A DNA stretch of 64,000 nucleotides, from the NCBI GenBank assembly GCA_029245345.1, contig JAQWPM010000021.1, positions 310,001 to 374,000 on the forward strand, written 5' to 3'. The translations under genes were made by a program, and so were the position numbers. Shown piece after piece: positions 1 through 64,000 of this stretch; the first letter of the stretch is position 1; each line of letters starts with the position of its first letter. The notes below the pieces were generated by a model that was given only the letters and a program-made list of their open reading frames with translations, ran no database searches and had not been told where the DNA came from. The stretch is from Longimicrobiales bacterium (GTDB taxonomy: Bacteria; Gemmatimonadota; Gemmatimonadetes; Longimicrobiales; Gaopeijiaceae).

Positions 1-1
1 G

Positions 2-469
2 GAATTGAAGGCGAGGGTCCAGGAAGACTTGGCGAAGGACGCTGAACAGCAGGCCGAATCGGTCGTCCGAGGGCGACTTCTGGACATGGTGCTCGATGCC
101 AACCCGTTTGAGGTTCCGAAGTCGATGGTCGACCGGTACGCGGACGGAGTCATTGGCGAGCAACAGGAGATGGACGAGGAGCGTAAGGCGGAAGTGCGCG
201 AGTCCATTCGCCCTGAAGCGGAACGCGCTGTGAAGCGGATCCTCATCGTGGAAGAGGTGGCGACATCCCAAAGCCTCACGGCGACGGATGACGACATCGA
301 CGCCCGCGTGGAAGAAATCGCCGAGGCGAACAACAGCACCCCGGCGCAGGTATATGCAGGCCTTCAGAAGTCGGGCCGTCTCGAGATGCTCGAACGCGAG
401 CTCACCGAGACAAGAGTCTTCGATTATCTGAAAGAACAGTCCGAGATCACTGACGCGGTGGCCGAATAA
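2..469 (+). CDS. tig: Trigger factor, C-terminal part (gene cut by window start)
   Basis: This is the C-terminal ~155 residues of the ribosome-associated chaperone and peptidyl-prolyl isomerase trigger factor. The frame is already open at base 2, so the true start lies outside the window. The visible part is the all-helical C-terminal substrate-binding domain. It carries the typical R-x-L-L-D-M-V stretch followed by [10 protein letters not shown], and a highly charged helical tail. The ribosome-binding and PPIase domains are not visible. clpP follows after 20 bp, and tig-clpP-clpX is a widely conserved order linking nascent-chain folding with Clp proteolysis. Family assignment rests on this motif plus context. 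Confidence 0.85.
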
Positions 470-489
470 GCCACGAGACCCGGAGCGAT

Positions 490-1119
490 ATGTCGATTTA
501 TCCACCTTATGTCATCGAGCGGACCAGCCGCGGCGAGCGTAGCTACGACATCTTCAGCCGGCTGCTCATGGACCGGATCGTCTTCCTAGGAAGCGGTATT
601 GATGACAACGTGGCGAACATCATCGTGGCTCAGCTCCTCTTCCTCGATGCTGAGGACCCGGAGCGCGACATCTTCATGTACATCAACTCGCCGGGTGGGA
701 GCGTGTACGCGGGGATGGCCATCTACGACACGATGCAGCACCTGCGTGCGCCGGTGTCGACGTTCTGCGTTGGCATGGCAGCGTCCATGGGCGCGATCCT
801 GCTCACCGCCGGAGTCGAAGGCAAACGCAGCGCGTTACCGAACTCGCGCATTATGATCCATCAGCCTTCGGGCGGATCGCACGGTACGGCTTCGGATATC
901 GAGATCGCAGCCAAAGAGATCGTGCACATCAGACACAGTCTCAACGGAATCCTCTCGAAGCATACGGGAAAGTCCGTTGAACAAGTCGCGGCCGACGTGG
1001 ACCGCGACCGTTTCATGAGCCCAGTCGAAGCCGTCGAGTACGGGCTCATCGATCAGGTCCTGGAAGGCCCGGTACAGCCCACAGAAGGGAAGCCGGCCGA
1101 CTCGGATAGCGCCGAATAG
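490..1119 (+). CDS. clpP: ATP-dependent Clp protease proteolytic subunit ClpP
   Basis: ClpP is the serine peptidase that forms the double-heptamer proteolytic chamber and works in the cytoplasm with ClpX. At 209 residues it has the usual length. The catalytic triad is readable: Ser99 in GMAASMGA, His124 in MIHQPSGG, and Asp173 in DVDRDRFMS. The oxyanion-region glycines (NSPGGSV, residues 66-72) are intact. The start ATG follows a GGAG-containing stretch (cccggagcg) just upstream. It lies between tig and clpX with short gaps, so the three genes are probably co-transcribed. Nothing suggests a second, inactive ClpP paralogue in this window. Confidence 0.97.
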
Positions 1120-1128
1120 CGAGGTCTT

Positions 1129-2364
1129 GTGATGACGAGCGATAAACACCTGCGTTGCAGCTTCTGCGGAAAGTCCAAGGAGAGCGTCAAGAAGTTCATC
1201 TCCGGACCGAACGTATACATCTGCAATGAATGCATCTCGCTCTGCAACGAGATCCTAGCGGAGGAAGAAGAGCGCGAGGCTCAAGGACAAACGACTCCAA
1301 GCCCCACGCCCGAAGAGATCAAGTCGGTTCTGGATCAGTATGTTATTGGTCAGGAGAACGCTAAGAAGGCACTCGCCGTGTCGGTGTACAATCACTACAA
1401 GCGAGTGAACAATCATGGCGTGTTGGACGAAGTCGAAATCGACAAAGCCAACATCCTGCTCATTGGGCCGACGGGTGTCGGAAAAACCCTGCTGGCACAG
1501 ACGCTTGCCCGCATGCTGCACGTGCCCTTCACCATCGCCGACGCGACGACGTTGACCGAAGCCGGCTACGTGGGCGAGGACGTCGAGAACATCCTCGTAC
1601 GACTCCTTCATGCTGCTGACTTCAACGTCGCCGAGTGTGAGCGGGGAATCGTGTACATCGATGAGATGGACAAGATCGCGCGTAAATCTGAGAACCCATC
1701 CATCACCCGTGACGTTTCTGGTGAGGGTGTCCAACAGGCCCTGCTAAAGATTTTGGAAGGCACGATCGCGAGCGTACCGCCCCAGGGCGGACGGAAGCAT
1801 CCGCAGCAGGAGTACATCCAGATAAACACCCGCAACATTCTGTTTATTTGCGGCGGTGCGTTTGACGGGCTCGAAAAGATCGTCGAGCAGCGCATTGGCA
1901 GTCGGCGTATTGGCTTTGCTGGTGAGGACATGGAGCGGAAGGAAGGCCCCCTTATGCAGTGGGTCGAGCCCGAAGACCTCCAGCGCTTCGGGATCATTCC
2001 AGAGCTCGTGGGGCGGCTCCCGGTCAGCGTAAACCTGGATGAGTTGGACGAGGAAGCGCTGACGCGAATCCTAGAGGAGCCCAAGAACGCCCTGGTGAAG
2101 CAGTACACCAAGATGTTCGAGCTGGAAGGCGTTGGTCTCACGTTCGATCGTGAGGCGATTGTCGCCATCGCCGAGAGGACGCTCGACCGAAAGACTGGTG
2201 CCCGCGGGCTTCGGTCCATCATCGAAGGCGTCATGCGTGAGGTGATGTTCGACATCCCCTCACGGTCCGATGTGCGCGAGGTGGTCGTAACAGCCGAGAG
2301 CATCAACGACGGGGTACCTCCTCTCTTGGTACTCCATCCTGCAGAACATAAGATGGAAGCCTGA
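1129..2364 (+). CDS. clpX: ATP-dependent Clp protease ATP-binding subunit ClpX
   Basis: ClpX is the hexameric AAA+ unfoldase that delivers substrates to ClpP. The N-terminal zinc-binding domain has Cys10, Cys13, Cys32 and Cys35. Walker A is GPTGVGKT (113-120) and Walker B is VYIDEM (175-180). Pore-loop 1 is GYVG (146-149), an RKH loop lies at 222-224, and the sensor-2 arginine is in GARGLR near residue 359. The IGF loop that docks onto ClpP is present at 261-263, so it should pair with the adjacent ClpP. Two starts compete: GTG at 1129 and ATG at 1132 directly after it. Length (410/411) is normal. Confidence 0.97.
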
Positions 2365-2380
2365 CCACCGAATCAAGACC

Positions 2381-2460
2381 TGAGGCCGCTCCTGGCCTCA
2401 CAGGTTGTCGCCTAGACGACAAAAAGCCTCCTGATACCAATCGCAGGGGGCTTCGTCTGT
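2381..2460 (+). terminator. Probable terminator region with three small hairpins after clpX
   Basis: Three stem-loops follow the clpX stop. They are a perfect 7-bp stem (2381-2387 with 2394-2400), a 6-bp stem (2405-2410 with 2417-2422), and a 10-bp stem with one G-T pair (2424-2433 with 2444-2453) whose downstream side is CGTCTGTT. No clean T-run follows, so efficiency is uncertain. The run of A before the last stem would give a T-tract on the opposite strand. The rest of the 190-bp gap to lon shows no gene and presumably carries the lon promoter. Confidence 0.5.
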
Positions 2461-2554
2461 TGCACTGACCACCAAACCCGTACGATATGCGCCGAAGACG
2501 CCCCTCCCAGCCAAAGAACAGCACAGCAATCATGGCACAAGCGCGGCTCTCCGA

Positions 2555-4966
2555 ATGGCGACGCTAGTTCGAGCGGAAGACCGAGTCGAGGTTCCTGGTC
2601 GCCTCCCCGTGATCGCGCTGCGGGACCTAGTGTTCTTCCCATACATCGTCTTGCCACTCCTGATTGGTCGCGAGAGGTCTGTCACTGCTCTTCAAGAGGC
2701 CCGTGACGAAGAGGGACTGGTGCTCTTGGTAGCCCAGAAGGACGCCTCGGTCGACGACCCTGGCAGCACCGATCTCCACCGGGTCGGTACCGTAGCTCGC
2801 GTCGTCCAAGTCTCACGTCTCCCAGACGGAACCTCGCGGGTGGTCCTCGAGGGCCTGGGGCGCGCCAAGATCAAGAGACTGGTCACCACCACCGCGGCCC
2901 TACGGGCGTCCGTTGAACTACTGACCGGCCGAGAGGTGGAGGACGAGGGCGCCGCGACAGATCAGGTTCTCTCGCTTACGAGAACGGTTGTGAGCCTGTA
3001 CGCGGAATACGCCCGGCTCCACGCACGAATCCCGGAAGAGCTACCTGGCATCCTGTCTGCAGAGGGCGACCGAGTCCGTTTTGCCCACCTTGTCGGTGGT
3101 CACCTGATCCTTCCTTCGATCGAGAAACAGGAACTCCTTGAGGCGACCGATCTGAATGACCAGCTGAATCTTCTCCGAGAACTGCTGGTTCGGGAACTGG
3201 AGATCCTAAGCATCGAAGCGAAGCTGGATCGCCAGATCCAGATCCAGCTGGGACGTGACCGGACACCCGCATTGGGGCAGGGCTTCAAGGCGTTTCAGCG
3301 TGAACCCGCAGAACAGGACAACGATGAGTGGCGGGAAGCCGAAGAGGCCGTCCGCGAGGCAGATCTGCCCCCCGATGCCCGTGAGCGGGCAGAAAAGGAG
3401 CTTGGCAGGCTCAAGAAGCTGAACCCGGTTGCGCCGGAAGCTGCGGTGATCCGAACACATCTCGATTGGATCGTGGCCCTGCCCTGGATGGCGCGTTCCG
3501 AAGACAATCTGTCCGTCGAACACGCATCGGACATACTCGACTCGGAGCATTTCGGACTGGGCGAAGTGAAGGAACGCATCCTAGATCACGTCGCCGTGCT
3601 TTCGCTCGTGAAGGAGATGCGAGGGCCGATCTTGTGCCTTGCGGGGCCTCCCGGCGTCGGAAAAACCTCTCTGGGCCGGAGCATCGGCAACGCACTCGGG
3701 CGCGAGTTCGTGCGGGTGTCGCTGGGCGGAGTTCGGGATGAAGCCGAGATTCGCGGTCACCGACGCACCTACGTAGGGGCCCTCCCTGGACGCATCATTC
3801 AAGGGATGCGTCGCTCGGGGACGAAGAACCCAGTCTTCCTTTTGGACGAAGTAGACAAGCTGGCCAGCGACTTCCACGGGGACCCTGGCGCGGCGCTCCT
3901 CGAGGTTCTCGATCCCGAGCAGAACAAAGCCTTCGCGGATCACTACTTAGAGCTGGAATACGACCTGTCTGACGTGTTGTTCATCGCGACGGCGAACACC
4001 CTCCAGGGTATTCCCGAGCCGCTTCGAGATCGCATGGAGATCATTCGACTCCCCGGGTACTTGGATACCGAAAAGTGTGAGATCGCCTCTCGCTTCCTCT
4101 GGCCGCGCCAGTCAGAGCGTCACGGGATTGCTGCCGGGCGGGTCGCCCTCGACAAACCGGCCATCCACCATGTCATCGCGCGGTATACCCGGGAAGCGGG
4201 AGTCCGTGAGCTCGACCGACGGCTTTCACGAGTCGCGCGGAAGCTTGCCCGTGGAGTGGCTGACGCTGAACTCATCCCGCCGCTCATCGGGGCGGCGGAC
4301 CTAAAGGGGCTCCTCGGGCCCCCACCCTACTCGCCTCCGGACCGAGACCAGGACAGCGACCGCATCGGGATCGCCAACGGCCTGGCTTGGACTGCGGCGG
4401 GCGGGGCTGTACTCGATGTCGAGGTCGCCGTGGTAGCGGGCGCTGGCGCTCTGAGACTTACAGGGACCCTAGGCGACGTAATGAAGGAGTCAGCACAGGC
4501 CGCAGTCACGTACGCAAGATCGAGATCCGAGTTGCTAGGCCTCGATCCACAGTTCCATGAGAAGATCGATGTGCACATCCACATCCCGGAGGGAGCTACC
4601 CCTAAGGACGGGCCGTCAGCTGGCATTACGATCGCGATGGCGCTGATCTCGGCTCTGATGGATATCCCCACGCGGGCGGATGTGGCCATGACGGGCGAAA
4701 TTACGCTTCGGGGCCGCGTCCTCGCCGTAGGGGGGGTCAAGGAAAAGGCGGTGGCAGCACTGCGGAGCGGCATGCGAAGAGTTGTGCTCCCAGAAGCGAA
4801 CGCGTCCGACCTCGAACTCCTTCCCGCCGAAGTGTTGGAGAGTGTCACTTTCGACCTTGTACGGACCATGGATGAAGTCATGGATGCGGTACTCCTTCAC
4901 CCGTCCGGACGCCGCCCTCAGGAGACGCCTGGCACTGGCTTGGAGATGCCGCTCCCGCACGGATGA
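2555..4966 (+). CDS. lon: ATP-dependent protease Lon (endopeptidase La)
   Basis: Lon is a homohexameric cytoplasmic AAA+ serine protease that removes damaged and regulatory proteins. The order is an N-terminal substrate-recognition domain (about 15-215), a helical linker, an AAA+ domain with Walker A GPPGVGKT (364-371) and Walker B FLLDEVD (428-434), and the C-terminal protease domain. The catalytic dyad is Ser688 in PKDGPSAG and Lys731 in GGVKEKAV, with the classical spacing of 43 residues. Length 803 matches bacterial LonA. The stop codon overlaps the start of ysxC by 4 bp, so the two are translationally coupled. The start ATG at 2555 fits the expected first beta-strand (LPVIALRDLVFFP). Confidence 0.96.
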   Translation: MATLVRAEDRVEVPGRLPVIALRDLVFFPYIVLPLLIGRERSVTALQEARDEEGLVLLVAQKDASVDDPGSTDLHRVGTVARVVQVSRLPDGTSRVVLEGLGRAKIKRLVTTTAALRASVELLTGREVEDEGAATDQVLSLTRTVVSLYAEYARLHARIPEELPGILSAEGDRVRFAHLVGGHLILPSIEKQELLEATDLNDQLNLLRELLVRELEILSIEAKLDRQIQIQLGRDRTPALGQGFKAFQREPAEQDNDEWREAEEAVREADLPPDARERAEKELGRLKKLNPVAPEAAVIRTHLDWIVALPWMARSEDNLSVEHASDILDSEHFGLGEVKERILDHVAVLSLVKEMRGPILCLAGPPGVGKTSLGRSIGNALGREFVRVSLGGVRDEAEIRGHRRTYVGALPGRIIQGMRRSGTKNPVFLLDEVDKLASDFHGDPGAALLEVLDPEQNKAFADHYLELEYDLSDVLFIATANTLQGIPEPLRDRMEIIRLPGYLDTEKCEIASRFLWPRQSERHGIAAGRVALDKPAIHHVIARYTREAGVRELDRRLSRVARKLARGVADAELIPPLIGAADLKGLLGPPPYSPPDRDQDSDRIGIANGLAWTAAGGAVLDVEVAVVAGAGALRLTGTLGDVMKESAQAAVTYARSRSELLGLDPQFHEKIDVHIHIPEGATPKDGPSAGITIAMALISALMDIPTRADVAMTGEITLRGRVLAVGGVKEKAVAALRSGMRRVVLPEANASDLELLPAEVLESVTFDLVRTMDEVMDAVLLHPSGRRPQETPGTGLEMPLPHG

Positions 4967-5586
4967 AAATCAAAACGGTTGAATACGCGGGCACGATTGC
5001 CCAACCCAACGGCCCAGCTCCGGGCACCCTTCCACAGATCGCCTTCTCTGGCCGGTCGAACGTGGGGAAGTCGTCGCTGATCAACACGTTGCTCCGGAGA
5101 ACGCGCAAGAAGATCGCGCGCGTCTCCGCGACCCCTGGAAAGACCCGCACAATCAACTTTTTCACGGTGAACGATCGGTTCTTTCTCGTCGATCTTCCGG
5201 GGTACGGTTACGCGAAGGTACCCGCCAAAATGCGCGATGAGTGGTCAACGCTCATCGAGTGGTACCTCGGGCAAAAGGACACCGTGAACGGCCTCGTGCA
5301 CCTCATGGACGCACGCCGTGACCCGACCCCGCACGACCATCAGATGATGTCATACCTGGCAGAGGTCGGGCTCCCGACCATTGTCGTGCTCACGAAGATG
5401 GACAAGCTGAAGTCGCTGGAGCAGGGCAAGGCGATAAAACGCACCTGTGACGCGTTCTCTCTGGAGGACGATCAACTTGTGCCGTTTTCGTCCAAGACGG
5501 GCGAGGGTCGAGAGACGCTCTTGGACGCCTTGGAGGCACTTCTTCTGCCCGAAGAAGAAGAAGAAGAAGAAGGAGAAGAAGAGTGA
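4963..5586 (+). CDS. engB: Ribosome biogenesis GTPase YsxC/EngB
   Basis: This essential small GTPase assists late assembly of the large ribosomal subunit. The G motifs are G1 GRSNVGKS (30-37), G2 TPGKT (57-61), G3 DLPG (77-80) and G4 TKMD (144-147). It starts inside the end of lon (ATGA overlap), as in the conserved lon-ysxC neighbourhood of other bacteria. The C-terminus is a run of glutamates with a single glycine, encoded by seven consecutive GAA codons at 5551-5571. That tail is not part of the GTPase fold and the codon tract could be slippage-prone. The next gene overlaps the stop by 4 bp. Confidence 0.95.
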   Translation: MKIKTVEYAGTIAQPNGPAPGTLPQIAFSGRSNVGKSSLINTLLRRTRKKIARVSATPGKTRTINFFTVNDRFFLVDLPGYGYAKVPAKMRDEWSTLIEWYLGQKDTVNGLVHLMDARRDPTPHDHQMMSYLAEVGLPTIVVLTKMDKLKSLEQGKAIKRTCDAFSLEDDQLVPFSSKTGEGRETLLDALEALLLPEEEEEEEGEEE

Positions 5587-6203
5587 CGACCAAAGGCACG
5601 ATGGTACGGCTCTGGGGCACAGGGTTGGCAGCGGCTGTCCTTGTGGCGGCCTGCAGCATCCCCCCCGAGATGATGGGAGAGCAGCTTGCGAGCCCGGCAG
5701 CCGTCCAAGAACTGCCTCCTCCGGGTTTCGGGACCCTCCGCCAGGAAGAGGTGTCGATCTCGCTGACCAGCGGAGACCTGCGCCTCATGGTCACCCCTCT
5801 CGCGGAGTCCGTGACGCTGGTCACGGCACCGGATACGTATCAACGGCTGTCTAGCCTCGCAGCTTCGTACGGCGCATCGGCGGGCACCCCCCACCTCTTC
5901 CTCGTCTCCTTCTTCTCGGAGTACCCCGACGCTCGTTTCGTGCCGGAGGAGGTCCAATTGTTGTCGAGGGGCGTGCGGGTCCGACCCGCAAACATCACTG
6001 CAATCACACCGACGTGGGGCGAACGCCGGGTCGGCCAACGCGAAACCGAAATGGCGATCTATTCGTTCGAGGGCACGGTGGATCTCGAATCCGAGATCAC
6101 GCTCGTGTACGGATTGGACCAAACTGCTGTGTGGAGTGTGATCCGCACCCGCATCCAAGCTGAGCGCACGCGTGCCCACGTACGGAGTCGAGGCAACTCG
6201 TAG
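5583..6203 (+). CDS. Putative lipoprotein of unknown function
   Basis: I do not recognise this 206-residue protein. It begins with a short basic region and a hydrophobic stretch ending in a lipobox-like VAAC, so Cys24 (counted from the GTG start at 5583) would be lipidated and the protein anchored in the envelope. The remainder looks like a soluble beta-rich domain with no motif I can name. The GTG start overlaps the engB stop by 4 bp and has an AGGAG ahead of it. An ATG at 5601 would also give a complete signal peptide. It closes the lon-engB operon and runs convergent with the next gene on the minus strand. Confidence 0.7.
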   Translation: MTTKGTMVRLWGTGLAAAVLVAACSIPPEMMGEQLASPAAVQELPPPGFGTLRQEEVSISLTSGDLRLMVTPLAESVTLVTAPDTYQRLSSLAASYGASAGTPHLFLVSFFSEYPDARFVPEEVQLLSRGVRVRPANITAITPTWGERRVGQRETEMAIYSFEGTVDLESEITLVYGLDQTAVWSVIRTRIQAERTRAHVRSRGNS

Positions 6204-6217
6204 TCACCGGAAGAGAC

Positions 6218-7822
6218 CTACTCCTCTTCCTCCTCGAGTTCATACTTGGAGATCTTGCGGTAGAGCGTCCGCTCACCGATCCCCAACAACTCAGCCGCCT
6301 TGCGACGGTTTCCGTTCACGGAAGCAAGCGCCGCTATAATGGCCTGCTTCTCCATCTCGTCCATCGTCATGCCCGGTCGGAAAATGACAACGTCATCGCG
6401 GTGCTCAATCGGATGGGCCTCCGCGAACACCGCTTCTTCGACCTCCTCTTCGGAGCGGAGAGAGAACGCCCCGATTTCGATCTCTCCCGACCTCGGTGCC
6501 TCCACCTCCATCCGACCCAGAACAGACTGACCCGGGAGGGATACCCCCTGACCTCGCCGATAGACATCGAACTCGTTTTTTAGGTCTTCCATGTCTACGC
6601 GGAGGTCGACGAGCGTGCGGAACACGAACTCGAGCTCCGGCCGCAAGTCGCTCCCCGAGCCAGCATTCCCACCGCCTCTGCTGGGGATCGGAACCGGGAA
6701 CAGCGAGGCGCCACGTCCTGCGCGCACGTCTTCGGGGATGTCCTCGGGCCGAATCATGCGGCCGGGAGACAACACAACCATCGACTCAACCAAGTTCCTC
6801 AACTCTCGCACGTTGCCCGGCCACGCATAGTTGACCAAGAGCTCCATCGCTTCCGCTGAGATGCCCGGGAAGTCGCGGTCATGCGTCGTCGATACCTCCT
6901 GGACAAACGCCCCCACCAAAAGAGCGACGTCATCTCTCCGGTCCCGCAAAGCAGGGAGATGGATACTCAGGACGTTGAGGCGGAAGTATAGGTCGCGCCT
7001 GAACTCACCGATCGCGACGAGCTGCCGTAAGTCCTGGTTCGTGGCCGCCACGATTCGGACGTCCACCTTGATGCTCTTCTCCCCACCCACGCGGTGGAAC
7101 TCACGCTGCTCGAGTACGCGCAGCAACTTGGTCTGCGTCGACAGGGGCATCTCTCCGATCTCGTCGAGAAAGATGGTCCCCCCGTGCGACAGTTCGAACA
7201 GTCCCTTACGTGCGTCGATGGCACCGGTAAACGCTCCCTTTTCATGCCCAAACAGCTCGGACTCGAGTAGGGTGTCGGACAGTGCCGCAACGTTCACAGC
7301 GATGAACGGCTTGTGCCGGCGCGAGGAGAGAGCGTGGATGCCACGGGCGACCAATTCCTTTCCGGTACCCGATTCACCGGTGACCAAGACCGTCGACATC
7401 ACCGGGGCGATTTGCACGACCCTCTCGAGCACCAGCCGCATTTCGTCGGTCTCACCGATGATGCCGGTCAGACGTTGGAGTCGCCCCATCTCGATGACCC
7501 GGCTTCCAACCAAGACGATGTCATCAACAGGAGTCCCTTTCCCGAAGACCTCATCAAAACCCGGTCGGAGAGCCGGCGAGAGCGACTGTTCAGAAGCGAT
7601 GGCGAACACGGGTACATGCAGCTGCTCCCTAGCCTGCCGGACCAATGGATCGCTGGCTTCCGCGCCTCCTGTGAGCACGAGAAGGACAGCTCCTTCATCT
7701 GGGGTCAGTTCTTCCTTGGGGGTGACCAGGTCCGTACTGTATCCAGCTTCTTTGAATCCCGCGCGCAACCGCCCAGCCATGGGTAGCTCGTGGGTGGAGA
7801 TGAGTACGCGGTCGTCCTTCAT
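6218..7822 (-). CDS. Sigma-54-dependent transcriptional activator with degenerate receiver-like N-terminus
   Basis: This is a bacterial enhancer-binding protein that remodels sigma-54 RNA polymerase. The AAA+ domain has Walker A GESGTGKE (149-156), the sigma-54 contact loop GAFTGA (196-201) and Walker [11 protein letters not shown] (214-223). A Fis-type helix-turn-helix lies at about 488-525. The N-terminal ~110 residues look receiver-like, but the expected phospho-Asp position reads LLVLTGG, so phosphorylation there is unlikely. Residues 370-485 form an unusual linker containing one predicted helix. The start ATG overlaps the mogA stop by 4 bp. The acidic C-terminal EEEE tail is odd but short. 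Its target promoter is not obvious nearby. Confidence 0.93.
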
Positions 7823-8310
7823 GCGTCACCTCCGTGCCCCGTGGCCTCGCCCGTGATGAGCTCAACCGCATGGTCGATGATCCCATCGAGCACTCCCAAC
7901 CCGTCTCTCACTCCGGCCTCACTGCCCGGGAGGTTCACGATCAACGTGGAGCCACGTGTCCCGACCAACCCCCTCGACAATGACGCGAACGGTGTGTTCC
8001 TGGATCCGACCCGCCGGATCTCTTCTGCGACTCCGGGTGCCTCTCGTTCGAGCACCGCCCGCGTGGCTTCCGGGGTCACGTCCCGCACGGTCAGGCCTGT
8101 ACCTCCCGTCGTCAGAACGACATCCATCGTTCCGCCGTCGGACCACGCGGACAACACCCGTGCGATTTCGACCCGATCGTCAGGCACCACCGAATGCGTG
8201 ACACATTCGGCCCCCCTTGCATCAGACCAACTCCGAATCAGAGCGCCGCTGGTGTCCTCGCGCTCACCGCGCGTGCAGCTATCACTCACAGTGAGGATCC
8301 CGATTCGCAT
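7819..8310 (-). CDS. mogA: MogA/MoaB-family molybdenum cofactor biosynthesis protein
   Basis: MogA/MoaB proteins adenylylate molybdopterin during molybdenum cofactor synthesis. At 163 residues the length fits the family. The opening [20 protein letters not shown] is typical, and [17 protein letters not shown] is the substrate-binding signature. I start the gene at 8310 because the family's first beta-strand begins there. A longer open frame runs upstream to 8553 but lies inside gcvT and encodes nothing family-like. The stop overlaps the start of the sigma-54 activator gene. No other moa/moe genes are in the window, so the pathway role comes from the family and not from context. Confidence 0.88.
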
Positions 8311-8323
8311 GGAGTTCTCGACG

Positions 8324-9436
8324 CTACGAGCGTCGGATAGACCCCTTGGTGTAAAACGGCGGGCGCTGCACGACCACATCCATCGGCTTGCCGCGAACGT
8401 CGATCTGGAGTCGCGTGTCGGCCTTTGACAGGTCGGCCCGGACGTATCCCATCGCCACTCCGAATCCGAGCGACGGACTGACCGTCCCACTGGTGAGTTG
8501 CCCCACCACCTCACCGTCCGACAGGACCTCGTAGCCGGGTCGGGGAAAGCCACGGCCCTCGAGCCGCAGCCCCACCAGCCGGCGACCTACACCCGCTTCT
8601 TTTTGAGCAGCCAGGGCTTCCCTACCGATGAAGTCACCCTTGTCGAGCTTGGTCACCCAACCCAGGCCGGACTCCAACGTGGTGTGCTCCTCGTCGAGGT
8701 CGTTGCCATAGAGCGCATAACCCACCTCGAGGCGAAGGGAATCACGAGCACCCAGTCCAGCTGGAATGAGACCCGCACCTTCACCCTTGGCGAGAAGCAC
8801 GTCCCACAGAGCTGCAGCATGCTCCGCACTCACATAGAGTTCGAAACCGTCTTCGCCCGTGTAGCCGGTGCCCGAAATCACGGCAGGCACGCCGGCGACC
8901 TCTCCTTCGACGAAGCGATAGTACTTCACTTCGTCGACATCGATGTTCGCTAGAGGCCTCAGGATCTCGCGCGCGGCGGGTCCCTGAAGAGCCAATAGCC
9001 CTGTGGCATCCGAAACATCTTCCACGTCGACCTCGAAATCGGCAGCATGCTTCAGGACCCAGGCGAGATCCTTCTCCATGTTCGAAGCATTAACCACGAG
9101 CATATACCGATCCGTAAATCGATAGATGATCAGGTCGTCAATAACGCAGCCCGTCTCTAAACACATCGCCGAGTACTGAGCCTGCCCGACTTCGATCTTC
9201 GAGGCGTCATTCACCGAAATACGCTGAATCAGATCGAGCGCTCCAGGCCCCCGGACCATGAACTCTCCCATGTGCGAGACATCGAAAAGTCCAGCGGTCT
9301 CTCGAACGGCCCTGTGCTCAGCCGTGATGCCGGTGCGGTACTGAACGGGCATTTCAAAGCCCGCGAACGGGACGATCTTACCACCGGCAGCAACGTGGCG
9401 GTCATGCAGGGGTGTGCGCTTCAAAGTGTCGGTCAT
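8324..9436 (-). CDS. gcvT: Aminomethyltransferase, glycine cleavage system T protein
   Basis: GcvT transfers the aminomethyl carbon from the lipoyl H protein to tetrahydrofolate, releasing ammonia. The 370-residue length is standard. Typical segments include [11 protein letters not shown] near the N-terminus, [13 protein letters not shown], and the conserved [20 protein letters not shown] region. The beta-barrel C-terminal domain ends normally. The start overlaps the argF stop by 4 bp, although the two pathways are unrelated. The partner genes gcvH and gcvP are not in this window. Folate-dependent YgfZ-type paralogues are shorter and lack the GEDGFE motif, so gcvT is preferred. Confidence 0.93.
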
Positions 9437-10335
9437 CCCATCAACTCCAGGAGGATGGCTTTCTGTGCGTGGAGGCGATTTTCCGCCTCATCGAAGATGC
9501 GAGACTGCGGTCCATCAATGACGCTCTCAGAGACCTCTTCGCCTCGGTGCGCCGGCAAACAATGGAGGAAAATTGCATTGGACGCAGCCTTGGCCATCAG
9601 CGCGTCGTCTACAATGAACCCCTGGAACGCACGCATGCGCTCCTGAGCTTCCTCTTCTTGGCCCATAGAGGCCCAAACGTCGGTGGTGACCACATCAGCA
9701 CCCTGGACGGCCTCTGCCGGATCTCGCGTTAATACCACGTCGGTCTCCGACTGTGCAAATGCCAGAATATCCGCGTTCGGGTCGTACCCTTCCGGGCACG
9801 CCAGCCGCAACGAGAAGCCGAGGCGCGCGGCCGCGTTAAGCCACGAATTGGCCATGTTATTTCCATCTCCGATCCAGGCCACCGTGCGCTCCTGGTGGTC
9901 GGCGCCGAATTCTTCGGCTGCGGTCTGCAGATCCGCGACGATCTGGCACGGGTGCAGGAGATCGGTCAGCGCGTTGACGACGGGGACGGACGCGTGGCGC
10001 GCCAACTCCTCAACCTCCGCATGCTCGAAGGTCCGCACCATGATTCCGTTCACATATCGGGAAAGCACCTTCGCGGTGTCATGGATGCTCTCCCCACGTC
10101 CGATCTGACTGTCCCGATCCGACAAGAAGAGAGAATGCCCCCCCAATTGAGTCATTCCGACCTCGAACGAAACACGGGTGCGTGTCGAACTCTTTTTGAA
10201 GATCATCGCCAAGCTCTGACCGGCGAGCTGGGAGGTGTCCACGCCGTCCTTCAGCAACCGGGCTCGCTCGAGAAGCTGTACGAGCTCATCTCGACTGAAG
10301 TCGGTGATGGCGAGAAAATCTCGTTTGGTATCCAT
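9433..10335 (-). CDS. argF: Ornithine carbamoyltransferase
   Basis: The enzyme converts ornithine and carbamoyl phosphate to citrulline in arginine biosynthesis. The carbamoyl-phosphate loop STRTR is at residues 50-54 and HPCQ at 128-131. DVWASMG (219-225) and the catalytic HCLP loop (258-261) are also present. The DxxxSMG-type motif supports ornithine rather than aspartate as the acceptor. Length 300 is normal. The gene is coupled to gcvT downstream by a 4-bp overlap and lies 18 bp after hslU. No other arginine genes are visible here. Confidence 0.94.
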   Translation of the reverse strand: MDTKRDFLAITDFSRDELVQLLERARLLKDGVDTSQLAGQSLAMIFKKSSTRTRVSFEVGMTQLGGHSLFLSDRDSQIGRGESIHDTAKVLSRYVNGIMVRTFEHAEVEELARHASVPVVNALTDLLHPCQIVADLQTAAEEFGADHQERTVAWIGDGNNMANSWLNAAARLGFSLRLACPEGYDPNADILAFAQSETDVVLTRDPAEAVQGADVVTTDVWASMGQEEEAQERMRAFQGFIVDDALMAKAASNAIFLHCLPAHRGEEVSESVIDGPQSRIFDEAENRLHAQKAILLELMG

Positions 10336-10353
10336 ATTCAGTGCAGGTGTGTG

Positions 10354-11832
10354 CTAAAGGATGTAACGGCTGAGATCTTCGTCCTCGGAGACCTTCGAGA
10401 GGCGCTCTTTCACGAACTCCCGATCGACCAGAATGGACTTGGTTCCCGACTCGGGGAGTCCGAACAACACCTCCTCGAGCAACGTCGTCATGACGGTCTG
10501 AAGGCGACGCGCTCCGATGTTCTCCATGCGCTCGTTCAACTCCATGGCGATGCGAGCGATCTCGGCGACTCCTCCGTCCGTGAAGTCGATCTTGGCCCCC
10601 TCGGTCTCGATCAGGGACCGGTACTGCTCCAGAAGCGCGTTCTTGGGCTCTTTGAGAATTCTCACGAATTCCTCTTCCCCCAGGCTCTGCAACTCCACGC
10701 GAATCGGGAATCGCCCCTGAAGCTCCGGAATCAAATCCGAGGGTTTAGCCACATGAAAGGCGCCCGCTGCGATAAACAGAATGTGGTCTGTCCTTACCAA
10801 CCCGTACTTCGTCGCAACAGTGGATCCCTCGACAATGGGAAGCAGGTCACGTTGGACCCCTTCCCTGCTGACATCAGGTCCTTGACCCCCGCGGGCCCCG
10901 GCGACCTTGTCGATCTCATCGAGGAAGACGATGCCCATCTCCTCCGCACGGTAGAGGGCCTCGTTCACGACCTCGTCCATGTCGACGAGCTTGTCGAGTT
11001 CGTCCTGCAGCAGGATCCGGCGCGCTTCAGCCACGGTCACGGAACGGCGCTTTGTCCGCTTGGGAAGCATATCCTGGAGCATTTCGGTGAAGTTATGATC
11101 CATCCCTTCACCGCCACCCATCGGGATCATCATACCGTCGATGTTCGCGGCCTGTTTGACTTCGATCTCGATCTCTCGGTCTTCGAGCTTTCCGTCCACT
11201 AGAAGCGCGCGGAGCTTTTCCCGCGTGCGCTGCCGGCGCTCGGTGAGGCCTTCATCGGTCTCCTCAGCCACCCCGGTTGGACCCGCCACGAAAATGTGCG
11301 GCCGAACCCCCTCTTCCGGTTCCTCAGGCTCTGGATTCGACACAGGCAGCAGCAGATCGAGGATGCGCTCCTCGACCCTCTTCTCCGCGACCTCCTGAAC
11401 TTCGTATTCACGGTCGGCTCGTACGAGGTTGATCGAGATGTCCACCAAATCCCGAACCATCGACTCCACGTCCCGACCCACGTAGCCAACCTCGGTGAAC
11501 TTTGAGGCTTCCACTTTTAGGAAGGGTGCCCCGGCCAATCGGGCGAGGCGACGAGCGATCTCGGTCTTTCCGACACCGGTCGGGCCGATCAGGATCAAGT
11601 TGTTGGGTGCGATTTCCTGCCGCATCTCCTCTTCGACGCGCTGACGCCTCCATCGGTTTCGCAGAACGATGGCGACCGCCTTCTTCGCATCGTTCTGCCC
11701 CACGATGTATTTGTCGAGCTCGGCTACGATTTGACGGGGAGTGAGTTCATCAAGCCAAACCGCATCCTGTGACTCCTCGCCATGCGCGACAGAAACGGGG
11801 GCGTCCGGTTGCTCTAGGACATCTCTGCTCAT
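10354..11832 (-). CDS. hslU: ATP-dependent protease ATPase subunit HslU
   Basis: HslU is the AAA+ unfoldase ring of the HslUV (ClpYQ) protease. Walker A is GPTGVGKT (83-90), pore loop GYVG is at 116-119, and a large I-domain insertion separates the two halves of the ATPase. The protein ends in SRYIL, the type of C-terminal tail that inserts into HslV to activate it. At 492 residues it is somewhat longer than many homologues because of a ~27-residue N-terminal extension (rich in acidic and small residues). Its start overlaps the hslV stop by 4 bp. Confidence 0.96.
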
Positions 11833-12392
11833 GACGGATCCTTGGAGCTGGCACCCAGCTCGAAGACGACGATGTCTTTGTTCGTGTAGACGCAGATATC
11901 TCCTGCGATCTCGAGCGCCGTACGCGTGATCGCGACAGCGTCCATCTCGGAGTTTTCTCGGAGCGCCCGGGCCGCCGCTAGGGCGTAGGTCCCACCCGAT
12001 CCGATGGCGAGTACGTCGTCATCCGGCTCAATCACATCGCCCGTCCCGCTGACGAGGAAGAGATGATCACGGTCCGCGACGGCGAGCAATGCATCCAGGC
12101 GTCGAAGGTACCGGTCCATTCGCCAGTCCTTGGCCAACTCGACGACGGCCTTGGGCATGTTGGCCGGATAGCGCTCCAACTTCTCCTCCAGCTTTTCGAA
12201 GAGAGTGAAAGCGTCGGCCACCGCACCGGCAAATCCAGCCAGGATGGCTCCGTCTTTTAACTCGCGAACCTTCCGCGCGCTGCCCTTCACCACAGTATCA
12301 CCCATAGTGACCTGTCCATCTCCACCCATCGCCACTTTTCCGTCCTTACGGACCGCGAGGACGGTGGTGGCACGTACATCCGGTAAGCTCAT
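11829..12392 (-). CDS. hslV: ATP-dependent protease peptidase subunit HslV
   Basis: HslV is the proteasome-beta-like threonine peptidase of the HslUV complex. The short propeptide MSLPDVRA precedes Thr9, expected to become the N-terminal nucleophile ([10 protein letters not shown]) after autoprocessing. The [10 protein letters not shown] stretch follows as in the family. Length 187 agrees. It precedes hslU with a 4-bp overlap, the usual order. The 156 bp between hslV and xerC hold no gene and may contain a promoter, though I cannot point to clear boxes. Confidence 0.96.
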
Positions 12393-12548
12393 CAGTTCTG
12401 ACTCTTTGGGATCGGTCCCTGCAGTGCACGAATCAGCCGCAGGTGCAAGCGAAGGGCCACGAATCTAACCCTGATGCTGCCGAACTGGCAGACACCGGAC
12501 ACACGCGTATCGTGTGAGGCCCCCATACTGGCAAAGCGAGCTCTGGGG

Positions 12549-13475
12549 CTACTCGCTGCGGGGATGCGCGTCGTTGTACACGCGCAGGAGCCGCTCTTTC
12601 GTCGTGTGCGTGTAGACCTGGGTCGTAGAGAGGGAGGCATGGCCCAACAGCTCCTTGACCGCGAGAAGGTCCGCCCCGGCTTCCAGGAGGTGGGTCGCGA
12701 AGGAATGCCGAAGCGCGTGCGCGGAAAGGCCACTGGCGCCCGCGGCCGCCTCGAATGAGGCTCCCACTGATGCCTGGATGGATCGTCTGGACAATCTCCC
12801 ACCCTTGGCGTTCAACAGGAGTGCCTTTTCGCGCCGGGGGGCGACTTCGCTCCTGCGGGGCTCGTACCGGTCGATCGCGACCAACGCAGACTCCGTGATC
12901 GGTACAATGCGTTCTTTTTTTCCTTTTCCCACGACTCGAACGAGTCGCCTTTTTCGATCGATCGCGCCCAGGTCCACACCAAACAACTCTGACAGGCGAA
13001 GACCGCTCCCGTAAAGCATCTCCAAGATGACGAGATCACGTGTCTTGGCGAGCGTGTTTTCAGATGCACGCCGCTCGGCTTCCTCGAAGACGTTCTTTAT
13101 GTCTCCAGCGCTAAGGTGGCCAGGCAGGCGCTTCTCCGTCTTCGGCGCTCTCACCGCAGAAGCTGGGTTCACCTCGATCCTCTCCTCTGCCGTCAGGTAT
13201 CGAAAGAAAGCCCGCGTCGCAGACAGCTTCCGAGCCACCGTTCGTTTGGCGAGGCCCTTCCGACCCAGCCAGCCCATGAAACCGCGAAGTGCGAGGCGAT
13301 CGATGTCTGGATCAGACCACGCCCAGTCGGAGTGCCCGAAATATTCGTCCAAGAAATCGGCGAGCTGAGCGAAGTCCCGTTTGTAGGCCTTCACGGTGTT
13401 CAGGGAGAGTTGGCGTTCGTGTTCGAGGTGCTCCAGAAACGCTTGAATCTCGTTCGGTGGCCCGTCTATGCCCAT
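12549..13475 (-). CDS. xerC: Tyrosine recombinase XerC
   Basis: XerC resolves chromosome dimers at dif with XerD. The 308-residue protein has a SAM-like N-terminal DNA-binding domain and a catalytic domain with Arg160 (GSGLRLSEL), Lys184 (GKGKKER), His253 and Arg256 (HALRHSF), His279 (LGHAS) and nucleophile Tyr288 (TTQVYTH). I use the ATG at 13475, which sits 8 bp past the trmFO stop. An upstream extension to 13580 lies within trmFO and is not family-like. Placement between trmFO and hslV matches the codV-clpQ-clpY arrangement of Bacillus. XerC versus XerD is decided mainly by this context. Confidence 0.9.
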   Translation of the reverse strand: MGIDGPPNEIQAFLEHLEHERQLSLNTVKAYKRDFAQLADFLDEYFGHSDWAWSDPDIDRLALRGFMGWLGRKGLAKRTVARKLSATRAFFRYLTAEERIEVNPASAVRAPKTEKRLPGHLSAGDIKNVFEEAERRASENTLAKTRDLVILEMLYGSGLRLSELFGVDLGAIDRKRRLVRVVGKGKKERIVPITESALVAIDRYEPRRSEVAPRREKALLLNAKGGRLSRRSIQASVGASFEAAAGASGLSAHALRHSFATHLLEAGADLLAVKELLGHASLSTTQVYTHTTKERLLRVYNDAHPRSE

Positions 13476-13482
13476 GGCGGAG

Positions 13483-14826
13483 TCAGTCCGCCGAAGAAGT
13501 GTGGGCCATGGCCGGGTCCGCGACGTCCAGTCCTGACTCCCGCATCCACTCGAGGAAGTCGAGCTGCGCGCGCTCTCCAAGAATGCGGCGCTTTTCCTTT
13601 TTGTCCTTCACTCGACGGTCGAGTGGATCAACAAGTCCCCAGTTCGAATTCATCGGCTGGAAATGACCTGGCTTTGCGTCTCTCAAATATCTGAAAAGAC
13701 CGCCGATCATGGATGTCGGCGGAGGCACCACCGGATCTTCACCCGCCATGACCCGCGAGAGGTTGATTCCAGCAAGGATGCCGCTCGCTGCAGACTCGGT
13801 GTATCCCTCTACCCCCGTCAATTGACCCGCAAACACGACGTCGGGCCTGCCCGCGGGCGCACCATATCGGGACAGTCGCTCAGGGAAGTTCAGATAGCTG
13901 TTCCGGTGAATCGAACCCCAGCGGAGAAAGTCCGCGTCTGCGAGGCCCGGGATCATGGTGAATACCTTCTTCTGGTCGCCCATCCGCAGACGTGTCTGGA
14001 ACCCCACCATGTTCCACATCTGCCCCGCCCTGTCCTCCCGTCGAAGCTGTACCACAGCCCAGGGACGATTCCCCGTTCGGGGATCGACAAGCCCGATTGG
14101 CTTCATGGGACCGAAACGAAGCGTCTCCACGCCTCGTCCAGCCATCACCTCCACAGGCAAGCAGCCTTCGAAGTAAGGCACGTTGTCCCAGTCATGACCG
14201 GCATGCGCCTCACCCGCGTTGAGCGCCTCGATGAACGCTTCGTACTCTGCCTTGTCCATCGGGCAGTTTAGGTAGTCCGAGTCTTCCCCAAAACGACCCG
14301 CAGCGAAGACGATGTCGTCGTCCAATGAGTCGCGGTGGAGTATCGGAGCAATCGCATCGAAGAATGAAAGGCCGCCATCACCAAGCATTTCTTGGATCGA
14401 CTCAATAAGTCCGTCGGAGGTCAGCGGACCGGTGGCCAAGATCGTCGGACCGTCCGGGATCTCGGTGCACTCCTCGCGCACCACTTCAATGAGCGGCTGA
14501 GCGTCGATCGCAGCAGTCATAGCAGCCGAAAAGAGCCCTCGATCTACGGCAAGCGCTGAACCCGCCGGCACCTTCGAGACGTCGGCCGATGTGAGGAGTA
14601 CCGACCCGAGCGTCCGCATCTCGCGCTTGAGTTGACCGTGCGCGTTGGACGGGTCCTCACTCTTGAACGAGTTCGTACAGACCAACTCGCCGAGGTCGTC
14701 CGTTTGGTGGGCGTTCGTCCCGCGTACCGGACGCATTTCCAATAACCTGACCTTGTGACCCCGGGCCGCCAATTGTAGCGCGGCCTCACACCCGGCTAAC
14801 CCGCCGCCGACAACGGTGGGCGTCAT
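13483..14826 (-). CDS. trmFO: Methylenetetrahydrofolate-tRNA-(uracil-54-C5) methyltransferase TrmFO
   Basis: TrmFO is an FAD- and folate-dependent enzyme that makes ribothymidine at position 54 of tRNA. The N-terminus carries the dinucleotide-binding signature VVGGGLAGCEAALQLAARG. The following LLEMRP segment and the internal NCPMDKAEYEAF segment are characteristic of TrmFO and separate it from MnmG. Length 447 is typical. The start overlaps the topA stop by 4 bp, reproducing the conserved topA-trmFO-xerC order. The protein presumably acts in the cytoplasm on bulk tRNA. Confidence 0.95.
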   Translation of the reverse strand: MTPTVVGGGLAGCEAALQLAARGHKVRLLEMRPVRGTNAHQTDDLGELVCTNSFKSEDPSNAHGQLKREMRTLGSVLLTSADVSKVPAGSALAVDRGLFSAAMTAAIDAQPLIEVVREECTEIPDGPTILATGPLTSDGLIESIQEMLGDGGLSFFDAIAPILHRDSLDDDIVFAAGRFGEDSDYLNCPMDKAEYEAFIEALNAGEAHAGHDWDNVPYFEGCLPVEVMAGRGVETLRFGPMKPIGLVDPRTGNRPWAVVQLRREDRAGQMWNMVGFQTRLRMGDQKKVFTMIPGLADADFLRWGSIHRNSYLNFPERLSRYGAPAGRPDVVFAGQLTGVEGYTESAASGILAGINLSRVMAGEDPVVPPPTSMIGGLFRYLRDAKPGHFQPMNSNWGLVDPLDRRVKDKKEKRRILGERAQLDFLEWMRESGLDVADPAMAHTSSAD

Positions 14827-17306
14827 TTTTTCTTCTTCTTCCGGGGCTTCCCTTTCTTTCCGCCTCGCGCCGCCTTCTTGGCGAGCAAGTCGAGGGCCAT
14901 CTCCAAATCGACCTCTTCAGGCTCAGTTCCCTTGGGGAGCGTCGCGTTGGTTGTGCCGTCGGTGACGTACGGGCCGTAGCGTCCGGCACGAATCAGAAGT
15001 TCCAACCCCGAGTCAGGATGTTTTCCAAATTCCTTGAGAGGAATTCCACCCGACGCCTTCGTCTTCACGAGTTCGACAGCCTCTTCAAGCGTCACCGTCC
15101 ACATTTCGTCGGGCGTCTTCAGGCTTGCGAACGTCTTACCACGCCGTACGAAGGGTCCGAAACGACCAAGGCCAGCTACGACCTCTTCTTCCGTTTCCGG
15201 ATCGGTCCCGAGAGGCCGGGGCAGCATCAACAGCTGCACCGCGAACTCGAGGTCAACGTCTTGAGGCTGCTTGTCCTTAGGCAACGACGACCGCTTCGGC
15301 TTCTTGTCCTCCTCTTCGGCCTCGAGTTCCACGTACGGGCCATACGGACCGTACTTGAGCCGGACCAGCCTGCCGAGCTCCGGATGCGGGCCCAGCTCCT
15401 CACCTTCCGGATTGAAGCCATCAAGCGACCGCGTGCTCTTGCACTCGGGGTATCCCGAGCAGCCGAGAAAACGCCCGAACCGGTTCCAGCGAACCAGCAT
15501 CGTGCTGCCACACTTGTCACAATCTTCGCCCTCTGCGGCGAGAATCTCCTTGATAATCTCGTCGGAGTTCTTCTCCCCTTCCTTGATCCGTTCCATGAGC
15601 CGGGGATAGAAACCACCCAGTAGCTCACGCCAATCGGCTTCGCCGTCCTCGACCTTGTCCAGCTCCGACTCCATCCGACTCGTAAACTCGGCATCGAAAA
15701 TGTCCGGGAAGAGCCTCACTAGGAGTGCCGAGACTACCTCGCCGAGGTCGGTCGGGAAGAAGCGTCTCTTCTCCAGTTCCACGTACCCTCGATCGACGAT
15801 CACGGAGATCGTCGCGGCGTATGTGGACGGTCGGCCGATCCCCTGCTTCTCCATCTCCTTGACCAAGCTGGCCTCAGAGTATCGGGGCGGGGGCTGCGTG
15901 AAGTGCTGCTTGGGCTCGACACCTTCCAGTTCGCTGACGTCCCCGCTGTTCAGGTCGGGGAGTGGCTCGAGGTCGTCCAACCGGCGGGGCTCACCGGCTT
16001 CTGTGGCTTCTAGGTATAGTCGCGTGAATCCCTGGAATTTCACGATCGACCCGGTGGAGCGGTACAGATATGATGTACCGTTGCTCCCAGTCAGACCGAA
16101 GTCCACGGTGGTCGTGTCATAGACGGCAGGCGACATCTGGCTCGCGACGAAACGCTGCCAGATCATTTCGTACAGGTTCGCCTGGTCCGCCTCGAGGTAT
16201 TTACCAGCTTCGGACGGGTGGATCGTGACATCCGTGGGGCGTACGGCTTCGTGGGCGTCCTGCGCTGCTCGGGACTGCTTCCCCCCATACAGACGGGGGG
16301 CCTTGGGGATGTAGTCCTCGCCCATCTCCTCAGCCACCCAGGTCCTAGCCTGATCTACGGCATCGGGCGAGACACGGGTGGAGTCGGTTCGCATATAAGT
16401 AATGAGACCAATCTGACCGCGTCCCCCGATTTCTTGTCCCTCGTAGAGCCTCTGAGCGTTCGACATCGTACGCTTCGCAGAGAAGCGGAGCCGCTTGGCC
16501 GCTTCCTGCTGAAGGGTCGACGTGGTGAACGGAGCTGCTGGATTCTTTCGCCGTTCCCGGCGCTTCACTTCGGTTACCGCGAAGGGCACGCTCTTAATCG
16601 CGTCGACCGCAGCGGTCGTCTCTTCCTCGTTCCGCAACGTGAAGGCCTTACCGTCGATCTGGTGAAGCTTCGCATCGAATGCCTGCCCGTCGCGGCGTAG
16701 ATGGGCCGTGATCGACCAATACTCATCTTCGACGAACGCACGGATCTCATTTTCACGTTCACAGATGATACGGAGCGCTACGGTCTGGACGCGTCCTGCA
16801 GACAAACCGGGTCGGATAGGTCGCCAGAGCATCGGGCTGACCTTGTATCCGACAAGTCGGTCTAGAATCCGCCTGGCCTGTTGGGCCTCGATCCGCTTCA
16901 TGTCCAACAGGCCCGGTGAGGCGAGCGCCTCCTGAACCTTCTTTTTCGTGATCTCTCGGAACGTGACCCGATCGAATCGCTCTTTGTTCTTCTCGTACCC
17001 GAGCTGTTCGGCAACGTGGTAGGCGATGGCTTCCCCTTCACGATCAGGGTCAGTCGCGAGGATCACACGGTCTGCGGTCTTGGCGAGTTTCTTCAACTCG
17101 GCGATGACCTTACCCTTGCCTCGGATCGTCTCGAATTTGGGCTCAAATCCGTTCTCGACATCCACTCCCAATTCCTTCCTTGGGAGGTCACGGACATGCC
17201 CCACCGACGCCGCGACCGCATACCCCTTCCCGAGGTACTTCCCGATCGTTCGCGCCTTCGCCGGGGACTCGACGATGACAAGATGTATTCGGTCTTTGTC
17301 GCTCAT
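14823..17306 (-). CDS. topA: DNA topoisomerase I (type IA)
   Basis: TopA relaxes negative supercoils by a single-strand passage mechanism. The N-terminal Toprim domain has the metal-binding DPDRE (86-90). The active-site tyrosine is Tyr304 in LITYMRTDST. One C-terminal Cys4 zinc ribbon (CDKCGST...CSGYPEC) is visible, followed by two or three TopA C-terminal repeats ending in YGPYV-type segments. A lysine-rich tail closes the 827-residue protein, as is common for DNA-binding C-termini. It is coupled by 4-bp overlaps to aroK upstream and trmFO downstream. Confidence 0.96.
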   Translation of the reverse strand: MSDKDRIHLVIVESPAKARTIGKYLGKGYAVAASVGHVRDLPRKELGVDVENGFEPKFETIRGKGKVIAELKKLAKTADRVILATDPDREGEAIAYHVAEQLGYEKNKERFDRVTFREITKKKVQEALASPGLLDMKRIEAQQARRILDRLVGYKVSPMLWRPIRPGLSAGRVQTVALRIICERENEIRAFVEDEYWSITAHLRRDGQAFDAKLHQIDGKAFTLRNEEETTAAVDAIKSVPFAVTEVKRRERRKNPAAPFTTSTLQQEAAKRLRFSAKRTMSNAQRLYEGQEIGGRGQIGLITYMRTDSTRVSPDAVDQARTWVAEEMGEDYIPKAPRLYGGKQSRAAQDAHEAVRPTDVTIHPSEAGKYLEADQANLYEMIWQRFVASQMSPAVYDTTTVDFGLTGSNGTSYLYRSTGSIVKFQGFTRLYLEATEAGEPRRLDDLEPLPDLNSGDVSELEGVEPKQHFTQPPPRYSEASLVKEMEKQGIGRPSTYAATISVIVDRGYVELEKRRFFPTDLGEVVSALLVRLFPDIFDAEFTSRMESELDKVEDGEADWRELLGGFYPRLMERIKEGEKNSDEIIKEILAAEGEDCDKCGSTMLVRWNRFGRFLGCSGYPECKSTRSLDGFNPEGEELGPHPELGRLVRLKYGPYGPYVELEAEEEDKKPKRSSLPKDKQPQDVDLEFAVQLLMLPRPLGTDPETEEEVVAGLGRFGPFVRRGKTFASLKTPDEMWTVTLEEAVELVKTKASGGIPLKEFGKHPDSGLELLIRAGRYGPYVTDGTTNATLPKGTEPEEVDLEMALDLLAKKAARGGKKGKPRKKKKK

Positions 17307-17848
17307 TCAGCGTCCAATATGAGGTCATTCCCAGAAAACATTTCCAAGATCCGGGCCGACACATCTTCTACGGACCGGCCCTCTGTGTCCACCTTCCACT
17401 CGGCGAGAGCGTACGACGGACTGCGCGATTCTACCAGTTTACGTGCTGTGTCGACCGGTTCATCGGAGTCCAATAAGGGGCGCTTCCCGGGCTCGGCCTG
17501 GACCCGCCCCACCGCCTCAACAGCCGTAACTTGGAGCCACACCGTCCCGGTTCCTGGAGGGAGACCGTCGACCCACTGCGGCTGAGCGGCCCATCCGCCA
17601 CCGGTCGCGATGACTACTCCCTCTTCGTCGAGGAGTGCGGCCATGGTCGTCCGTTCTTTCTCTCTAAAAAAAGCCTCTCCATGCTCCTGGAAGAGCGCGG
17701 CGATCGGCGTGTCCAAATCGTCCTCAAGCGTTTGATCCGCATCGATGAAGCGCCAACCGAGGGCGGCTGCCAGAACCCGACCGACACTCGATTTTCCGGA
17801 TCCCATGAAGCCGACTAGGAGAATCCGACACACCGTTGCGGATATCAC
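17303..17848 (-). CDS. aroK: Shikimate kinase
   Basis: AroK phosphorylates shikimate at the 3-hydroxyl, step five of the pathway to chorismate. The P-loop GFMGSGKS spans residues 13-20. FIDADQTLEDD provides the shikimate-binding Asp, and a GGG segment (ATGGGWA) is also present. The length of 181 residues is standard. It sits between aroC and topA with 4-bp overlaps on both sides, so two consecutive shikimate-pathway genes are co-translated. The first few residues before the P-loop are ordinary, so the start at 17848 is acceptable. Confidence 0.93.
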   Translation of the reverse strand: MISATVCRILLVGFMGSGKSSVGRVLAAALGWRFIDADQTLEDDLDTPIAALFQEHGEAFFREKERTTMAALLDEEGVVIATGGGWAAQPQWVDGLPPGTGTVWLQVTAVEAVGRVQAEPGKRPLLDSDEPVDTARKLVESRSPSYALAEWKVDTEGRSVEDVSARILEMFSGNDLILDAE

Positions 17849-19050
17849 CGCCCCTTGAAGCCACGCTCGGTCAAATGCGTGAGGTAGCCGTCCAGGTTCC
17901 TGCGAATCTCTCCGACCGAGTCACCACCGAACTTGTCCAGAAACGCATCCGCCAAAACCAATGCAACCATCGACTCCGCAACCACGCCCGCAGCCGGCAC
18001 CGCGCATACGTCACTACGTTCGACCGCTGCATCGCCCACGGAGCCGTCCCGAAGATCGACACTTGGCAGTGGCTTCCGGAGCGTCGAGATGGGCTTCATC
18101 GCGCCCCGGACTAAGATAGGCTCGCCGGTGCTCACGCCGCCTTCCAACCCACCAGCGCGGTTCGACGCTCTGCCGATACGTCCCGCTCTGGGCTTGTCGT
18201 CGTTCCGGACGATGGCATCGTGGACCTCCGAACCAGGCCGTCGAGCCCCGGTGAAGCCCAGACCGATCTCTATGCCTTTGACGGCCTGCACAGACATCAC
18301 CGCGCCCGCCAGTCGTCCGTCGAGCTTCGTGTCCCATGACACGTAGCTCCCCAACCCGACCGGAACACCCGTGGCAACGACTTCGAAGACGCCGCCCAGA
18401 GTGTCCCCACGCTCCTTAGCGTCGTCGATCTCCAGCATCATCCGCGATGCCGCGGCTTCGTCCAAACAGCGAACCGGGCTCAGATCTGCGGTCGCATTGA
18501 GGTCCTCCGGCAACTCCTGCAGTATCGCTTCCGTTGACCCGATGGAGAGGATATGGCTCCCAATGCGGATGCCAAACTCACCCAACAGCCGCTTGGCCAC
18601 TGCACCGCACGCGACACGGGCCGCTGTCTCCCGCGCGCTCGCACGTTCCAGGATGTCGCGAACGTCACGACGGTCGTATTTGAACGCTCCGACGAGATCC
18701 GCATGTCCAGGCCGGGGAAGATAATGAGGGCGTAGCGCCTTCGGGTTCTCATCCTCCGCGGGTGCCTCGTGGGCCATAGCAGTGGTCCAATTTTCCCAAT
18801 CCCGGTTCCAGATGATCATCGAGATGGGGGATCCTAGTGTCTCGCCCAGCCGGACGCCGCTGAGGAGGTCCGCGGTATCCGACTCGATCTTCATCCGCCT
18901 CCCTCGCCCATAGCCACCCTGGCGCCGGGAGAGTTCAGGATCGACATCGCGCTCCATCGACAACGGGAGACCCGCCGGCATACCCTCGAGGAGAGCGGTA
19001 AGGCCGCGGCCGTGGGATTCACCTGCCGTATGGAAGGATATTCGGTGCAT
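17845..19050 (-). CDS. aroC: Chorismate synthase
   Basis: AroC converts 5-enolpyruvylshikimate-3-phosphate to chorismate using reduced FMN as a cofactor. The N-terminus SFHTAGESHGRGLTALLEGM and the RQGGYGRGRRM stretch are classic signatures, and a later GRIGRASNRAGGLEGGVSTG segment matches the third. Length 401 is normal. It is the first gene of the long minus-strand run toward the sigma-54 activator, so its promoter should lie in 19051-19170. That stretch has a short AT-rich patch near 19122-19135, but I cannot assign promoter boxes with confidence. Confidence 0.96.
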   Translation of the reverse strand: MHRISFHTAGESHGRGLTALLEGMPAGLPLSMERDVDPELSRRQGGYGRGRRMKIESDTADLLSGVRLGETLGSPISMIIWNRDWENWTTAMAHEAPAEDENPKALRPHYLPRPGHADLVGAFKYDRRDVRDILERASARETAARVACGAVAKRLLGEFGIRIGSHILSIGSTEAILQELPEDLNATADLSPVRCLDEAAASRMMLEIDDAKERGDTLGGVFEVVATGVPVGLGSYVSWDTKLDGRLAGAVMSVQAVKGIEIGLGFTGARRPGSEVHDAIVRNDDKPRAGRIGRASNRAGGLEGGVSTGEPILVRGAMKPISTLRKPLPSVDLRDGSVGDAAVERSDVCAVPAAGVVAESMVALVLADAFLDKFGGDSVGEIRRNLDGYLTHLTERGFKGR

Positions 19051-19170
19051 GATCGGATCCTACGCCGTTCAAGAAGGAGCATACGGCCTCAGGGCCAGCT
19101 GACGGGCCTAGAGGAGCCCTACTATATAGATAGTGTCCCTGCGGCCACCAAGGGCCACTGGGTGGGACGC

Positions 19171-19208
19171 AAAGACGCCTCGGCCGGTCGAAACCCCGCC
19201 GAGGCGTC
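19171..19208 (-). terminator. Rho-independent terminator closing the pil locus
   Basis: A perfect 11-bp stem (19174-19184 with 19198-19208) surrounds a 13-nt loop. On the minus strand it is followed by TTTGCG. It lies 22 bp beyond the stop of the large lipoprotein gene that follows pilQ, so it is well placed to end the 19-kb pilus transcript before aroC. The T-tract is short but the stem is very GC-rich. Confidence 0.8.
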
Positions 19209-19229
19209 CACTTCTTGCGAGGCCCATGA

Positions 19230-22016
19230 TTAGTTGCGAGTTGGGTGCTCTCTCAAGATGTCGCTCTTCCGCACGTTGATGACCACAACACCAGTGGCCT
19301 CCGTCGTACCATAGAGCTTCAGGACCACGCAGCGATCTTCGGTTCCACCGGCACCCCCATCTATAGGCCACGGATCGGCGAAGTTTCCATTCTGGAAGAT
19401 CTCGATGGCCTCCCCGACCTTCACGTCATCCTGGTCGAGAACGTCCTGAGTCTTACACTGGAACGGATTGCCATCAGAGTCGATGTTGTCCCCCGCGAAC
19501 GGAAGCGAGGCCCGCATCGGGCCATTGATGGCATCGCGGAGATAGATGCGTCCCGACCTGAAGAAGTGGAACGTATCGTAGATCTCGATCGTCGGAGCGC
19601 CCGTCGCATCGGACGTGCTCCCGAGGAAGGCCAAGTGCGTGTCCGGTCGGTACTCACCGCCCGAATTCGACAATGACAACGCATCCGCATGGAGCGGATG
19701 CAACGCAGCGCCGGCTCCGCCGCCCGGCAGATCCGCCTCGCCCTGTAGTCGCAGGTCCTCAGTGAAGAAGTAGGCACCTGAACCACGGCCCATCGCGAGC
19801 GTGCCGTCCTGATTCACACCTAGGCCAGAGATCCGATCGTCTTTGTTGATCTGAAGATCGGCTGTGAAAAGGCCGAAGCGCGTCGTGAACGTCCGCGCGT
19901 CATAAATGAGGATCCGGTTGCCGTCTGCGACACCGCCCTCACCAAACAATACGATTCGACCGTTCCCTGCTGCTGAGACAAAGGTCGTATCACCAAAGCC
20001 GATGTCGTCTGTCTTGAACGGATTCGACCAGAGCACCACGTCGGAGCCTTGGCCCTGCAGGGCGGTGACAGCAGCCGCGATGTCGGCATCCGGCACGTTT
20101 TCTGTGATCGTGGTTTGTGTCCCGATCACATGGTCCTGCATGTCAAACGTCGCGCTCTGACCCCACTGCGCCCAGTCCAGGTTTACGAGGCCGAAGGAAT
20201 TCTCCTCAGCCGGTCCGGGGAACTGGAACGCGTGGACCACAACTTCGGGTAGCAGGCCCGGTCCCGGGATATATGCTCGACGGAGCGTACCTCGTTCGCT
20301 TCCCGTAGCCGTTGGCCAGGTCGAATAGTGGATCTGGCGCGCCTCGTCCATTGCAACGAACTGCGGCCGATCGCTGAACTCGTTGAGAGCCGTAACGGAC
20401 CACTCATCGCCCTGGTCTGTCTCGACCAACTTCGCGTTGAAGATGAGCATGTCCGGGGTCAACAGGCGCCTGTTCGTATCCTCGAATTCACCTCCAACAC
20501 CCGGGGTCCGTGGACCCAAGTAGACCATGCTGAGGTTCGTACCGCCGGAGTTGGACACGACCAACGTGTCTCCACAATTGGCGGTGATGTTCGCCGTATA
20601 ACAGTTGTTTAGACCCAGACCCCACGGAGCCGCGCCGACCGCGACACTTGGCCGAAATTCCTCAGAATCCAAGTCGAATACCTCGATGCGGTCACGGTCG
20701 ATGTTCGACAGGAGCATCGTGTGTCTGAAGGTGTCGACGACTGCGTCCATGATCCGACCACCTGACGGCAGCAGGACGGTTTCGCCCGCCACGATGGAGC
20801 GTACGAGGCGATCACCTGTGCGGCTGCCTGCGACAGTCGCAGCTCCATTGGTGTCACACGCGTAAGCGGCCAACGAGTCGGCGCCGACGCCGGTGGCGCA
20901 ATTGCCGTCGGCGTCCCGCGCCCAACTGGTGATCTCGTATACCAACGTGTCCGGCAGCGCGAGTGAATCGAAGTTGAACACCCCGAAAGCGAAGCTGGTC
21001 GCAACGGTTCCAGTTCTTGCCGGTGTGAAGACGGCCGAGTCGGACCGGATTACGGTGTCCGCCCGTGTCTGAGAGATCGCCAACACCGTGTATCCGACCA
21101 CGCTTACGCCGTTGCCTTGACTGTCGTCGCCACCGCTCACGGTGACGGATACGAAGTCCTCGGCCTCGAGCAAGACTCGCGCGGTCGCCACGTGTTTTAC
21201 CCGCGGGGCGATCGTGTCCCCCACGCCTGCGGGAATCACTGTGAGCGTCAACGGTCCATCGCCAGCAGAGACGTCAAGATTGTTGCGCGCCGAGGCACGA
21301 ATTTGAATCTCACCGGCCAATCCCGCAGGAACCGCGACTACGGTGTCGAGCGCGACAGTGTCCGCCGGCGGATTGATGTCCTTCACAATCGTCGCTTCGA
21401 AAGCACCGGTGACTTCCAAGCGGAGCTGCGTGATGCCCAACGGATCGGAAGCGATCACCCGGGCGCTGAGGTTCAACCCAGCCTGAATAGACTGTCCGTC
21501 TTCCACGTCGAGCAGGGCAACCTCTGGCCCTCCCAGGATAAGATCCACCGAATCGGTCGTGATGTTGCCGAACGTGTCGGTGGCCTCCACCAGGATCTTG
21601 ACCGTCTCCTTCACACTGTCTGCAGTGGCCAGGATGTAACGGGTTAGAGTGGTGTCGACGACGTCGGGAAGCGTGACCGTCTTGTCTGTGAACCTTGGTA
21701 CGACTTCATCCGTCCCGAGGCTCTTGTCGCCACGGTGGGACACACCCGAGAAGCGAACGGTCCGGATCCCGATGTCGTCAGTGACATGCACGGAGACGAA
21801 CACCGAGTCGCCGATCGGCTTAGCCGACAGCGAATCGCCGCGTGGTGAGTTGATCTCAACCGTGGGTGGTTGAGTGTCGTCGTCCTGCGATCCCGTGGCA
21901 CCAGTGCCAGGCACACTAAACAGATTCTCCCCATCACAGGCCGCAACAAACATGACGCCGAGCATTGCCGCTGAGGTCGCCAAAAGTCGCAGTCCGAACG
22001 TTCGATTCCGTCGCAT
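19230..22016 (-). CDS. Large surface lipoprotein with Ig-like and propeller-like regions, linked to pilQ
   Basis: I do not recognise a named family. From the ATG at 22016 the protein has 928 residues. A signal peptide ends in the lipobox FVAAC, so Cys27 would be lipidated. Residues ~45-270 show repeated short segments of bacterial Ig-like character (PPTVEINSP, VSVHVTDDIGIRTV). The middle contains a propeller-like repeat (LLSNIDRDRIEVFDLDS, APWGLGLN). Several cysteine pairs in the middle fit a secreted protein. A frame extension to 22055 would overlap pilQ, but the ATG at 22016 gives a cleaner signal peptide. It is the last gene of the pil operon. A pilus-associated envelope or surface role is inference from position only. 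Confidence 0.75.
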   Translation of the reverse strand: MRRNRTFGLRLLATSAAMLGVMFVAACDGENLFSVPGTGATGSQDDDTQPPTVEINSPRGDSLSAKPIGDSVFVSVHVTDDIGIRTVRFSGVSHRGDKSLGTDEVVPRFTDKTVTLPDVVDTTLTRYILATADSVKETVKILVEATDTFGNITTDSVDLILGGPEVALLDVEDGQSIQAGLNLSARVIASDPLGITQLRLEVTGAFEATIVKDINPPADTVALDTVVAVPAGLAGEIQIRASARNNLDVSAGDGPLTLTVIPAGVGDTIAPRVKHVATARVLLEAEDFVSVTVSGGDDSQGNGVSVVGYTVLAISQTRADTVIRSDSAVFTPARTGTVATSFAFGVFNFDSLALPDTLVYEITSWARDADGNCATGVGADSLAAYACDTNGAATVAGSRTGDRLVRSIVAGETVLLPSGGRIMDAVVDTFRHTMLLSNIDRDRIEVFDLDSEEFRPSVAVGAAPWGLGLNNCYTANITANCGDTLVVSNSGGTNLSMVYLGPRTPGVGGEFEDTNRRLLTPDMLIFNAKLVETDQGDEWSVTALNEFSDRPQFVAMDEARQIHYSTWPTATGSERGTLRRAYIPGPGLLPEVVVHAFQFPGPAEENSFGLVNLDWAQWGQSATFDMQDHVIGTQTTITENVPDADIAAAVTALQGQGSDVVLWSNPFKTDDIGFGDTTFVSAAGNGRIVLFGEGGVADGNRILIYDARTFTTRFGLFTADLQINKDDRISGLGVNQDGTLAMGRGSGAYFFTEDLRLQGEADLPGGGAGAALHPLHADALSLSNSGGEYRPDTHLAFLGSTSDATGAPTIEIYDTFHFFRSGRIYLRDAINGPMRASLPFAGDNIDSDGNPFQCKTQDVLDQDDVKVGEAIEIFQNGNFADPWPIDGGAGGTEDRCVVLKLYGTTEATGVVVINVRKSDILREHPTRN

Positions 22017-22041
22017 GATGATCTCGCTCCCGATCAGCCGA

Positions 22042-23769
22042 TCAGTTTGTGCCACGCACGATGTGCGGGGTAACGAGGATGATCAGATCACGCTGCAGTA
22101 CTTGCTCGCGTGTCACACGGAATAACTTGCCCAGAATTGGCAGGTTCATGAGGATCGGAATGCCCTGTATGGACTCCGTCCGTTCACTCTGCACGAGCCC
22201 GGCGATGACCGCGGTCTCTCCATCCGCCACGAGCATGCGTGTGGTTCCCTTCTGTTGGCGGAAAATGAAACCGGCGTCCGACTCAGCGAGCTCGGCCGCG
22301 GACCGCTCCACATAGATGTCAAGACGGATCTTTCCACCACCGACCACATGAGGGGTCGCCCTCAGGATGATACCGGTCTCCTGCTGCTGCACCTGTGCAG
22401 TGGGGAACGTCGTCCCGGCACCACCTGCGCCAGCGTCGATGGTTCGAATCGGAGTCAGCTCACCGACCGAGAGCTCAGCTTCAACGTTGTCGAGGACGGT
22501 AACCTGCGGAGACGCTTCGATATCACTCAAATTTACGGACTGGAGCGCGTCGAGGAAGCTGACAAGTTGGTGACGGCCCACGACCATGGAGGTCAACATG
22601 CTCAATGTAGGGTTACCGACTCGAGCGGCCGCGTTTCCTAACGCCGCGATCGAGTTTCCGCCCAGGGAGACCACTGACGTCCCTTGCTCGACCGTCTCTT
22701 CCGGGAGGGACAGTACTCCGTCACCGTTCAGATCGGAGGCACCATCTGAGAGGGTATTGAGCTGGTTGCCCCGAGAATCCTTGAGCTCGTACGTGACACC
22801 CATTTCACGGAGGTCCGTCCGGTTCACAAAGATGATCTTCGCCGTAATGGACACCTGAGGTGTTTCGATGTCGATCTGCTGCAGCAGTGCCTGGATGGCC
22901 CGCTGAACACGATCGATATCCGAGACGACCAGGGTGTTCGTAGCCGCATTTTCTGTGATGCTGCCACGTTCTGTGAGCAGCGGAGTGATCATTTGCACCA
23001 GCTCGGCCGCGGTCGCGTACCGGATGCGGTGCGCCCGGGTCTCGATCTGACCGATCTGTTCACGCGCCTCCACGTCCGTCAGGTTTTCGACGCGAATCAT
23101 TCCGTAAACGTCTTCTTCCCCGACGAGTCCGTTCGCGGACAGGATCACCTGGAGGGCCACGTCCCACGGCTGGTTGATGATCTCAGCAGTAACGAAGCCA
23201 AACACGTTCGCACCGGGGACGATGGACTTGCCAGAGAACGTCGCGAAATGCAGGAGGACGTTCTGTAGCGGCTCCTCCGTCCATCGCATGGAGATTCTCT
23301 CGGCCTGGCTCAGCTGCTGCGCCTGTGACCCCGTCGCCAGGGACAGTGACGTCGGATCGAATGCGCTCATGGCGGACGCGCCAGACGACCACGGCTCGAA
23401 GCCACGGACCTGCGGGTTTTGGAGCGTTATGCGAAGGCCGTCATCATCCGAGGTGATGTCGTACGCCATCTGCTCAGACAGCTCGAAGACGACGCGCACG
23501 ACCTCAGCGGAGTATTGGCTTGCACGCACATTGCGGATGCCGCCCCGATTCACGCCAGTGAACTCGTCTCGAGGGAGAGCGTTTTCAGCGCCCATCAAAT
23601 CCACCACCAAACGGTGGGGACCTTCCATGGTGAATGCCCGGTGTTGAACCGAGCCGTTTACCGCGATCAGGACGCTCGTCTGCTCCGCTACGGAGGTGAT
23701 CGCCACTTCCGTGACGGGGCTTCCGGAAGCAAGGAGCGCGCCCGCCCAAAGGGCGAACATCGAGGTCAT
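22042..23769 (-). CDS. pilQ: Type IV pilus secretin PilQ
   Basis: PilQ forms the outer-membrane channel through which the pilus exits. After a short signal peptide there is an AMIN domain (about 20-115), then an STN-like segment (about 160-230) and a secretin N0/N1-type region. The C-terminal secretin domain ends with LILVTPHIVRGTN, a typical secretin finish. At 575 residues it is shorter than many PilQ proteins, apparently with a single AMIN domain. The start overlaps the upstream PilP-like gene by 4 bp. It completes pilM-N-O-P-Q. Confidence 0.94.
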   Translation of the reverse strand: MTSMFALWAGALLASGSPVTEVAITSVAEQTSVLIAVNGSVQHRAFTMEGPHRLVVDLMGAENALPRDEFTGVNRGGIRNVRASQYSAEVVRVVFELSEQMAYDITSDDDGLRITLQNPQVRGFEPWSSGASAMSAFDPTSLSLATGSQAQQLSQAERISMRWTEEPLQNVLLHFATFSGKSIVPGANVFGFVTAEIINQPWDVALQVILSANGLVGEEDVYGMIRVENLTDVEAREQIGQIETRAHRIRYATAAELVQMITPLLTERGSITENAATNTLVVSDIDRVQRAIQALLQQIDIETPQVSITAKIIFVNRTDLREMGVTYELKDSRGNQLNTLSDGASDLNGDGVLSLPEETVEQGTSVVSLGGNSIAALGNAAARVGNPTLSMLTSMVVGRHQLVSFLDALQSVNLSDIEASPQVTVLDNVEAELSVGELTPIRTIDAGAGGAGTTFPTAQVQQQETGIILRATPHVVGGGKIRLDIYVERSAAELAESDAGFIFRQQKGTTRMLVADGETAVIAGLVQSERTESIQGIPILMNLPILGKLFRVTREQVLQRDLIILVTPHIVRGTN

Positions 23770-24248
23770 TGGTTGCCTCCAAGGAGGTTGAGGGGCCGTA
23801 TAGTCTTGCGATCCAATATTCCGAATTCTTCGACGTCAACTACGACTTCATCCAAGGCGATGCTGATGACAGTGACGTTGCCTATGGTCTGCCCCACCTT
23901 CACCGCGTAGGAGTCATCCACCGTCGCGGTAAAGGTTCCATCCACGTTCGCTACGATGGCGCCCATATTGAAAATTGCGACGCTATTGCCCGGCGTCTCC
24001 GAGACAATGATCCCAGAGAGCCGCAGCTGTTCGTACCGAGGCCCGCCCGTATCCGATGCAAGCAACGGACGGAATGGGTTGATCCGTGTGAAGGTCGGAT
24101 AACCAAAGATCTCGCGTTCAAAGACGAGTTCCGTTTCGACGGGCGGCGCGGGCGGAGGTGCTGCCTCGTCCTGAGCCAGGGCATTGGTCGGCGCCCCGAA
24201 CATCACGCCAAGAAACGCAGCTACAGGGATCATTTTCTTCATTCTCAA
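23766..24248 (-). CDS. pilP: PilP-like pilus assembly protein
   Basis: This 160-residue exported protein has a signal peptide (MKKMIPVAAFLGVMFGAPTN followed by ALAQ), a proline-rich spacer (PPPAPP) and a compact beta domain containing RLSGIIVSE and VGQTIGNVTVISI. That is the architecture of PilP, the periplasmic linker between PilN/O and the secretin. Sequence similarity to proteobacterial PilP is probably low, so the call leans on domain order and on its place between pilO and pilQ. PilP is often a lipoprotein, but this one shows a signal-peptidase-I-like ALA-Q site and no lipobox. Confidence 0.82.
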   Translation of the reverse strand: MRMKKMIPVAAFLGVMFGAPTNALAQDEAAPPPAPPVETELVFEREIFGYPTFTRINPFRPLLASDTGGPRYEQLRLSGIIVSETPGNSVAIFNMGAIVANVDGTFTATVDDSYAVKVGQTIGNVTVISIALDEVVVDVEEFGILDRKTIRPLNLLGGNQ

Positions 24249-24862
24249 CCTCCGGGGACCACGGCCGGCGGCGGTGCCGCGGGCTGATCTGGGAGCACAT
24301 ACGTTTCGATTCGGAACGTGACGACGACAGGCGTAACCATTTCCGGATACCGATCTGCCTGGTCGTACACCTGTATATCCACCTCAACTGGCGTCACGAT
24401 CCTCGAGAGGCTCCCGACGTTGGTCAGGAATCGGGCGACGTTGTGATAATCGCCGATCACTGCCATGTCGTACGACGTCTTGCTGTAGAATGCCCCAGTT
24501 TCAGCCGGCTCCGGAACCATCCGAATGGGCTCAACATCTGCCGCACGTGCCGCTCCCGAGATGTCGTTCACGAGCGATGCCACCTCTTCAGCCGCCGGAA
24601 TCAACTCCTCCAACTTCTGAACGTGGCGCTCATAAATCGCATTCCGTTCTTCGAGTTCGCCGCCGCCTCTCGCAGCCTGAACCGAGGCTCTGCGATTCTG
24701 CCCTTCGAGAGACTCGACGTGTTCTTGCACGGCCGTGTTTTCAAGCACACGTGGACTAAGCATGTACATGCGAAACGGCACGATCGCGATAAGAAAGGCG
24801 ATTCCGCCAAGCATGAGGTTCCGCTGCTTCGGATCTGAGGGATTGTACCAAGCCATGGTCAA
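24245..24862 (-). CDS. pilO: Type IV pilus inner-membrane alignment protein PilO
   Basis: PilO is a bitopic inner-membrane protein that dimerises with PilN. The 205 residues contain one N-terminal membrane segment (about 14-32, LMLGGIAFLIAIVPFRMYML), a periplasmic coiled coil (about 38-85), and a ferredoxin-like fold with the FYSKTSYDMAVIGDYHNVARF stretch (split here in description only). The TSYDM...GDYHNVARFL segment is diagnostic of PilO. Proline-rich residues end the chain. It overlaps pilN upstream and pilP downstream by 4 bp each. Confidence 0.9.
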   Translation of the reverse strand: MTMAWYNPSDPKQRNLMLGGIAFLIAIVPFRMYMLSPRVLENTAVQEHVESLEGQNRRASVQAARGGGELEERNAIYERHVQKLEELIPAAEEVASLVNDISGAARAADVEPIRMVPEPAETGAFYSKTSYDMAVIGDYHNVARFLTNVGSLSRIVTPVEVDIQVYDQADRYPEMVTPVVVTFRIETYVLPDQPAAPPPAVVPGG

Positions 24863-25551
24863 TTCCCCGCTGAGGAATCGGGAACCGCCACCTGAGTCAC
24901 AACACCTTCCGCGAACAATGGAATGGTCTCGAGTTCCTCGAGCGGAGGAGGCTCATATGTCGCGGTCAGCTCGAATAGGTAGACTAGGTCGTCCGGGCTG
25001 TCGTCAGACACGGTTTGCTCCATCCGCTCGGGGTCGACCCGCCGTAGGAAGCGAGAAGCCTCGAGGTTGTCCATGTATGTCGTGATCGCCTCTAGGCTTC
25101 CTGCACGTCCTTCGATGCGCACCTGGAGTGGGTTATCCCCCATGTACATGACACTGCGGAGCCATGTGTAATCCGGCACAGCTCTCGCGATTTCATCCAT
25201 GACATGGGGCCACACGTATCGGCCCGCGTCGATCTCTTGGATGATTGCAACGCGCTGCGCGATGGAGTCGCGCCGAGCCATGAGTTCGTTCGTTCGTAGG
25301 ATGAGGTCAGCGAAACGCACAGAGTCCTGTACTGCGGAGTCGAGCTGAACTTGCAGTTCCTCTGCATCGGACCTGACGCCCAAAAAGGCCCAGGCCATGT
25401 ACCCGATGGCTACAATTCCGGCAGCCACAGTGAAGGCCTGGTAAGGGTCGGGCATACCTGCCCCACCCCCACCGCCGAATTTTGGCAGCGAAAATGAGAA
25501 AGACCGGGAACGCCCTTTCTTTCTGCCTGGCAGCAGGTTGACTTGGATCAC
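24859..25551 (-). CDS. pilN: Type IV pilus assembly protein PilN
   Basis: PilN links cytoplasmic PilM to periplasmic PilO/P. It begins with MIQVNLLPG, the short cytoplasmic motif that binds PilM. A basic and glycine-rich stretch follows, then one membrane segment (about 40-58), a coiled coil, and a ferredoxin-like domain. The 230-residue length is a little above average because of the Gly/Ser/Lys-rich stretch between NLLPG and the membrane segment. It lies 21 bp after pilM and overlaps pilO by 4 bp. Confidence 0.9.
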   Translation of the reverse strand: MIQVNLLPGRKKGRSRSFSFSLPKFGGGGGAGMPDPYQAFTVAAGIVAIGYMAWAFLGVRSDAEELQVQLDSAVQDSVRFADLILRTNELMARRDSIAQRVAIIQEIDAGRYVWPHVMDEIARAVPDYTWLRSVMYMGDNPLQVRIEGRAGSLEAITTYMDNLEASRFLRRVDPERMEQTVSDDSPDDLVYLFELTATYEPPPLEELETIPLFAEGVVTQVAVPDSSAGN

Positions 25552-25572
25552 GGGTCAGTCCGTCCTCAAAGT

Positions 25573-26607
25573 CTAGACGCGCAGAGCCAACCCGAGCGAC
25601 AACAGCAGCATCGGGGCAGCTTCTTCGATTGAAATCCCACCCGCCGCGCCGGGCCGTACTGGCACGCGCTCGAACGGGTTCACTAATTCGGTCTCGACGT
25701 TCATCCGGGTGGCCAGCGCTTCCACCATTCCAGGGATCCGCGCACCACCACCGCTCAAGAAGATTCGGCCGATCGACTCGCCATCCTCGCGGGCCATCAG
25801 GAAAGCACTGGCACGTTCGATCCCGACGGCCACTTCGTCCGCGGAGGCCTCAACAAACTGCTCAAGGTTCTCCACCGTCTCGCGGGCCTGGACCACGTCT
25901 TCGGCCTGCTCAGCGGTAAGGCCCCGCTCCCTCTGAAGGTCCTCGCGGATCCGGCGCGAACCGAAGGGAATATCTCGGGTGAGAATCGGCACACCGTTCT
26001 CAAGGATGTTCACGTTGGTCGTTTCATGACCCACGTTCACGAGGGCGATGATGCCGTCCTGCGAATCCGGGTAGTTGTGCTCAAACGCGTTATGGAGCGC
26101 GAATGCGTCGACATCAATAATGATTGGATTGACCCCCGCGTCCTGGAGGAGGCCAACCTTGTTGTCTACCAGTTCCCGTTTCGCTGCAACGAGGAGGACC
26201 TCCATTTGGAGGCCGTCGTCATGCGGGTTCAAGATCTGGAAGTCCAACTCCACACTCTTGATGTCAAACGGCACGTGCTGTTCCGCCTCCCACCTGATCA
26301 CCACACGAGCATCGGACTCTTTCATCCGATCCATCTCGATCTTTTTGATGATCACATCGTGACCGCCGACGGCAGTCACGACCTGAGCCCCTTTTAGGCC
26401 GATCTCATGGAAGAGCCCCATCACGGCATCAGAGACCAGGCCATAGTCCATGATCTCGCCTTCGACGATCGCGTCCGGAAGCAGTGGACGCATCGCGACC
26501 CGGGTCACCTCCGGCTGATCACCGGAGTGATCAACCTCGACGACCTTCACAAAGCCTGAACCGATGTCCAGGCCGATGGAAAATTTATTTCGTCCGAAGA
26601 GGGCCAT
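25573..26607 (-). CDS. pilM: Type IV pilus actin-like ATPase PilM
   Basis: PilM is a cytoplasmic FtsA-like actin-fold protein that binds the N-terminal tail of PilN. The N-terminus FSIGLDIGSGFVKVVEV is the phosphate-1 motif. LVNVGHETTNVNIL is the phosphate-2 motif, and LSGGGARIPGM forms the adenosine motif. Length 344 is typical. It follows a conspicuous AT-rich leader with promoter-like boxes, so pilM-Q may be expressed separately from the upstream pilin genes. Confidence 0.94.
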   Translation of the reverse strand: MALFGRNKFSIGLDIGSGFVKVVEVDHSGDQPEVTRVAMRPLLPDAIVEGEIMDYGLVSDAVMGLFHEIGLKGAQVVTAVGGHDVIIKKIEMDRMKESDARVVIRWEAEQHVPFDIKSVELDFQILNPHDDGLQMEVLLVAAKRELVDNKVGLLQDAGVNPIIIDVDAFALHNAFEHNYPDSQDGIIALVNVGHETTNVNILENGVPILTRDIPFGSRRIREDLQRERGLTAEQAEDVVQARETVENLEQFVEASADEVAVGIERASAFLMAREDGESIGRIFLSGGGARIPGMVEALATRMNVETELVNPFERVPVRPGAAGGISIEEAAPMLLLSLGLALRV

Positions 26608-26628
26608 ATGGTGCCGTCACCGGGGGAA

Positions 26629-26723
26629 TGGGAAACAAATTTTCCCAATTATGCTCAATCAGGTTACCACAAAAAGTTGAGTCTTGTCAATAACAATGTG
26701 CATACAGTCAAATCAAAATTTGA
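26629..26723 (-). promoter_or_regulatory. Candidate promoter and inverted repeats upstream of pilM
   Basis: On the minus strand a consensus -35 TTGACA (26685-26690) is separated by 18 bp from a weak -10, TAACCT (26661-26666). Two inverted repeats flank it. One is TCAAAT-4-ATTTGA at 26708-26723, and the other TGGGAAA-5-TTTCCCA at 26629-26647, between the promoter and the pilM start. The tract 26635-26760 is strikingly AT-rich against a GC-rich background. Operator function of the repeats is inference. Confidence 0.45.
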
Positions 26724-26750
26724 GTAAACATTTGGCGAAAAAACAGTAGT

Positions 26751-26912
26751 TTATAAAAAGCCGACGGGATGAGACTCGTCACGAGCGCCACGCACGGAAT
26801 AACCGCCCATCGCGGACGCGAAGCTGGAAAAGGCCATAGTCGTCAGGATACTCCTGATGAGGATGGCCACTACCAACTCAATCAAGGTGAAGCCCGCTCT
26901 TTTGTGACTCAT
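26751..26912 (-). pseudogene. Truncated prepilin (53 residues), probable minor-pilin remnant
   Basis: The frame opens MSHKRAGFTLIELVVAILI, an unmistakable class III prepilin leader with the Gly-Phe cleavage site and Glu5. It runs only 53 residues before a TAA. Homologous minor pilins of the FimT/GspH type continue for another 80-120 residues. Here the coding pattern dissolves after YSVRGARDE into the AT-rich pilM leader. An Arg (AILIRSIL) sits inside the otherwise hydrophobic helix. No good ribosome-binding site is visible. I read it as the 5' end of a minor-pilin gene whose 3' part was lost. A functional micro-pilin cannot be excluded. Confidence 0.7.
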
Positions 26913-27099
26913 GGTCCAATTCTCGGACCGAGTGCTTCTCTACAACGGTCTTCAACCAAGATCCGTGCCAGAGACGACCTCAAGATTCACGCGAATTCCC
27001 CCACGTGCAAAGGAATGTTCTGCGCACTATGTACCCACCGGAGGTGACGAATGTCGATCGAACGCAGATGAACGTGCAAGTTTGGGGGCAGTGTATCGG
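26913..27099. other. Gap between PilX-like gene and truncated prepilin
   Basis: No intact gene. With the prepilin remnant and the pilM leader it forms a 492-bp stretch between the PilX-like stop and pilM. On the minus strand a short open segment (roughly 26975-27036) reads like a stray beta-strand tail (ARGGIRVNLEVVSG) but has a stop close before it. It could be leftover coding sequence, or chance. Confidence 0.4.
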
Positions 27100-28158
27100 T
27101 CAGTACTGGCCTAACCGAGTGGCTCCAACGAGGGGAAGAAACACTCCGAGGGCACCGGAGGCCGCATTAAGGGATGCCGCCGCCACGCAGATCGACCCGA
27201 CGATGTGCGCCGACGGATCTACCCTGACCCCCTCTCCCGCAAACGCCATTCCGCGGAAGTAAGCACCATTCGTCAGTCGAAGCCTCCCCGTGACGAGGAG
27301 CATACCGACAATGCTGGAGCCGTCACGCAAAGTCAGGTCGCCGTGGATGATGATCAGACCGCGGCCTTCACCTCCTACAATGTCCACATCACCTGTGGAC
27401 GACCGCACGACGTGGACCAATCCGCACGGCGTATCGACGGGGTCCGCCCCTCCCCAGTTCCAGGTCGCCTCCCCGCAGGAACCCAAGGAATCGAGCGGCG
27501 CGGGCGTCCCGCTGCGGCCGAGGGTAGGCGGGACCAGCCGATGGATATCGTCCATCGTGATCGCCCCCAATCCAATCGAGCCCGCCACATTACTCGGCTC
27601 CACCCCCTTCGGTGACCCCGCCACGAACGCCGAGTCGAGTGCCGATTCCATAGACGGACATTCGGCATCGGTCCAAAGAGCCTCGGTCTCGACGCGGGCA
27701 GCCCCTGAGCGGGACACGCCAGTTGGGACGGTCACCGCGCCCGTGAGACGAGTAAGCCTCGCGATAGGGTCAAACCGCCAAAACACAGCTGCCTCACTTG
27801 CCTGCCGCCCCTCCGACGCCTGAGCCTCGGCTTGGACAAACCATGATTCTCGTGAGAGGCGCGATACCCCGACACGCAGAGTGGCTGTCGGCACAGGCTC
27901 AATGTCGACCACTACCGACTCGCCGACTCGCACGCGGCCCGGGAGGCCAAGAAGAGCCCCTGGGAGCTGAACTAGTGCTCCCTCTGCAGCCTGCTGAGCC
28001 GCGGCCAGATCGTTCGCGATTCGGGACATCCTGAACTCGGCGGTAGCCACAAGAAGCGCACTATGAGCTAGTGCAGTGAGAGCCAACAGCAGTAGGAGTA
28101 AGAGCGGCAAGACAAATCCATCGCTCACACGCTTGAGATGTGGAGTGACCCCAATCAT
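27100..28158 (-). CDS. PilX/GspK-like pilus assembly protein, putative
   Basis: The 352-residue protein starts with a short basic region and a strong hydrophobic helix (VLPLLLLLLLALTALAHSAL) followed by a helix rich in Ala and Gln (ANDLAAAQQAAEGAL). That is the layout of PilX and related pilus-tip proteins. It lacks the canonical Gly-Phe-Thr-Leu-Ile-Glu cleavage motif. I place the start at 28158, where ATG overlaps the preceding stop by 4 bp; a frame extension to 28185 lies within the neighbour. The C-terminal half has a Ser/Gly-rich beta-helix-like run (LIIIHGDLTLRDGSSIVG). Function is inferred from position as the last of four coupled genes. Confidence 0.65.
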   Translation of the reverse strand: MIGVTPHLKRVSDGFVLPLLLLLLLALTALAHSALLVATAEFRMSRIANDLAAAQQAAEGALVQLPGALLGLPGRVRVGESVVVDIEPVPTATLRVGVSRLSRESWFVQAEAQASEGRQASEAAVFWRFDPIARLTRLTGAVTVPTGVSRSGAARVETEALWTDAECPSMESALDSAFVAGSPKGVEPSNVAGSIGLGAITMDDIHRLVPPTLGRSGTPAPLDSLGSCGEATWNWGGADPVDTPCGLVHVVRSSTGDVDIVGGEGRGLIIIHGDLTLRDGSSIVGMLLVTGRLRLTNGAYFRGMAFAGEGVRVDPSAHIVGSICVAAASLNAASGALGVFLPLVGATRLGQY

Positions 28159-28880
28159 CGGATCTGCCGCGCGAGGCTCACCCAACGGGTCCAGTCGCCC
28201 CCGCCCTGCGACTTCATGACGATGCTCACCCCCAACCCGGCTCCACCAGTCCGGATCCCACTTTCCGGCGTAGACAGCGCGTTGCTCGTGAGCGGTTGTC
28301 GTCCACCTCGTCCGCGACGATAGCGCAGGGCTCCATCTGCGATGTGATAACTCCCCGACTCGAACAGACGGACCGCAACGAGCCCCGAATCCAAGACGCC
28401 CTCAACCGCCCACTGCTGAGCGGACCACCCCGACGGGCTAACTCCTAAACGCCACGAACAACTCGCACCGGGCCCCCAACGTTCGAGTGCCCTGACGTCC
28501 GTCTCTCCACTCTCGTAGACAAGCAGCACCGAGTCTTTTTCGGGATCAGGGTCCCGCCCTCCCCTGTATGTCACATCGAGCCGACCCGTTGTGATCAGAC
28601 ATGGAAACGCGACACCCCGGTATGCTCGGAGCACGATCGAATCCGCATCATGGACCATCCAATCCTCTCCCGGATGGCCTTTCGACAGCTCCGCCCTAAG
28701 AACCCATCGAACAATCCTGACGGTCTTCAATGCATCGGCGCGCTCAAGTAGGCCTTGGTGCAGCGTGTGCCCTCGGGCCAGGGCACCCAAAGACATCTGA
28801 ACGAGGAGGAGCCCCAACACCAACGTCACGATCGCCTCAATAAGCGTCCCACCTCTCATCTCCTTGGTGTGCCCGATCAT
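28155..28880 (-). CDS. PilW-like minor prepilin
   Basis: This 241-residue protein opens with a prepilin-like leader, MRGGTLIEAIVTLVLGLLLV, with Glu at the +5-like position. The cleavage-site residue after Gly is Gly instead of the usual Phe. A long globular C-terminal domain follows (two cysteines, many beta-strand-like segments). It sits between the PilV-like and PilX-like genes, overlapping each by 4 bp, which is the common minor-pilin order fimT-pilV-pilW-pilX. A role in priming or in the tip of the pilus is known for such proteins. The specific assignment to PilW is positional. Confidence 0.7.
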   Translation of the reverse strand: MIGHTKEMRGGTLIEAIVTLVLGLLLVQMSLGALARGHTLHQGLLERADALKTVRIVRWVLRAELSKGHPGEDWMVHDADSIVLRAYRGVAFPCLITTGRLDVTYRGGRDPDPEKDSVLLVYESGETDVRALERWGPGASCSWRLGVSPSGWSAQQWAVEGVLDSGLVAVRLFESGSYHIADGALRYRRGRGGRQPLTSNALSTPESGIRTGGAGLGVSIVMKSQGGGDWTRWVSLARQIR

Positions 28881-29206
28881 CCTGTCACCAATCTCCGGGT
28901 CACGATGTAGCTAATTGTGTCGCCCAAATGAGAAATCACTGCCACGCTGACCCGCCCATCCTCGGTGACATCCAACTGCAACTGCCCGAGGTCGAGCACG
29001 CGTGTCTCGGCCCCAGCGCTAGGAAAGCCTCCGATTGAGTCGAGAACATCAAGGGTCGCAGATGTCGCATCCTCGACTTCGATCGCTCGCCGAAGCTCCT
29101 TCGTCGCAACGACGAACATCGTTGCGACCCCAAGAAAGCCGACCTCAAAGATCAGAACACCGACGACGACCTCGACGAGCGTAAAGCCACGCTTCACCAG
29201 CGTCAT
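28877..29206 (-). CDS. PilV-like minor prepilin
   Basis: A compact 109-residue prepilin. The leader MTLVKRGFTLVEVVVGVLI has the Gly-Phe site and Glu5, followed by GFLGVATMFVVATKEL, a pattern typical of PilV. The globular part is very small, about 65 residues, ending in a beta hairpin. It overlaps the FimT-like gene upstream and the PilW-like gene downstream by 4 bp each, so the three are translated as a coupled set. Processing by a prepilin peptidase is expected, but no pilD gene lies in this window. Confidence 0.8.
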   Translation of the reverse strand: MTLVKRGFTLVEVVVGVLIFEVGFLGVATMFVVATKELRRAIEVEDATSATLDVLDSIGGFPSAGAETRVLDLGQLQLDVTEDGRVSVAVISHLGDTISYIVTRRLVTG

Positions 29207-29628
29207 TCGCGGCGGACCCTTCCAAAACTTGAGATCACCACTCGGAGCTGTGCGCTCCCACTTTCGAGGATGACCGTTCGACTCGCGAGCCGTCCCAGGC
29301 CGAGGGCGTCAAAGACGATTCGCGCTGCAGGTCGGCCGCCCCCCAGTCGCATGGTCGCGCCAAACGATCGCGCCAGGTCGACCTCGTTGACGATGGAGTC
29401 CCCGTGGACGATCCGCACCCATTGGGGAGACTCAAGGTGGACCGAAGCCCCACCCTGACCAACGCCCATCGACCGGGCTGTGGCGATTGAGGCGATCACC
29501 GACTCTCTTGCCGCGGCTGCGGAGGCATTGTCCCGATATCGACGGGCTGCGGGGGCCAATGCAGAGCCGCTCATTGCGAGCAGCGCCAAGACGATGGCCA
29601 ACTCGATTAGCGTATGTCCCTTGGTCAT
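29203..29628 (-). CDS. FimT/GspH-like minor prepilin
   Basis: A 141-residue prepilin with leader MTKGHTLIELAIVLALLAM. Cleavage would be after Gly4 with His instead of Phe at +1. The helix is followed by RESVIASIATARSMGVGQGG and a beta-rich tail ending in VVISSFGRVRRE, a pattern close to GspH/FimT proteins (ending in a glycine-arginine strand). FimT has been linked to DNA binding during transformation in other bacteria, which is relevant because comEA is in this window. It begins 15 nt after a terminator hairpin, so its expression may be reduced relative to the pilins. Confidence 0.78.
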   Translation of the reverse strand: MTKGHTLIELAIVLALLAMSGSALAPAARRYRDNASAAAARESVIASIATARSMGVGQGGASVHLESPQWVRIVHGDSIVNEVDLARSFGATMRLGGGRPAARIVFDALGLGRLASRTVILESGSAQLRVVISSFGRVRRE

Positions 29629-29642
29629 GCCACGAAAATTGT

Positions 29643-29659
29643 TCGCCCCAGCGGGGCGA
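29643..29659 (-). terminator. Terminator between the short pilin and the minor pilins
   Basis: A perfect 7-bp GC-rich stem (29643-29649 with 29653-29659) with a 3-nt loop is followed on the minus strand by ACAATTTTCG. It lies 22 bp after the short pilin stop. Partial termination here would let the abundant pilins exceed the minor pilins, a usual stoichiometry in pilus operons. Confidence 0.6.
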
Positions 29660-29681
29660 CGGCATGGCTCTGCGGGACGTC

Positions 29682-29924
29682 TTAGTCGATCCCGGAGTCC
29701 GTGAACGACAGAAGCGATGTCGTGGTCGTGTAGGCGTACTCGTCCGCGCAGTAGATCTCCTGCCGCGAAGCCAGGTTCTTGATATCAGACTTCATGGCGG
29801 CGAAGTACGCCTTCTCGCGAGTCCCAGAGAACTTGGGAATGGCGATCGCCGCCAAGAGCCCGATGATCACCACTACCATCAGCGACTCGATCAGTGTAAA
29901 ACCGTCCCGCGCTGTGCGATCCAT
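29682..29924 (-). CDS. pilA: Short type IV pilin (80 residues), paralogue of the adjacent PilA
   Basis: The leader MDRTARDGFTLIESLMVVVI gives a 73-residue mature pilin starting at Phe. The long N-terminal helix is followed by YFAAMKSDIKNLASRQEIYC and a Thr-rich tail ending LLSFTDSGID. The sequence follows the neighbouring full-length pilin closely and stops where that protein begins its globular C-terminal domain. The start at 29924 is set by the prepilin leader; an upstream extension to 30014 has no pilin feature. Layout and size resemble the short PilA-N of Geobacter. It could be a working short pilin or a decayed duplicate. The intact reading frame and AGGGTGG ahead of the ATG favour the former. 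Confidence 0.8.
   Translation of the reverse strand: MDRTARDGFTLIESLMVVVIIGLLAAIAIPKFSGTREKAYFAAMKSDIKNLASRQEIYCADEYAYTTTTSLLSFTDSGID
29701..29903. repeat. Direct repeat copy 1 (5' part of short pilin gene)
   Basis: This segment matches 30246-30448 without gaps. By hand I count about 20 differences in 203 positions, so close to 90 percent identity, ending sharply at the point where the short pilin ends. It indicates a recent tandem duplication or gene conversion between the two pilin genes. Confidence 0.85.
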
Positions 29925-29983
29925 AGAAAGCCACCCTGGAGGCTGCTCGGGGAGCGATCGGCGCGAACATCCCACCAGTGAAG

Positions 29984-30009
29984 CGACCCGGGCCATGCGG
30001 CCCGGGTCG
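29984..30009 (-). terminator. Strong hairpin between the two pilin genes
   Basis: A perfect 11-bp stem (29984-29994 with 29999-30009) with a 4-nt loop, extremely GC-rich. No T-tract follows on the minus strand (CTTCACTGG), so it may act as an mRNA-stabilising 3' structure or a processing boundary for the upstream pilin message more than as a classical terminator. Confidence 0.55.
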
Positions 30010-30067
30010 TTCACTAGCAGCTACTCTGTCACACCCTCCTGGAAGGATGCAATCTGCATCAGCGAAC

Positions 30068-30463
30068 TTAGCTGGTGCAGGCAACCTCACCCGGCGCAGT
30101 AGCCGTGGTGCTGCCGACGGTCGGCGTAGCAGCCGTTCCGTAGTAGATCACGCAGCCTTCAGCGGTGCCAAGGGCGGCGTGAACCGCACTAGCCGACCAG
30201 CCCGAGCTCGTAGCGGCGGACGCGACCGTCACACCGTCGGAGTTGGTGAACGACAGAAGCGTCGTCGTGGTCGTGTAAGAGTACTCGTCCGCGTAGTAGA
30301 TCTCCTGCTGCGAAGCCAGGTTCTTGATATCGGACTTCATGGCGGCGAAGTACGCCTTCTCGCGAGTCGCGGAGAACTTCGGAATGGCGATGGCCGCCAG
30401 GATCCCGATGATCACAACTACGATCAGGAGCTCGATGAGGGTAAAACCCTTGTTGTCTCGCAT
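30068..30463 (-). CDS. pilA: Major type IV pilin PilA
   Basis: This is the probable major structural pilin, 131 residues. The leader MRDNKGFTLIELLIVVVIIG is canonical, with Gly6-Phe7 cleavage and Glu5 of the mature chain. The helix continues through FSATREKAYFAAMKSDIKN and gives way to a Ser/Thr/Ala-rich globular domain. Two cysteines near the C-terminus (EGCVIYY and EVACTS) could close the usual disulfide loop. The Ser/Thr-rich tail would offer O-glycosylation sites. Start 30463 has GGAG at a suitable distance. A sigma-54 promoter lies about 55 bp upstream. It is followed by a hairpin and then the short paralogue. Confidence 0.93.
   Translation of the reverse strand: MRDNKGFTLIELLIVVVIIGILAAIAIPKFSATREKAYFAAMKSDIKNLASQQEIYYADEYSYTTTTTLLSFTNSDGVTVASAATSSGWSASAVHAALGTAEGCVIYYGTAATPTVGSTTATAPGEVACTS
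30246..30448. repeat. Direct repeat copy 2 (5' part of major pilin gene)
   Basis: Partner of 29701-29903, covering the leader, helix and first part of the globular region of the major pilin. Divergence is mostly at third codon positions. Confidence 0.85.
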
Positions 30464-30517
30464 GAGCGGGGACTCCAGGTGGTGGGTAGAACAGGGAACT
30501 GCGTTGTGCAACAAGGA

Positions 30518-30533
30518 AGCAAGGGAGGGTCCA
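30518..30533 (-). promoter_or_regulatory. Sigma-54 (-24/-12) promoter of the major pilin gene
   Basis: On the minus strand the sequence reads TGGACCCTCCCTTGCT. It has the invariant GG of the -24 element and the GC of the -12 element at exactly the required spacing (TGG-N8-TTGCT). Transcription would start near 30508, leaving a leader of about 45 nt before the ATG at 30463. pilA control by sigma-54 and PilR is established in other bacteria, and pilR/pilS lie upstream in this same locus. Confidence 0.8.
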
Positions 30534-30683
30534 ACAACGGAGCGAGCACCGTATATCACACCACCATAACGAGTTACGCAGCCACCCTGTGCGTCTCGCA
30601 ACCCTGTTAAGGCCGATATTGGTGGGGGATTCTGCACGATGCGGGCGAAATACCCCTCTTCTGCGGCAATGCGCGATGTCGTA

Positions 30684-32567
30684 TTAGTTGGCTACGAGCG
30701 AGTCCACCGCGGCCCTACCGAATACGGCCACTTTGACTGAATCGACGTGGACGCGAGCGCGGCCTGACAGTTCAGCCGCCAACGCCGCGTCCAGGGCGGT
30801 ACGAGCCGAAACGCTGTCACCCTCGGCCAGCCCGAGATACGCCATCGTGAGCCACTGTTGCCAGTAATTGCCCATTCCCTGGGCCTGGAGGGCGCTCTCT
30901 CGTGCGGAGGCAGCCTCGGCAAACCTGCCGCGCGCGGCCAAGGACCATGAGATGATATGCGGCCGAAGCGGGTCTCGATCGTCGATCATCAAGGACAGCC
31001 GACTGAATCGCTCCGCCAACTCCGGCTCATTCCACTCCGAGTAGATCTCTGCGAGAAGAGCTGGTGCCACGGCGAAGCCGGGCTCCCGGCGCCAGGCGTG
31101 CCGCAGGAGGCCCTCGGCACCCTCCAACATCTCATGCCGAATCAACGTCTGCGCCACATCAGTCGTGATTTGGTAGTGGGCATCCAGGAGATCGACGGCG
31201 ATCCGGTACGACTGGAGAGCCTGCTTGGTGAGCCCCCTGTCCATAAACGCATCCCCGAGCACCCATTGGGACCGGCCGGAATGGGGGAAGTCCGCGACGA
31301 GCGCGTTCAACATGGCCGGGTTGTCTTTCCAGGTCGGGTTCCGCTCCCAGGTTCGAGCCGAGCCCAAAAGAACAACCAACCCCACCGTGACGAGAGCCAC
31401 CTTCGGCCTAGCGACGTAGAACCGGGCGAACAACCACCCCGTAGCCGCCGCCAATCCCACAGACGGCAAGTACAGCGTCCGCTCGGCGAGCAACACGCCG
31501 GCCACAAAAAACACGTTCGCTACTGGGGAAAGCGTAAGCATGAACCATACGACCCCAAATCCAGCGGCCCGAGGCGAATTCAATCCGGATCTCATGGGGG
31601 CTCGGCGCCATGCGATCAACGCAGCCGCTAGAAGCGCCAACGCTAGAGCCGCCCCAACTGAATTGGCCAGCTTCCAACCGATCGAGATCGGAATCACACC
31701 AGGTGCGTAGTCTGACGAGAGATCGAGCGGCAGCACCCAGAGGCGGACGTAGTTCCCCCACACCTCGGAAATCGTCCAGATTCGCGGGACCTCGAGCAGC
31801 AGGTCCGCGCCGAGCGGCCCCAGCGGGTTGGCGATCGTCCCCAAAATCCCCAGTCTCGGGATCAGCATTAGGGCCGCCCCAATGATGAGCGCCGCGTAAA
31901 CGCGCCATCGCTCACGCAGGTAGCGGAGAAGGTCCGCAAACGTCAGGCGCCCGCGGGACGCATCGAGCAGGAAGATGATGGCTGGGAGGGTCGCGGCTCC
32001 TTCCTTGGCTCCAAAGGCAACTGCGTACAACAGCCCGATCAGTACCGCGTCACGCCATCTGCTCTCAGGCGGCCCTCTCACATGGACAAGGCACGCCATG
32101 AGAAACAGGCCCGTAGAGACGAGTTCCGACAGTCCCACCAGGTTGGCGACCGCCTCTACGTGGACGGGGTGAATGGCGAAGACGAGCGCCCCGAAGAACG
32201 CGGCGCGCATCGACATCAACTCCCAAAGCAACAGAAGGACCAACGATGTCACGGCAACGTGCGCGAGCACGTTCACTAGATGGAAGAGCCACGGGGCCCC
32301 TCTAGAGACGATCCACTGGACCCCGAAGAGGGCCTGGGTGGTGGGCCTCCAGAGGCCGTTCTCCCGTCCATAAACGCCGGGCCAGTAGGGCGCAAAGATC
32401 GCAGACGGCAACGTTTCTATCGACTGGATCGCGCTGTTGTTGGCGATGATATGGTGGTCATCGTACGCGAACCGGTTGGGAACGGCGTTCGCGTAGACGA
32501 GTCCGGCCACGATGGCCACGGCCAACACGACCCTCTTCCGATTACGGAGGAACGCGTCCAGCCTCAC
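30684..32567 (-). CDS. TMTC-like GT-C membrane glycosyltransferase with TPR tail (copy 1)
   Basis: A 627-residue protein with many membrane helices in the first ~400 residues and a soluble helical tail of TPR type. The first external loop has NRFAYDDHHIIANN, with an Asp-Asp pair (36-37) typical of lipid-phosphate-sugar-dependent GT-C enzymes. This layout matches eukaryotic TMTC O-mannosyltransferases and their uncharacterised bacterial relatives. Its start overlaps the stop of the second copy by 4 bp. The major pilin gene follows after a 220-bp promoter region. The likely role is transfer of a sugar from a polyprenyl-phosphate donor to a secreted protein. The acceptor is unknown; pilin is the obvious candidate by position. 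Confidence 0.75.
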   Translation of the reverse strand: MRLDAFLRNRKRVVLAVAIVAGLVYANAVPNRFAYDDHHIIANNSAIQSIETLPSAIFAPYWPGVYGRENGLWRPTTQALFGVQWIVSRGAPWLFHLVNVLAHVAVTSLVLLLLWELMSMRAAFFGALVFAIHPVHVEAVANLVGLSELVSTGLFLMACLVHVRGPPESRWRDAVLIGLLYAVAFGAKEGAATLPAIIFLLDASRGRLTFADLLRYLRERWRVYAALIIGAALMLIPRLGILGTIANPLGPLGADLLLEVPRIWTISEVWGNYVRLWVLPLDLSSDYAPGVIPISIGWKLANSVGAALALALLAAALIAWRRAPMRSGLNSPRAAGFGVVWFMLTLSPVANVFFVAGVLLAERTLYLPSVGLAAATGWLFARFYVARPKVALVTVGLVVLLGSARTWERNPTWKDNPAMLNALVADFPHSGRSQWVLGDAFMDRGLTKQALQSYRIAVDLLDAHYQITTDVAQTLIRHEMLEGAEGLLRHAWRREPGFAVAPALLAEIYSEWNEPELAERFSRLSLMIDDRDPLRPHIISWSLAARGRFAEAASARESALQAQGMGNYWQQWLTMAYLGLAEGDSVSARTALDAALAAELSGRARVHVDSVKVAVFGRAAVDSLVAN

Positions 32568-34369
32568 GGACGACTCGTCGCATGAGCACGCGCCGCTTCC
32601 GCGGAGACGGTGTCCCCCGCTAGCTCGAGGAGATCCCCGAGCCGCGTCCAGTCCGAGACCGAAGTGGAATCCTGCCCGAGGGCTGCCCGTCGCGCTCGGA
32701 CGGCAGCGTCCAGATCACCCTTGGCCACATAGGACTCGGAGACCAGGGCCCACAACCCTCGGTGGCTACCAACCCTCGCGAGGCCCGCCAGCGCGACAGC
32801 GTGAGCGGACCGCCCGTCTCCATCAAGAAGTTTTTGCTCGGACAGGCGTTCATAGGCCACTGAATAATCCGGCAGAAGTTGGATCGCGCGCGCCAGGAGT
32901 TCCTCCGCTCCTTCGTGATCTCCGATTCGATGTTTGAAGCCCGCCACTTCAACCAGGAGTTGATAGTTGTTCGGGGCAACCTCAAGAGCGATATCGTAGA
33001 CGTCTCCAGCTTCGGCAAGGGCTCCGACTCGCTCGAGACCACCCCCGCGAGCGCGCAGAGCGAGCCAAGACTCGGGATGATCGGCTGCGAGGGTGCTCAC
33101 GACGGAGTACGTGTCCATCCAGGCGGGGTTCCGCGTGACAGTGCGCACAAACATCCCTACAACGAAAACCGCGAACAGTCCGAGCAGGACTCTCCGGCGC
33201 GCCATTGGGATCTCACCCGCGAGGTGATGCACCATTCCTGCTATTCCCAAGGCGAGCCCGACAGACGGGAGGTAGAGCGTCCGTTCTGCCAAGACGATGT
33301 CCGCCCGGACCACGAGGTTCGAGACCGGAAGGATGGTCACGAAGAACCACAGAGCTCCGAGCGAAACGGTCGGGGCCCGTCGCCGAAGGAGCCAGGCGCC
33401 ACCCAGGAGAGCGACGATCAGTACCGCGCCTGAAATCGCCTCGAGGGTCAGACTATGGGTGGGCAGAATCACGCCCGGTCCGTAGTCGGCGCTCAGGTCC
33501 AGGGGGAAGAACATCAGCCTGAGATAGTGCGGCCAGACCGTCAATGCGGTGAGCAGACGCTCCGGCACAGACAGGCCTAGCAGTGCGGGAGATGCACTCT
33601 CCCCCGTGAACGTGCCTAGGACCTCCCCCCGAACGATCACGTATAGGGCCATGACCGCGACCAAACCCACGATCGTCAGTGCTTCTTCACGAAACCGTTG
33701 TCTCAATCCGGCATCGCTATGTCGAAACAGCTTGAGGGCGATTAGGGCAGTTGGTAGGGTGATTGTGATTTTTTTGGACCCCATCGCGAATAGGGAAAGC
33801 GCCGCCAGAGCGAGCAATCGAAGGCCCCGCCTGAGCCCACCTGCGGGCCTCCAGTTCAGGTATACGAGGCAGGCACCCAAATAGCCCAGAGCGGCATACA
33901 GTTCAGCCCGCCCCATAACATTCGCGACCGCCTCCACATGCACGGGGTGAACCGCGAAGACCAGGGAGGCCAGGAAGGCAGGGAGCAACGGGACGAAGCG
34001 CAGCAGCAACGCCAATACCAAAAGACTAATGAGCCCCTGAGCTAAGACGCTGACCACGTGGAAGCCGAGTTCATCCCCTCCAAAGACAGCCCACTCCACG
34101 GCGAAGCTCGTGAGTACAACAGGCCGATAGTTACCCACACCCTGGGGAGCATCAGGCCAGGCAGGTTCAAGAAAGGCATCGGCAATAAGAGCCTCGGTAA
34201 CCACAGGGTTCCCAACAATGAACCAGTTGTCATCGTACGCGAACCCGTTGCCCAACGAGGTCAGATAGGCCGCGACCGCGACAAGGAAGAGAAGCGTCCG
34301 CGCTCGAGGCAGAGATGTCGACACGGTGGGCGCGCTAGTCGCTTCGGTTAACCGGCACTCCGCCGCCAT
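32564..34369 (-). CDS. TMTC-like GT-C membrane glycosyltransferase with TPR tail (copy 2)
   Basis: Paralogue of the following gene, 601 residues, same plan: multispanning N-terminal part, then about 170 residues of TPR-like helices (for example [24 protein letters not shown]). The catalytic loop reads [17 protein letters not shown] with Asp46-Asp47. Start choice is uncertain. The ATG at 34369 overlaps the GT2 stop by 35 bp, while a GTG at 34327 would begin just after it. The two copies overlap by 4 bp and share the order of helices, so they probably arose by duplication and may act as a heteromer or on different acceptors. Confidence 0.75.
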
Positions 34370-35192
34370 CTCCGATCGCCGGCGGGGTTCCGCTCGTCAC
34401 ACGCTCGGGGGCATCCCATGGGTCCACAGCAGGCGCACGCCATGTCGGGACACGTGGGGGTGCGAGGTTGTACTTGAGAATGCTCCAGAGTGCCGACACA
34501 CCGTCTTTCCAGCCGATCTTCTTGCCCTCGGCGTACGACCGTCCGTTGTAACTGATCGGGAGTTCGTAGATACGGGCTCCCGCTTGGGCCAGCCTAGCTG
34601 TCAATTCGGGTTCGATTCCGAACCGTTGCGCGGACAGAGGAAGTGACTGGAGCAGCTCCGTCCTGACCATTTTGTAGCATGTCTCCATGTCGGTCAGGTT
34701 CAGGTCCGTGAACATGTTGGACAGGAGCGTCAAAAAACGATTCCCGATCGAGTGCCAAAAGAAGAGCACCCGATGTGGCCCGCCGAGGAAGCGCGATCCG
34801 TACACCGCGTCCGCCTTGCCCCTGAGAATCGGCTCAAGGAGGATGGGTAACTCGTGGGGATCGTACTCCAGGTCAGCATCCTGGACGACGACCACGTCAC
34901 CGCGAGCCCTCCCGAACCCCGTACGGAGGGCACTTCCCTTTCCTCCGTTTTTCTCATGGAACACGAGCTGATCGATCAGCTTGTCGTCGAGTTTCCGAAG
35001 TAGGTCCCGAGTGCCGTCGGTCGACCCGTCATCGACGACGATCACTTCCAACGCCAGCGGGACCTCACGCACACGCCGCAGCAAGCTCTCCACCGTCGAG
35101 ACTTCGTTGTAACACGGAATCACCACCGACAGGGTCACGCGGTCCCAGGGCAGCTTCTCCTGAGGCACTCTAGGGATGTCGATTCCGCTCAT
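34335..35192 (-). CDS. Family 2 glycosyltransferase, polyprenyl-phosphate sugar synthase-like
   Basis: A soluble GT-A enzyme of 285 residues. [10 protein letters not shown] opens the fold (21-30), VDDGSTDG (53-60) binds the nucleotide, and QDADLEYDP (104-112) carries the DxD metal site. The arrangement matches dolichol-phosphate-mannose synthase (DPM1) relatives that charge a lipid phosphate with a sugar from GDP- or UDP-sugar. No C-terminal membrane helices are present. Its position directly ahead of two lipid-sugar-dependent GT-C enzymes fits donor synthesis for them. The sugar identity cannot be read from sequence. The C-terminal 35 residues (Pro/Gly-rich) are outside the fold. Confidence 0.85.
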
Positions 35193-35295
35193 GACGATTC
35201 ACGATCGTTGGATGGATATCTGTATTCAATGAGACGCCAACCTACTCCACCAGCTCCTAAGGGAAGGAACCACGGGCGAAAGCGCACACCAAGTG

Positions 35296-36666
35296 TCACT
35301 CCGCGATTCCATACCGATTGAGCTTCCGATACAGAGTGGACGGATCAATCCCGAGCACCTCTGCCGCACGAGACTTGTTGCCGCCCTCCGCCTGCAAGAC
35401 CCACAGAATGTAGGCGCGCTCAATCACTTCCATCGTTGGGTTATCTGCAATCGGCTCTGCAGCCAGACGTGTCGGCGGCGCCTCTCGGACCCGCTCAGGC
35501 AATGAATCGCGAGTGACCGAACTGCCCGTCGCGACCACCGCCGCTCGCTCGAGTGCATTCTCGAGTTCACGCACGTTCCCCGGCCAGCCGTATTCTACGA
35601 GTGCGTCCATGGCTGCGTCCGAAATGTCCATGCTCTGATCGGCCCCATCCGACTCGGCTCGGGAGTCGAGGAAGTAGCGCGCAAGCAGAGGAATGTCCTC
35701 CTTCCTCTCCCTCAGCTGAGGAAGCCGCAGCTGGATGACGTTGAGTCGATAGTAGAGGTCACTGCGGAAGTCCCCTCGCTTGATTCCCTCTTCCAGATCG
35801 CGGTTCGTGGCCGCGATGATACGGGCGTGAACCGGGACCGGCTTCGTCGCACCTACCGGAATCACCTCTCGTTCCTGAAGGGCCCGGAGGAGTTTGACCT
35901 GAGTCGCTGGGCTCGTTTCTCCGATTTCGTCCAGCAAAAACGTACCTCCGGCCGCTGCAACCAAAAGACCATCCTTGTCTTTCACCGCTCCCGTAAACGA
36001 ACCCTTCACGTGGCCGAAGAGTTCGCTCTCGAGGAGACCCTCGGGAAGCGCTCCGCAGTTGATCGACAGGAACGGGCCTTCGGTGCGCTCCGATAGCTCG
36101 TGGATGTAGCGGGCGACCACTTCCTTCCCCGTGCCGCTCGCGCCCGACAAAAGAACGGTTGAGTCCGTGGATGCGACGGTCTCGGCCAGCTTCAGTGCCG
36201 CCACAAAATTCGGCGCGACACCGATGGGCCTGCCTGCCGGCCGGCCTTTCCCCGTCCGAATCTCCTTCTTGAGACGCTTGTTTTCGACACGAAGCTGTCG
36301 GGTCTCCGCCGCACGCCTGCAAATAGCAAGCAACTCCTCGTTGGCGAACGGCTTCTGCAAGTAGTAATAGGCTCCCTCGTTCACCGCGCGCACCGCCGAC
36401 TGAAGAGACGCCTGTGCAGTCATAAGGATGACGGACATCTCCGGATCGACCTCGTGCGCCCGAGCCAGCACCTCGAGGCCCGTCGCACCGGGCATCCTGA
36501 TGTCTGTGAGGACGATGTCCGGAAGCTCCTGGTCGAGGGCATCCAGAGCCTTGGACCCAGAATCGGCTACGGCGACCTGGTATCCCTGCCCCCTGAACAA
36601 GATGGACAGCGTCTCGAGGATCGCGGTCTCGTCGTCCACGAGTAGAATCTTCACTGGATTTTTCAT
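35296..36666 (-). CDS. pilR: NtrC-family sigma-54 response regulator, PilR-like
   Basis: A complete response regulator of 456 residues. The receiver has Asp11/Asp12, phospho-acceptor Asp55 (DIVLTDIRMPG) and Lys105. The AAA+ domain has Walker A GASGTGKE (175-182) and the sigma-54 contact loop GSFTGA (222-227), where Ser replaces the commoner Ala. The Fis-type HTH ends the protein (SRAAEVLGIDPSTLYRKL). The start overlaps the sensor-kinase stop by 4 bp, so the pair is one two-component system. The sigma-54 promoter before pilA, in the same locus, is the natural target. Confidence 0.9.
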   Translation of the reverse strand: MKNPVKILLVDDETAILETLSILFRGQGYQVAVADSGSKALDALDQELPDIVLTDIRMPGATGLEVLARAHEVDPEMSVILMTAQASLQSAVRAVNEGAYYYLQKPFANEELLAICRRAAETRQLRVENKRLKKEIRTGKGRPAGRPIGVAPNFVAALKLAETVASTDSTVLLSGASGTGKEVVARYIHELSERTEGPFLSINCGALPEGLLESELFGHVKGSFTGAVKDKDGLLVAAAGGTFLLDEIGETSPATQVKLLRALQEREVIPVGATKPVPVHARIIAATNRDLEEGIKRGDFRSDLYYRLNVIQLRLPQLRERKEDIPLLARYFLDSRAESDGADQSMDISDAAMDALVEYGWPGNVRELENALERAAVVATGSSVTRDSLPERVREAPPTRLAAEPIADNPTMEVIERAYILWVLQAEGGNKSRAAEVLGIDPSTLYRKLNRYGIAE

Positions 36667-38345
36667 GCTCCGCCCTCCGCGGTATCACCGGGAAGCCCAG
36701 GGAGATAGATCAAGAAATGCGCACCGCCCTCGGGTGCTCGCTCCACTAGCGTCACTCCTTGGTGGGCTTCAACCGCACGGTGCACCACGGCGAGCCCAAG
36801 CCCGCTGCCCGAGTCCCGGGTCGTAAAGAAGGGATCGAAAATTCGCGCAGCGACCTCGGGATCGACGCCTGGGCCACTATCCCGAACGCTGAGGCTTCGG
36901 GGGTGCGCGATATCAACCCCCCTTGGGCGGACAGGCACAGTCACTTCGGCTGCCGCGACCACTACAGTTCCACCCTGCCCCGCCGACTGTGCCGCATTCA
37001 GCAACAGATTGAATAGGGCCTGGTGAAGCAGGTCTCGGTCCGCCTCGACCCGCACTGGCGTATCGGGCACATCCATGGACAGCGATACGTTCTCGAGATC
37101 TGGGTGCTGCCTAGCAAGCGCCACACAGTGGCGAATCAAATCCCCCAGATCGACGTCCTCGCGTGCTCCAAACTTCATGACCGAGTAATCCAAGAACTCG
37201 GAAAGCAGTCGACTCAGTCGATCTGATTCGGTCAGGACCAGACGTTCCAGCGTCCCTCGATCCTCGGGTGAAATGGTCCGGCCGCTCAGCTGCTCAACAG
37301 AACTTCGGATCGACGCGAGCGGGTTCTTAATCTCGTGGGCCAACGACGCCGACAGAGCCGCAACCACCTCAAGTCGTTCAGCTCTGAAATTCAGCTCGTC
37401 GATGCGCTCCAGGTCAGTGATGTCCTGGAAGATCGCGGTGGCCGAGTCGGACTCCGCGTCGGCCCTCGGGAGTACCGTGGTGCTGACCCCAAGGCGGATC
37501 CGCTTTCCATCGGGGAGTGTCGCGGTGGTCCTGAATCGGGCTACAGGTCTCCCGTCGCGCACCGAGCCCTCCAACACGCCACCCAAGCCGGGTGCGACCG
37601 TCTCGACATTTTCGAGAATGGGTTCCCCAAGAACATCCCGCAGCGGGAGCCCCAGCAGTGCCTCGGCAGCTACGTTGGCGTAGACGAGCCGGCCCTCACC
37701 ATCCACGGTGACGACACCGGTCGCGAGGGTGCCGAGGATGTCGCCAGTATCGAGTCGGAGCTGATGCAGCTCGGACGAGACCTCCCCGAGGGTGGCTCCG
37801 GCCTGCCGGAGACGATCTCCCAGAACCCCGGTGAGGAGTGCGACGATCGTGAATAAGCCGATCTGCGCGGCGACCTCCGGGTTGAAAGTGCTCTGGAATC
37901 CCCATACGAGATCGGCAAAATAGGCGATGCTGGCCAGTCCGCCGATGAGCACCCCGCCCGGAAGCGGAAGAAGCAGTGCGCCCGCACTTATCACCAGGAT
38001 GTAGACTGGCGCGAAATTACTGTCCGGCCCCTGGGTGATATGGACGATCCCGGTCACCAGCGCGACGTCCAGGATCACCTGCGCGTACATGAAATTGTCG
38101 CTCGGTTTGCGACCCAGAAAATGGGTGAACCAGAACGAAGACGCCGTAACCGCCAGGGCGACAAGAAACATGACCGTTGCAACGAGGGTCGCTTCAGGAT
38201 CGACCGAAAGCCAACGGACGAAGGCAGCAACCAGAATGCCCGCGAGCAGTGTGAGTCGCCCGAGGTAGAGCCAACGAAGTAGGGCTCGGCGACCCAATTG
38301 TAGTTGGGGGCCCGACGGAGCCGGGGTCACAGCCGAATCAGCCAC
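36663..38345 (-). CDS. pilS: Membrane sensor histidine kinase, PilS-like
   Basis: The 560-residue kinase has about six membrane helices in the first 175 residues, a PAS domain (about 200-310), a DHp helix with His337 (SASLAHEIKNPLASI) and an ATP-binding domain (about 440-550, with DSGPGV and a G-rich loop GSGLGLAVV). Few residues lie outside the membrane before the PAS domain, as in PilS, which senses unassembled pilin through its membrane part. It precedes pilR with a 4-bp overlap. Start at 38345 gives a plausible cytoplasmic N-terminus. Confidence 0.9.
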   Translation of the reverse strand: MADSAVTPAPSGPQLQLGRRALLRWLYLGRLTLLAGILVAAFVRWLSVDPEATLVATVMFLVALAVTASSFWFTHFLGRKPSDNFMYAQVILDVALVTGIVHITQGPDSNFAPVYILVISAGALLLPLPGGVLIGGLASIAYFADLVWGFQSTFNPEVAAQIGLFTIVALLTGVLGDRLRQAGATLGEVSSELHQLRLDTGDILGTLATGVVTVDGEGRLVYANVAAEALLGLPLRDVLGEPILENVETVAPGLGGVLEGSVRDGRPVARFRTTATLPDGKRIRLGVSTTVLPRADAESDSATAIFQDITDLERIDELNFRAERLEVVAALSASLAHEIKNPLASIRSSVEQLSGRTISPEDRGTLERLVLTESDRLSRLLSEFLDYSVMKFGAREDVDLGDLIRHCVALARQHPDLENVSLSMDVPDTPVRVEADRDLLHQALFNLLLNAAQSAGQGGTVVVAAAEVTVPVRPRGVDIAHPRSLSVRDSGPGVDPEVAARIFDPFFTTRDSGSGLGLAVVHRAVEAHQGVTLVERAPEGGAHFLIYLPGLPGDTAEGGA

Positions 38346-38387
38346 GATGCCAGTCTCAGGTCACAGGATCCAACGGAGTCTTAGTGT

Positions 38388-38412
38388 CCCCGCTACAGCC
38401 ATAGTAGCGGGG
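38388..38412 (-). terminator. Hairpin after the receiver-DHp gene
   Basis: A perfect 9-bp GC-rich stem (38388-38396 with 38404-38412) with a 7-nt loop lies 65 bp after the stop of the receiver-DHp gene and 43 bp before pilS. The T-tract on the minus strand is missing (ACACTAAG), so it is only a probable terminator. A second, imperfect hairpin lies at about 38417-38451. Confidence 0.45.
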
Positions 38413-38477
38413 CTTCGCATTCTGCAACACCCGTGGGGTGGCATAATGCGAGCCCGCGTGGCCGGCGCCCGTATCAG

Positions 38478-39020
38478 TCAATCCTCTACGAGCCGGAGGT
38501 GTTTTGAGTCGACGATCATGTCGCGCATGCGGCGAAGCTGCGCCTGAGTAACCTCGAGAGCCTCCCGGACCTCTGGGTCTTCGATGTCTAACAGGAGCAG
38601 TTGAACTTCGGCCAGAGCGGACGTCAGCGGATTGTTAAGGTCGTGTCGCACACGGGAGATCTCTGTGAGAACACCACGGAGCTCCAGCATCAGCCCCGGC
38701 CGATCGTTCGAAGCAGACGCAAAATCGGCGACGTCGGTCGCTGCGTGGCGACGGCCGAAGCCAACCGTACGGATCCGTCGGTCCTCAGCATCCACGATCC
38801 CGAGCACCCACGAGGGGTCGGCCGGCGCGATGAGCGCTGCAAGTACCATGACCTCGCTGTCCGGCCGCGAAGCGCGATCAAGGAGAACGAGCCCCGGGTC
38901 ACGGGACTCGAGCTGCCCCAATTCGTGGGCATCCGCCAACACCGTAGGCGGGTTCTCCGGCCGGCTCAGCGCCGCGAAAACGTCCGCCTGATCCGAAATT
39001 AAATATACAGGCCGTTGCAT
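38478..39020 (-). CDS. Orphan receiver-like plus DHp (histidine phosphotransfer) protein without ATPase domain
   Basis: I know no named family for this 180-residue protein. Its N-terminal half resembles a receiver: VYLISDQADVF (Asp10) and GLVLLDRASRP (Asp48 at the phospho-acceptor place). The C-terminal half is a histidine-kinase DHp helical hairpin with His126 in SRVRHDLNNPLTSALAEVQ. The chain ends at residue 180, so no catalytic ATP-binding domain is present. I start at 39020, where AGGGAG precedes the ATG at 9 nt; longer frames to 39083 would overlap the divergent gene. A phosphotransfer role, comparable in principle to Spo0B or ChpT, is inference. It is upstream of pilS on the same strand. 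Confidence 0.7.
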   Translation of the reverse strand: MQRPVYLISDQADVFAALSRPENPPTVLADAHELGQLESRDPGLVLLDRASRPDSEVMVLAALIAPADPSWVLGIVDAEDRRIRTVGFGRRHAATDVADFASASNDRPGLMLELRGVLTEISRVRHDLNNPLTSALAEVQLLLLDIEDPEVREALEVTQAQLRRMRDMIVDSKHLRLVED

Positions 39021-39063
39021 CTGTTGTGGCTCCCTCAGAGTGTCCTGGCCGGAAAGGTGGCCC

Positions 39064-41118
39064 ATGACCACATTGTCGGCCATGCCCGCTCATAGGATAA
39101 CTCCCGCGCGGATCGTCGGCTGGGCTCTGCTCGCGCTTTCGGCCCTGCCGCTACACCGCCTCCTGGCCCCTGAGCGCACCGGGTCCGCGGGTATTTCGAC
39201 CCGGGCGAGTGCTGAAGCAGCGTGGAATTCCGGCTGGTTGGGATCGCTAATCGTGATCGTGTTGGCGGCGATCATCTCCAGAGCCACACCGACCGACCGC
39301 CTGAAGACTGCCACGAACGCGGCCGTCTCCGCGCTCGCCGCCGTCCCGGGGCGTAACTTCGCCGTGCTCATCGGGATGGGCACCGCCGGGCTGGCCGCAC
39401 TCACTGCCGTCTTCGTCCATGGGGCTGAGCCAACCTCCGTCGACGAACTCGTGCAACTTCTCCACGCACGCGCGATATCGGGTGCTGGACTGACCCTGCC
39501 ACTGGAGAACGCCACCGCGAGCTGGGCCGTTCAAAACGGGGTATTTACCGAGTCCGGATGGGCCTCCATCTATCCTCCTCTCCATACCGTCCTCTTGGCA
39601 GGCGCCCTGCTGGTGGGCGTTCCGTGGCTGCTCGGCCCCTTGGCTATCGGCTTAGCCACCGCAGCCTTCTCGTTGGGGTTAGACCGGGTCTTGGACGACA
39701 CCCGCCTCTCGCGTGCGTCGGCGACGCTCCTCGCCGTTTGTCCGTTCTGGCTCCTTTTGGGCAGCACATACTTGAGCCACTCGACCGCCGCCGCCGGGGT
39801 GTGCCTGGTCTTCTGGGCTGCCGCGCGGGCGCGCACCCCAAGCTTGCGGTCATTTCTGCTACTCGGAGCGGCGGTCGGCTTCACAATTTGTGTCAGGCCA
39901 TGGACGGGACTCGTGCTCTCTGCAGCCATCGTTTCCACAGTCACCGTCCAACCCCTTTGGCCTCGGACTACAACACGGGATCGCGTCACCGCGGCCACGT
40001 CCTTCGTTCTGGGCGGCGTGCCGTTCGCCGGATTCCTATTCTGGTGGAATACGAGCCTCTTCGGTGCTCCCACGCGCTTGGGGTACTCCGCCGCGTTCGG
40101 GCCGTCTCACGGCCTTGGCTTTCATACGGATCCGTGGGGTAACGTATACGGCATGCTTGAGGCGGTCGCCTACTCGGGCGCTGACCTCATCCAGCTCAGC
40201 GCCCACCTCATGGAGTCGCCTCTCCCTGCCCTGTTGGTCGTCGGGGCAGCGCTCGCGGCTGGGGCGCGATACCGGGGCATGTGGACGCTGATTGCGTGGG
40301 GGGGCGCAGGCGTCCTCGGGAACGCGCTCTATTGGCACCACGGCGTACACATGGGTCCACGCATGTTGTTTGAAACGACCCCAGCGTGGATTGCAGCAGC
40401 GGTTTGCGGCGGCCACGCACTCGCGACATCGTCGCCCTTCCGGACTCGCTGGGTGCGAAACGTCGCAACATGGGCCCTCCTTCTCACTCTGGTTGGATCG
40501 GTGGTGCTCGCCCCAGGCCTCATCTTGGCACAAAAACGATCCCAAGAAGACAGCCCCAAGCTTGGGGCCCACGCTCTGCCTCCACCTCGGGCCGTGGTGT
40601 TCGTGCATGGGAGTTGGGCATCTCGCGTGTCGGCTCGACTGGCCGCTTCGGGAATGCGTAGAGATTCGATCGAAACAGCGCTCCGCCGGAATGACATATG
40701 TAAGGTCGACACGTTCAGCCGGACCGAAATCACGACACGCACGACGACCGAGATGGACCTAGACGCACAGCCAGGCTATCCGCCGAATTTGGCCGTCCGA
40801 GCCCTCTCTCCTGGCAACGTCGTACGGATAGAGCCTTCCCGTCCGCTCACCTCCGCGTGCGCGAGGGAGGCCCGATCGGATCGTTTCGGATCTATCGAAC
40901 TCGAGTCTCTGCTGTGGCGACTACCGCCACTGCCGGGCGCTGACATTATCCTGGCCCGAGACATGGGCCCGGCCGGAAACGTCCCGGTACTCGAGCTCTA
41001 CGAATACACACCCTACGTGTACATCGACGGGCCGAATGGACTGCGGCTCCTAGCCTACGATGTGGGTATGGAATTGGCTTGGGGGGGGCCGACACTTCCT
41101 ACCGGGGGCGCGAAATAG
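39064..41118 (+). CDS. Multispanning GT-C type membrane protein (ArnT/PMT-like), putative
   Basis: A 684-residue integral membrane protein with ten or more predicted helices and a periplasmic C-terminal domain of about 170 residues. The first loop contains SVDELVQLLHARAISGAG, with an acidic residue pair in the place used by ArnT and protein-mannosyltransferase relatives, and IYPPLHTVLLAGALLVGVP follows as in that superfamily. Which glycan it handles is unknown. The ATG at 39064 is preferred over the GTG at 39040 because AAAGGTGG lies just before it. It is divergent from the receiver-DHp gene with 43 bp between starts, so the two may share a control region. Confidence 0.65.
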   Translation: MTTLSAMPAHRITPARIVGWALLALSALPLHRLLAPERTGSAGISTRASAEAAWNSGWLGSLIVIVLAAIISRATPTDRLKTATNAAVSALAAVPGRNFAVLIGMGTAGLAALTAVFVHGAEPTSVDELVQLLHARAISGAGLTLPLENATASWAVQNGVFTESGWASIYPPLHTVLLAGALLVGVPWLLGPLAIGLATAAFSLGLDRVLDDTRLSRASATLLAVCPFWLLLGSTYLSHSTAAAGVCLVFWAAARARTPSLRSFLLLGAAVGFTICVRPWTGLVLSAAIVSTVTVQPLWPRTTTRDRVTAATSFVLGGVPFAGFLFWWNTSLFGAPTRLGYSAAFGPSHGLGFHTDPWGNVYGMLEAVAYSGADLIQLSAHLMESPLPALLVVGAALAAGARYRGMWTLIAWGGAGVLGNALYWHHGVHMGPRMLFETTPAWIAAAVCGGHALATSSPFRTRWVRNVATWALLLTLVGSVVLAPGLILAQKRSQEDSPKLGAHALPPPRAVVFVHGSWASRVSARLAASGMRRDSIETALRRNDICKVDTFSRTEITTRTTTEMDLDAQPGYPPNLAVRALSPGNVVRIEPSRPLTSACAREARSDRFGSIELESLLWRLPPLPGADIILARDMGPAGNVPVLELYEYTPYVYIDGPNGLRLLAYDVGMELAWGGPTLPTGGAK

Positions 41119-41178
41119 CGCGCACTTCTCCAGCGAGCGCTTGCTGACCCGCGATCCACGGTCGCAGCTAAGAGCAGG

Positions 41179-41949
41179 TCAGCGAGACTCGGGAAGTTCG
41201 AGGACCTGCCCGGCGTAAATACGGCTACCTCGGAGACCATTCGTCCGCCTCAGATCGTCCACAGTCGTTCCATGTCGACGCGCAATCGTCCAAAGTGAGT
41301 CGCCGGACCGCACTGTGTAGTCGACCTGAGCGATGCGATCGGCAGAACGAGTCATGATGCCGCCGACGTAAGAAGCATACTGCTGGGGGAAGATGGCAAC
41401 GTGATAATGCGCGGGATAGCGCTCTCGAGTCGCCTCGAGCACTCCGCTTCCCTCAAGAGACCCAAGAACACCTTCCAGCCAATTACGACAGTTCCGGTTC
41501 CGGCTGTAGCGGAGATCAATGGCCATACCAGTCGGGTGGACCGATCGCTCCGAAGCGTTGCGCGGCTGGCGTGTCGTGGGCCGAGTCAGGCTCGTCACCA
41601 CGAGCTGTTCTCCACAGGCCGCTCGGTATTGCTGTGACAGCCGCTCTACAAAGAGCGAGACCTCGGGCCGAGCAAACGGGAACGATACGGCATGGAGTTG
41701 GAAGTTGCGGTTCGGGCGGATCCGCACGAGCCAGCCCTTCGACGCGAAGTACTCAATGCGGTCACCCGTGTCGATAAAGGTGTAGTCGTGTTGCCTCGCG
41801 ACCGAGTTCTGGCGGTCGAGCGATGCGGCCGATCCCCGGAGACTCTGCGCGAAAGCTGGAGACGCGACACTGCCCGCAAGAATCACCGCCGCCAAAAGGC
41901 AGCCGATTCCACGCAGTCCCATCGAATCCGATAGATCGACTCTCTTCAT
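41179..41949 (-). CDS. Secreted M15-like (D-Ala-D-Ala carboxypeptidase fold) protein with LysM domain
   Basis: A 256-residue exported protein, close to DUF5715 proteins as far as I can tell. A signal peptide ends SPAFAQ. The central domain has SVHPTGMAIDL and AHYHVAIF, which look like the two zinc-ligand segments of M15 DD/LD-carboxypeptidases (His-x6-Asp and His-x-His). The C-terminal LysM domain (YTVRSGDSLWTIARRHGTT...) binds peptidoglycan. A cell-wall peptidase or binding function follows from this. The ATG at 41949 has AGGA at 5 nt; a longer frame to 42009 is less likely. Catalytic activity is not certain because the second ligand context differs from VanY. Confidence 0.75.
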   Translation of the reverse strand: MKRVDLSDSMGLRGIGCLLAAVILAGSVASPAFAQSLRGSAASLDRQNSVARQHDYTFIDTGDRIEYFASKGWLVRIRPNRNFQLHAVSFPFARPEVSLFVERLSQQYRAACGEQLVVTSLTRPTTRQPRNASERSVHPTGMAIDLRYSRNRNCRNWLEGVLGSLEGSGVLEATRERYPAHYHVAIFPQQYASYVGGIMTRSADRIAQVDYTVRSGDSLWTIARRHGTTVDDLRRTNGLRGSRIYAGQVLELPESR

Positions 41950-42006
41950 CACCGTCCTACGAGAGAAACCTCTACCCACCATCCGACCTACAACGGCCGT
42001 AAGGAT

Positions 42007-42025
42007 CATATGTAAACATATGTTT
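42007..42025. promoter_or_regulatory. CATATG direct repeats and palindrome upstream of the LysM gene
   Basis: Two CATATG copies (42007-42012 and 42017-42022) are spaced 10 bp, one helical turn. The second lies in the perfect 12-bp palindrome AAACATATGTTT (42014-42025). The location is 58 bp upstream of the LysM gene start. It could be an operator or part of an AT-rich promoter. Confidence 0.3.
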
Positions 42026-42108
42026 CACAGCGCACAAGTTTGCTTCTCCTACTTATGACCCACGCGACGAAGCTGGAACTTCCTCCCTCGGTGGCGAACG
42101 ACGGGAGA

Positions 42109-42135
42109 GGTGGGCGATCCATAGGATCGCCCACC
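42109..42135 (-). terminator. Terminator of the superoxide dismutase gene
   Basis: A perfect 12-bp stem (42109-42120 with 42124-42135) with a 3-nt loop, 30 bp beyond the sod stop. The minus-strand sequence after the stem is TCTCCCGTCG, so the T-tract is poor, but the stem is very stable. Confidence 0.65.
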
Positions 42136-42165
42136 CGCTTCCAATCGTGGCAGTATCGGCGTTGA

Positions 42166-42786
42166 TCAGCCCTTTGCTGCTGAGTATCGGGCGCCAACCA
42201 CGTCCCAGTTAACCACATTCCAGAAGGACGTCAGGTAATCAGGGCGCCGGTTCTGGTAATTCAAATAGTACGCGTGCTCCCAGACGTCTACACCGAGGAT
42301 CGGCGTCATCCCCTGCATAACGGGGCTGTCCTGATTCGCGGTCGCAAAGCACTGCAAGCCGCCTTGGCCATCCACGCACAGCCACCCCCAGCCGGATCCG
42401 AACTGCGCACCTGCTGCCGCCTGGAACTTGGACTTGAAGTCGTCGAGTGAACCAAAAGCCGAATCAATCGCGGCCGCGAGGTCATCCGACGGCGCTGAGG
42501 CCCCACCGGGCGTCATGACATCCCAGAAGAGCGCATGGTTCACATATCCACCGCCGTTGTTACGAACCGCGCCCCGAATCCCCTCTGGAAGCGCGTCGAG
42601 ATCGGAAAGCAGATCATCGGCAGACTTGCCATGTAAGTCCGCGTGCCCCTCGATCGCGGCATTTAGCTTTGCGGTATAACCGGCGTGATGTTTGCCATGG
42701 TGGATCTCCATGGTACGGGCATCGATGTTGGGCTCGAGCGCATTGTGCGCATAACCCAACTCGGGAAGATCGAACGGATAGGCCAT
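42166..42786 (-). CDS. Superoxide dismutase, Fe/Mn family
   Basis: The enzyme disproportionates superoxide in the cytoplasm. The 206-residue protein begins [18 protein letters not shown]. The metal ligands are His29 ([10 protein letters not shown]), the His in YVNHALFWD, and Asp and His in [20 protein letters not shown] start at 42786 (AAGGAG at good distance); a frame extension to 42906 overlaps the divergent dinB gene. Fe versus Mn preference cannot be decided safely by eye. It has its own terminator and is divergent from dinB with about 90 bp between starts, which must hold both promoters. Confidence 0.95.
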
Positions 42787-42877
42787 GTAAGTAGGCTCCT
42801 TGGCATTGTCGTTGTTTCGCAGGAGATTGTACCCCGGTCGGTTCCCCTCAGCAAACCGTTGGAAATCGGGTCCATTG

Positions 42878-44134
42878 GTGCAGGAATCCTCAACCTCAAG
42901 GCGCATCCTCCTCGTCGACTGTGACGCGTTCTTCGTTCAGGTCGCGCGCCTAGAAGACCCGGAAGGGGCAGGCCGCGCGGATTGCCTCATCGTCGGGGGC
43001 TCCGCAACCGGCCGAGGCGTTGTCACTTCAGCGTCCTACGCCGCCCGAGCGTTCGGAGTGCGCTCCGCGATGCCGACCGCACATGCGCTGCGCCTGTGCC
43101 CTCAAGCCAAGGTGGCAAGCGTTCCCCGCGGAGCGATCAGTGCCCGAAGTCTGGTAGTGCGCGAGGCCCTCGAAGACCTCTCGCCCGTGGTGCAACCTGC
43201 CTCGGTAGATGAATTCTATCTCGACCTTTCGGGGACAGAACGACTCTTCGCTGGAGAAACGCTGGAAGCGACGGCTTGGAGAATCCGGCAGGAAGTGTTG
43301 GAGCGCTCAGAGATCTCGGTCTCCATTGGGGCTGGCACGCGTCGGGTCATCGCGAAGCTCGCGACTAGCTACGCAAAACCGGCTGGCGTCCACGTCGTAC
43401 TTCCGGGAGCAGAGGAGTCCTTTCTCCGCCAACTCGACCTCGCAGACATTCCGGGGATCGGGCCAGCTTTGGTCGAGACCCTCGCGAAGAAGGGACTCAC
43501 GCGGGTGGACGACGCGTGGAACGTCCAAACGGAGTGGTTACAGCGCTGGCTTGGTGAACGGCGCGGCATGTGGCTGTATCAGCGTATTCGGGGCATCGAT
43601 TCGAGCGAGGTGGACCCTCATGAGCGAAGGAAGTCGATCTCGTCGGAGCGCACCTTTTTCGATGACATCGACGACGACGATGAGCTCGAGCGCCGCCTGC
43701 TGAAGCTCACCGGGTCCGTCGGCCGGACCTTACGCGGCAAGTCGTCGAGAGCACGCACCATCACGATCAAGCTACGCGACTTCGACTTCAAGACGCGCCA
43801 ACACAGCCGGACGGTGCCCGAGCCCATCGAGTCCGATGCCGCGATCTACGATGTCGCCAAGGCCCTCCTCTGGGACCTTCGTACCGACCGCCGAGTCCCC
43901 GTACGCCTAGTTGGAGTCGGGCTCAGTGGCTTGACCGGATCCGATGATGCCCCGCAACTCGGTCTCTTCGCGGAACCGGTGGCGGGGGAGACCGAACGAG
44001 AACGCACCGTCTCCCGTACTGTGGACGAACTGCGCAACCGATTCGGCAGCGAAGCCGTGATGCCTGGCCTCCTTGTGGAAGGCTGGGATAGGAAGAAGAG
44101 CAAGAATCCACCGGACGGAGAGAAATCGAAGTGA
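42878..44134 (+). CDS. dinB: DNA polymerase IV (Y-family translesion polymerase)
   Basis: DinB copies past damaged bases. The palm residues appear in LLVDCDAFF (usual form DMDAFF) and [11 protein letters not shown] (usual form SIDEAYLD), so the Asp-Asp-Glu set is retained. A helix-hairpin-helix stretch ([17 protein letters not shown]) marks the thumb. Near the C-terminus, QLGLF is a canonical sliding-clamp binding motif. The start is uncertain: GTG 42878, TTG 42875, or an upstream ATG at 42800 that adds unrelated residues. I prefer 42878, giving 418 residues. It overlaps the BtpA-family gene by 4 bp. Confidence 0.88.
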
Positions 44135-44946
44135 CTGCCGAAACTCACATGCCAGGATTGTCTTCAGTTTGGCCGTCGGGGCATCCCTTGATTGGGATGG
44201 TCCACCTGCTGCCACTCCCAGGGTCCCCGCGCTGGGGCGGATCAATGCACCGAGTCCTCGATCGAGCTGAAGCAGATGCGAACGCTCTCGCCAAAGCTGG
44301 TTTCGACGGTGTGATCGTGGAGAACTTCGGCGACGTGCCCTTCTTCCCGGATGTGGTGCCCCCGGAGACGATCGCTGCGCTCACCTCAGCCGTGTCACGC
44401 GTCGCCTCCTGCTCCAGTGCCCCAGTCGGCGTGAACGTGCTGCGGAATGATGCACGCGCGGCTCTAGGCATCGCCGTTGCCACCGAGGCGCGTTTCATTC
44501 GTGTCAACGTGCACACGGGGTCGATGTGGACCGACCAGGGTCTGATCGAAGGGCGCGCTCACGAGACGATGCGCGCACGACGAGAACTCGGCATGGACGT
44601 AGCCGTACTTGCGGACGTCTTCGTGAAACACGCCACGCCACCCACTGACGCAACGCTCGACGACGCGGCCAACGATACGTTCCATCGCGGCCTCGCCGAT
44701 GCTCTGATTGTCTCGGGCCGCGGCACCGGATTGGAAACGGAGCTCAAAGACGTCCAGACCGTTCGGGCCACCGCACCTGATGTGCCGTTGTTGATCGGGA
44801 GCGGAATGAACGTCGAGAACGGCCCCGGCCTACTCGCGTTAGCCGACGGAGCCATCGTGGGATCGGCGGTCATGAATGAAGGACGGCCCGGATCCGGAAT
44901 CGATCCGGTCCGGGCCGCAGCCTTCATATCCGCTGTGCGAGGCTAA
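44131..44946 (+). CDS. BtpA-family TIM-barrel protein
   Basis: BtpA proteins are TIM-barrel relatives first named for photosystem I biogenesis in cyanobacteria. Homologues (SgcQ type) are widespread in non-phototrophs with unknown substrates. The 271 residues show the family signature MVHLLPLPGSPRWGGSM, VIVENFGDVPFFPD, and RVNVHTGSMWTDQG, followed by DVFVKHATP and a phosphate-binding-like segment (LLIGSGMNVENG). The GTG start overlaps the dinB stop by 4 bp. No phototrophy genes are visible in this window. The metabolic role here is unknown. Confidence 0.85.
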   Translation: MTAETHMPGLSSVWPSGHPLIGMVHLLPLPGSPRWGGSMHRVLDRAEADANALAKAGFDGVIVENFGDVPFFPDVVPPETIAALTSAVSRVASCSSAPVGVNVLRNDARAALGIAVATEARFIRVNVHTGSMWTDQGLIEGRAHETMRARRELGMDVAVLADVFVKHATPPTDATLDDAANDTFHRGLADALIVSGRGTGLETELKDVQTVRATAPDVPLLIGSGMNVENGPGLLALADGAIVGSAVMNEGRPGSGIDPVRAAAFISAVRG

Positions 44947-44967
44947 GCCCTCGCAGCTGACTACAAG

Positions 44968-46716
44968 TTAGTCGCCAAGATTCCGCGATTGGTTTTTCGC
45001 AAGCATGGCCTCGTAGGGCTTCCGCTCGAAGTAGCTCTTGGTCTCCGCGACTACGATCGGCGCGAGCAGCAGCAGGGCGATCAGGTTCGGCCAGATTACG
45101 ATGGCAAGAGCCACATCACCGAGCGCCCACACGACAGCAAGTGGGAGCACAGCACCCACGAAGTGAGCTCCCACAAAGACGAACTTGTACGGGAGCACAG
45201 CTCTCTGACCGAGCAGGTAATGCGCGCAACGGTCTCCGTAGTAACTCCACGAGATCGCGGTAGAGATTCCGAAGAGAAGCACGCCCAACACAACAATCAT
45301 GTGGCCCCAGTCACCGATCGGAGCCAAGCCCTGTCGGAAGGCGGCCGCAGTCAGCGGCGCGGCGTTTTCCACAGCACCACCGTATAGGGATGTGTAGGTC
45401 GTCCCATTCGAGCCAACGGCCTCTCCGCGGTCCGGGTACACAGTCCCCGTAAACAGCTGCGTCTGGTCGGCGTCAGTGTAGAGCGGATCGACGCCCGCTT
45501 CGTGCCACGACACGAGGGGCGCATCCAGGCCCGTCTGCGTGTGCTGACCATTCGCAATCTGAATCTCAGACGGAGCATCCACTCCCGCGTACCGCCCTGA
45601 CTCGACCTCAGCGGTATACGTGATATCACCACCGCCCAACGTCAGTTCTGTTGGGAAACGCTGCTCATACGTACCGGTCATGATGATCACGAGGCCCGTG
45701 AGCGAGCAGATGACGATCGTGTCGATGAACGGTTCGAGGAGCGCGACGACACCCTCTGAGACAGGCTCGTCCGTCTTCGCGGCTGCATGGGCGATCGGAG
45801 CGGAGCCCTGCCCCGCTTCGTTTGAGAACAAGCCTCGACGAACACCCCACATAAGGGTGATCACGAAGACACCCGCGCCGATGCCCGCAACACCCGCGCT
45901 CGGGTTGAACGCCTCGGCGAAGATCGTCGTGAACGCGCCGGGCAGCGCCCCGAGGTTCAGAACGATGATCAACACTGCGCCCGCGACGTAAATCGCCGCC
46001 ATGAAGGGCGCGAGAATAGACGTCACTTTTCCGATTCTGCCGATGCCGCCCAGAATGACCGCCCCGACGATCATCGCCGTGATGCCACCCGTGAGCCAGA
46101 AGGGCATCCCGAACGCGGAGTTCATCTGATCCGCCACCGTATTGGCCTGTACGGCGTTGCCGGTGAAGAAGGCAGTGAAACCCAGCATCACGGCAAAGAA
46201 GATGGCCATAGGCCTCCACCGCGGCCCGAGACCCTTTTCGATGTAGTACATCGGTCCACCGGCGACCCCACCAAGCTCATCGGTCGTGCGGTACTTCTGA
46301 GCAAGCGTGACCTCAGAGTACTTGGTCGCCATCCCCAGAATTGCGGTGACCCACATCCAAAACAAGGCGCCTGGTCCGCCCCAGTGAATCGCCATCGCCA
46401 CGCCGGCAATGTTCCCAATACCGACTGTCGCAGACAGTGCGGTAGTGAGGGCCTCGAAGTGCGAGACGTCACCCGGGTCGTCCGGGTCGTCGTACTTCCC
46501 GGTGGTCACACCGAAGCCATGCCCCAGACGACTAAACTGGACGAAGCCGGTTCGGAACGTGAGGTACAGTCCGGTCCCGAGCAGAAGGATGACCATCAAC
46601 GGCACCCGCTCCCCACCGAACGATGGACCGACTTCGATGATGTACTCGTTGGCGAAGTCCACAACCGGCTGTAAGAAGCGATTGAGGATGTCGACTACCG
46701 GCTGAAGCCAGTCCAT
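44968..46716 (-). CDS. Sodium:alanine symporter (AGCS family) with a large extra-membrane insert
   Basis: The protein imports alanine or glycine with sodium across the inner membrane. The N-terminal half has the family landmarks: ATVGIGNIAGVAMAIHWGGPG (quoted in part), VAGGPMYYIE and RRGLFSNEAGQGSAPIAHAA, the AGCS signature. Total length 582 exceeds the usual ~450-550. The excess is mostly one insert at about residues 350-465 between two membrane helices, predicted to face outside and rich in Thr, Gly and Asp. The core on either side is normal. The start at 46716 is reasonable. It is convergent with the BtpA gene (21 bp apart). Confidence 0.92.
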   Translation of the reverse strand: MDWLQPVVDILNRFLQPVVDFANEYIIEVGPSFGGERVPLMVILLLGTGLYLTFRTGFVQFSRLGHGFGVTTGKYDDPDDPGDVSHFEALTTALSATVGIGNIAGVAMAIHWGGPGALFWMWVTAILGMATKYSEVTLAQKYRTTDELGGVAGGPMYYIEKGLGPRWRPMAIFFAVMLGFTAFFTGNAVQANTVADQMNSAFGMPFWLTGGITAMIVGAVILGGIGRIGKVTSILAPFMAAIYVAGAVLIIVLNLGALPGAFTTIFAEAFNPSAGVAGIGAGVFVITLMWGVRRGLFSNEAGQGSAPIAHAAAKTDEPVSEGVVALLEPFIDTIVICSLTGLVIIMTGTYEQRFPTELTLGGGDITYTAEVESGRYAGVDAPSEIQIANGQHTQTGLDAPLVSWHEAGVDPLYTDADQTQLFTGTVYPDRGEAVGSNGTTYTSLYGGAVENAAPLTAAAFRQGLAPIGDWGHMIVVLGVLLFGISTAISWSYYGDRCAHYLLGQRAVLPYKFVFVGAHFVGAVLPLAVVWALGDVALAIVIWPNLIALLLLAPIVVAETKSYFERKPYEAMLAKNQSRNLGD

Positions 46717-46853
46717 AGGGGCGTCCCTGTTGAGCAGGTGGAGACCAGAAGTCTCAATATTTCGGGGGGTGAAGAGACGAAGAATGCCCCGACCCTAGAG
46801 TCGAGGCAAGCTACGCCGCCATCGGCGAAATAAACGTCTCTTGGACGAGGCTC

Positions 46854-48017
46854 TTACGTGCCCGCGGCGGCCGTCGAACAAACGTGCGCAGCCACTGCCG
46901 CAGCCAACAGCTCATGAGCGCGATTCACGATCTCGTCGAGAGAGGGAGACTCCTGGAACATCTCCTCAGCTTTCTCACGCAGTTCCGGCACCGTAGGGAG
47001 AAGCGGCATCGACATTTCGGTCAGCCGCTCTTCCAACTGTTCACGAGTGCGCTTCGCACGTTCGGCAAGGTCGTCCAGAGTATGGGACTCGGCCCACGAC
47101 TCCTTAACCCGCGCCGCGTAGATCTCGACATTGAACGCCCCGGCCAGTTCGGCAGCGACCTTCTCGACGACCTTACGACCCACCGGCTTCTCACCCCGGA
47201 CAATTGCCTCGGGCGGTGCTCTTAGATCCCAAACGACGCGGAACCAGGACATGACCTTGAGCACATAGAAGGAGATATCGACTTCCCACCACTGGAAGCC
47301 CTGCCTCGTGGAACTCTGGTAGTGGTGGTGGTTGTTGTGCCAACCCTCACCCAGCGTGATGATCGCCAGGAAGAAATTGTTGCGGGAATCATCACCGGTC
47401 AGGTACCGTTGCGAGCCCATTTCGTGGGCCAGCGAGTTGATGAAGAACGTGCAATGGTACAGTGCGACCGTGCTCCAGAAGAACCCCACCACAAGCATCG
47501 GCCAGCCACCCCACAAGAACAGGGCAGTTCCTAGGACGATCGCAGGCGTGTACGTGAAGCGATCCAGCAGCACGAGCTCGGGGTACTGGGTCAGGTCACG
47601 CACAGTCCCATAGTCTGGCTTCTCGTTCTTCGGGTTAAAAATCCAACCCATGTGCGCGTACAGGAATCCGTGATGCCGCGGAGAATGCACGTCATCCAGC
47701 GTGTCCGAGTGGAGATGGTGGTGCCGATGCACGGCAGCCCACCAAATCACGCCCCGCTGAGCGGATGATTGTCCGATCCAGGCCATCAGGAACTGAAAGA
47801 CCCTGCTCGTCTTGTAGGAGCGATGGCTGAAGTACCGATGGTACCCCGCCGTGATCGCCCACATACGAACGACATACAGCGCTACCGCGACCCAAACCGC
47901 CTTGGCGGGCACACCCGTCCAAATCGCTCCCAAGGTCGCCAGATGGACCAATAGGAACGGGATTGTTGCCGGGTAAACGATGTCGTCGTGCGGCGCGTGG
48001 TCATGGTGGTGAGCCAC
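46854..48017 (-). CDS. Membrane fatty-acid (acyl) desaturase with C-terminal extension
   Basis: A di-iron membrane desaturase of the stearoyl-CoA desaturase type. The three histidine clusters are HRYFSH (60-65), HRHHH (97-101) and HNNHH (227-231). Hydrophobic stretches around them provide the usual four membrane helices. The N-terminus has a His-rich start (MAHHHDHAPHDD). After the last cluster and the final membrane-associated region there are about 110 further residues of charged helices (AERAKRTREQLEERLTEM), not part of the classic fold. It presumably introduces double bonds to adjust membrane fluidity. The 137 bp to the symporter gene show only a weak hairpin (46835-46847). Confidence 0.9.
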   Translation of the reverse strand: MAHHHDHAPHDDIVYPATIPFLLVHLATLGAIWTGVPAKAVWVAVALYVVRMWAITAGYHRYFSHRSYKTSRVFQFLMAWIGQSSAQRGVIWWAAVHRHHHLHSDTLDDVHSPRHHGFLYAHMGWIFNPKNEKPDYGTVRDLTQYPELVLLDRFTYTPAIVLGTALFLWGGWPMLVVGFFWSTVALYHCTFFINSLAHEMGSQRYLTGDDSRNNFFLAIITLGEGWHNNHHHYQSSTRQGFQWWEVDISFYVLKVMSWFRVVWDLRAPPEAIVRGEKPVGRKVVEKVAAELAGAFNVEIYAARVKESWAESHTLDDLAERAKRTREQLEERLTEMSMPLLPTVPELREKAEEMFQESPSLDEIVNRAHELLAAAVAAHVCSTAAAGT

Positions 48018-48129
48018 TCCCTTCCTCCGGTCTAGATGGGCGCGGGGGGTCGCGAAGGGCGTACCTTAACGGTCCTTGAGGACCTCGCCAAGGACTTTTG
48101 CCTCTTTCTCCCGGGGCGGCTCAGCGGGG

Positions 48130-48157
48130 TTGATCGCCGGGCAGTCTGATGTATGTT
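48130..48157 (+). promoter_or_regulatory. Possible promoter of the ArsR-methyltransferase gene
   Basis: TTGATC (48130-48135), 16 bp, then TATGTT (48152-48157). If used, transcription would begin near 48164, ahead of the second ATG (48171). A CATATATG palindrome (48166-48173) lies at that ATG and could be an autoregulatory site. Weak evidence. Confidence 0.3.
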
Positions 48158-49118
48158 TCAATCTGCATATATGAATACGACTGCCACCACACCGATCCTA
48201 GAGCGCCTGAGCGCGCTCGGAGATGAAACCCGGACACGGATTCTCGCACTGCTTGAACGAAGCGAGATGACGGTGTCCGAGCTGTGCTCAGTCTTACAGA
48301 TCGCTCAGCCCAACATCAGTCGGCACCTGAAGACTTTGACGTCGGAGGGGTGGATCGAGGCCCGTGCAGCGGGGCGTAGCAGACATTACCGATTGGCCGC
48401 CGAGCTCGAACCCGCTGCGCTCGGCCTGTGGCAGATCGTCCGCGACGAGGTCACGGGTACGACTCCGTTCAACACGGATGCCGATCGGGCGGGGGCGGTC
48501 TTGGATGAACGGGGCCGCCAATCCGCCGCCTTCTTCGCGGAGGTGGCCGAGCGCTGGGATGAAGTGCGTGCTGACCTTTTCGGGTCGTCAGCCGCCGCAG
48601 CTCCGCTGCTCGGTCTACTTCGTGCCGAGTGGACCGTAGGCGACCTCGGTACCGGTACAGGAGCCTTGGCCGAAACGATCGCCCCCTTCGTCCAGAAGGT
48701 GATCGGGGTAGACCGGTCGGGGGAGATGCTCGAGGCCGCGAAGGTCCGCACAGAATCGCTTGGCTCAGTGGATCTCAGGCTCGGCGAACTCGAAGGCCTT
48801 CCTATTGAAGATGCCGAACTCGATGTCGCCATCCTCGCTCTGGTTCTTCACTACGTCGTGGATCCGGTCGCCGTCCTGCACGAGGTGGCCCGAGCTTTGA
48901 AGCCAGGGGGTTCCGTGATCATCCTCGATATGCGCGAACACCAAAGGGGAGTCGGCTATCTGGAAGACATGGGTCATGTCTGGCCCGGTTTCGCTACAGA
49001 TGACCTCCGAAGCTGGCTCGAGCGATCCGGCTTCTCCGGAATCAACGTCACGTCATTACGGCCGGAGCTCAGCGCTTCCGGCCCTCCGCTTTTCCTAGCC
49101 TCGGCGCGCAACAGCTGA
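48153..49118 (+). CDS. ArsR-family regulator fused to a SAM-dependent methyltransferase domain
   Basis: The N-terminal ~90 residues are a winged helix of ArsR type: [20 protein letters not shown], then [20 protein letters not shown] with the recognition helix. From about 130 a Rossmann methyltransferase domain follows, with [13 protein letters not shown] binding SAM and a VLHYVVDP-type strand. ahcY, which removes SAH, lies 50 bp downstream, suggesting that the fusion senses SAM or SAH and controls SAH recycling, comparable to SahR-type ArsR regulators. The start is either 48153 or the ATG at 48171. Neither has a ribosome-binding site, so leaderless translation is possible. It could also be a bona fide enzyme. 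Confidence 0.85.
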
Positions 49119-49168
49119 CGCCGACACTCAAACTGACCCACTCAACGAACCTGCCCATAAAGGATGTC

Positions 49169-50650
49169 ATGAGCGATACCGCAGTAGCACCAGAAAAAGG
49201 AATCGACACGGACCGGCCCCCGTTCAAGGTGGCGGACCTGTCTCTCGCAGAGTGGGGCCGGAATGAAATCCGCCTGGCCGAACAGGAGATGCCCGGCCTG
49301 ATGTCCGCGCGGGCCGAGTACGGCCCCGAGCAGCCGCTCGCGGGTCTTAAGGTAGCGGGCTCGTTGCACATGACTGTGCAGACTGCGGTACTCATCGAAA
49401 CGCTCATGGACTTGGGCGCCGACGTACGCTGGGTCTCGTGCAACATCTTCTCTACTCAGGACCACGCAGCAGCCGCGGTCGCGGTGGGCCGTGACGGCAC
49501 ACCAGAGGAGCCCAAGGGCGCTGCTGTCTTCGCCTGGAAAGATGAGACGCTCGAGGAGTACTGGTGGTGCACGGACCAAATGCTCATGTGGCCCGACGGA
49601 TCGGGTCCGGATCTGCTCGTCGACGACGGCGGTGATGCGACGCTCGTCATGCACAAAGGTGTCGAGTACGCGACGGCAGAAAACGTCCCGACCTTCGACC
49701 CAAAGACAGAGCCAGAGGAGTGGGGCGTAATTCTCGACCTACTTCGCAAAACGCTCACAGAAGACCCCGGAAAGTGGGCGCGGATCGTCGCTGACCTGAA
49801 GGGCGTGTCTGAGGAGACCACGACCGGCGTGCACCGCTTGTACGAGATGGAAGCCGCCGGATCACTCCTCTTCCCGGCAATCAACGTCAACGACTCGGTC
49901 ACCAAGTCGAAGTTCGACAACCTCTACGGTTGCCGGCACTCGGTCGTGGACGGCCTCAACCGAGCCACGGACGTGATGCTCGCCGGAAAGACGGCGCTCG
50001 TCTTAGGCTACGGCGATGTGGGTAAAGGCTGCGCTCAGGCGCTGAAGGGTCAGGGTGCCCGAGTCTCTATCGCTGAGATCGACCCGATCTGTGCGCTCCA
50101 GGCCAGCATGGAGGGATATTCCGTAGAAAGACTGGAAGACTGCGTCGGGAGGATGGACGTCTTCATCACTGCCACCGGAAACAAAGACATCATCACGGCG
50201 GCTCACATGGGCCGAATGAAGGACAAGGCGATCGTCGCGAACATCGGCCACTTCGACAACGAGATCGACATGGCGGGCCTCGCCAAGGTCGATGGCATCG
50301 AGAAGACAGAGATCAAGCCACAGTACCACGAGTGGACGTTCAAGGACGGGCACTCCGTGCTGATCCTGGCAGAAGGGCGCCTCATGAACCTGGGCTGCGC
50401 TACCGGACATCCGAGCTTCGTGATGTCCGCCAGCTTCACCAACCAGGTCATTGCTCAGATTGAGTTGGCCCGCAACACCGGCGAATACGCCAACAAGGTC
50501 TATGTGCTGCCGAAGCACCTAGACGAGAAGGTGGCCCGGCTCCACCTCGAGAAGCTCGCCATCGACCTGACCGTGCTCTCGGACGAGCAGGCGGCGTACA
50601 TCAACGTGCCGAAGGATGGGCCGTACAAGCCTGAGTACTACCGCTACTAG
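49169..50650 (+). CDS. ahcY: Adenosylhomocysteinase (SAH hydrolase)
   Basis: The NAD-dependent enzyme cleaves S-adenosylhomocysteine to adenosine and homocysteine, relieving product inhibition of methyltransferases. At 493 residues it belongs to the longer bacterial type with an internal ~40-residue insert ([20 protein letters not shown]). The NAD motif is [10 protein letters not shown]. The active-site region [16 protein letters not shown] and the C-terminal [11 protein letters not shown], which completes the NAD site of the neighbouring subunit, are intact. AAAGGATG precedes the ATG. A terminator follows. It is probably co-regulated with the preceding ArsR-methyltransferase. Confidence 0.97.
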
Positions 50651-50671
50651 GTCACGCAGCGGAGGAAACTC

Positions 50672-50708
50672 GGGGGGGGGAGGGTCGCTTGCGGCGCTCC
50701 CCCCTTTG
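50672..50708 (+). terminator. Rho-independent terminator after ahcY
   Basis: GGGGGGAG (50675-50682) pairs with CTCCCCCC (50697-50704), with additional G-C pairs inside, then TTTGTG. It begins with nine consecutive G (50672-50680), a homopolymer prone to sequencing error. It separates ahcY from the convergent TSUP gene. Confidence 0.75.
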
Positions 50709-50718
50709 TGCTTCCCGG

Positions 50719-51477
50719 TCACTCGAAAAAGAGCAAGCGGACCGCAAAGAGGACGATCATCACGGTCACGATGGCCCGCACCCATTTCTGGCCCGTGAGT
50801 ACCTGCAAGTGCACACCCAGCAGGCCGCCTAGAAACGTGCCGCCGGCCAGACTGAAGCCCATTACCCAGTTCACTTGACCACTCATCGCAAAAACCGCGA
50901 GCGCCAGTGGGGTGAAGCTGAGTACCAACGCCACCTTGAACGCGTTGCCCTTGATCAGGTCTAGACCCACGGCGGATGTCACAGCCAGAGTCACGAAGCC
51001 AAGACCGGCCTGGATGAAGCCGCCATACGCGCCAACGCCGAAGAAGATGATGCGGAACACCCAGGCGCGTCGGCCTGTCGGGACGGGTGCGTCATGATCC
51101 GGTCCCGGCAACTCTGGCCGCCAGAACGTCGCCGCCGCGGCGAGCACCATCACAACAACCAACACCCGTTGAAACGCCAAGTCCCCAGCCCGGACAGCTC
51201 CAAAGGTGCCGAGGCCAGCCCCGAGAAGGGCCGGAAGAATCGCGAACTTCAGCCAATGGACCGGAATCAAGTCCCTCCGGTGAAAGCTGCTGGCCGCACC
51301 CATGTTCTGAATCAGGATCGCGACCCGGTTGGTCCCATTCGCTACAGTTGGCGGCAGCCCCAAGAAAATCAGGACCGGCAACATCAGGAGAGAGCCGCCC
51401 CCCGCGATGGTATTGATCGTCCCGCCAACGAAGCCAACGAGGAGCAAGATCAGGGCTGTGACAAGGCTTTCGGACAC
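50719..51477 (-). CDS. TSUP (TauE/SafE) family membrane transporter
   Basis: A 252-residue protein with about eight membrane helices in two similar halves. Each half carries the TSUP glycine pattern: VGFVGGTINTIAGGGSLLMLP near the start (quoted in part) and GAYGGFIQAGLGFVTLAV in the second. TSUP proteins are thought to export or import sulfite, sulfonates or other organosulfur anions across the inner membrane. The substrate here is not evident and no sulfur genes flank it. It is convergent with ahcY and followed upstream by the 750-bp gap with gene remnants. Confidence 0.88.
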   Translation of the reverse strand: MSESLVTALILLLVGFVGGTINTIAGGGSLLMLPVLIFLGLPPTVANGTNRVAILIQNMGAASSFHRRDLIPVHWLKFAILPALLGAGLGTFGAVRAGDLAFQRVLVVVMVLAAAATFWRPELPGPDHDAPVPTGRRAWVFRIIFFGVGAYGGFIQAGLGFVTLAVTSAVGLDLIKGNAFKVALVLSFTPLALAVFAMSGQVNWVMGFSLAGGTFLGGLLGVHLQVLTGQKWVRAIVTVMIVLFAVRLLFFE

Positions 51478-51579
51478 GGGTTACTCCGGAGGAATCCAGC
51501 AGCGCCGTAGGGTCGCACGGGTCTTCATCGGCGTCTAGGGGCCGGGGAACTTCACAACCCTTTTCATCGCAGTGCTGTC

Positions 51580-51865
51580 CATCGATCGAGAAACAAACCC
51601 TATCGATTCAAGAGTGCACCGATGTCTCCGAAAAAAAGATTCTCAAAGAGCTCCAGCAGAGCTTCCAGACGAACGGCGGCGATCACTTCACCCGACCGGG
51701 TACGATTTGGGATTTCACCCAAGAACCCGACAAGGATCAGAAGGCCGTGAACGAGCTCCTCTCGCCCGCCTTCGGGAAGGGCATAAAGACGACGAAGGAA
51801 ACATGGTCGTGGCCATCAACACCGCTCGGCTGCCAGAAGTCAAAAAGGAACTGCGGCCGATATGA
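51580..51865 (+). pseudogene. Frameshifted small-gene remnant A, unknown function
   Basis: From about 51580 one frame reads naturally (SIQECTDVSEKKILKELQQS, FQTNGGDHFTRPG, TIWDFTQEPDKDQ, AVNELLSPAFGKG) until near 51780. Sense then continues in the next frame (HKDDEGNMVVAINTARLPEV, then KKELRPI and TGA at 51863-51865). A single base deletion near 51780-51786 would explain the switch. No start codon with a ribosome-binding site is obvious at the 5' end. I do not recognise the family. It could be a real gene with a sequencing error. Two neighbouring remnants both out of frame make decay more likely. The remainder of the 51478-51579 stretch shows nothing. Confidence 0.5.
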
Positions 51866-52130
51866 GCACACCCGGCGATCTGGGCCGCACTCGTCGTCGC
51901 AGGGTTGGGCTTCGCGGCCCAGAGCTTTCGTGCCTTTCCTGCGGGGCGGCGGGTGTGCGCCCCAATGCCGGAGCTCAGATCTTGCCTCAGTCACGAAAGT
52001 CAACGTGACCTCAAGGGCGACTGGTGCCCTGGCGCTGAGTGGATTCCTTCCCGGACCGTGCCCACACGTCAGGGCACTCCGACATCGGAGACCCTCCACG
52101 TGGTATCGACGCGAGGGAGAGGAAGATGTA
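51862..52130 (+). pseudogene. Frameshifted gene remnant B with signal-peptide-like start
   Basis: An ATGA overlap joins the end of remnant A to an ATG at 51862. After MSTP the frame must shift by one base to give AIWAALVVAGLGFAAQSF, a convincing signal peptide. Beyond about 51940 no frame keeps a clear coding character (several stops in every frame, scattered cysteines). It looks like the 5' end of an exported protein's gene that has eroded. The 4-bp overlap suggests both were once a working operon. Confidence 0.4.
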
Positions 52131-52163
52131 TGAAGATGCGGCACCTCCAGGCCTCGAACGAAA

Positions 52164-52201
52164 AGACCCTCCACGAGGCCGAGCGGCCGCATGGAGGGTC
52201 T
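52164..52201 (-). terminator. Rho-independent terminator of the pilB-pilT-pilC operon
   Basis: A 9-bp stem (52164-52172 with 52193-52201) encloses a nested GGCC-4-GGCC stem. On the minus strand it is followed by TTTTCGTTCG. It lies 27 bp past the pilC stop. A longer 13-nt copy of the left arm at 52086-52098 could pair with 52192-52204 instead. Confidence 0.8.
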
Positions 52202-52227
52202 CCGATTTCGGTGTGATGCGAAAGCGT

Positions 52228-53430
52228 CTACTGCACAGCGTTGATCATGTCGAAGATAGGCAGGTACATGGCGACAATCATGCCACCAACGACGACACCC
52301 AACACAACGATCATGATCGGCTCCAACGCAGCCAACAGCGCCTCGACCGCCGTGTCTACTTCATCATCATAGAAATCAGCGACTCGGCTGAGCATCTCGT
52401 CCAGACCACCGGTCTGCTCGCCGACGTTGATCATCTGCACCACCATTGGCGGGAACACGCCTGATTCCTTCAGTGGCCCGGCTATGGTCTCACCACCAGC
52501 GATAGACGCTCGCGAACCCATAACAGCGTCGTGAATGACTCGGTTACCCGCGGTCTTCGCGGTAATTTCAAGCCCCTCCAGAATCGACACACCGGACGAA
52601 ACCAGCGTCCCCAGCGTACGCGTGAAGCGTGACACTGCCGCCTTGCGCTGGAGATCCCCCAATACCGGCGCGGCGAGCAGGAGTCGATCGATGAACAAGT
52701 TTCCGGCGTCCGTCTGATAGAACTGACGGATGCCGATGGTTCCCCCAATGACTCCCGCCAAACACGCCCACCAATAGGCCTGCAGGAACGCCGACATTCC
52801 GATCACGACACGCGTCGGGAGCGGGAGCGGGATTCCAGCCGACTCGAACATCGCCTGGAAGGTGGGGATCACGAAGATGAGCAGAATCACGATCGCGCCA
52901 CCGGCGACCGAGAAGATCACGGCAGGGTAGATCATGGCTCCTTTGATCTTCCGAACTAGCGCATCGTTCTTCTCGAGGAACGTCGCGAGGCGCAGCAGAA
53001 TGGTGTCCAGAATACCACCGGCCTCACCAGCCATCACCATGTTCACAAACAGTTCGGTGAACACCTTCGGGTGTTGACCCATCGCGTCCGCGAGGGTCTG
53101 ACCCGACTCAACGTTGTAAAGAACCTCACCAATCGTCTTTCGCATGGCTGGGTTTTCGGTCTGTTCGGCAAGAATGTCCAAACTCTGGACGAGCGGAAGA
53201 CCGGCGTTGATCATCGTCGCGAACTGGCGCGTGAAGATGACGATGTCCCGGGTCGTGATCCCCGTCCCGAACGTGATGTTGAACTCTTTTGATTTCTCGC
53301 GAACGGAAACCGGGATCATCTTCTGCTTATGCAGATGCGCTAAGACGGCGTCCTTGGTCGGGAGACTAATTTCCCCGGACTGCATATCCCCACCCGATGC
53401 TGGGCGTGCGCTGTAAGCAAATGTCGGCAC
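52228..53430 (-). CDS. pilC: Type IV pilus inner-membrane platform protein PilC
   Basis: PilC (GspF family) anchors the assembly and retraction ATPases to the inner membrane. The 400-residue chain has two homologous cytoplasmic GspF domains (about 65-185 and 270-390), each followed by membrane helices, three in all. Typical stretches are FTRQFATMINAGLPLVQSLD and its later counterpart RFTRTLGTLVSSGVSILEGL. The start at 53430 gives the usual short Tyr-rich N-terminus. It lies 25 bp downstream of pilT and ends before a good terminator. Confidence 0.95.
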   Translation of the reverse strand: MPTFAYSARPASGGDMQSGEISLPTKDAVLAHLHKQKMIPVSVREKSKEFNITFGTGITTRDIVIFTRQFATMINAGLPLVQSLDILAEQTENPAMRKTIGEVLYNVESGQTLADAMGQHPKVFTELFVNMVMAGEAGGILDTILLRLATFLEKNDALVRKIKGAMIYPAVIFSVAGGAIVILLIFVIPTFQAMFESAGIPLPLPTRVVIGMSAFLQAYWWACLAGVIGGTIGIRQFYQTDAGNLFIDRLLLAAPVLGDLQRKAAVSRFTRTLGTLVSSGVSILEGLEITAKTAGNRVIHDAVMGSRASIAGGETIAGPLKESGVFPPMVVQMINVGEQTGGLDEMLSRVADFYDDEVDTAVEALLAALEPIMIVVLGVVVGGMIVAMYLPIFDMINAVQ

Positions 53431-53455
53431 CTAGCTGTACCTCCCCTTGGGCTCG

Positions 53456-54577
53456 TTATCCGCCCGAAGGCGACTCACCAACGGCTCGCATGAATTCGTT
53501 AGGCTCACCGGAGCGTTTAAGCGCTTCGTCCAGAGTGACCTCGCCCTGCATATAGAGCACCTGCAGCGAATCGTTCATCGTTTGCATGCCATGTTTCTTT
53601 CCCGCCTGCATGAGCGAGTAGACCTGGTGGACCTTGTCGTCCCGGATCAGCGCTCGGATGGCAGGCGTGCAGATCATAACCTCGCTTGCGCACACCCGAC
53701 CCTTCCCCTTCGCCTTGTGCAGCAGCGTCTGCGTGACGACTCCCTCCAGTACAAAAGATAGCTGCGTTCGGACCTGAGACTGTTGGTGCGCCGGAAAAGC
53801 GTCCACGATGCGGTTGATGGACTCGGCCGCGGAATTCGTGTGAAGCGTGGCAAGGACCAGGTGGCCAGTCTCCGCAATCGTCAGCGCCGCCGAGATCGTC
53901 TCTAGGTCCCGCATCTCACCGATGAGCACGACATCCGGGTCCTGCCGAAGCGCGTACTTGAGCGCAGAGGTGAAGCTCTCTGTGTCAGCCCCAATTTCCC
54001 GCTGGTTAACCATGCAGTTCTTGTGATGATGGACGAACTCGATCGGGTCCTCGATGGTGATGATGTGACCCCTTCGCTCCTTGTTCACCTTGTCGAGCAT
54101 CGCAGCGAGCGTCGTCGACTTACCACTCCCCGTCGCTCCCGTGACCAATACCAGCCCACGCGGACGTTCGGCGAGTTGACTCACCACCGGCGGCATCCCG
54201 AGCTTGTCCAGCGTCACGATCTCGTAAGGGATTTGCCGGATGGCCATCGCCACGCAGCCGCGCTGCTTGTACACGTTCCCCCGGAACCGCGAGAGGTTCT
54301 GGACGCCGAATGAGAAGTCGAGATCACCCTCGACTTCGAACTTCTTCTTCTGATTTTCGGTCAGAATCGAGTACGAGAGCGACAGCGTGTCCTTAGGGGT
54401 CAGAACCTGACGGCTCTTGGACTTGGTCAGATCTCCATCGACCCGAATCATGACCGGGTCCCCGACCGTGATGTGCAGATCGGACGCACCGCGCTGAATC
54501 ATCTCTTGAAGCAAGACTCGAAGACTGAGTTCTTGCTGTTGTGGCTGCTGTCCCTCCGGAGCGGCCGGCTGGTTCAT
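53456..54577 (-). CDS. pilT: Twitching-motility retraction ATPase PilT
   Basis: PilT powers pilus retraction, needed for twitching and DNA uptake. Residues 1-25 are a Gln/Pro-rich lead. Walker A is GATGSGKSTT, Walker B is in VLIGEMRDLET, and the C-terminal AIRALIRDDKVHQVYSLMQ segment matches the AIRNLIRE motif that distinguishes retraction ATPases from PilB. Length 373 is a little above average because of the N-terminal lead. It lies between pilB and pilC with short gaps. Confidence 0.95.
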   Translation of the reverse strand: MNQPAAPEGQQPQQQELSLRVLLQEMIQRGASDLHITVGDPVMIRVDGDLTKSKSRQVLTPKDTLSLSYSILTENQKKKFEVEGDLDFSFGVQNLSRFRGNVYKQRGCVAMAIRQIPYEIVTLDKLGMPPVVSQLAERPRGLVLVTGATGSGKSTTLAAMLDKVNKERRGHIITIEDPIEFVHHHKNCMVNQREIGADTESFTSALKYALRQDPDVVLIGEMRDLETISAALTIAETGHLVLATLHTNSAAESINRIVDAFPAHQQSQVRTQLSFVLEGVVTQTLLHKAKGKGRVCASEVMICTPAIRALIRDDKVHQVYSLMQAGKKHGMQTMNDSLQVLYMQGEVTLDEALKRSGEPNEFMRAVGESPSGG

Positions 54578-54612
54578 TCAGCGGTCCTTTCTAGTCTGTG
54601 AAGCACCGGAGT

Positions 54613-56337
54613 CTAGTCATCCGAAGCGGTGGTTTCTTTGATCAACTCTTCCATTGTGGTGACGCCCCTTTCGACCTTCTTCATGCCGTCTTCACGAAGC
54701 GTCAGCATGCCCTCTGACTGCGCGAGCAGCCGGATGTCGTCCGTCCCCATCTCCTTCATGATGGCCTTCCGAAGAGGCGAGGACATGATCATGACCTCGT
54801 AGAAGCCACAGCGGCCCTTGTATCCAATGCCGCCGCACTCCTTGCAGCCCTCACCTCTCATGAAGGTCTGCTTCTTCGCCCAATCCAACGGGACCTTGGC
54901 CGACTCGAAGTAGTCGTCGTCGTACGTGACCTCGACCCTACAGCTCTTGCAGATTCTCCGAGCGAGTCGCTGAGCCGTCAGGAGGTTCAGCGCGGACGCA
55001 ACGTTGAAGGGTTCAAGACCCATATCAATGAGCCGCGTTATGGTGGACGGCGTGTCGTTCGTGTGAAGCGTCGACAACACCAAGTGACCCGTCAGGGCGG
55101 CCTTAATTGCGATGCCGCCCGTCTCCAGGTCACGAATCTCACCCAGCATGATGATGTTCGGATCTTGCCGCAGGAACGCCTTGAGCGCCGCGGCAAACGT
55201 CATGCCGACCTGGTCACGCACCAACACCTGATTGATCCCGTAGAGGTTGAACTCGACCGGATCCTCAGCGGTCATGATGTTCGTGTCGATCGTGTTGATC
55301 TGTGACATCGCCGAGTACAGCGTGGTCGTCTTGCCGGAACCCGTAGGGCCGGTCACGAGGACCATGCCGTACGGCCGGCCAATCGCCCACAGGAAGTCTT
55401 CCTCAGCCTTTTTTTCGAAGCCGAAGGTGGTCAGATCGAAGGTCAGGTTCCCCTTATCGAGAATACGGAGAACGATCTTCTCACCGAAAATCACGGGCAA
55501 GACCGAGACGCGGAAGTCGACCACCTTGTTCTTCATCTTCAGCTTGATGCGCCCGTCCTGAGGCACCCGCCGCTCAGCGATGTTGAGATCCGCGAGAATC
55601 TTCACACGTGATGTCAGAGCCGCCTTCATCTTGTAGGGAGGCTTCATGACCTCCATCAAGGAACCATCAACCCGGTACCGGATTCGGATCTCTGACTCGA
55701 ACGGCTCAATGTGAATATCGGATACGCCCTTCAGAACCGCGTCGGTCAAAAGGCCGTTGATGAACTTTACGACCGGGGCAGAGTCGATTTCCGCCGCGAG
55801 GGCATTGTACGCCTCGTCGCCCTCCTCTTCCTCGATGATCTCGACGTCCTCATCACCCCAGGTGTCGAGCAGGTTGGCCATCTCCTCGTCATCTGATTTC
55901 CCGAAGTACTCCTCAAGGTGCTTCTTGAGCGTGTACTCTCCTACGATGACCGGCTCGATTTCGAGCTTCGTGATGAACTTCAAGTCATCGATGGCCGAGA
56001 AGTCGGTGGGGTTCGCCATCGCCACCGTAAGCATCCGGCCCACGCGCCGGAGCGGAAGCACCATGTGCTTCAGAGCCACATCGCCCGGGATGAGCTTCAG
56101 GATCTTCTCGTCAACCGTGACCTTGTCGAGGTCCACGGCCGGGACGCGGTACTGCTTGGAGAGCATCCGAGTCAGTTCTTCTTCCTGAACAAACCCGAGA
56201 TGCACTAATGCGTACCCGATGCGGTGGCCCTCGGTCTTCGCTACTGCCAGGCTCTCTCTCAGCTGTTCTTCAGTGATCAGTCCTTCACGGACGAACAAGT
56301 CGCCAAGACGGATCTCTTGAGCGCCCTTTGCTGCCAT
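54613..56337 (-). CDS. pilB: Type IV pilus assembly ATPase PilB
   Basis: PilB (GspE family) drives pilin polymerisation. The N-terminal MshEN-like domain (about 1-150) is followed by the ATPase domain with Walker A GPTGSGKTTT, Walker B in IIMLGEIRDLET, and the cysteine-rich zinc motif CKSC...CKECGG...C near residues 455-500. The ATG at 56337 is preferred over a TTG at 56343 because AGGAA lies at a suitable distance. The gene order pilB-pilT-pilC differs from the pilM-Q locus, 30 kb away. The 157-bp gap upstream should contain the promoter, but I see only weak boxes. Confidence 0.95.
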   Translation of the reverse strand: MAAKGAQEIRLGDLFVREGLITEEQLRESLAVAKTEGHRIGYALVHLGFVQEEELTRMLSKQYRVPAVDLDKVTVDEKILKLIPGDVALKHMVLPLRRVGRMLTVAMANPTDFSAIDDLKFITKLEIEPVIVGEYTLKKHLEEYFGKSDDEEMANLLDTWGDEDVEIIEEEEGDEAYNALAAEIDSAPVVKFINGLLTDAVLKGVSDIHIEPFESEIRIRYRVDGSLMEVMKPPYKMKAALTSRVKILADLNIAERRVPQDGRIKLKMKNKVVDFRVSVLPVIFGEKIVLRILDKGNLTFDLTTFGFEKKAEEDFLWAIGRPYGMVLVTGPTGSGKTTTLYSAMSQINTIDTNIMTAEDPVEFNLYGINQVLVRDQVGMTFAAALKAFLRQDPNIIMLGEIRDLETGGIAIKAALTGHLVLSTLHTNDTPSTITRLIDMGLEPFNVASALNLLTAQRLARRICKSCRVEVTYDDDYFESAKVPLDWAKKQTFMRGEGCKECGGIGYKGRCGFYEVMIMSSPLRKAIMKEMGTDDIRLLAQSEGMLTLREDGMKKVERGVTTMEELIKETTASDD

Positions 56338-56494
56338 TGGCAATCAGTTCCTGCTGCGGGGGACCGAGGATCGACTGAAGTCGCACCTACCAGCGTACAC
56401 AATACGGCTCGATACCGCCTCCCTACAAGGGATGAAAGTCCTCCGAAATCAAGAAAAGACAAGCGAGACGAACCACCCGGGACCCTTTGTGATG

Positions 56495-57142
56495 TCACGG
56501 CGACCGTCCGACTCGTACCAGCCCCTTGAGACGCGAAACGGTGGAAGGACCGACGCCCCGGACGCGGACCAGAGCTTCGACCGACCGGAACCGGTGTTTC
56601 CGCCGTTCAGCCAAGATTCGCGACGCCAACGCGGGCCCAATTCCTGGAAGGCTGGTGAGCGCCGCCGAATCCGCGCGATTCAGATCGATCTTCTGCACCA
56701 CAGAGGACACCGGGAGACGCATACTGCGTGAATTCCGCAGGCGGCCGCCCCCTCGGTCAGCGAGTCTCACAAAAGGGCGAACCTTCGCGAGGGTCCCTTG
56801 GCCCACTCCAGAAACTCGGACGAGATCTTCCACACTTAAGAAGGGGCCGTCACGCTCCCGCTCGGCGACGATTTCAGCAGCAGTGCCCGCCCCGACCCCG
56901 GGCAATCGATCGAGTTCGATCTCAGACGCCAGATTGGGGTCGAGCCACTCACCTTCCTCGAACCCCCGGCTCCGAGCCCGCTCCTCTCCCAACGAGGCCC
57001 GGCTCGAGTCGATGAGTTGGTCGATCCGAGCGGGCTCAGAGACCAGAGGCTCGCTTGTGGGTCGAGCCGCAACCCAACGAAAGACACTAACCGTCAGGAG
57101 GAAAAGGGCAGTCCTACGAAGGGCACGCGTTTCAGAATCCAT
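56495..57142 (-). CDS. comEA: ComEA-like DNA-binding protein with two helix-hairpin-helix domains
   Basis: ComEA binds incoming double-stranded DNA in the periplasm during transformation. The 215-residue protein has an N-terminal hydrophobic segment (about 10-25, signal or anchor). Two full HhH pairs follow, at 69-126 (LDRLPGVGAGTAAEI, VSGVGQGTLAKVRP) and 151-211 (KIDLNRADSAALTSLPGIGP, RGVGPSTVSRLKG). ComEA usually has one such domain, so this is a tandem version. It sits immediately upstream of pilB on the same strand, consistent with pilus-dependent DNA uptake. Confidence 0.85.
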   Translation of the reverse strand: MDSETRALRRTALFLLTVSVFRWVAARPTSEPLVSEPARIDQLIDSSRASLGEERARSRGFEEGEWLDPNLASEIELDRLPGVGAGTAAEIVAERERDGPFLSVEDLVRVSGVGQGTLAKVRPFVRLADRGGGRLRNSRSMRLPVSSVVQKIDLNRADSAALTSLPGIGPALASRILAERRKHRFRSVEALVRVRGVGPSTVSRLKGLVRVGRSP

Positions 57143-57195
57143 CCGACAGAGTCGTTACTCAAGCCGCTGAATTCCATGCCTGGATGGGCCGACGG

Positions 57196-60100
57196 CTATC
57201 GGATGGGAAGCACCCCGGCGGAGAACTGCAGCTCACCGAAGAGCATCAATTGGAATTGGGTCGAACCGGTCCGCTGGCCCACGAACGATTGACGGTCGTC
57301 AAAACTCATTTGGACACCAACTGCGAACCCGCCGATACTCGTGTCCATAGACAGATTTACAGTCTTACTGATCTGGTCCACGAACGGGACACATTCCAAA
57401 CGACCGGTCGTGGAGCGACAGTCGCGCTCGGAGCGGTAAAGCCCCAACAGCGAGAGCCGAATCGGACGATCGAGGTGACCCGCCAATCCCCACGGAGGCA
57501 CAAATTGGGAACTCACCGTGATGCGATGACTCGTCTCGTCTCGCTCGGTGTCACCCGTGGGATCAGTGCCCCGCCCTTCCCTGAGCTGCGCCTGATATCC
57601 GGTGACCAGCGTCCCAAGCCAGGAGATCGAGATGCTGATGGGTATGTCGACAGCCTCCTCGAAACGCCGTTGAAGACCAAGGCCACCGAAATCCGTGGAC
57701 CGTTCTGTACGAACGTAGCCCGAGGACAGGGTCACGCTGCGCATCCCTGTCATCTCCGGCATGTTCAGCGGGGGTAATTGAGCCCGGACATCAGGCCACC
57801 GTCGTTGCTGTATCTGTCGGTCGCTGCGGGTATCTAGAGTTACCGCATCCGTCCGGTTGTACGCGGCAGTGACATTCAAGCCACCAGGCAGCGTCGCTCC
57901 CGAAGACGCCGTCCACGTGGAGCGATCCGTCAGCGTCGCTGCTGTGTCGCCCGCGATGACGCGGAAGTCGTCTATCGAGCCCAGGCCGAACTGATACCCC
58001 GCGCCGGGGTTCACAGGATCGCGACTAAAACGAGACACGATCCCGTCAGCGTAGGTGACATTGATTGGACGCACCGCTCCGAGTGCGGACCTCAGCTGCG
58101 CCACCCCCGCAGTCTCTGTATCAAGAGCTGGACCCAACCACGCCTCCGCCAATCGAGCGGGACTGACCGCGATTGAGGCTCTCCAGTCCCTTTGTCCGCT
58201 GGCATTCCGTGTGAGGCTTAGCGTCGTATCCGTTTCCTCGACTCGTCTCTCCACGAAGTTCGTGTTCCGCGCGGACCGGTACTGTGTGGTCCAACTGAAG
58301 TCGTTGGTGACCCATGAGATGATCGATGGTCGGAATCCGACCCGGGAGATGAGGGAGCGGTTCGTCTCCCACCCCCAATCAAGGCCAGCTGCGTGGAATC
58401 TCTGGGCATCGATCAACGCCTGAACTCCCACATCGGAAACAGCCTCCTGGGCAGGGAGAATGTCGCGAATGGACAAGAATGTGAGGTCCGCCGTAAGCGG
58501 ACTCAGCGGACGAAAGCGCGCGTCAGCCGCGGTCTGGAAGGCCTCTCTGGGAGCCCGGGTCACCAACGCGAGCGAGTCATCCGGATGGGAGATGATTCGG
58601 TCGAACCGGAGAATCCGATTGTCGAGTCGCGAATAGCTGGTTCCAACAGATACCCTCTCCGGTGTGAGCCTGAGACGCGACCCAAGAATCTTGTCCTCCA
58701 GGAAACCGGGGAGAAGGGTGCGAACGGTGCCCTCTGCGAAATCTGGGATGATGGAGACCTCCCTCCTCTCTGGTTCATGCGCCCAGGACAAGCCAGCCTC
58801 TACGCCGTCGGTGTCGTATTCGGTGGTCACCGAGGAGCCTGCCGTCGACGCATACGACAGTCGAGCTCCGAGTCCATCCATGAGAAGCCCCACCCATGGG
58901 TTGGGGGATTCCGTCCGTTTTCTGAAGGACACCCCGACACGAGTCTGGCGAGACTCGGTGGCACGAAGGTCTCGGAGTTGGTCGGCGCGGACATCGGAAT
59001 TCGCCAAGAAACGCGGCGCCTGTGACGACCGGTCATGGTCCAATGTCACCGGCATGTCGACGCCCCACCCCGACGGCATCCACCGGTCCAAGGCGAGTTC
59101 TGAACTCAGATTGACATTTCGGTCATTCTGGTACGTCGGCTCATCCCGGAGCTGCCGGAAGAAGGCCCCACGACTCGTCACGCTCAGACGCGACGACAGC
59201 ACCCCTCCCCCATCCAGTTCCACGTCGAACGAGGTCGCCAGTCCCGCATCACGAACCGATCGTCCCAGCCTGAGTTCGTCGACCCACACCTCTCCAGATA
59301 TGGAGGCAAAGCCTTCATTCCAAATCCCGAGGGAAATTTCTCGGACCGCTGCGAGATTGGGTGCGCGTCCGCGGTCGCGCAGCACCACCGCGTAGGTGGA
59401 GTCCGATGCCCAAACGGTGATCGGCGGATCGCCTGGGCCAGGCGGGCTGAGTAGGAGCGACTCTTCCGCTCGCTGCCGAAGATCGAACCACTCACCGAAG
59501 TCAATATGGACTTCAGGCAACCAATCACCCGGAGTCACCCCGGCCGGGTTCGAAGGCGGCTGGAGCGGAGTTCGGAACAAATAGAAATTCTCTTCGTCGC
59601 TCCCAACCTTGAGATAGAAATAGTGCGGACGATCAGGTCCGAAATCACCGTCTCGCGGCACGACCCACATGCGCGCCTCTCGGTACGCCAGAAAATTGCG
59701 GGGTCGCTGAGGGAAGCGATGGTAGACCTCCGCACGAGCGCCCGGCGCGACATCTTCGAACGTGATGCCGAGCGACTTCTCGTTGAACTCGATGCCCTGC
59801 CCTGAGATCGCGATCGTGGGGTCTACCAGTTCCTCTAGAACTCCAGGAGGCGACGCGTAGGACTCGCCCTCTGTCACACGCGAAACCGTCGAGACCTCCA
59901 TGCGGCCGAATCCAGACAGCGTGTCTCCGACGATTCCGTCCAAAACACCTTCTCCGGATCGCTTGATCCAGCGCGACCCCACGAGTCGCATTCGGGCGAT
60001 CTGGAGACGCTGATTCCGAGCGCCGGCCAGTGTGAAACGCATGTGACGGACGGCACGCATGTCGGATTCGCTGAACGCGCCGCCGACCTCGACCGAACCG

Positions 60101-63100
60101 GCACCCCGCAATGGGATGCGGTAGAGCTGGAAGTCGGTACCCGTCTCTTGCCTGGTTCGAGCGAGAAACGGTGAGGAGCCATCCAAACGCACGACGTAGC
60201 GGAGGTGGCGTTCCTGAAAGTCGGGGTTGCCGTCCTGATCCAGGTCTTCGCTGTCCTGTCGCCCGTTACCCCGTGTGCAGTTCGAGCGTGGATCCCCGAT
60301 TCGATAGATCTGAGCACGCTGGCCCTCGCAGCTCTCGCCCCAAACACCCCGCCGGTCGGCCTCATCACTCCAGATCTCACCTTTTCGCGGATCCGCTTCC
60401 TGGTCGAGGATGCCCAACCCCCATGCTTCCCCATCGTCCATGCGTGTACCGCTGGTTTGCCCAAGCGAGTCCACAAAGAAGGCATCTTCGCTAACGGTCC
60501 CAAGGTCGAGCACGAGCGTGAGTTCATCCGCACCGGAAGCATAGAATTCGATGAACTCGGTCTTCGTCATGTCGAGGCCGTTTCGAGACAGCGACGTCGT
60601 CATCGACCTCCACGACGGACCCTCGACGAGACCCTGCCCGAAGGAGAGGATCATCCCTGGTTCTCGAATCTCCGAACCGGCGACGCGGATCTGCCGGTCG
60701 ATATCCATGCGGGGGAAGAAGCCCTCATGGACACCTACGCTGTCCCCGAGCACGGACTCGACCACCCAAGAATGTTGCCAAGCCAGAGGAACGGATGTCG
60801 AACCGTTCAGGGCGGGGGGAAGTACAGACTGCGCCCCGACACGCGACGTCGGGGCACTTCCTGTGACCCAACTGGAGGAAAGCAGTGAAACCGGAAGTTG
60901 AGACGCGGCATCAAAGTCATCCAAGAAGGCGCGGTCGGACGTATTCGGGTTGGGCAGAGAAACCGCGAACTCCCCGGCAATGGAAAGGGATGTCTCCCCA
61001 TCGAAGCGAAGCCCTGGAAGCCCGTCCAAGACACGATCGAACCACTCGACCGGGGCCTGATACGACCCGCTGACACCTCCCAAGAGCGTGGCGCCAGGCT
61101 CGGTGCCCAGAACGGGTCGAGTCACCACCGAACGCTCCGACCGATACAAGCCGAGAACATCGATCCCGCCGCGGCCAAACAAGTCGACATGACTGCGCAT
61201 GCCAAAGACTTGCGTAGGTGAGACCTGAAACAAGGAACGCTGCTCCCAAGTCGCCCGCACCGAGGCGTTGGGGTTGGACGCGAAGAGCTGTTCCGCCTCC
61301 AAGAGCGTGACCTGACCCACGTCGTAGTCGATTTGATAGTCGACTCCCGAACTCAGGAGGCGCTCCCCCAAGAAGATCCGCTCGCTTCCGTCTCGAATGC
61401 CAAAGGCACCCAAGGAGAACGACGAAATGACGCCTTGGCTGCGCAATCGATAGGCTAGTGTCAACCTGAATCGCCCACCGTTGTCGCGCTCGAAGGGATC
61501 GTCCTCCACGTAGATCCGGTCGTTCGCGTCATCCGCGAGCACCTGTGCAGTCTCAAGCTCGGTGAGTCCCAAGGAGGGCAGCGGAGGCGGCTCGGCGAAT
61601 GGGCGGAGTGTGGGAAAAATGACAAAGGTCCCCTGCACCGTCGGCTGAGCGTCGAAGAACTCGTCGCCAGGGGAATACACGAAGGACTCGTCGAGGTCAT
61701 CGGCTGGAGCCTCTTCATCCAGTCCGAGCAGCCGTAGGAACGTCAAGTCCTCCCCGGTGGGCCCACGCTTAAACGTCCGCCCCGCCGACGGCTCGCCGAG
61801 CGAGATCGTGAGGTCGACCGATCCTGGCTCGACGTCTGGCGAGCCGGACACCCGATAGACCTGGTGCATTTCCTGGTCCCACGTCGGTTGCCCCGGCTGG
61901 TGATTGGCGCCCGATGCCTTGAGCAACCGTAACTGTGGCCGTCCACCGGCGTTGTGAATCCGCTCAGGATTGTAGTCCCCCACGGTGTCGCCGACCGCCG
62001 TGATATAGGTGACACCCAGCATTTCGTCGCGTGAGAGGGGCGCACGAAGCGCCAGCCACAGCCCGCTCGGGTGTACGAAATAGTCGAGGCCGGGCTGCAG
62101 GTACCTGAACCAACCGGATTCCGTGGTAGTGACGCCATCTCGCTCCGCCGTCACATCCGCCTGGATGAAGCCTTCCACCTGCTGTTGGAAGGCCGGATCG
62201 TCCTCGAAGCGGTACAGCTGAATCGGCTCAGTTCCTGGGGATACACCAACCGGCGCGTGGGACGGGTCGAGCGAGAGAACGTCGACGTGCGGATAGTCCT
62301 CGATGTCTTCGGGGTCGATGAGGAAGAAGAACTGTCCACGAACGTAGTCCGCGTCGTCCAAGACGAGTGTGTCTTCCTGCACGAACGCACGCTGATCACC
62401 CAGACCCGTCAGCTGGAAGACACGCGAATTCAGGTCTCCGCGTTGCTGTGCCCAGACTGCCTGGAACTCCATGGGGCCGAGCTGCCCGTCCGCCTGGAAA
62501 CCGAAATTCCCGGCCGGGATACCTTCGGTGAGAAAGCGCGACCGGGGCAGGTTGAACGTCACGTCACCCACTTCTAACCGGCGGAGTATGTCATCTTCCC
62601 CGCCTTCGTAGAAGATGTTGATACGGTTGGCAGCGTCGAATTCGCGGCTCTGGTCGAAATCGACATCGACTCGAACCCGGTCGGCGATCGTGCCATCCAT
62701 CTGCACGCCGAACCGCGCGTCCGGCGTAAGTTGAGGTATGAGGTTGGGATTACAACTGACCTTGAACTGATTGTCGCATGGCTGGAACCGGGTCCAATCC
62801 CCCCCGAGTTCCATCCGACTCGTGACGTTCAACGCCAAGTCGGCATACTCCGTCCGGAAGCGCGGTGAGCCACCCTGTGCCTGCGGATTCGCGAACGCAG
62901 CTTCGCGCGGGCTGATGGGCCGCGGCGGTAAGAACGCATCGACTCCGAGCTCCCCAGTCCGGCGGCCTGCTGCTACCCAACGGACCACTTCGGACGAAAG
63001 CGACGCAGAAGCCAGAGTCCCGCCCGGCCATCGAGCACCGAACACCCACGGGCGCTGCCGTGAACCGACGCCGCCGTCGCTGACGGGGAGACGGGTCATA

Positions 63101-63300
63101 CCCAACCGCACATGAGGTTCTTCAGCCGTCGCGGTGAGTCCGATGCGCACCGAGACTGGAAGCTCGGAAAGGTCCCTCCTGAGAATGGAATCGCGGGACG
63201 CTTGTCGAACCTGGAGCGTCTCCACAGATGCCCCTCTCGCACCCTCAACCCACAAGGGCGAGAGCGTGGCAGCGATCAGAATCAGTAGGAGTTTCGACAC
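57196..63300 (-). CDS. sprA: Giant SprA-like outer-membrane protein
   Basis: A 2034-residue exported protein starting with GTG at 63300 and a signal peptide (KLLLILIAATLSPLWVEGAR). Segments match the SprA family of the type IX secretion translocon: FGVQMDGTIADRVRVDVDFD, NIFYEGGEDDILRRLEVGD (with the VGDVTFNLPRS continuation) and RAFLDDFDAA in the middle, and many alternating beta-strand stretches consistent with a very large barrel. SprA of Bacteroidota is ~2400 residues, so this one is shorter. No other T9SS gene (porV, gldK-N, porU) occurs in this window. Function as a T9SS pore here is inference. A role in a different export route cannot be excluded. Confidence 0.8.
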   Translation of the reverse strand: MSKLLLILIAATLSPLWVEGARGASVETLQVRQASRDSILRRDLSELPVSVRIGLTATAEEPHVRLGMTRLPVSDGGVGSRQRPWVFGARWPGGTLASASLSSEVVRWVAAGRRTGELGVDAFLPPRPISPREAAFANPQAQGGSPRFRTEYADLALNVTSRMELGGDWTRFQPCDNQFKVSCNPNLIPQLTPDARFGVQMDGTIADRVRVDVDFDQSREFDAANRINIFYEGGEDDILRRLEVGDVTFNLPRSRFLTEGIPAGNFGFQADGQLGPMEFQAVWAQQRGDLNSRVFQLTGLGDQRAFVQEDTLVLDDADYVRGQFFFLIDPEDIEDYPHVDVLSLDPSHAPVGVSPGTEPIQLYRFEDDPAFQQQVEGFIQADVTAERDGVTTTESGWFRYLQPGLDYFVHPSGLWLALRAPLSRDEMLGVTYITAVGDTVGDYNPERIHNAGGRPQLRLLKASGANHQPGQPTWDQEMHQVYRVSGSPDVEPGSVDLTISLGEPSAGRTFKRGPTGEDLTFLRLLGLDEEAPADDLDESFVYSPGDEFFDAQPTVQGTFVIFPTLRPFAEPPPLPSLGLTELETAQVLADDANDRIYVEDDPFERDNGGRFRLTLAYRLRSQGVISSFSLGAFGIRDGSERIFLGERLLSSGVDYQIDYDVGQVTLLEAEQLFASNPNASVRATWEQRSLFQVSPTQVFGMRSHVDLFGRGGIDVLGLYRSERSVVTRPVLGTEPGATLLGGVSGSYQAPVEWFDRVLDGLPGLRFDGETSLSIAGEFAVSLPNPNTSDRAFLDDFDAASQLPVSLLSSSWVTGSAPTSRVGAQSVLPPALNGSTSVPLAWQHSWVVESVLGDSVGVHEGFFPRMDIDRQIRVAGSEIREPGMILSFGQGLVEGPSWRSMTTSLSRNGLDMTKTEFIEFYASGADELTLVLDLGTVSEDAFFVDSLGQTSGTRMDDGEAWGLGILDQEADPRKGEIWSDEADRRGVWGESCEGQRAQIYRIGDPRSNCTRGNGRQDSEDLDQDGNPDFQERHLRYVVRLDGSSPFLARTRQETGTDFQLYRIPLRGAGSVEVGGAFSESDMRAVRHMRFTLAGARNQRLQIARMRLVGSRWIKRSGEGVLDGIVGDTLSGFGRMEVSTVSRVTEGESYASPPGVLEELVDPTIAISGQGIEFNEKSLGITFEDVAPGARAEVYHRFPQRPRNFLAYREARMWVVPRDGDFGPDRPHYFYLKVGSDEENFYLFRTPLQPPSNPAGVTPGDWLPEVHIDFGEWFDLRQRAEESLLLSPPGPGDPPITVWASDSTYAVVLRDRGRAPNLAAVREISLGIWNEGFASISGEVWVDELRLGRSVRDAGLATSFDVELDGGGVLSSRLSVTSRGAFFRQLRDEPTYQNDRNVNLSSELALDRWMPSGWGVDMPVTLDHDRSSQAPRFLANSDVRADQLRDLRATESRQTRVGVSFRKRTESPNPWVGLLMDGLGARLSYASTAGSSVTTEYDTDGVEAGLSWAHEPERREVSIIPDFAEGTVRTLLPGFLEDKILGSRLRLTPERVSVGTSYSRLDNRILRFDRIISHPDDSLALVTRAPREAFQTAADARFRPLSPLTADLTFLSIRDILPAQEAVSDVGVQALIDAQRFHAAGLDWGWETNRSLISRVGFRPSIISWVTNDFSWTTQYRSARNTNFVERRVEETDTTLSLTRNASGQRDWRASIAVSPARLAEAWLGPALDTETAGVAQLRSALGAVRPINVTYADGIVSRFSRDPVNPGAGYQFGLGSIDDFRVIAGDTAATLTDRSTWTASSGATLPGGLNVTAAYNRTDAVTLDTRSDRQIQQRRWPDVRAQLPPLNMPEMTGMRSVTLSSGYVRTERSTDFGGLGLQRRFEEAVDIPISISISWLGTLVTGYQAQLREGRGTDPTGDTERDETSHRITVSSQFVPPWGLAGHLDRPIRLSLLGLYRSERDCRSTTGRLECVPFVDQISKTVNLSMDTSIGGFAVGVQMSFDDRQSFVGQRTGSTQFQLMLFGELQFSAGVLPIR

Positions 63301-63444
63301 GCGTCAGATCAACCGACGAACAGAGTGACGAAAAAGGGTGTAGGGAGTGACGACAATCAAACGCAGTGCCTTGAGCAGTGCGGTCGCAGCCGGCTAGCTT
63401 CCGGTTCCCTGAAGACCCGAAAAAGGAAAGTCTGTGACGCAAAG

Positions 63445-64000
63445 ATGCGCATGAGTGTAATCACGAGGTACCTGGTAAGGGTCCACATCGGCCCCTTCCT
63501 GTTCGCGCTGTCTGCGCTGACCGCGTTGATCTTCTTGAACGCGGTTGCCCAGCGTGTGGAAGGGCTCGTTGGCAAAGGGCTCCCGTGGACGGTGGTGGTC
63601 GAGTTCCTGGTCCTCTCCTTACCTCATACGATCGCTTTGTCCCTCCCTATCTCCGTGTTGGCCGCGGTGTTGTACGGATTCAGCGAACTCACTTCGGCGA
63701 ATGAGATCACCGCCATATCTGCGAGCGGAGTCCGCCCGTCTCGTGTCATGGTGCCGATGTTGTGCATGGGACTGGTCATGACCGGTGTCATGCTCTTCTT
63801 CAATGACCAAGTCCTCCCTGAGTCGAACCATCGGTTAAAAAACCTCATGGTAGACATCGGTCGCAAGAGCCCGACCTTAGAATGGCGCGAGCAAGTCGTG
63901 AATGAAATCAGGGCCGACGCCGGTCTCAACACGTACTTCCTCACCGCTGACCGTATCGATGCGGTCACCAACACGCTCGAAGAAGTCACGATTTTCGACG
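63445..64000 (+). CDS. lptF: LptF/LptG-family lipopolysaccharide export permease (cut by window end)
   Basis: The first 185 residues of an LptF/LptG (YjgP/YjgQ) permease. It starts MRMSVITRYLVRVHIGPFLF and shows membrane helices near 18-38, 58-80 and 103-121, with LPHTIALSLPISVLAAVLYGF, then ELTSANEITAISASGVRPSR, a family hallmark. The chain continues into the periplasmic beta-jellyroll domain (LTADRIDAVTNTLEEVTIFD) and off the window. With LptB and LptG it would extract LPS from the inner membrane, supporting a diderm cell envelope. A second ATG lies at 63451. LptF versus LptG cannot be settled from this part. It diverges from sprA with a 144-bp gap that must hold both promoters. Confidence 0.9.
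   Translation, partial: MRMSVITRYLVRVHIGPFLFALSALTALIFLNAVAQRVEGLVGKGLPWTVVVEFLVLSLPHTIALSLPISVLAAVLYGFSELTSANEITAISASGVRPSRVMVPMLCMGLVMTGVMLFFNDQVLPESNHRLKNLMVDIGRKSPTLEWREQVVNEIRADAGLNTYFLTADRIDAVTNTLEEVTIFD

Follow-up and report, generated by a model that had tools for sequence, protein, structure and literature searches.

The gene at positions 38478-39020 of the 64,000-nucleotide stretch of Longimicrobiales contig JAQWPM010000021.1 analysed here (hereafter the window) encodes a 180-residue protein in which a degenerate, pseudo-receiver-like domain precedes a DHp hairpin, with no ATPase domain. We see about an even chance that this protein is a stand-alone DHp (histidine phosphotransfer) protein working on the receiver of a response regulator, most likely PilR. 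The order on the minus strand is the gene for the 180-residue protein, then an intact pilS, then pilR:

38478..39020, minus strand: gene of the pseudo-receiver-DHp protein, 180 aa (ORF, Pfam, AlphaFold2 model, in-genome HisKA search, family profile search)
38691..39020, minus strand: N-terminal receiver-like domain, residues 1-110, without alpha-4 and with aspartates not conserved (models, structure comparison, alignment)
38499..38681, minus strand: DHp two-helix hairpin, residues 114-174, motif RHDLNNPL (HisKA match, model, alignment)
38643..38645, minus strand: codon of the presumed phospho-accepting His126 (sequence; invariant in 23 of 23 rows)
38346..38477, minus strand: 132-bp gap between the gene and pilS, encoding no ATPase domain (ORFs, HATPase_c scan, RNA folding)
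36663..38345, minus strand: pilS, with 6TM_PilS, PAS, HisKA and HATPase_c all present and intact (Pfam)
35296..36666, minus strand: pilR, with receiver, sigma-54 interaction domain and HTH_8 (Pfam)

The start codon is the ATG at 39020, which is the start that aligns with the MxxPxYL of the homologues; starting instead at the ATG at 39083, in the same frame, would lengthen the protein to 201 aa. The gap before pilS is foldable as RNA (z -2.33), but a scan for terminator-like sites on the strand of the gene gave none there. From a reading of its ORFs, the window carries what we take to be a type IV pilus cluster, whose members include pilin-like proteins encoded at 28877-30463 and a PilB-like ATPase encoded at 54613-56337.

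A DHp hairpin without an ATPase domain

A Pfam scan of the 180-residue protein returned HisKA alone (residues 121-171; E 8.2e-9, 35.8 bits against a cut-off of 26.9), with neither a Response_reg nor a HATPase match. Both the score, which exceeds the curated threshold, and the H-[DE]-x-x-[NT] box (HDLNN) assign this segment to HisKA/DHp (PF00512). The protein is not a histidine kinase, which would have HATPase_c in the same chain: this domain is absent from the protein, and none is encoded downstream before pilS. The window's genome has 10 HisKA places, nine of them with HATPase_c in the same open frame, and 38478-39020 is the sole exception (E 7.8e-9 in the in-genome search). The initial annotation had seen no ATPase domain further downstream in 38346-38477, and this is borne out: the interval is a gap followed by pilS, and none of the 16 HATPase_c places in the genome falls within it. 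A frameshifted or split kinase gene is ruled out, as there is no HATPase nearby and pilS starts after the 132 bp.

The AlphaFold2 model (23-row alignment; mean pLDDT 90.1) consists of a receiver-like domain, whose elements fall within residues 5-102, and a pair of long helices (114-145 and 149-174). Compared with solved DHp domains, the hairpin matches that of GacS (7n0e_A; Z 9.0, rmsd 1.2 Å, 59 aligned residues), and the DHp domains of CpxA, ERS1 and ShkA are also among its structural matches, in a comparison where helical hairpins of unrelated proteins score equally high. R125, H126, D127, N129, N130, L132, T133, E138 and Q140 are invariant in the 23 aligned sequences; among the rows of this alignment (A3), L103 belongs to family f9 rather than f1, and L091 does not adjoin pilS. 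The HisKA match, the model and the position of the His126 codon uphold the earlier description of a DHp hairpin containing RHDLNNPL at which the chain ends. The expectation that homologues would keep the histidine held for all 23 aligned sequences and failed at two of the four loci of the more distant f9, where Gln or Arg takes its place.

The N-terminal domain, a probable degenerate receiver

Residues 1-110 are best read as a degenerate domain of the pseudo-receiver type. Modelled alone (pLDDT 89.6), it aligns mostly with receivers and pseudo-receivers at Z 6.4-7.5 (3kht, 7.5; 2qxy, 7.4; CikA 2j48, 6.5), and two designed Rossmann folds outscore these (Z 8.8 and 8.1). In the model beta-4 joins beta-5 directly and alpha-4 is missing; receivers with missing helices are known, an example in the available text of PMC9981736 being the unfolded alpha-4 segment in the receiver of the CckA hybrid kinase. 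The domain does not qualify as a receiver (PF00072), and a working receiver was rejected: there is no Response_reg match, a profile of the N-terminal part compared with seven real receivers reached 3.3% probability, and Asp is found at the Asp10 and Asp48 columns in just 2/23 and 4/23 rows, respectively. The receiver-like fold and the two aspartates named in the initial annotation are thus present in the window protein, whereas the lack of conservation speaks against a functional receiver.

In one relative (L091) the N-terminus matches Response_reg below threshold (E 0.0036) and ntrC at E 1.1e-4, a hint from sequence that the domain descended from a receiver. Since Trp71 is found in 21/23 rows, as is a Ser at position 87, where the window protein has Gly, the domain keeps some role. 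Elsewhere in the window, the N-terminus of a 534-aa protein (6218-7822, minus strand) reads like another degenerate receiver.

Conservation and linkage to pilS

A profile search of the 121 genomes of the window genome's family gave 28 places at E <= 1e-10. Clear homologues account for 26 of these (E <= 1.2e-33); of the remaining two, the one in G008 is a sensor-kinase frame interrupted by the end of its contig, and the one in G145 is a truncated copy. The initial annotation had proposed a profile search for the same short architecture beside pilS in related genomes, and it was indeed found there: 24 of the 26 homologues, comprising 13 from a first survey (the window included) plus 7 and 4, immediately precede pilS and share its orientation. 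The exceptions are one 40 bp after a GAF histidine kinase (G312/L091) and one between a receiver-only protein and a receiver-HD protein (G019). The end of the gene and the start of pilS overlap by 4-8 bp in three genomes, compared with the 132-bp separation in the window. A single-sequence search of the genome contigs found no homologue, and an alignment-based search found 26 loci, a count that includes L106, whose frame runs into ATPase and receiver sequence, and the truncated copy L102; at L093 the end of the contig leaves only part of the sequence. L102 (the same place as L165, in G145) has a LysM-like gene on one side and, on the other, the glycosyltransferase gene found after pilR in the window, and pilS and pilR were not called there.

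This linkage would suit a protein that pairs with the DHp domain of PilS, either as a RetS-like inhibitor or as a split kinase borrowing the ATPase domain of PilS, and the three overlapping gene pairs count in the same direction. The RetS-GacS pair offers a precedent for regulation by DHp-DHp contact, and the GacS DHp that resembles the hairpin by rmsd comes from the structure of its complex with RetS. Unlike the 180-residue protein, RetS combines a kinase region with sensor and receiver domains. We hold such pairing to be unlikely: the hairpin does not group with the PilS DHp in the tree described below, no kinase was called near the gene in f9 or in the Acidobacteriota locus L105, and heterodimerisation between different kinases is described as rare in the available text of PMC8971529.

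In the first survey, 23 genomes of the family had pilS; the gene is upstream of it in 13 and absent in nine; the remaining genome (G008) has only 310 bp upstream of pilS and was given no absence score. Because nine genomes have pilS without the gene, PilSR does not need it. One of these nine (G033) still has a helix-2 remnant upstream of pilS. This remnant, the truncated copy in G145/L102 and the absence of the gene from most family genomes (28/121 matched) would be in keeping with the leftover of a degraded hybrid kinase that has no present function. That explanation is very improbable, in view of the 26 intact homologues, their invariant active-site residues and the signs of purifying constraint: dN is below dS in every homologue pair with a finite dS, many dS values lying near saturation and one comparison giving an infinite dS, and the difference is strongest in the DHp part (L094/L095: dN 0.02 and dS 0.52 in the DHp part, 0.09 and 0.39 in the N-terminal part). 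At the level of sequence, the in-genome HisKA match, dN below dS and the conserved gene order confirm that the gene is real, beyond chance.

ATPase-less DHp relatives beyond the family

Proteins with a DHp hairpin and no ATPase domain were also found outside the family. In the same order, f2 comprises DHp-only proteins of 72-84 aa at seven loci (L045, L046, L047, L048, L049, L050 and L051), with a profile 43% identical to that of the window family (hhalign probability 99.3%). The gene directly after them is, from our reading of its sequence, presumably gcvH-like; no two-component gene was recognised near the f2 loci, and such a neighbour is an odd partner for a signalling hairpin. In the same class, DHp-only microproteins of about 60 aa were found in 45 f6/f10 genomes (295 genomes searched, 59 matched overall). 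The H-D-x-x-N motif is invariant in these microproteins (for example L125:3835-4023). At L125 an M50 peptidase gene lies upstream, and the L125/L127 pair has dN 0.09 and dS 1.21.

The receiver-like-DHp proteins of f9 are encoded upstream of a response regulator at four loci. The regulator is a receiver-HD protein at L115 (Pfam) and begins with a receiver at the others (tblastn); at L115 and L118 the regulator gene overlaps that of the DHp protein by 8 bp. The histidine is kept in L115 and L116 and replaced by Gln in L118 and Arg in L117. In G193 (L140:3635-4681), a 348-aa protein with receiver, DHp and a further tail, and no HATPase match, is encoded directly after a receiver-HD regulator and is possibly a relay within one chain. 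In two Acidobacteriota records (L104 and L105), frames of 121 and 150 aa have HisKA as their sole above-threshold match, and that of L105 overlaps the start of an NtrC-type regulator gene.

In a tree of 54 DHp domains, 45 ATPase-less domains stand apart from the nine kinase DHps of the window's genome with support of 95/91; the tree rests on 65 columns, on rows picked by similarity (five of the seven f2 rows, two having been lost, and nine f6/f10 microproteins) and on kinases from the window's own genome only. Within that sampling, an origin of the hairpin as a duplicate of the PilS DHp is not supported. Tentatively, these proteins may form a broad ATPase-less DHp family in Gemmatimonadota and some Acidobacteriota, ranging from microproteins of about 60 aa to the pseudo-receiver-DHp form; as a minimal class of histidine-phosphotransfer proteins, it would stand apart from HPt, Spo0B and ChpT and would have been recruited repeatedly into PilSR, receiver-HD, NtrC-type, gcvH-like and M50-peptidase contexts.

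Comparison with known phosphotransferases and pseudo-receivers

Spo0B, ChpT and PhyT are described as degenerated histidine kinases that act as phosphotransferases (PMC5898713, available text). Spo0B and ChpT, dimeric histidine phosphotransferases of the DHp type, resemble the 180-residue protein in having a kinase-derived, His-bearing hairpin and in lacking ATP-driven activity. According to the portion of PMC9981736 available, ChpT has a second domain that is ATPase-like but functionally degenerate. The 180-residue protein, in contrast, has no ATPase-like remnant and carries a pseudo-receiver in front instead; its chain ends after the hairpin, where a protein of the Spo0B/ChpT type has an ATPase-like second domain. 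The family profile gave one chance-level match against PDB sequences (E 0.57), Foldseek found no match with E <= 0.001 among solved structures, and Spo0B and ChpT were not among the structural matches listed, which is uninformative on membership. PhyT of Sphingomonas is a kinase-derived phosphotransferase encoded beside the regulator that it acts on (PMC5898713, as above). It differs in that it is anchored in the membrane, is of the HisKA_2/HWE type with the motif HRxxN, and retains a degenerate ATPase domain.

In the available text of PMC12632262, the pseudo-receivers of ShkA and CikA inhibit autophosphorylation; both are receiver-like domains without a phospho-accepting Asp that act on a DHp in the same protein, and the CikA domain is among the structural matches to the N-terminal model. 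These pseudo-receivers sit in full hybrid kinases, unlike that of the 180-residue chain, which has no ATPase domain.

Proposed function

The best reading is a phosphotransferase or phosphatase that is presumably dimeric and regulated by its own pseudo-receiver. The interpretation given in the initial annotation is supported in part, as regards a free-standing DHp whose His motif is intact and whose linkage to PilS-PilR is firm. Two hairpins would pair into a four-helix homodimer. Having no ATPase domain, the chain cannot phosphorylate His126 itself, so the phosphate would be supplied by PilR~P or another phosphorylated regulator, as in Spo0B, ChpT and PhyT, or from PilS in trans; His126 would then pass it on or let it be lost, with Asn130 possibly providing phosphatase ability. 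The pseudo-receiver could be a phosphorylation-independent switch or a dimer support that gates the DHp, comparable to those of ShkA and CikA. In the simplest circuit, the DHp dimer would draw phosphate from PilR or return it, with the pseudo-receiver as gate or dimer clamp. The net effect would be that PilR~P is buffered, drained or cross-connected, and the pilus genes thereby tuned.

A receiver is favoured as the partner because the H-D-x-x-N motif is kept and because a response regulator is present where no kinase was called nearby. ATPase-less relatives adjoin receiver-HD regulators in f9, G019 and G193 and an NtrC-type regulator in L105, and in two of these lineages (f9 and L105) the regulator follows directly after the gene with no kinase called in the stretch read, which argues for a response regulator rather than PilS. 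Against a regulator partner we count the f2 and f6/f10 relatives, whose neighbours are not two-component genes. A further point counted against the best reading comes from EnvZ: in mammalian cells its DHp by itself had no phosphatase activity, whereas kinase-dead variants fused to a zipper did (PMC8971529, available text); the zipper result would fit, by analogy, an N-terminal domain that keeps the hairpins together.

For HisKA domains, kinase activity is tied to the acidic residue that follows the His, and phosphatase activity to an Asn or Thr at +4 (PMC3510030, available text). The protein might be a dedicated PilR~P phosphatase, in which the DHp dimer docks PilR, Asn130 positions a water molecule, and His126 helps in docking or catalysis and does not carry phosphate. 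We judge this rather improbable, though the invariance of Asn130 in 23 rows and the f9 loci without His fit a His-independent role. Against it, Ser stands at +4 in two f9 loci and one f2 row, and H126 and D127 are both invariant; the acidic residue equivalent to D127 matters in CrdS for the kinase reaction and not the phosphatase reaction, in the same text. As the His is not essential for the phosphatase activity of HisKA proteins (PMC12632262, available text), its retention argues for the carrying of phosphate. The joint conservation of His, acidic residue and Asn suggests that phosphate is carried on His126 and is also removable; with His lost from two of four f9 loci, not all relatives would be able to carry it.

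Stand-alone DHp phosphotransferases are already known from Spo0B, ChpT and PhyT. What is new, relative to the open-licence literature, is the ATPase-free pseudo-receiver-DHp form at a fixed place beside pilSR: neither an ATPase-less DHp protein of this layout nor one beside PilS was found in open-licence PMC articles. If our reading is true, selection has retained a DHp hairpin alone, without an ATPase-like remnant, as a signalling component in its own right, and the protein offers a testable case of how a pseudo-receiver may control a DHp in a chain that lacks a kinase. PilSR pilus control in the lineage of the window would then have an extra phosphate-handling component.
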